DNA of 21,732 nucleotides from positions 1-21,732 of the IMG/VR virus record IMGVR_UViG_3300045999_000629. One strand, written 5' to 3'. Numbering within the stretch: the stretch's first letter is position 1; every line of letters starts with the position of its first letter. Shown here in pieces: positions 1 through 21,732 of the stretch. The DNA comes from a virus. Under the pieces are notes generated by a model that saw nothing but the letters and a program-made list of their open reading frames with translations, searched no databases and was not told the DNA's origin. The translations under genes and the position numbers were made by a program.

Positions 1-2307
1 AGCAGCACCAATCAGACGATCATCGCCCTCCATAATGCCACGAATGCCAATCTGGGTAGGCTGATACACAAGCCTCGCAGCACCAGAAAGGTTTCGAATA
101 ATGGTCTTGGGACCAGATAGGATGTTATTGTAGAACAATCCAAGGGCCCGCTTGCCAGCATACCGGATAACTGTTTGAGCAAAGGAAATGGTTTTTGCCG
201 GATCACCACCAGACAGCGCCATAGCAAGGGCCATCTGACGAGCCTCTGTACGAGCAGCTGGATCACCAGTCCTCATCAGATACTTAACATGATCTGCCCA
301 CTTACGCAGCAGTTTCGTGGTAAGAACAGTGCCGCCTTCTTCGGTTTCCCGAGCAGCAAGCTCATCCAGAGTACCTTTCCATGCCTTACCAGCAGCCAGA
401 CGGCGGCCAGCCTCAAGCGACCAGGACTCCTTGCGAAGCATAGCAAGACCAGCCACTTGATCAACAAGGCGATCAAAGTGGTTGCCCTCAGGAAGACCAG
501 CAGCTTCCGACCTTAGATAATCATCACCAATGTTGGCTGCCTTCTCAGACAGACGACGCATCATTGCTTGGGTAACAACGAGCGCCTTGGTTTTGATTTG
601 CTCTGTACCAACCTCACCAGTAAAGGTCTGCCCCTCCTTACGGAAGGTATCCAGCATGGCTTGCTGAACTTCTTCTGCTGATTTAGCAGTGTCCAGAACC
701 GATTGATACGAATCCAGAACCTGTTGATCAATGGCGGAAACAATACGCTTAACCTCGGAAGGCTTATATCGACGATACAGGCTCTCCATATTATCTTTGT
801 AATACTCAAGAGCTTCGTCAATCTTGGCCCGCCAGCCATCGCTCATGTTCGCCCTCTTTGTGGCAGCATCCGTAATCCAGACACGATTCTGGAGGATAGC
901 CTCAGGAATGTCAAACTTACCAATGTCGGCAGCAGTTTCAACCCGACTGGCTCCAGCGGGCATACCCTCAGAGCGTTGAAGAATGTTGTTGTCAATATCC
1001 TTCAGCTCATCATTGGCAGCATCCAACTGCTTCTTAAGCTCAGCACTGTCTTCCCAAGGATCTGATTGACGGCGTTTAATGTCATCGATTTTATTCAGAA
1101 CCTCATCGCGGGTAAGCTGATCAGCATCATTCCATTGAAGCGCCTCCTCTGTTTCCTTTACGGATGCCTTTGAGGCTGCGTTATCCAGTTCCTTATTGAG
1201 GACCTTGACTCCTTCCGAGATGGCTTCTGCGCGGCTTTCATCGGTGACTGCTTTGCCAAACGGGCGAAGCTTAGTGCGGAACACATCAAGCGCCTTGAAG
1301 CTGGCACCAACAGCATCAGCAACAATACCAAGACCCATGTCCTCAAGACCAGCAAGCACTCGATACCGAGCCTCGCTGTCGTAGTCAGGATCACCAAGAA
1401 CAGCAGCAGGAACAAACTGACGGAGGTTCTCAGGCAGGGCCTCATCTAACCTGGCAAGCAGGGTAGGACCACCCTTATCAGAAGTATCAGCATGGATGAA
1501 ACCAGCAAAGAAGTCCAGGCTCCTATCACGAGTGAAGCTGGCCATCTTATTCTTACTGACATCTCCAGGAGCAATCCGGCGAAGCAGTCGAGCACCATTG
1601 ATGAGCTTAAGGAGTTCAGCCCCTTTGGCCATCATAGGATCCTCTGGAGTGAGTCCAAAGTCGATCTGGGCCTTGATGTACCTATCGCTTCTAGGGTCCT
1701 GTTCAGGGGCCACAGGGGCACCAATCATCTCACCCGTGCGGGCGATAATCTCTTGGCCAGCAGTAATAGCCCGTGAACCGTAGTCCTCAATGATGCCTGG
1801 GCCGGAACCCTTGAGCAGCATCTTAGCAGTTTCAGCAATAGGCTTAAGCTGCTTCTGCCGTTCACCGCGAGTCTTTTCAACACGGACGGCCGTGTCAGAT
1901 TTAGCCTGACCAAGCCTTACTTGCTTCCGCTTCTCCAGTTGCTTGACATCTCGGATACCATAAAGGTTCTTGTCTACCCACTCGCCGCCAGCAGCAGCAA
2001 TAGGACTGACAGCCTCTGATACCGCTTCGAACGGCGCCATAGCAGCGTTGCCAATGGTTTGGCCAAGCACCTGTGCGGGGTTCCATGATTCCCGATTACG
2101 CTTGGGACGACCCTTAGCCCGCTTCTTCGCTTTGTCGGCTGCGGCCTTTTCTTTAATCTGTCTAGATTTTTTAATCGCAGCCTCAGTTTGTCTGTTGCGA
2201 TTTTCTTCTTCAATTTGAGAATTAGTCTTCCCAGAATCAAGCGCAGGAACTGATGTGGTGTCCTGATATGAATACTGAGAATCCCACGAATCAGTAAGAC
2301 TAGGCAT
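1..2307 (-). CDS. Internal virion protein D (T7 gp16-like), C-terminus beyond window
   Basis: The frame is open for 769 codons from the ATG at 2307 to base 1 with no stop, so the 3' end lies outside the window. It is the last gene of the gp13-gp14-gp15-gp16 block, which in T7 forms the ejected channel that carries DNA across the envelope. The N-terminus is polar and basic (a Lys/Arg-rich stretch near residues 45-70). The middle is rich in charged helices, and near residues 735-750 there is LFYNNILSGPKTIIRN, a motif I associate with very large phage ejection proteins. No lytic transglycosylase motif is visible near the N-terminus, unlike T7 gp16. A 78-base gap with a hairpin separates it from the upstream gene. 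The assignment rests mainly on position, size and composition. Confidence 0.8.
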   Translation of the reverse strand, partial: MPSLTDSWDSQYSYQDTTSVPALDSGKTNSQIEEENRNRQTEAAIKKSRQIKEKAAADKAKKRAKGRPKRNRESWNPAQVLGQTIGNAAMAPFEAVSEAVSPIAAAGGEWVDKNLYGIRDVKQLEKRKQVRLGQAKSDTAVRVEKTRGERQKQLKPIAETAKMLLKGSGPGIIEDYGSRAITAGQEIIARTGEMIGAPVAPEQDPRSDRYIKAQIDFGLTPEDPMMAKGAELLKLINGARLLRRIAPGDVSKNKMASFTRDRSLDFFAGFIHADTSDKGGPTLLARLDEALPENLRQFVPAAVLGDPDYDSEARYRVLAGLEDMGLGIVADAVGASFKALDVFRTKLRPFGKAVTDESRAEAISEGVKVLNKELDNAASKASVKETEEALQWNDADQLTRDEVLNKIDDIKRRQSDPWEDSAELKKQLDAANDELKDIDNNILQRSEGMPAGASRVETAADIGKFDIPEAILQNRVWITDAATKRANMSDGWRAKIDEALEYYKDNMESLYRRYKPSEVKRIVSAIDQQVLDSYQSVLDTAKSAEEVQQAMLDTFRKEGQTFTGEVGTEQIKTKALVVTQAMMRRLSEKAANIGDDYLRSEAAGLPEGNHFDRLVDQVAGLAMLRKESWSLEAGRRLAAGKAWKGTLDELAARETEEGGTVLTTKLLRKWADHVKYLMRTGDPAARTEARQMALAMALSGGDPAKTISFAQTVIRYAGKRALGLFYNNILSGPKTIIRNLSGAARLVYQPTQIGIRGIMEGDDRLIGAA

Positions 2308-2346
2308 TTAATGGAACCCCCTCAAGGGTAAATGATGTGTTGTGGG

Positions 2347-2374
2347 AAGGGACCCTCTCGCAAGAAAGTCCCTT
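2347..2374 (-). other. Stable hairpin between the gp15-like and gp16-like genes
   Basis: The minus-strand RNA can form a 12-bp stem, with two G-U pairs, closed by a TGCG tetraloop. It lies 11 bases past the stop of the gp15-like gene. No U-run follows it, so it is a poor intrinsic terminator. An RNase processing site or a 3'-end stabiliser is a better guess, but nothing in the sequence decides this. Confidence 0.6.
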
Positions 2375-2385
2375 TGATTCCCAAG

Positions 2386-5300
2386 TTAGAATGCGACGTG
2401 AAGATGAGTATCATGGCCCGGAATGGCCTTGGACCGTGGTCCACCAATCAACTTACCGTTCTGGTAATAACCCTTACGGTCCCAGAACAGCTCGGTGATG
2501 CCCAATGCCGCAGCATTGTTCTTTAGATAATCATACGTCTTATCAAGCTCTGTCACACTGTTATGTGAAAGAGGAAGGTCAAGGGCACTAGATTCATAAT
2601 GACGTGAGCTGTCGGAGTGACGACCAACTCTACCGCCTTTCTCAACGTACCCTTTATTGAGATCGAAGTTGGGATGTTGCCAAATCTTGACGCCCATGTT
2701 GAGCAGCATCTGTCCAACACGAACAGTTCGTTGCGGAGGAGGCAGAGTGCCAAGGTTTGTATCAACAGTGTTTTGTTGCCGTTCCATCCTCATGTTTTGA
2801 AGATATGACCCAAGCTTTGCCGGAGTCAGATTCTTCATGGATGTCCATTCGTTTTGAAGATCTTGAATGGCAGCAGCTCTATTAGCAGCAGTATCGGGAA
2901 CTTTGCCTGACATGTAATCATTCAGACGATTCCTCCAAGGAAGGGCTCCTTCCAAAACCACTGCTTGGAACGCACGGTCTTGGGTCTCTTTGTTGAATGG
3001 AGCATCCATTGGAATGCCAGCCTTCTTAGCAACAGCTGCAAAGGTATCGGCCTTAAATTGATACGCTCCAAAATGAACAACACGTTGACCATTGATCGTG
3101 TAGTTACCACGAATAACATCCCTTACCTTAAGGTTGGTAAGGTTAGGATCTGCGGGACCACTGCGGGCGAATCCAAAGTTGTACTGTCCGTACGGATCCG
3201 TACCGCCGCCTTCCCGCTGAATCAAATCATTCTGGAATGTGGCATAGGTTCCCCCAGGCGCCGTTGCTGCCGAAAGTGACGCCTTTGTTTGCTGCTGGGT
3301 TCGTATTGTTTCCAGCTGTTGTGTAAGGCGCCGCCGTTCAGAAGGTGTAAGTTCACCGGCAAGACGAGCAGCGATGCTAGGAGAAATTGTTTTGGCATTT
3401 CGTAAGAATGTTTGTTGATCAGAGTTCGGTGTCCACGTCATGCCATTCTTAGCGGCCTGATCAGAAAGATACCGATTAACATCCTTATATCCTGAAGCAC
3501 GAGCAATGTTGACGATGCTGCTGGATACCTTACCACCTTGATTAACTGCCAACTGTTCGTTAGCAATCATCTGAGCGGGAAGATCAACTGCTGTTGGATC
3601 AAGAACAGGAGCCGCTTTGGATGAAACTCTGTTAGTAATTGCGTCTAGGACGTTCTTTGGTAGGGTTGTAGTGAAGGTTGGTGGAGCAAGAGAAGGAGCT
3701 TTATCTGTGGCCTTTTGAAGGTTAGGAGCCGAATGGGTATCCGGATTCCAATAATAAGCTGAGTTTGCATCACTAAGTTCTTGACGAGCCAGGGCTGCCA
3801 GATCTTGCGATACCTTGATAATGTTGATCGGCTGATTGGCGTCTACCTGGGCCTGAATGGTTCCTTGATACTTGGACATTGCCTTAGCAATAGCCACCTC
3901 TGCAACCACCTTAGCCTGGGCTTTAGAAGCCTCTGAGGGCACAACAGAGCCGGTAAACGACTGAGTCTGCCACGCACGAATCAAATTAACTGCCTGGTCC
4001 TTAGCATCCTTGAAGACATCATTAACTGTCTGCTGCTGAGCAAGTGCCGGATTAGCTACTGCCTGATCATAGACACTTTTATCAATCGTGCCATTGGCTA
4101 GATAAGTATCCAGAACCGACTTGGTGATTTTATTCGAACCAACAAGCAAGCTACCATCTCGGATACCTTTCAGTAGAGCAATCTCAAATGATGTGCTACC
4201 ACCAGTACGAGCCTTGTTGATGTCTTCTTCGGACATGCCAGCAAGACGCATCCGAGTCAGAAGTCCGTTGGTTGGATCGTTGATAAAGGCGTCGCGTTGA
4301 GCAGCAGGAAGGTTGTTGTACCTCTCAGCCTCTTGTTGGAACAAGGCAAGCTGATCAGCCTTCCTAGCCTTTTCTTGATCTGCTCCAAACTCCTGAAGTT
4401 TGCTTTCCAGATCTTGGAACGTTGTAAGAAAGCGTTCCCGATAGGTACCAACGCCAGACGGATGCCTGGTGCCACCAAGGTTTGTAAGTAGGGCCGTAGC
4501 ACCAAGCTGATCGCCAGCAGCCACCTTTTCTTGGTAAGCAGCAGCAAGAATCTTGGGAAACTGCTCATTGATTTCCTGATATGAATATGGGCTCAGAATC
4601 TTTTCAAGAGCAACAGAAGCGGTTGATGCGGTTGTTGCATCAGTAATACCGCCAAGAGCAGTAACACTATTCTTAAATGCAATGTCTTGCTGAAGAGCTT
4701 TGGCATTGCTATCCAGTTCCTTACCCCAATCCTCCATAATCCGGAGTTTGGTAACAGCAATGTTATTTGCTGCGTGCTCCATCAGCACTTGAGGATTAAT
4801 CTTTGAAATGCCTGTTTCCAGTGACCACTTCTCGGTAAGCAGCTCCATGGCACGTTCTGCCTGAGCCCTACCCATGCGGGGACCGATGGTAATATCTACC
4901 CCGGTATCTGGATCGTGGATGACAGCATTCTCGCTCCTTGCCTTGTTAATGTAGTTAGCAAGAGAGAATGGAGCATTCTGAGCCTGAGCAATGCTGTAAC
5001 CATAGGCTTGCCACCCAGTCAGAGCTGGAGAATTGTTTCGAATACCAGCAGAGACACCCTCCGCATTAGGAATGGTTTCAGCCACTCCAGCCAATTGATT
5101 GTCTCGTTTGGCTGATTCACTGAGCCGCACCTCAGCTTCTTTATGTTCTTTCTGGTATTCTGGAGAAAGATTACGTCCACCACCACTGATGAACTTAGAG
5201 AAGCCTTTGGCAATCTCACCTTTCTTCCACTGCTCGCCTCGTTCTTGAACAAACTTAGACAACGTGGAACTAAAAGCAGTTAGCTGCTCAATTTCTCTAT

Positions 5301-5439
5301 TTCTAAGCTGTGATTGTTGTTCAACAGCCTGAAGCATTTGTTGACTTGGATCATAAGCTCTCGTAGGGCTAAAGCCTGGAGATACAGACGGCCCACCAAG
5401 AGCAACTTGGGGACCCTGTGGATCATAAATACTAGCCAT
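2386..5439 (-). CDS. Internal virion protein C (gp15-like) fused to two peptidoglycan hydrolase domains
   Basis: The protein has 1017 residues, against about 747 for T7 gp15. Residues 1-730 are a helical, Gln/Ala-rich structural part typical of gp15. Residues about 732-880 look like a lambda-R/GH104 lysozyme: candidate catalytic Glu743 in IQREGG, then FGAYQF and a QDRAFQAVVLEGALP segment much like lambda R. Residues about 910-1017 look like an M15-type zinc peptidase: HYESSALD (His947, Asp954) and a terminal HDTHLHVAF (His1012, His1014). The start has a clear GGAGG ribosome site and follows the gp14-like stop by three bases. The expected role is part of the ejected channel plus local cell-wall opening during infection. 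The domain calls come from motif reading, not a profile search. Confidence 0.88.
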   Translation of the reverse strand: MASIYDPQGPQVALGGPSVSPGFSPTRAYDPSQQMLQAVEQQSQLRNREIEQLTAFSSTLSKFVQERGEQWKKGEIAKGFSKFISGGGRNLSPEYQKEHKEAEVRLSESAKRDNQLAGVAETIPNAEGVSAGIRNNSPALTGWQAYGYSIAQAQNAPFSLANYINKARSENAVIHDPDTGVDITIGPRMGRAQAERAMELLTEKWSLETGISKINPQVLMEHAANNIAVTKLRIMEDWGKELDSNAKALQQDIAFKNSVTALGGITDATTASTASVALEKILSPYSYQEINEQFPKILAAAYQEKVAAGDQLGATALLTNLGGTRHPSGVGTYRERFLTTFQDLESKLQEFGADQEKARKADQLALFQQEAERYNNLPAAQRDAFINDPTNGLLTRMRLAGMSEEDINKARTGGSTSFEIALLKGIRDGSLLVGSNKITKSVLDTYLANGTIDKSVYDQAVANPALAQQQTVNDVFKDAKDQAVNLIRAWQTQSFTGSVVPSEASKAQAKVVAEVAIAKAMSKYQGTIQAQVDANQPINIIKVSQDLAALARQELSDANSAYYWNPDTHSAPNLQKATDKAPSLAPPTFTTTLPKNVLDAITNRVSSKAAPVLDPTAVDLPAQMIANEQLAVNQGGKVSSSIVNIARASGYKDVNRYLSDQAAKNGMTWTPNSDQQTFLRNAKTISPSIAARLAGELTPSERRRLTQQLETIRTQQQTKASLSAATAPGGTYATFQNDLIQREGGGTDPYGQYNFGFARSGPADPNLTNLKVRDVIRGNYTINGQRVVHFGAYQFKADTFAAVAKKAGIPMDAPFNKETQDRAFQAVVLEGALPWRNRLNDYMSGKVPDTAANRAAAIQDLQNEWTSMKNLTPAKLGSYLQNMRMERQQNTVDTNLGTLPPPQRTVRVGQMLLNMGVKIWQHPNFDLNKGYVEKGGRVGRHSDSSRHYESSALDLPLSHNSVTELDKTYDYLKNNAAALGITELFWDRKGYYQNGKLIGGPRSKAIPGHDTHLHVAF

Positions 5440-5442
5440 CGA

Positions 5443-6024
5443 TTACTTACCTCCAATCTTTTTACCTGGTGCTGCAAACTCATTATATGTTCCAAGTCCA
5501 CCAATGACTGCTCCACCAATGCCGGCAACAGCCCCCAACGCGCTAGGCGCACTAGGCTTGATCATTCGGTTAGAAGCAGCGGCAGCGTTGGCACTCTCGG
5601 CTTGCTGGAAGGTGTTCTGAGTGCTGAGCAGATAATCTTCATTGGCATAGCCAAGATTCATGCCAAGCGTTGCCATATCTTTGCCAAAGCTACGTTCAGC
5701 ATCCTGAGCAAGAAGACCAATGGATTGACCAACTCTACCAGATGCCAAGACATTGCCTTGGGCTTGCATGGCAGTCGTCATCAGCTTCTGAGCATCAACA
5801 GCTGACTTATCATATTCGTTTTTTAGCTTCATCTGGTCCGCAACATAGGCGCGGTTGGCCGCTTCAGCATTCAGTTTGATCTGACGGTTGTAGGCTTCTT
5901 GAGAAGCTCGATACGCCGCCATCTGTCCTTCATATGCTTGCTGTTCGGCTTGATAAGAAGCAATTGAACCTAATCCGGTACTAATTGCGCTGACGGCAGC
6001 GATTGCGATTGCGACATCACACAT
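5443..6024 (-). CDS. Internal virion protein B (T7 gp14-like)
   Basis: This is a 193-residue protein, close to T7 gp14 (196). It begins Met-Cys, as T7 gp14 does, followed by an Ala/Ile-rich hydrophobic segment. A long Gln/Ala-rich amphipathic helix region covers residues 25-150. A Gly/Ala/Ile-rich hydrophobic stretch lies near residues 160-180, and the tail is basic (GKKIGGK). In T7 gp14 is ejected first and forms a pore in the outer membrane; the two hydrophobic stretches fit that role. It overlaps the end of the upstream gp13-like gene by 55 bases and precedes the gp15-like gene by three. Identification is from position, size and the start and end pattern rather than strong sequence identity. 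Confidence 0.82.
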   Translation of the reverse strand: MCDVAIAIAAVSAISTGLGSIASYQAEQQAYEGQMAAYRASQEAYNRQIKLNAEAANRAYVADQMKLKNEYDKSAVDAQKLMTTAMQAQGNVLASGRVGQSIGLLAQDAERSFGKDMATLGMNLGYANEDYLLSTQNTFQQAESANAAAASNRMIKPSAPSALGAVAGIGGAVIGGLGTYNEFAAPGKKIGGK

Positions 6025-6512
6025 TTTGTTAACTTAGCAAATTCAACATAGGTTAAACGGTCAGGACCCACAGTGCGATACATGAGCTTCTTAAATCCAA
6101 GCATGTGGAGAAGTTTCATGTGAAGCGAATTTCGTGGATCAGCAATGTTATGGAGGACATCATAGGAAGTAATTTGATCGACCCATCGTTTTGCTTCCTT
6201 AAAAAAGAGTTTTGGATACGGACGGACATAGGGTGTCGTTAACATCCATATGGCTCCGCAATGGGCATCTGTTCTGGATACCCCCGCAATTCCGCAGAGG
6301 TCACCCTTAGGATTCAAAAAGGTAACACTGAAGTCAGAAGACAGAACAGAAATGGAGAGGGCCAGGTCCATGTTTGTATGGCCAAGACCCTCTAACTCAT
6401 TCAAGTCGTCTTCCTGAAGATGTGATGCCACATAGAAAGCATCTTCGACTGTGGCAGGACGAATAAGATTTACTGCCTGGTCACTCCTCGTGTGGTGAAG
6501 GCTCCTTGCCAT
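5970..6512 (-). CDS. Internal virion protein A (T7 gp13-like, GNAT-like fold)
   Basis: The protein has 180 residues; T7 gp13 has 138. The pattern matches gp13 along its length: an IRPATVEDAF start of the domain (near residue 17), a GIAGVSR strand, WMLTTP, KLFFKEAKRWVD, then a NSLHMKLLHMLGFKK segment that corresponds to the SHIRFLKTIGA part of T7 gp13. These are features of the acetyltransferase (GNAT) fold, though acetyltransferase activity is not implied. The ATG at 6512 lies inside the tail tube B gene (43-base overlap) and has no clear Shine-Dalgarno site. The first 16 residues may therefore not be translated, but no other ATG lies ahead of the conserved part. It also overlaps the gp14-like gene by 55 bases. 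Confidence 0.82.
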   Translation of the reverse strand: MARSLHHTRSDQAVNLIRPATVEDAFYVASHLQEDDLNELEGLGHTNMDLALSISVLSSDFSVTFLNPKGDLCGIAGVSRTDAHCGAIWMLTTPYVRPYPKLFFKEAKRWVDQITSYDVLHNIADPRNSLHMKLLHMLGFKKLMYRTVGPDRLTYVEFAKLTKCVMSQSQSLPSAQLVPD

Positions 6513-9391
6513 GTTAGGCTAGTAATAGCGGTGGGGAATGGATAATCAGCCTTGAGAGTAATCTCTACTTGATCTGCCCTAGCCATGACTGGAACAGTGT
6601 TTGTAGGATTCCTCAGCATAGGCAATGTCTGAGCGCCATAAAGGTTGGCAGTGATTTGAGGCAGCTCAGCCGTATAAGGTTCTCTACCGTCCGCAGCAAT
6701 CTCAACGCTATAAGGTCCAGAATTGTAGCTGCTGATTGATAGGCGATAGATGTTTGGTACGTTAAGAGTATCCGCAGCATTTTCGCTTGGTTTGTAATAC
6801 AAAGCTGGAAGTGTTGCTTCTGCTTCATATGCCACACCAAGAGCCCACTGTACGGAGGTTTGATCTCCATCAATAAGCACGAAGTACTTCTGTCCAACTG
6901 GCGCGGCTGCATCATACTGAACAGGAAGGTTGTTGGCAAGTCCAGGATTAGCCGGATCAAGTGAAATAGCAACAGCCTGTCCATCAAATATTTCAAGACC
7001 TTCCTTAAAGCAGATCTTGGTTTCATCCGTGCCAGCCAAATAAACCTTTGTCGGATTGTAGTTGTAGAAATCCAAACGGGTATCTACATAAGTACCATCA
7101 TAGAAAAGCGCACCACTGGATGACTCTGTAATAAGGTTAACCTTGCTAAGAAAGGCATCAGGTTGACTGGTAACAAGGTAAAGATTTTCGTTATCAAAGT
7201 TAGCCAGCAACACATTTCCAGGCAAGACCCATTTGAACCAGCTGTTCATCAATGCCTTGTCTTGGCTAATCAACCACCGATACATATAGATTGCATTCTT
7301 TTCCTGATCAGTAAGTAGTACAAGCGTATTGGATGTTGTACTGCCTTTGAAATCAGTGATCTTTGCTGGAATGTATGATGGGATGGTTTTAGTGATGTCA
7401 GCTGTTTGAGGTTTAGTACCAGCGTCAGAAATCAGCAGCTCCTTAACGCTAGATGCTCGCACGCTTTGATCAAGGATCATGAAGCTATTGCCAACATCAA
7501 CCGGTGGAATTTTTGTATCCTGACTGAAAGTTGAGATCAGGTTAATTTCCGCAGTTGATGGACTGAAGGCTTCCGTAGAAGTTTCTAAAATGTATTGAGC
7601 ATTGTCAGCAAAGAGCATCAAGCCCCGTGGAATCTGAAGGGAATGCCTTAGTTGAATAGGCTTTTGAGATCCACAGGAGATGTCAATTGGATCGCTGTTA
7701 ACAATGGTGATAACAGTGCTCGCAAAGAAATCAAAGTAACTTCCTGCTTGACTACAAATTACATTGTCATTGCTGAAGAAAATCAGTCGGTTTTTAAAGA
7801 AGTTAAGTCCGCTGATTGTAGATCCAATAAAGGTGGGATTTGGATTGGTTTCTAAATCACCAACAACCCGATCATTCCAATACTGGTTAGCTGCTTGGTC
7901 AACAGTACCGGTAGCAGTTCCAACTGTATTGATGGTAAAGGTATCTCCAAACTCAGAAGTGACTACGTTTCCAGCAGTGTATCCTTTGCCTGGGCGACTA
8001 ATGGCGACACCATTGATGGCATTAGGAAAAGATGTTACAATACTAATACCGGCTTTAATTGGATTGGTACCTACAGCTGCTGTAAATGCTCCGTTTTGCG
8101 AAATGACTTGATTACCAATAGTGATAGGATTTGTATTGGTTGTTTCTGCTACTTTAACTCCGTTGACATACCAATTGTACTTAGAGGAATAACCACCCCC
8201 AAATCCAAAGGGAGTATAAGTTAAAATCCGCTCTACATAATTGGTTGTTGAGGTATTGGTAGATGTGGTTGTGGTTGTTCTAGTAAACGTACTGGTTACT
8301 TCCAACCTAAGATCAGTTCCACTACCACCACTCACCGCAAAACTATCACCAACTTGGTACTTGCCAAATGTATTATTGGTAATAGAAATAGTTTGAGGAA
8401 CACCAGTAAGAGTCGCTGTTCCGGTAACCGATGTTTGGTTTAGGTCTCGAAAGGTGAAGGTTCCATTGGCCTCACGAATAATAACATGAGGCATGGTTGT
8501 TCCATCAAACCTTAGAGGAACATTGAATCCAATCGTTTCCTTCCAAGATCCAGCACCATACGCACCACCACCATCAGTTTCAAACTTGACGTAATAGTCA
8601 TCTCCATTGCTGGCTGCATCTCCAGCAACCTTGATAACAGCTGCGTTTTTGAATTGCTTAGGCAGGGCTGTAATTGATGGTACTTCACCCTTAAATGCTT
8701 CCAACGCAGTACCAGTGGCACCACCCGAAGCCTTGATGGAAAAGTCTCCACCACTATTTTTAATGATGTAGATGGTATTACCTACGGCCGTTGCCGAATA
8801 CACACCACCAGCATTAATGGCAGAAACAAGAGCACCTACAACATCGATCAGTTTAGGAGCAGATGCTGCGCTGGTAATGGTGTATGTGGAAGCATCCAAC
8901 GTAATGCTATATGTCAGATCACCACCAATTGTGTTTACATTAACAAATGCAAAGTAGGATTGACTGCCACTTGTAGCAGCTGCCATCTTAGTGATTACTT
9001 TTTTGTTGAGAACAAAGTAGTAATCGTTAATTTGCAACAATGCCAGGTCACTTGAATCAGTGTGGGTGGCATAGGTTGTAGCAGTTCCTGCTGGAGCGTT
9101 GACTGTCTTTGCTACTCCAGACTCAGCATCCCAAATCCTCAGAACACCTGACTTAGAAAACTGAATAATGTATCGTTCCTGATCGTCTCGGATGGCCATG
9201 AACCATGTACCATCAGCAGCTGCTCCACTCAGTTTCCCAATTCCCTTCAAGCCTGGCCGCTTGATCAGACCAAAGGCTGGATCAGGAAAGTAATTGGTAC
9301 AGGATCTGAGCTGACCAGCAAGTTTGAATGAATCTGCTTGTTGAGATACCCCACCAATTAGGTTAGGAATTTTCTGAGAGATAGTAGCCAT
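6470..9391 (-). CDS. Tail tubular protein B (T7 gp12-like, nozzle)
   Basis: The protein has 973 residues against 794 in T7 gp12. It forms the tail nozzle below the gp11-like adaptor. Matches to T7 gp12 include IPNLIGGVSQQ near the start, FPDPAFGLIKRPG, MPHVIIREANGTF (residues 300-312), NPTFIGSTI followed by FFKNRLIFFS (518-540), a DPIDI segment and the end LTWQGAFTTRG, equivalent to the terminal CGWEGNYLRR of T7. About 180 extra residues lie between 320 and 503, including a Thr/Ser-rich run (residues 367-384), and account for the length difference. The start codon overlaps the stop of the gp11-like gene in a TAATG junction, indicating coupled translation. Confidence 0.95.
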   Translation of the reverse strand: MATISQKIPNLIGGVSQQADSFKLAGQLRSCTNYFPDPAFGLIKRPGLKGIGKLSGAAADGTWFMAIRDDQERYIIQFSKSGVLRIWDAESGVAKTVNAPAGTATTYATHTDSSDLALLQINDYYFVLNKKVITKMAAATSGSQSYFAFVNVNTIGGDLTYSITLDASTYTITSAASAPKLIDVVGALVSAINAGGVYSATAVGNTIYIIKNSGGDFSIKASGGATGTALEAFKGEVPSITALPKQFKNAAVIKVAGDAASNGDDYYVKFETDGGGAYGAGSWKETIGFNVPLRFDGTTMPHVIIREANGTFTFRDLNQTSVTGTATLTGVPQTISITNNTFGKYQVGDSFAVSGGSGTDLRLEVTSTFTRTTTTTSTNTSTTNYVERILTYTPFGFGGGYSSKYNWYVNGVKVAETTNTNPITIGNQVISQNGAFTAAVGTNPIKAGISIVTSFPNAINGVAISRPGKGYTAGNVVTSEFGDTFTINTVGTATGTVDQAANQYWNDRVVGDLETNPNPTFIGSTISGLNFFKNRLIFFSNDNVICSQAGSYFDFFASTVITIVNSDPIDISCGSQKPIQLRHSLQIPRGLMLFADNAQYILETSTEAFSPSTAEINLISTFSQDTKIPPVDVGNSFMILDQSVRASSVKELLISDAGTKPQTADITKTIPSYIPAKITDFKGSTTSNTLVLLTDQEKNAIYMYRWLISQDKALMNSWFKWVLPGNVLLANFDNENLYLVTSQPDAFLSKVNLITESSSGALFYDGTYVDTRLDFYNYNPTKVYLAGTDETKICFKEGLEIFDGQAVAISLDPANPGLANNLPVQYDAAAPVGQKYFVLIDGDQTSVQWALGVAYEAEATLPALYYKPSENAADTLNVPNIYRLSISSYNSGPYSVEIAADGREPYTAELPQITANLYGAQTLPMLRNPTNTVPVMARADQVEITLKADYPFPTAITSLTWQGAFTTRGVTRQ

Positions 9392-10005
9392 TAGCGTGCC
9401 AGTGCTCGATATGGAGTAAACGAGACGTAGAAGTTCTGACCGGTTTCAATGCCGAAGATGTTGGCCTCGGAGGTCTGCGTATCATAGGACAAGCAGTTGG
9501 CCCTGGCCATACCTTCATCGGACTCAAAGATCTTAAACTTCACAGCATCAATATCTCCAGCGACCCTATCATAGAAGATGCGGGTGGCTTTGATAACGAT
9601 GTAATCCTTAAAAATTTGTGGAAGATCCTCAAAGTCAAAGGCCCAGATTACATCACAGTAGATCGTGGTGTTGACTGGGAAGGTGTAGGTGTGATTGATT
9701 TTATCGTAAAGCCGACCTTGGCGCAATACGGTCTGGTATTTTTGTACGTTAGCAATCTTATTATCTGCGATTTGCAGAACAGTACTTGGTACAAAGATGT
9801 CGCCGTTAGTATCAGAAGTGAATGGATACTTGTATTCAGTGTTAAAGTTCCACCCTTCTCCTTGAACAGAACGGTTAGCATCATCAAGAATGCTAAGTGC
9901 CGTAGCCACTTCAGGATTAAACGAATCAAGAGAAGTCACCGGAGCCTGTCCGATGCCAGTCAGCATTTGATTCACAGCATCAAGCTGCGTAGTAGCAAAA
10001 GTCAT
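9391..10005 (-). CDS. Tail tubular protein A (T7 gp11-like, adaptor)
   Basis: The protein has 204 residues, close to T7 gp11 (196). It links the portal to the nozzle. Typical family features are LDAVNQMLTGIGQAPV at residues 8-23, the GEGWNFNTE segment near residues 49-57, VPSTVLQIA, and the basic/aromatic middle FEDLPQIFKDYIVIKATRIF. It is the first gene after the capsid and its terminator and is translationally coupled (TAATG) to the gp12-like gene. A short TAGGT lies about ten bases upstream of the ATG; otherwise the ribosome site is weak. Confidence 0.95.
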   Translation of the reverse strand: MTFATTQLDAVNQMLTGIGQAPVTSLDSFNPEVATALSILDDANRSVQGEGWNFNTEYKYPFTSDTNGDIFVPSTVLQIADNKIANVQKYQTVLRQGRLYDKINHTYTFPVNTTIYCDVIWAFDFEDLPQIFKDYIVIKATRIFYDRVAGDIDAVKFKIFESDEGMARANCLSYDTQTSEANIFGIETGQNFYVSFTPYRALAR

Positions 10006-10027
10006 GGGACAGACCTAGGTTGACAAA

Positions 10028-10057
10028 TAAAAAAGGAGGCCCCCGTAGAGACCTCCT
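10028..10057 (-). terminator. Intrinsic terminator after the capsid gene
   Basis: In the minus-strand RNA a 10-bp stem (AGGAGGTCTC paired with GGGGCCTCCT, two G-U pairs) with a TACG tetraloop is followed directly by TTTTTTATTT. The stem occupies 10034-10057 and the U-run lies at lower coordinates. It sits between capsid and tail tube A, the place of terminator T-phi in T7. It would raise capsid transcript relative to the tail genes while allowing read-through. Confidence 0.9.
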
Positions 10058-10065
10058 AACAAACT

Positions 10066-10086
10066 CCTAATTTATTTCAAATTAGG
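10066..10086 (-). repeat. Second inverted repeat at the capsid 3' end
   Basis: CCTAATTT at 10066-10073 and AAATTAGG at 10079-10086 form an 8-bp AT-rich stem with a five-base loop. It lies between the capsid stop and the terminator. No U-run follows. It may stabilise the capsid mRNA end or assist the terminator. Confidence 0.6.
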
Positions 10087-10095
10087 ACTTCATCA

Positions 10096-11094
10096 TCAGA
10101 CGTTGCGGAAAGCACCGGCACAGGACACACGCACGGGGCCAGCACCGTAGGCCAGCTTACCGACGATCACGTCGCCCTGGTAGATGACCTTGGTGTCGGC
10201 ACCAGTGGTCTGGACCGAAGGACCAATCGCCTCGACAACGCCAGCAGCGTCACGATGGAAGATCAGACCGCAGCTGTTGGTGAAGTTAGCAGCAACACCG
10301 TAGTTGTTGTTCTCACCGGTCACAGCAGCCGCATCGATGGCGGTACCAGCAGCCGAACCATACTTGCCCAGGAAGGGGATGTTGTTCGACTTGTAGATGC
10401 GGATACCAGCGATCTCATAGAGACCTTCGCCGCTGTTCAGGTTGCCCTGGCTGTTACCATACTCACGATTGAGGATGTTGGTATCAACCTGGCTGATCAG
10501 GGCGTAGTACTGGCGGGGGCTCAGAACGGCCACACGACCATCCTTAGGAGCAGCAATCTCGTCCAGGCGAGCAGCGGCTTCAAAGAAACCGTCCACGAGG
10601 GCCTGAGCATCATACTCCTTGGAGGCACCCAGGTTGACCTGGAAACCACCGGGCTCACCGGTCACAGCAGCGGTCAGACCCGAAGCACGGTCAAGAACGC
10701 GGAAGATACGACGGTCATAAAATTCAGCCAGGCTCTGGCCGATCTGACGGGCGATGGGGCCACGGATGTCGTACTGAGACAGGGTCTCATTCAGATCATA
10801 CACGAACGCGCTGGCGACCAGCAGGTCATCCATTGCGATGGTGGTCTCAGCCACAGGAGGGTTGCCCGAACCGAGGATAGCGGTGCCGGGGGTGTGATAC
10901 CCAGCCGAGATGCGGCCGGTGTGAATAAACTGGGCTTCCTTGCCGTTACGCAGGGTACGGTTCTGAACCAGACCCTTGGCAATGGTAGCATTACGGAAAG
11001 CTTCATACACCTCGCCGGTGAAGAGCTTCAGAAACAGAGCTTTAGTATCGCCGGCCTTATTAACCTGGCCGAGTTGGGTAAGAGTTGCAGTCAT
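10096..11094 (-). CDS. Major capsid protein (T7 gp10-like)
   Basis: The 332 residues match T7 gp10A in length (345) and pattern. The start contains GDTKALFLKLFTGEVYEAF (residues 15-33), the classic gp10 segment. It is followed by GKEAQFIHTGR with GYHTPGT (the E-loop region), a DLLVASAFVYDLNE helix, and VLSPRQYYALI (residues 190-200). The C-terminal part has GVVEAIGPSVQTTG and VIVGKLAYGAG. Codons end in C or G far more often than in the neighbouring genes, as expected for the most highly expressed structural gene. The leader has no obvious Shine-Dalgarno site just upstream of the ATG, which is unusual for a capsid gene. No slippery heptamer for a gp10B-style frameshift was recognised. Confidence 0.97.
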   Translation of the reverse strand: MTATLTQLGQVNKAGDTKALFLKLFTGEVYEAFRNATIAKGLVQNRTLRNGKEAQFIHTGRISAGYHTPGTAILGSGNPPVAETTIAMDDLLVASAFVYDLNETLSQYDIRGPIARQIGQSLAEFYDRRIFRVLDRASGLTAAVTGEPGGFQVNLGASKEYDAQALVDGFFEAAARLDEIAAPKDGRVAVLSPRQYYALISQVDTNILNREYGNSQGNLNSGEGLYEIAGIRIYKSNNIPFLGKYGSAAGTAIDAAAVTGENNNYGVAANFTNSCGLIFHRDAAGVVEAIGPSVQTTGADTKVIYQGDVIVGKLAYGAGPVRVSCAGAFRNV

Positions 11095-11126
11095 TGTTTT
11101 AAGGAAAGAGAAGGTTTATCAGCTTT

Positions 11127-11138
11127 CCAAGTACTTGG
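11127..11138. repeat. 12-bp perfect palindrome in the capsid leader
   Basis: CCAAGTACTTGG reads the same on both strands. It lies 32 bases before the capsid ATG, within the presumed untranslated leader. Without a loop it is more like a protein-binding site than an RNA hairpin, but no binding protein can be named. Confidence 0.5.
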
Positions 11139-11185
11139 GTTTTATCCGGATTTGAAGTATTCGGTTTTTAGAAAATACGTCCGTT

Positions 11186-11216
11186 GTATTGGGTGTCTGC
11201 CGCAGCAGGCCAATAC
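11186..11216 (-). repeat. 31-base compound hairpin in the capsid leader
   Basis: GTATTGG at 11186-11192 pairs with CCAATAC at 11210-11216, and an inner stem (TCTGC with GCAGG, one wobble) closes a four-base CGCA loop. No U-run follows directly, so it is not a clean terminator. It could be an RNA processing site or part of a regulatory leader. Confidence 0.55.
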
Positions 11217-11217
11217 T

Positions 11218-11231
11218 CCAGTTCGAACTGG
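11218..11231. repeat. 14-bp perfect palindrome next to the leader hairpin
   Basis: CCAGTTCGAACTGG is a perfect two-fold palindrome one base from the compound hairpin. Its centre, TTCGAA, resembles a tRNA T-loop, but no second tRNA can be built around it. It could be an operator or an RNA element. Confidence 0.5.
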
Positions 11232-11260
11232 GTTTTTAAAGAGGTTATCCCATCCTCAAG

Positions 11261-11329
11261 GGCATCAGTGGGAATCGAACCACACATACTCACCAACAAG
11301 GTGAGGCCTTACCATTAGGTGATGATGCC
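11261..11329 (-). tRNA. tRNA-like gene, possibly tRNA-Thr(UGU), with irregular arms
   Basis: The 69-base element has a perfect 7-bp acceptor stem (GGCATCA with TGATGCC) and a D-arm of CCT and AGG around an AATGGTA loop. Its anticodon arm is CTCAC/GTGAG with loop CTTGTTG, and the T-arm contains TTCGATT. Read normally the anticodon is UGU (Thr). Several points are irregular. The T-stem has GTGG opposite CCCAC, one G short, giving four pairs and an eight-base loop. The base between D-stem and anticodon stem is missing or unpaired. Position 37 is U rather than a purine. No CCA is encoded. It may be a functional phage tRNA, a decaying copy or a tRNA-like processing signal. The gene identity is uncertain because a shifted loop would read GUU (Asn). 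Confidence 0.55.
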
Positions 11330-11333
11330 AGCG

Positions 11334-11373
11334 ACCCCTCTGTTTGTGCTTCCAATGGATAGGCATGAGGGGT
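11334..11373. repeat. 7-bp inverted repeat flanking a 26-base loop, beside the tRNA-like element
   Basis: ACCCCTC (11334-11340) pairs with GAGGGGT (11367-11373). On the minus strand it ends four bases before the tRNA-like element, so it could be a processing stem in the tRNA precursor. On the plus strand it is followed by GTTTTATTTA and would look like a weak terminator for antisense transcription. Which reading applies cannot be told from sequence. Confidence 0.4.
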
Positions 11374-11376
11374 GTT

Positions 11377-11481
11377 TTATTTAGTTGTCCGCGCCGAAGG
11401 GCAGCGGGACGGTTCACCATCCACCGGGAATCCATCCGGTGTGCAATCGCCGTTACAATGCCACGGACGCGGGCAGTCAAT
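11377..11481 (-). CDS. Possible 34-residue Cys-rich protein with an ATT start
   Basis: Directly after the scaffold gene a different frame stays open for 34 codons, reading IDCPRPWHCNGDC and ending SRCPSARTTK. It has four cysteines in 34 residues and many codons ending in C or G. Its first codon ATT overlaps the scaffold stop as TAATT, exactly where two other junctions in this genome have TAATG. There is no ATG, GTG or TTG in this frame and no clear ribosome site. It may be a real gene with a rare AUU start, a gene that lost its start, or chance. Confidence 0.25.
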   Translation of the reverse strand: MDCPRPWHCNGDCTPDGFPVDGEPSRCPSARTTK

Positions 11482-12344
11482 TAAAGCAGATCGCCAGAAG
11501 CGGCAAGCTTTGTTTCTACATCCAATCGATAGGCAGGATCATTACGGTAGCGAGGGTCAGAAATGGCTTGAGCCAGTTCGGCTTGTGAACGGAATCCTTT
11601 AACGGAGTTTCGCACATTCTTACCAGAGACCTGTTGTCCTTCAAATCCCACGGAATCCCTATACTTTTGATTGAGTGCTTGAACAGCAAAGAAGATAGCG
11701 TCCTTGTTTCCGCTATTGACCACGTTGTCGTAGGCTGCTACTTCATTAGGAGAAAGATTATCAGCAGCCCAGGCAAGGGTTTGGTTGTAAGCATCAGCAC
11801 CTCCAACAGAATCCACAATGGATTTAGCATCAGCATCCGTCAGGACCTGAGGCGTTGCTGCTGGAGAGTTTCTGACATTATTCAGATATGCCTCGACAAG
11901 CTTTTCCGAAGGCATTTCCTTAAGCTTCTGAATGGTTTCAGGCTTAAGCTGATTGTTGTTGGAATAGTATTCTTCTGAGGCTGCCTTCAGAAATTCTGAT
12001 TCCTCAGAAACAGTTACCTCTTCTTCTTGATCTTCCTCTTCATTTTCTGACGACTCATCACTCTCAGTTTCTTCTTCTCCTGAGGAAGAGTCATTACTCT
12101 CTTTCTGTCCAAGTTTCTTTTCCAGCTCTTTATAAGCCTTCTCAAGATCCTCAGCAGATTTGAACTTACCAGCGTAACGAAGTTCCGATTCAGCATCCTC
12201 TCGGGCTTGATCGTACTTGCGCTGTTCTCGTTCTTCTTCTTGCTCAATTAGTTTTTCACCAATCTCAGCAAGGCGAGCTTCTTCGGTAAGACGACTTTCT
12301 TTAGCGTCAAGATCGTCAGTCGAGTCAAAGGTGTTTTCTTGCAT
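11481..12344 (-). CDS. Scaffolding (capsid assembly) protein, T7 gp9-like
   Basis: The protein has 287 residues; T7 gp9 has 307. It is strongly acidic with long Glu-rich stretches (about residues 37-112) and is predicted to be mostly helical or disordered, as expected for an internal scaffold that leaves the head on maturation. Residues 53-76 carry a YAGKFKSAEDLEKAYKELE motif, the recognisable element of this family. The C-terminal part (FRSQAELAQAISDPRYRNDP, residues 253-272) is also typical: a basic and aromatic end that contacts capsid protein. It lies between portal and capsid as in T7, and its start overlaps the upstream stop as TAATG. Confidence 0.95.
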   Translation of the reverse strand: MQENTFDSTDDLDAKESRLTEEARLAEIGEKLIEQEEEREQRKYDQAREDAESELRYAGKFKSAEDLEKAYKELEKKLGQKESNDSSSGEEETESDESSENEEEDQEEEVTVSEESEFLKAASEEYYSNNNQLKPETIQKLKEMPSEKLVEAYLNNVRNSPAATPQVLTDADAKSIVDSVGGADAYNQTLAWAADNLSPNEVAAYDNVVNSGNKDAIFFAVQALNQKYRDSVGFEGQQVSGKNVRNSVKGFRSQAELAQAISDPRYRNDPAYRLDVETKLAASGDLL

Positions 12345-12613
12345 TAGTGGTAGACGCCGCGAACGACGCCAAAGGTGGGTGCATTAACTTTTGGACCATG
12401 GCTGCCAACCAAAGGCCGAGACTTATTGGCTCGAACCTTTGGCTTACCAGCGTACTTATTGCGGGTGGTCAGTTCAATGGATTCATCAACAACTTCATAG
12501 TCCTCAGGGTTAAGGCCCTGGGGCTCCGGCTGTTGGGGCTGGAGATTGCTGAGGCTGTCCTCCGGGAAGGATGCCTGATCCTCCAAGGTTTTGGAGCGTC
12601 TGTTGGATGCCAT
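12344..12613 (-). CDS. Unknown 89-residue protein between portal and scaffold
   Basis: I do not recognise this protein. It is polar: the first half is rich in Gln, Pro, Glu and Ser (LQPQQPEPQGLNPEDYEVVDE) and the second half is basic with Gly, Lys and Val. No membrane segment or enzyme motif is seen. The first 104 bases overlap the 3' end of the portal gene in another frame. The stop overlaps the scaffold ATG in a TAATG junction, which argues that the frame is translated. The ATG at 12613 is the only standard start in the frame. Its position next to scaffold suggests a head-assembly role, but that is inference only. Confidence 0.75.
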   Translation of the reverse strand: MASNRRSKTLEDQASFPEDSLSNLQPQQPEPQGLNPEDYEVVDESIELTTRNKYAGKPKVRANKSRPLVGSHGPKVNAPTFGVVRGVYH

Positions 12614-14189
12614 CGAGTGCTTGAGGGTTTTTACTAGGATCCATCAACGGAGAGCCAGCAAATTGACCAGCCTGTTCCGTCAAGGATTGAAGTGCTTGCT
12701 GACGTTGCATCTGTTGCATCTCAGCGTTCTGCTGTTCTTGAGTCTTAACCAGATTCAGAATGTCAATACCTTGGGCCGCAGCGAGACGCTTAACGGCTTC
12801 ATCAGGATTGATAAATTTCATCATGATTTCCGGACCAAGAGATTGAGACACGGTCTGAAGGAACATCATAAGAGATTCCCGATCTTGACCACGACCCACA
12901 CCTTCCAGGCCAGCAACAACGGTAGGGAATACAATTCCTTTGGGAAGCTTGGGAACTTCACCACTACGTTGAAGAACAGACAGTTTACGATTCAAATACG
13001 GACGCAGCAGTTCTACTGTAAGATTTCCATAGATACCACCAAGCTGCTCATTAAGCTCTTGTTGGGTTGCTCGGATTTCCTCGGCAGTAGTACGTTCGCT
13101 TTGTCGAACAGTAAGAATAAGGAATGCTTCACTCAGCCGTTGATTGAGCTGGGTGATCATTTGATAAGCAGTAGAGAAGTCTGCTTGCTTTTGGACCTGT
13201 ACGGCTGTTACGTCGTCGGCCCGTCCTTGGATGATCGCCCCATTGCCGGCCTTTGCCAGATTAGAAGGCTTAACGGTAGCAGAAGGAGAAACCAGAAAGA
13301 CCACCTTAGCAGCAGCAGCGGAACCTTCCACCATTGCTTGCATAAGCCCTTCAAGAGACTTAAGATCTCCAAGGTATTCTTCGATACGTCCACGACCATA
13401 GTCTTCACCATCAACGACATTGAAGCGGAGGGGAAGCCAAGGGGTAATGGATTTAGGAGCTTTGCTGAGGCTATTGGGAACGACTTCCCCATCAACCTCT
13501 TGCTTCCAAATCCACTGGTTGTTGATTAGCTTGGCCCATGTATAAACAACGGCCTCACCTTCACCAACAGAAATATCAGCTACAGCAGCTGTACCGCTGG
13601 TATCATCAACAGCATTGACGTTTTTCTTGGCGGCGTTTTGAAGCTCTTTGGGAAGGAATTGACGATCAACCGCTTCAACAGTGATGATCTCAATTGGCTC
13701 TCCTTCACCATCTCTAACAACTACATAACGATCCAATGGGTAGATTTTAATACCCTTTGAACCCATAAATACCAGAGCATTACCCGTAACAATAAGATGC
13801 TTCATCGCTTGATGAAGAATCACTCTGTCTTGGGACTCAGCAATTGATTGCATTACAACTCGTTCCATCTTAGCCAAGCTAAGATCAATTTCGGAACGAA
13901 CCTTTGCGTCAATTTCTGGATTGTTGGTTAGCTTTCCATCGTTAATCTGAAGTTTAAAGAAAGTCGTGTTCACAGGGAACAGACTTAGCATCAGCTTTGA
14001 AGCCATTACATTGACTCCCTTCGCCCCGACTGATTGCCAAGGAGTAGGAAGTTTTTGGCCATTCATTGATCCAGTAGGAGTCAACAAATGAGGAATGCTA
14101 AGAGCAGCACAATCTCTAGCGGTATCAAGGAAGATCGTTCTGTCGCTGGATAGCCTTGCATATCGGGAAGCGGCAGTCTGATTTTCCAT
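12510..14189 (-). CDS. Portal protein (head-tail connector, T7 gp8-like)
   Basis: The protein has 559 residues, near T7 gp8 (536). The conserved start includes RYARLSSDRTIFLDTARDCA, then IPHLLTP, LPTPWQSVGAKGVNVMASKL and MLSLFPVNTTFFKL, a close counterpart of the T7 gp8 N-terminus. Further family segments are GNALVFMG, VYTWAKL, LPLRFNVVDGEDYGRGRIEEYLGDLKSLEGLMQ (in pieces, residues 252-285) and ERTTAEEIRATQQEL (371-385). The C-terminal 90 residues are Gln-rich and end in Pro/Ala/Gly, where the gene overlaps the following unknown gene by 104 bases. It forms the dodecameric DNA gate on which the head is built. Confidence 0.97.
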   Translation of the reverse strand: MENQTAASRYARLSSDRTIFLDTARDCAALSIPHLLTPTGSMNGQKLPTPWQSVGAKGVNVMASKLMLSLFPVNTTFFKLQINDGKLTNNPEIDAKVRSEIDLSLAKMERVVMQSIAESQDRVILHQAMKHLIVTGNALVFMGSKGIKIYPLDRYVVVRDGEGEPIEIITVEAVDRQFLPKELQNAAKKNVNAVDDTSGTAAVADISVGEGEAVVYTWAKLINNQWIWKQEVDGEVVPNSLSKAPKSITPWLPLRFNVVDGEDYGRGRIEEYLGDLKSLEGLMQAMVEGSAAAAKVVFLVSPSATVKPSNLAKAGNGAIIQGRADDVTAVQVQKQADFSTAYQMITQLNQRLSEAFLILTVRQSERTTAEEIRATQQELNEQLGGIYGNLTVELLRPYLNRKLSVLQRSGEVPKLPKGIVFPTVVAGLEGVGRGQDRESLMMFLQTVSQSLGPEIMMKFINPDEAVKRLAAAQGIDILNLVKTQEQQNAEMQQMQRQQALQSLTEQAGQFAGSPLMDPSKNPQALDGIQQTLQNLGGSGILPGGQPQQSPAPTAGAPGP

Positions 14190-14191
14190 GT

Positions 14192-14413
14192 TTATTTACC
14201 AATGTTAAGCCCAGTCTGGGTTGTACCACCAGTGCTGAGGGGAATGTTCAAGGCAGAAGTGCCCCTACCAGCTTGACGGGAAGAAGCCCGCATGGATCGG
14301 GCAGGGCTCACTTGAGTAGGGGTCTTACCCGTAAACACGGGTTCAGGGGCTGCCGGAGGCGGCGGTGGCGGAGCCATCGGAGCGGGGGCAGCAGCAGGAG
14401 ATCCAAGGCACAT
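14192..14413 (-). CDS. Small Pro-rich virion protein in the T7 gp7.3 position
   Basis: The protein has 73 residues from the ATG at 14413, which has AAAGGAAAG upstream as a ribosome site. It begins MCLGSPAAAPAP, followed by a run of prolines, and ends with a Ser/Gly/Thr-rich segment (GTSALNIPLSTGG, then TGLNIGK). T7 gp7.3, the gene just before portal, has a similar low-complexity start, basic middle and Ser/Gly-rich INI end and acts in tail assembly. The match is in layout and position, not in clear sequence identity. It begins two bases after the preceding stop and ends two bases before the portal start. Confidence 0.65.
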   Translation of the reverse strand: MCLGSPAAAPAPMAPPPPPPAAPEPVFTGKTPTQVSPARSMRASSRQAGRGTSALNIPLSTGGTTQTGLNIGK

Positions 14414-14415
14414 GA

Positions 14416-14613
14416 TTAAATCTTTCCTTTGAGGTAACGGATAATAGCGATAGCCCCCGCTTGGAAGGCCATTTGTCGTTCGCAAATAGAGAACTCAGGG
14501 TACCGGTCAGGGTACATTTCATCGAGTTCTTCAATCAGTTTGACAAGATCAACCTGTCCCCCTACCACTCTGGATAGAGGGAGTTCTTCGGCTTCAAGGT
14601 AATCGTTAGCCAT
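14416..14613 (-). CDS. Unknown 65-residue acidic protein
   Basis: I do not recognise this protein. From the ATG at 14613 it reads MANDYLEAEELPLSRVV, then an acidic helix (LVKLIEELDEMYPDRYP), an FSICERQMAFQAGA segment and a basic end (IRYLKGKI). The ATG overlaps the end of the RNR beta gene by eight bases; an earlier in-frame ATG at 14664 would give 82 residues but lies deeper in RNR beta. No zinc or membrane motif is seen. It sits between the nucleotide genes and the virion genes, so its role could belong to either. Confidence 0.7.
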   Translation of the reverse strand: MANDYLEAEELPLSRVVGGQVDLVKLIEELDEMYPDRYPEFSICERQMAFQAGAIAIIRYLKGKI

Positions 14614-15334
14614 ACTGAGGTAGGTCGGTGTTGGCGGCTTCAAAGAACGCAGGCATCCGAGCACGCTGGGTATCGGACAGGCCAGGAGCTTTACCGCGTT
14701 CGTAAAGGGAATCGGATTGCTTCAGCCAGAAGTCCTTGTCCAGATACTTATTCTCAGACGAGGACAGGCCATCCACTACCCATCCAACAGTCGCTCTGCG
14801 TAGTCGATTGAGGCTTGGTGTGGACTTGAGGCCAAGCTCGGAGCAGACCATCGAGTGGACCGCGACGTGGGTTTGTTCGTCTCGGCTGATGTCGGCTGCT
14901 GTGGTGCGGATGCCGATGTCTCCGTTGAATCGGAAGAAGGGAAGGATGACGAAGAAGACACTGCGTTCAAGGATCGCTGCCTTTAGGATAGGGTGTTCTG
15001 GAGCATCAAGCCAAGCCTTAAGAATATGTTTGGCTTCAGCTTCTGCTTTATTGTCGGTACCGTGAGCAGCCACCACATAGTTGAGAGCTTGGTCGTGGCG
15101 CTCTTCATCCAGCTGATTACTCTTGAGGGCCTCCACAACACCGGCAGTCGCTGGCAGTTCCTTTTCCAGACCTTGCTGAAGGAACTCGCGGACCGGCAGT
15201 TCCAGGTGGCGGAGTCCAAGGGCACGACGAATCGCATCCTCAGACCCCTCAACAAGCTTACCAGCTTGAACGGCTACTGGAGTCCACTTACGTTTACGGG
15301 CAATGACTTGGGCATAGGGGGACAGGGTATTCAT
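14606..15334 (-). CDS. nrdB: Ribonucleotide reductase class I beta subunit, short and lacking the standard radical Tyr
   Basis: This is a 242-residue ferritin-like protein, against about 375 for E. coli NrdB. Metal-ligand motifs are visible: EERH at residues 77-80 (E115 and H118 of E. coli), ILERSVFF with Glu123 (E204), and DEQTH with Glu153 and His156 (E238 and H241). The first carboxylate ligand is probably in REFLQQGLEKE (Glu50 or Glu57), not decided. The position of the E. coli radical Tyr122, four residues after the first His, is Leu84; a Tyr lies two residues further on. The start overlaps the RNR alpha stop by four bases (ATGA), so the two are one functional unit that makes dNTPs for phage replication. 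Short beta subunits of this kind in cyanopodoviruses were long left as hypothetical. Confidence 0.88.
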   Translation of the reverse strand: MNTLSPYAQVIARKRKWTPVAVQAGKLVEGSEDAIRRALGLRHLELPVREFLQQGLEKELPATAGVVEALKSNQLDEERHDQALNYVVAAHGTDNKAEAEAKHILKAWLDAPEHPILKAAILERSVFFVILPFFRFNGDIGIRTTAADISRDEQTHVAVHSMVCSELGLKSTPSLNRLRRATVGWVVDGLSSSENKYLDKDFWLKQSDSLYERGKAPGLSDTQRARMPAFFEAANTDLPQYG

Positions 15335-16773
15335 TCTCCGCAGGGGATACAGGGCTCATCGATTGGTTTAACTTTGGGACAACCACAATCAGGATCCACT
15401 TCATCTTCCTCAAAGGAGAAGAGTTCCTTGTAGTCATCATCCAGGGCAGCCAGGGCATCATCCTTGGCTTGGGTATCAGGCATGACCTGAAGGGCGTAAT
15501 AAAGAGAAGTCTGTGGTGAGGTGAGCCACTCGCTCAGGAACTGTTCGTCGTAGGTGACGACATCGCTCCAGCTGTTGAACGAGTATCCGTGGAACAGAAA
15601 AGTGTTTCGATAGAGGCGAACAATACCATCCGCCACACGCTTATAATCTTCCCAACCTACTTCCGAAGCAATCTCACAATCTGGCGGGTAATCATACGAC
15701 TGAACCCCAAACGTCCCTGAGTCACGATCAATGTGACGGCTAATAGGAGGAGCCAACTCTGGAGTGGTAGTATAGCCCCGAAGATCGATATTGCTGTAAC
15801 TACAAGAAGCGGTAGGAGCAATAGCAAACGCCCGATCCATTTTAGCTTGACGGGCCAGTTGAGCTGCCGTGTCGATGGCTGTTGCAAGCTCAGTGACAAG
15901 GACTTCGGCTTTAGAACCGGTGAGACGACGTGTGAAGTAAGCATCGAGGGCTTTACCAAACTCTTTGTAGGTTACCTTATGATAGGCCAAGAAGTTTGCC
16001 AGCCCCAGAATACCCAGGCCAACTTGACGGTCTACTTTAGGGGCAAGGTATTCCCCAGTTTCTCCGACACCAGTCTGGCCGTGAAGAGCAATCAGAGAAC
16101 TCATGCCCTCCACAAATGCCGGCACTAGGTCATCGACCTTACAAGCACCGAGATTGACGTGCTGAAGAAGACAAGTGCCACGACTAGGAAGATAAACTTC
16201 AAGGCAGACATTTCCATAAATACGCTTTCCGTTACTGTCAAAGCGGATCTGGTTCAGCCAGATGTCGCCCTTCTTAATTCCATCAAGGGTAGCAGCAATC
16301 AGTTCCGGAGAAGCAACATCCAAAAAATTCTTGTCAACGTTCAAGCATCGCTTCACCCACGCAAGATCTGAACGACTGGCACGGATGAAATCAATAGCAT
16401 CGGGATGAGTATAGTCAAGATGACAAACAACAGCTCCGTTTTTGTAGACTCCACCGCGCCTGAGGGTTTCATTAAGAGCAGAATAGATGCGAGCAAAAGA
16501 AACAGGGCCAGACGCAGTAAGACCACGACCATTCTCAGCCCCGAGCGGACGGAGTTTAGAAAGGTGAACAGCAACTCCAGCACCATTGCGAAGGGCGTGG
16601 GAAACAAAGCGCCAGGAGGCTTCAATGCCTTCCGGTCCTTCCATGCTGTCCTCAACGACAAACACGGTACAACTGACGGGAAGGCGAGATTCCGGATTGT
16701 CGATCCACGATTGAACGCGACCGGTCCGGGCGATAGTGTTGGGGAGGTCTCCCAGGTCAGCATAGCTGGTCAT
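15331..16773 (-). CDS. nrdA: Ribonucleotide reductase class I alpha (catalytic) subunit, short form
   Basis: It reduces ribonucleotides to deoxyribonucleotides. The 480 residues include the catalytic set: Cys35 in PVSCTVF (E. coli C225), NVCLE with Cys190 and Glu192 (C439, E441), and NLGAC with Cys211 (C462). SLYYALQ with Tyr425-Tyr426 matches the Y730-Y731 radical path, and a C-terminal EPCIPCGE has the redox Cys pair (475, 478). The Tyr pair and the adjacent beta gene indicate class I rather than class II. Relative to E. coli NrdA about 190 N-terminal residues are missing, including the ATP-cone, so overall-activity control by dATP is probably absent. The start overlaps the MazG-like stop by four bases. 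Confidence 0.93.
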   Translation of the reverse strand: MTSYADLGDLPNTIARTGRVQSWIDNPESRLPVSCTVFVVEDSMEGPEGIEASWRFVSHALRNGAGVAVHLSKLRPLGAENGRGLTASGPVSFARIYSALNETLRRGGVYKNGAVVCHLDYTHPDAIDFIRASRSDLAWVKRCLNVDKNFLDVASPELIAATLDGIKKGDIWLNQIRFDSNGKRIYGNVCLEVYLPSRGTCLLQHVNLGACKVDDLVPAFVEGMSSLIALHGQTGVGETGEYLAPKVDRQVGLGILGLANFLAYHKVTYKEFGKALDAYFTRRLTGSKAEVLVTELATAIDTAAQLARQAKMDRAFAIAPTASCSYSNIDLRGYTTTPELAPPISRHIDRDSGTFGVQSYDYPPDCEIASEVGWEDYKRVADGIVRLYRNTFLFHGYSFNSWSDVVTYDEQFLSEWLTSPQTSLYYALQVMPDTQAKDDALAALDDDYKELFSFEEDEVDPDCGCPKVKPIDEPCIPCGE

Positions 16774-17144
16774 ACGAGGTCGTCAAGAATAGGGGGTTGA
16801 TAGTTGGGGCCCTTCATTACTTTACCATCTGCTCGACGGAGGGGCTTTCCATCGACCAGTTTGCTCATGTTTGATTCGAACACTCGTCGCATTGCGGTGT
16901 CCAGGTCCCAGCCACGAGCAGCTGCGTATTGGTAGCAGACGAACACGAGGTCTGCCAGCTCCTTTAATTGGTCAACTTTTGAGTCATTAACTAACTCATT
17001 TTCAAACTCATCCCGAAGTTCGTTATATTCTTCAATGATCAGATGGAATTGAAGCTCGTGGACGTTTTCATCTGGTGTGTTGATTGGTTGGTCCATCGCC
17101 TGTCTAAAGGTGATGGCCTGTTGGAGCAGCGATGGGGTGATCAT
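16770..17144 (-). CDS. MazG/HisE-like nucleoside triphosphate pyrophosphohydrolase
   Basis: The protein has 124 residues. The all-alpha NTP pyrophosphatase pattern is clear: EEYNE (Glu38, Glu39, Glu42) and, about twenty residues later, KELADLVFV (Glu62, Asp65), the four acidic ligands for magnesium. These are followed by AAARGWDLDTAMRRVFESNMSK and a GKVMKGPNYQPP end typical of the phosphoribosyl-ATP pyrophosphohydrolase-like subgroup seen in phages. It probably hydrolyses (d)NTPs or a related nucleotide. The substrate is not known from sequence, and a (p)ppGpp role proposed for cyanophage MazG is not shown here. It overlaps both neighbours by four bases (ATGA), within a nucleotide-metabolism operon. 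Confidence 0.9.
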   Translation of the reverse strand: MITPSLLQQAITFRQAMDQPINTPDENVHELQFHLIIEEYNELRDEFENELVNDSKVDQLKELADLVFVCYQYAAARGWDLDTAMRRVFESNMSKLVDGKPLRRADGKVMKGPNYQPPILDDLV

Positions 17145-17545
17145 CGATTACGACCTGCTGAAACTTGAGCGATCTTCTTTTCGATGTATGCCTTGGCCTT
17201 CAGCAAATCATCCAGCTCAGACTCGTAATCCTTAAGGCCAGCGCGGCACACATACTTGACAACGTTGCCGGTAAGGAAGTCAAGGTTCTGGTCACTGATA
17301 AAGTCCCAGACTTGAATCTTTCCACGCTGATAGTGGGCAGGATTGTACTTACTCACGACCTTCGAAGAACTCTCTGTAGGCGGGGTTGTTTCGGATTTTC
17401 CAGAGGCTGTAGGCGTTCCAGAGTCTGCCCACGGGTCCTCGGTGGACAAGGGCTTGTCGGTCGAACCAGAGTCTGATTCCAAGAACTCTTTTATGGAACT
17501 GTAAGAGTACTCGGGTACGAAAACTTTGTAGCAAGAGGTCCACAT
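17141..17545 (-). CDS. DUF3310 family protein
   Basis: The C-terminal part (residues 64-134) is a DUF3310 domain: NPAHYQRGKIQVWDFI, LDFLTGNVVKYVCRAG, then DDLLKAKAYIEKKI. The same domain occurs at the end of T7 gp1.7, a nucleotide kinase, though the kinase part is absent here. The first 63 residues are a Ser/Thr/Pro-rich, probably disordered stretch and overlap the membrane-protein gene by 197 bases. Two starts are possible: the ATG at 17545, without a ribosome site, or a GTG at 17356 that overlaps the upstream stop (GTGAGTAA) and would give 71 residues, just the domain. The short form may be the real one. The location among nucleotide genes fits a nucleotide-related role. Confidence 0.85.
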   Translation of the reverse strand: MWTSCYKVFVPEYSYSSIKEFLESDSGSTDKPLSTEDPWADSGTPTASGKSETTPPTESSSKVVSKYNPAHYQRGKIQVWDFISDQNLDFLTGNVVKYVCRAGLKDYESELDDLLKAKAYIEKKIAQVSAGRNR

Positions 17546-17630
17546 AATGGAAAAGGTTTCGATCCAGTAAGTAGAGAATAATCAGAACAAGACTAATTTC
17601 TAGTCCAATTGTGAGGCGGGTGGGGTCCAT
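17349..17630 (-). CDS. Small membrane protein of unknown function
   Basis: The protein has 93 residues from the ATG at 17630. The start is supported by GAAGGA about eight bases upstream. One hydrophobic segment (residues 6-22, LTIGLEISLVLIILYLL) looks like a single membrane anchor with few charges before it. The rest is strongly basic and aromatic (FRTRVLLQFHKRV, RLWNAYSLWKIRNNPAYREF), which by the positive-inside rule would put it on the cytoplasmic side. It overlaps the exonuclease end by 31 bases and the DUF3310 frame by 197 bases. The family is not recognised. A membrane tether for replication, or host inhibition, would be guesses. Confidence 0.65.
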   Translation of the reverse strand: MDPTRLTIGLEISLVLIILYLLDRNLFHYVDLLLQSFRTRVLLQFHKRVLGIRLWFDRQALVHRGPVGRLWNAYSLWKIRNNPAYREFFEGRE

Positions 17631-18448
17631 AGGATGGGTTCCTTCGTGGTTGAGTTGTATTCGCCCGGACGAAGGATCCGTGCCAAGCGAGCGTTGAGTA
17701 GGGCTTCCTCCTCGGTAAGGCCTGCCTTTTCGTAGGCAGCTACGATAGCTTCCCACGGATCGGTGGCTTTGTCAAGGATCTTCCTAGCCCCTACGGAGCC
17801 AACGCCCGGAACGCCCTTGTAACCATCAACGGGGTCGCCTGTCAAGCATTGGGTCCAGAACCAGTGATCTGCCTCCTCTGGGGTCACGTTGACCTCGTCC
17901 TCGCCGTTAAAGAGACGGCAGGAGATTTGCTTCATGTCTTTGTCCGGACTGACCAGAATAAAGTCAGAAGGATCAAGGTGACACTCCAGACCAAGAGCAT
18001 CGTCGGCTTCCAGATTAGGGTAACGAACAGTTTTGTAATGCTTAGCACACCATTCCAGCAGACGCTTGTAGCCTACTGGTTTGCGCTTGGTTCTCTTACC
18101 CTTATAATCCGCAGAGATGGTCTTGCGGAAGTTCTTAGCGTCAGAGAAGTAGAGGGTGATGTGGTCGCTGTCGAATCTCTTTCGAAGATTGTTAAGCTCA
18201 CCCTCAAAGATCTCCAATACGACTTGAAAGTTGCTGGCAATGGTGATGAGGTCATCGCCCCAGTCCAACTCTATCTCAGCTGATTGGCAGGCTCGATAGG
18301 CAAAGAAGTCAGCATCAACCCGAAGGTGGGTATCAGTGACAGTCTGCCCACGAAGCTCCTTCTTTTGCTTCTGACGCGAGGGGAACTCTGAGTTTGTAGT
18401 ATTCCCCCGCCTGGACGATCGACCATTCGAGTTGGAACTTGGCATCAT
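17600..18448 (-). CDS. 5'-3' exonuclease (T7 gp6-like, FEN family)
   Basis: The protein has 282 residues; T7 gp6 has 300. It degrades host DNA and removes RNA primers at replication and recombination ends. Active-site acids are visible: RVDADFF (Asp45, Asp47), PNLEADDALG (Glu147, Asp149, Asp150), VSPDKDMKQI (Asp169, Asp171) and TGDPVDGYKGVPGVGSVGA (Asp205, Asp208), the last leading into the helix-three-turn-helix DNA-binding motif. The first 38 residues, rich in Ser, Arg and Lys, are encoded inside the end of the DNA polymerase gene in another frame. Only the paired ATGs at 18448/18445 are available as starts, since no GTG or TTG lies between them and the conserved part. No Shine-Dalgarno is obvious. 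Confidence 0.93.
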   Translation of the reverse strand: MMPSSNSNGRSSRRGNTTNSEFPSRQKQKKELRGQTVTDTHLRVDADFFAYRACQSAEIELDWGDDLITIASNFQVVLEIFEGELNNLRKRFDSDHITLYFSDAKNFRKTISADYKGKRTKRKPVGYKRLLEWCAKHYKTVRYPNLEADDALGLECHLDPSDFILVSPDKDMKQISCRLFNGEDEVNVTPEEADHWFWTQCLTGDPVDGYKGVPGVGSVGARKILDKATDPWEAIVAAYEKAGLTEEEALLNARLARILRPGEYNSTTKEPILWTPPASQLD

Positions 18449-20114
18449 TAACTAGGTGTGGTTGAACAGCGAGCTGTATTTCATCGTGGATCCAGCCAAG
18501 CCATTGATAGTCAATGTCCCAACGGTATCCTAATTGTTCCAGTTGTTGGTAAGCAATAGCATTCCACCGCTTGCAAACAATGGCACCAGCTGATTGAAGA
18601 AGGTAGTTGAGGGCTGCGTGTTTCTTTCCTTGGAGACGGATAGGGCGACCGTCTAATGCCCTAAGGACATCGGACTCTGCTCGCTTGTTGACTGCCTTGA
18701 GAAGTTGATCAAGACCAGGAATGGCCTCAAGGAACTTCTTGCGGATGTCCTTGCCAAGCAGCGCAGCCTTTTTCTCATCAAGAGACTTGTCTAAGGACAC
18801 CCCGATCTTCCGATCAGATGCTCCGTAGATGAAGGCATAGGTCAGCGTTTTGACATCCTTTCTGGAGCAGCCAACCCGATCAGCATTTTGTTGATGAATG
18901 TCTCCATTAACAACAACATCTGCGAAGGCACCTCCGTCATAAAAAGCAAGATAGTGGCCAAGCATACGCAGCTCAAGTCCAGAAGCATCAGCACCAACCT
19001 GACGCATACCTTTGCCAGGGCCAAACAACTCGCGGCAACGAGGATCAGAGGAAGTTTGGCCAAGGTTAGGACGACTGTGGGCATTCCGTCCTGTGTTCGT
19101 GGCCAGTTGGCAGGTATGGTGTATGCGACCATCCTTGGTAACCATCTTAAGCCACGCATTGGCTCCGTCACTGAGTTGACCCAGAGCTTTTTGAAGTTCC
19201 AAGATCCGTCCAAATGTATCGGCCTCCATTGTTCCGATGGATTGTAGAATGCCTTCATCGATCTTAGGTCGTCCAGTGTCGGTGAATACCTCAGGTTTCC
19301 AACCCCTCCAAGTCATGAAAGCCCAGCCGATGTGATCTCTGCTGGTTGGGTTGAACTCCTTCAGCTTTGTAAATGGTGCGTCTTTGATGTACCCCCGTGT
19401 CGCGTTGGGACGCTTAGGAGTCATCTGTCCACCATCCACATAAGGAAAGGTGGCACGCATCTGATCGGCCAGCTGGTCCATTTCTGTTCTGAGAACGGAC
19501 TCTAGTTGCTGGGCCTTCTTCACATCAAAGGGCCATCCAGAGGTTTCCTGCTTGGCCATGATCGTGGCAACATCATGCTCAAGTTGAATGGAATCTTCGA
19601 ACCGTTCCAACTTCTCCTTAAAGAGTTCGAACAGGGTCATACCAACGTGAACATCCTGCTCACAGTAGTCTTCCATCTCCTTTGACCACTCTGACCAGTC
19701 CGTTGTTTTTGCGAACTGACCTTTGTAATCACCAAGACGGTAACCCCATGCTTCCAGGGAATGTCTACCAAACAACTTGCTTGGCATTCCAATAGGCTTC
19801 TTGCGGAAGTCTCTGGAAAGGATGTCTGGAAAGAACATCCGACTCATGATCAGGGTGTCGTAAATCCTTCCTTTGGGTTCAAAGAATGGATAGAGACCTT
19901 GGATCACGGGGATGTCAAACCCAACAATGTTGTGGCCGACAAGTTCATCCGCGCATTCTAGGATTGTTACCCCGGCAGTTACGGACTCAGCTGACCCAGT
20001 GTCGTTGTAACGAAAGACCTGTCCACTGTCCAGATCCTTAGCAACAATACAGTGAATCTGATCTAATCCTTGTCGTGGTAGCCCATTGGTTTCAATATCG
20101 AACAGTAGCCTCAT
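18333..20114 (-). CDS. DNA polymerase I-like, T7 gp5 type, with 3'-5' exonuclease
   Basis: This is a 593-residue family A polymerase, against 704 in T7 gp5. Exonuclease acids are present: FDIETNGL (Asp6, Glu8), HNIVGFDIPVI (Asp67) and YCEQDVHVG (Asp154). Polymerase motif A is QVGADASGLELRMLGHYL (Asp376), motif B KDVKTLTYAFIYGA with Tyr426 at the site that governs dideoxynucleotide use in T7 (Tyr526), and motif C WIHDEIQ (Asp544). The end KEGASWADCH matches the T7 end KMGPNWAICH. The part that holds the thioredoxin-binding loop in T7 is reduced to a short link near residues 226-258. The ATG at 20114 overlaps the preceding stop as ATGA; a GTG two codons earlier is less likely. The exonuclease start lies inside its 3' end. 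Confidence 0.96.
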   Translation of the reverse strand: MRLLFDIETNGLPRQGLDQIHCIVAKDLDSGQVFRYNDTGSAESVTAGVTILECADELVGHNIVGFDIPVIQGLYPFFEPKGRIYDTLIMSRMFFPDILSRDFRKKPIGMPSKLFGRHSLEAWGYRLGDYKGQFAKTTDWSEWSKEMEDYCEQDVHVGMTLFELFKEKLERFEDSIQLEHDVATIMAKQETSGWPFDVKKAQQLESVLRTEMDQLADQMRATFPYVDGGQMTPKRPNATRGYIKDAPFTKLKEFNPTSRDHIGWAFMTWRGWKPEVFTDTGRPKIDEGILQSIGTMEADTFGRILELQKALGQLSDGANAWLKMVTKDGRIHHTCQLATNTGRNAHSRPNLGQTSSDPRCRELFGPGKGMRQVGADASGLELRMLGHYLAFYDGGAFADVVVNGDIHQQNADRVGCSRKDVKTLTYAFIYGASDRKIGVSLDKSLDEKKAALLGKDIRKKFLEAIPGLDQLLKAVNKRAESDVLRALDGRPIRLQGKKHAALNYLLQSAGAIVCKRWNAIAYQQLEQLGYRWDIDYQWLGWIHDEIQLAVQPHLVNDAKFQLEWSIVQAGEYYKLRVPLASEAKEGASWADCH

Positions 20115-20269
20115 GACCACTGTCCCGGCTGTTCGGCATCAAGGGCTGCTTGGGTGTGAGCGTCGGGCTTTCCGCATTCATTACAGAAGTAACCTTGCGG
20201 ATATTCCTCAGAGTAGAAAAAGGAATCAGAGCCGCAGGAACAAAGATCATTAGAAGTCAGAATAGTCAT
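20111..20269 (-). CDS. 52-residue zinc-ribbon protein
   Basis: A short frame reads MTILTSNDLCSCGSDSFF, then GYFCNECGKPDAH, and ends EQPGQWS. Cys10 and Cys12 (CxC) with Cys29 and Cys32 (CxxC) form a likely zinc ribbon. Its ATG lies 20 bases inside the primase-helicase gene and its stop overlaps the DNA polymerase ATG (ATGA), so both junctions support translation. Small Cys-rich proteins of this kind often bind nucleic acid or act as adaptors. Its place between helicase and polymerase suggests a replication role, but there is no direct evidence. Confidence 0.75.
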   Translation of the reverse strand: MTILTSNDLCSCGSDSFFYSEEYPQGYFCNECGKPDAHTQAALDAEQPGQWS

Positions 20270-21732
20270 CGGGAATGTTGGATTTGGACTTGGTCAGTTC
20301 AACAACATCGGACTCAACCATTCTACCAGTGTTGCCATCAAAACTGACGGCTCCTGCTGGACCGGTCTTGCCGTTGAAGCGATTCTTTAGCACACGAATG
20401 TTGGAAGTACTATCGCCTGCTGATAGATTTCGCTCAAGGGCGATGACCATGTCAGAAAGTTGCACGATGCTATGTGATCCACGAAGGTGACCGAGGCTAA
20501 CCTGTGCCCCGTCTTCGTGGCCCTTGTCGTTCTGTGGTCGCTTTAGGTGACTGATCAGAATCATGCCAATGCCAGTCTCCTCCACAAAGGAACGAAGCTT
20601 GGTCATTGTCAGGTCAATCAGCTTTCTTTCATCATGCGACTCATTGCCACTCATCAAGATTGAGAGGTGATCGAGGATGATCCACCCAACTTCTTTGGCG
20701 AGTGCCATGAATCGACAGTCGGAAAGAATTGCATCAGGGTCCACAGAACCAAAACCATCTCGCAGATAAACCCTACCGGTACCGAGCGAGGCTTCGAATG
20801 CCGCCTTGAGATCATCTGTGGGAAGTTCATTGTTGAGGTGAAGTGGTCGGTTGGCCTTGACGGACATCAAGCGAAGAGCAGTCCGCTGAAGACTCTCCTC
20901 AAGGGCAATATAGCCCACACTTTGGTCCTGGTCAACCAACTTTTGAGCTACTTCTCCACAAAATGTGGATTTACCAACACCGGATCCGGCGGTAACGGTA
21001 ACCAGCTCGCCTCTGCGAAGTCCTCCGGTGATGGAGTTGAGAGCTGCGAAAGGCCAGTCAGCGTCCCGACCATGAAGGGGACGAGTGGCCAGATCGAAAA
21101 GTTCACGCCCATCAATGACAGTCTTTGGTGAATAAGGTTTCTTGTTCCACAGTGCCTGTCTGATTGCGTCGTTGTCCTTGGCAATCAGCGCCTCGTTGGC
21201 ATCCTTGTATGGGCTGGTTCTGGCAATGAAGAGCCGATCGTGTGGAAAGAGACTCGCACAGTCTTGTGCTGCTTGGATTCCAGCGTCGTCATTGTCGAAC
21301 AGGAGGATGATCTCCTCAAACCCTAGAAGCCACTTCAGTTGATGCTGGAGGGCACGCTTGGCGCCTTGGGCTCCATTTGGAACGGAGACCACTGGCCAGC
21401 TGTTGCGGACCTGAAACACGCTGAGGCAATCAAACTCGCCCTCCGTGATAACGATGGACTTGCCTTGGCCCCACAGTTGTTGACCGAAAAGCGTGTGGTC
21501 TTCGTTCTTTCCTATCCACCGAAAATCCTTCTCAACATCACGAGCTTTATACGCGATGAGCTGTCCAGATTGTGAGTAGTAGGGAAACTGAATAACCTTC
21601 GAATCCCGATCAAGGCGAACATTGAATTTGCGACAGGTTTCTTCAAGGATGTTTCTGGTCCGAAGGGGAACGATGTCCCCGGTGAGTTCCATGATGCGAC
21701 GTTGCGGCTTGTGATCTCTCTCTATTTCTCCA
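20250..21732 (-). CDS. DNA primase-helicase (T7 gp4-like), N-terminus beyond window
   Basis: It unwinds the fork and makes primers. The frame stays open to the right edge (13 codons upstream of the ATG at 21692, reading EIERDHKPQRRI), so the N-terminal zinc-binding primase domain probably lies outside the window. Numbering from 21692: TOPRIM acids in TEGEFD (Glu84) and LFDNDDAG (Asp133, Asp135), KDANEAL, Walker A GSGVGKST (236-243), Walker B IILDHLSI (Asp341), motif H3 ILISHLKRP, motif H4 LRGSHSIVQLSD and the arginine-finger region KNRFNGKTG. The protein ends DDYSDF, an acidic tail with terminal Phe like that of T7 gp4, which docks on the polymerase. It overlaps the zinc-ribbon gene by 20 bases. 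Confidence 0.96.
   Translation of the reverse strand, partial: GEIERDHKPQRRIMELTGDIVPLRTRNILEETCRKFNVRLDRDSKVIQFPYYSQSGQLIAYKARDVEKDFRWIGKNEDHTLFGQQLWGQGKSIVITEGEFDCLSVFQVRNSWPVVSVPNGAQGAKRALQHQLKWLLGFEEIILLFDNDDAGIQAAQDCASLFPHDRLFIARTSPYKDANEALIAKDNDAIRQALWNKKPYSPKTVIDGRELFDLATRPLHGRDADWPFAALNSITGGLRRGELVTVTAGSGVGKSTFCGEVAQKLVDQDQSVGYIALEESLQRTALRLMSVKANRPLHLNNELPTDDLKAAFEASLGTGRVYLRDGFGSVDPDAILSDCRFMALAKEVGWIILDHLSILMSGNESHDERKLIDLTMTKLRSFVEETGIGMILISHLKRPQNDKGHEDGAQVSLGHLRGSHSIVQLSDMVIALERNLSAGDSTSNIRVLKNRFNGKTGPAGAVSFDGNTGRMVESDVVELTKSKSNIPDDYSDF

Follow-up and report, generated by a model that had tools for sequence, protein, structure and literature searches.

The DNA analyzed here (the window) is a stretch of 21,732 nucleotides from IMG/VR record IMGVR_UViG_3300045999_000629. 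It is part of the genome of a T7-like cyanophage, whose major capsid protein shares 72% identity with its counterpart in Synechococcus phage S-CBP2. Pfam matches identified portal, scaffold, capsid, ribonucleotide reductase and DNA polymerase genes, all encoded on the minus strand. A gap of 386 nucleotides separates the gene for the capsid assembly (scaffold) protein (11481-12344; Phage_T7_Capsid, PF05396, E = 2e-8) from that for the major capsid protein (10096-11094; Gp10A-like, PF21703, E = 5e-65). Read along the minus strand, this gap contains a structured RNA element just after the scaffold stop codon (11397-11478), an abiF-like hairpin (11334-11372), a tRNA-like element (11260-11329), and a structured capsid leader, UUGAGG...CCUC (11095-11259). 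The first of these is 84-96% conserved in relatives from the clade and had no Rfam match above the cut-off. The leader is conserved in an alignment of 12 leaders, with 80-95% identity in most relatives.

Several other features of these intergenic regions were observed. A hairpin with the loop GGCWUUGUA is found in the window within 11397-11478 (minus strand) and recurs in the leaders of S-CBP42, P60 and SS120-1; its stems vary (CCGU/ACGG, CAGA/UCUG, GAGA/UCUC), it belongs to no Rfam family, and it lies upstream of the tRNA-like slot in some phages and downstream in others. The leader and the "up" element of 10 relatives matched no Rfam family even at a relaxed threshold. A small ORF is inserted between the capsid leader and the capsid gene in L060-L063 and L069-L071; the copy in L061 matches Pfam LAGLIDADG_3 (E = 6e-6), and the insertion is likely a homing endonuclease targeting the region. 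Upstream of the capsid region of S-TIP28 (L083, 683-735) there is a Glutamine-II riboswitch (51.6 bits), and sequences resembling it are visible in P-SSP7, P-SSP2 and P-GSP1.

The tRNA-like gene in the window is real. The initial annotation, which let the element stand or fall with a tRNA model match and conservation in related phages, suggested scoring it with Infernal; both the match and the conservation were found. In an Infernal search of the whole window at the gathering threshold, the sole Rfam match was to the tRNA family (RF00005, 39.1 bits against a gathering cut-off of 29, E = 3.4e-5). The cloverleaf runs on the minus strand from 11329 to 11261, C at 11260 is the discriminator base, and no CCA is encoded. 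Its predicted fold energy is -25.9 kcal/mol, compared with -17.2 +/- 2.6 for shuffled sequences (z = -3.37), lower than in 198 of 200 shuffles. From 11329 downward, the 5' half consists of the acceptor strand GGCAUCA, UC, the D-arm ACCUAAUGGUAAGG, and C, followed by the anticodon arm CUCAC-CUUGUUG-GUGAG (anticodon UGU, 11298-11296) and UAU. The 3' half consists of the T-arm GUG[U]GG-UUCGAUU-CCCAC (11268-11285), the part retained in almost all relatives, the acceptor strand UGAUGCC, and the discriminator.

The first description was right on the seven pairs of the acceptor (GGCAUCA/UGAUGCC), on the UGU anticodon and on U37. Two reported defects were not borne out: instead of lacking a G, the T-stem forms five pairs with one inserted base in the cmscan alignment, a bulged U at 11282 (GUG[u]GG/CCCAC), and a base, C11306, does stand before the anticodon stem. 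The copy nevertheless departs from a regular decoding tRNA, given the T-stem bulge and a U instead of a purine at position 37, and ARAGORN called no tRNA genes in the window.

For comparison, 80 loci were taken from IMG/VR, each with a gene for a close relative of the capsid protein. Among these relatives the flanks are strongly conserved, and the slot that holds the tRNA-like element is variable. Relative L024 illustrates this: it shares an identical 64-nucleotide stretch upstream with the window and a leader that is 94.5% identical, and the slot between them has no detectable similarity. Occupants of the window type were found in the window, L056 and L058. Their acceptor and T-loop are identical; the anticodons are UGU, UAU and CGU, respectively, and they also differ in the T-stem bulge (L056 has a bulged C where the window has its U) and in one anticodon-stem base, with pairing kept. 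The slot of L022 holds a tRNA-Asn-like element with C33, and L057, L067 and L182 have cloverleafs with anticodon loops of 6 or 4 nucleotides. L009 and L024 carry a separate tRNA-like family with the T-loop UGCAAAU. In L010, L025 and L075 the occupant is a mini-form that consists only of an acceptor, a short D-loop-like piece and a T-arm. Among the leaders of 79 relatives, ARAGORN called only L022/L023.

The slots of cultured phages are similarly diverse. In Syn5 and S-TIP28 the sequence is GGUAG-A-GCUGGUGC-...-GCAGGG-UUCGAUU-CCCUGC-CUACC. P-SSP7, P-SSP2 and S-CBP3 combine a T-arm with a small hairpin that replaces the D and anticodon arms, and in P60 and S-CBP42 a T-arm is present with the 5' strand of the acceptor lying within the end of the scaffold ORF. 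NATL1A-7 has an annotated canonical tRNA-Gly (CYIG_01001, 70.5 bits). Across the homologues, neither anticodon identity nor a seven-nucleotide loop with U33 is kept. No T-arm precedes the capsid gene of roseophage CRP-125, a relative that is not a cyanophage, and a BLAST search of the 79-nucleotide element against annotated phages returned matches at chance level only. The serine codon at the scaffold end is AGY in 30/30 relatives in which the T-arm overlaps the ORF (L005-type) and TCN in 25/25 of the window type; this perhaps reflects an RNA constraint on the coding end, and because the split is confounded by ancestry, it is not used as evidence.

The frequency of these structures was determined in 106 non-redundant leaders. 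A T-arm with a tRNA-type loop occupied the slot in 74 of these leaders, which come from relatives that are not independent, compared with a mean of 0.42 and a maximum of 2 in dinucleotide shuffles, with a T-arm descriptor and leader marks that were defined after the sequences had been inspected. An acceptor partner directly adjoined the T-stem in 43 of the 74, against 24.5 +/- 3.5 when the upstream sequence was shuffled. An alternative hairpin took the place of the T-arm in 23/106 leaders; no leader had both (hypergeometric P for the lack of overlap 2.5e-16). This hairpin has a near-invariant loop, CACCUCAGAGUCGGA, on a variable, covarying stem of mostly 5-11 base pairs, and replaces the tRNA-like element in S-CBP1, S-CBP4, S-RIP2, S-B28, SS120-1, NATL2A-133 and others. 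It was seen directly before the capsid leader in L086 (S-CBP1), L089, L317, L323, L073 and others. Nine of the 106 leaders were counted as neither; by eye, six of these (the window, L027, L216, L259, L275 and L285) have imperfect T-arms and L241 has a variant of the alternative hairpin, so that only L220 and L248 are without both. The statement in the initial annotation that T7-like phages rarely carry tRNAs at this position does not apply to T7-like cyanophages: in almost every one of them the position is taken by a tRNA-like piece or by a substitute hairpin.

The eight mini-tRNAs of the Syn5 type allowed an analysis of covariation. All of their 104 pair cells are standard (100%), and compensatory changes were found in 6 of 13 pairs; the T-stem has three of these, the acceptor two, and the two-pair mini-D stem one (GC-UGGU-GC changes to AC-UGGU-GU). 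The covariation score was 0.456, compared with 0.217 in shuffles, and slid controls did not exceed 0.14. In these mini-tRNAs the acceptor and T-arm, together with the elbow, appear from the pattern of substitutions to be under selection, and the anticodon arm appears dispensable. The mini-D loop retains UGGU, which suggests conservation of the tRNA elbow. A covariance model built on the eight sequences was run over both strands of 78 other sources (370 kb). At E <= 1 there were 29 matches; each lay on the coding strand, at a distance of 114-187 nucleotides upstream of the capsid start.

The 3' side of the element is its constant boundary. From the 3' end of the T-stem, taken as a stem of 5 bp, to the start of the leader (UUG...) the distance is 8 nucleotides in 55/75 elements and 9 in 15/75, counts that describe the set and are no blind test, as the patterns for the leader marks had been broadened once the sequences were inspected. 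A distance of 8 equals seven acceptor bases and a discriminator; the leader thus starts precisely at the point of RNase Z cleavage in a tRNA precursor. None of the 75 elements has a CCA at its 3' end; the hosts, too, mostly do not encode CCA, and 11/12 Prochlorococcus and 9/13 Synechococcus genomes have it in initiator tRNA genes alone (PMC5143459). The 5' side is variable, and in P60, P-SSP7 and S-CBP3 the stop codon of the upstream ORF comes only after the 5' strand. As this strand is sometimes inside the upstream ORF, only the 3' boundary is constant.

The structure of the element, its position, its conservation and reduction among the relatives, and its fixed 3' boundary are shown by the sequences. 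We propose that it is a processing signal through which host RNase Z would release the capsid mRNA, and we place the probability of this reading at roughly 60%. In the late transcript, the acceptor stem, T-arm and D-loop/T-loop elbow would be presented to RNase Z, the host enzyme for tRNA 3' ends. The enzyme would cut just after the discriminator base and so separate the capsid message from the upstream genes; in the window, the T-stem-to-leader distance and the missing CCA place the predicted cut between 11260 and 11259. The released capsid mRNA would start with UUGAGG and have the conserved leader hairpin GAGG...CCUC as its 5' end, and the upstream mRNA would then have a compact tRNA-like fold at its 3' end. 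Processing would not require the anticodon arm. A structured 5' end slows the entry of RNase E. From these features we infer the cleavage, RNase Z as its enzyme, and an effect on mRNA stability or capsid dosage. Both RNase Z and RNase P are present in cyanobacteria (PMC10989914), and RNase P could cut as well as, or instead of, RNase Z.

Release by RNase Z does not account equally well for every occupant. RNase Z may act poorly on forms that have only a T-arm, such as L005 with its 6-nucleotide loop and weak acceptor; the T-stem bulge of the window's own copy counts against this reading as well; and the 23 relatives with an unrelated hairpin mean that the tRNA fold is not strictly required. 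Still, among the explanations offered in the initial annotation, a processing signal is the best supported, in view of the boundary at the RNase Z position, the absence of CCA, and the relatives that are reduced to acceptor, T-arm and elbow.

Because CCA is absent, the 3' boundary fixed, and many forms reduced, decoding is unlikely to be the shared function; the conserved role of the slot is very probably a different one. The complete cloverleaf of the window copy, with U33 and an anticodon loop of 7 nucleotides, might be read as a working tRNA-Thr (UGU) that serves late translation by reading ACA codons, and the good tRNA-Gly of NATL1A-7 in the same slot is in keeping with this. However, the anticodon changes between near-identical copies (CGU in L058, UAU in L056), L022 has C33, the anticodon loops of L067 and L182 have 6 and 4 nucleotides, and the mini-forms dispense with the arm altogether. 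With U37, the T-stem bulge and the negative ARAGORN result added for the window copy itself, we consider a decoding tRNA improbable. A relic of an attachment site, or a tRNA gene in random decay, would fit the imperfect T-stem and the atypical U37, but decay leaves the compensatory stem changes and the position kept among relatives unexplained. The attachment site found no support either: a single 21-nucleotide pattern from the T-arm/acceptor half had 0 exact matches in GTDB genomes of 84,980 species. We give this explanation hardly any credence.

RNase P also recognizes the combination of acceptor, T-arm and elbow, and the full-length slots have a clean 5' side; if it were the main enzyme, a cut on the 5' side would leave the tRNA-like element as the 5' end of the capsid mRNA. 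This is unlikely, since the conserved boundary is the 3' one, and because the 5' strand precedes the stop codon in P60, S-CBP3 and P-SSP7, such a cut would remove the stop codon. The element might instead go uncleaved and act as a stable barrier, as a protector of a 3' end, or through the translation of neighbouring genes. The substitution of a non-tRNA hairpin at the same place, never together with a T-arm, fits such a role, but a barrier needs neither the T-loop motif nor the mini-D loop nor the tRNA spacing, all of which are kept, and we consider this unlikely as well. A role in counter-defence, with a tRNA decoy next to a mimic of an antitoxin, is suggested by the abiF-like hairpin that adjoins the element, by slot contents that vary between phages with matching flanks, and by an abiF RNA annotated in cyanophage S-CREM1 (PMC9964418). 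The hairpin at 11334-11372 is a possible family member only, scoring 30.6 bits against RF03085 (34.1 in L059 and 33.9 in L009) where the cut-off is 37; the match is limited to part of the clade, and decoys for anticodon nucleases would retain the anticodon arm. We regard this role as improbable too. The inner stem of the hairpin shows a compensatory change, AGC/GCU in L057 and L009 versus UGC/GCA in the window, and it is possible that the RNA mimics a host AbiF antitoxin.

T-arms were also found away from the capsid gene. A descriptor scan of the complete genomes of P-SSP7, Syn5 and S-TIP37 gave, by hand count, 16 hits on the coding strand (one of them possibly on the other strand of P-SSP7, which leaves the picture unchanged), and 8 of the 16 fell within the 7.4% of the sequence that is intergenic (P = 7e-6). 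Beyond the capsid slot, the intergenic T-arms are at 630 and 1027 in P-SSP7, 2728 in Syn5, and 1015 and 1468 in S-TIP37; all lie 52-59 nucleotides before a gene, with the exception of P-SSP7 630. A weaker T-arm in P-SSP7 (2576-2598), about 40 nucleotides before PSSP7_003, is followed by AUUG and a hairpin. In the early regions of P-SSP7 (L325, L326) and S-TIP37, these T-arm elements stand 52-59 nucleotides upstream of early genes. Some weak model matches elsewhere, inside genes (S-CBP42 12586) or in repetitive coding-like sequence, look like chance. The few early-gene cases suggest, at the level of sequence, a more general punctuation system. In its full version, which we advance tentatively and at somewhat less than even odds, full, mini and T-arm-only elements at early and late junctions would be cut by RNase Z, and the CACCUCAGAGUCGGA hairpin would be the equivalent in other lineages.

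The closest parallel is the tRNA punctuation model of mitochondria, in which intergenic tRNA structures are cut by the enzymes of tRNA maturation and mRNAs are released (PMC8601606). The slot likewise places a tRNA structure between genes as a proposed release signal; in contrast to mitochondria, it belongs to a DNA phage, its elements are mostly too reduced to be tRNAs, and cleavage is a prediction. MALAT1/mascRNA and NEAT1/menRNA are examples of tRNA-like structures that do not decode and are used in RNA processing by the tRNA machinery (PMC11693755, PMC12941219). In those cases a long non-coding RNA of the host gets its 3' end from the fold, whereas the phage element would release a downstream mRNA.

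Among phages, the RNase III sites of T7 are structured intercistronic signals at which the transcript is divided into units; they are double-stranded hairpins cut by RNase III, whereas the cyanophage slot has tRNA-like folds. The C4 RNA of P1/P7 is a phage RNA processed by RNase P, a host tRNA enzyme, but C4 is a short antisense regulator and the cyanophage element a recurrent candidate for mRNA punctuation. The tRNA-Gly of NATL1A-7 sits in the same slot, directly before the capsid leader, and is canonical and high-scoring, whereas the window copy is divergent. A search of full-text literature that covered few subscription papers turned up neither tRNA-like punctuation in phage mRNAs nor an account of this cyanophage slot, an absence that is weak evidence.

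T7-like cyanophages are abundant in the ocean, and we found no description of how their capsid message is separated and dosed. If the proposed reading is true, a DNA phage co-opts host tRNA maturation for the processing of its mRNA, with a signal that in some phages is reduced to the minimum that a tRNA enzyme should need. Exact transcript ends would then be predicted in the model phages P-SSP7 and Syn5, and some annotated phage tRNA genes may be processing signals and not decoding tRNAs.
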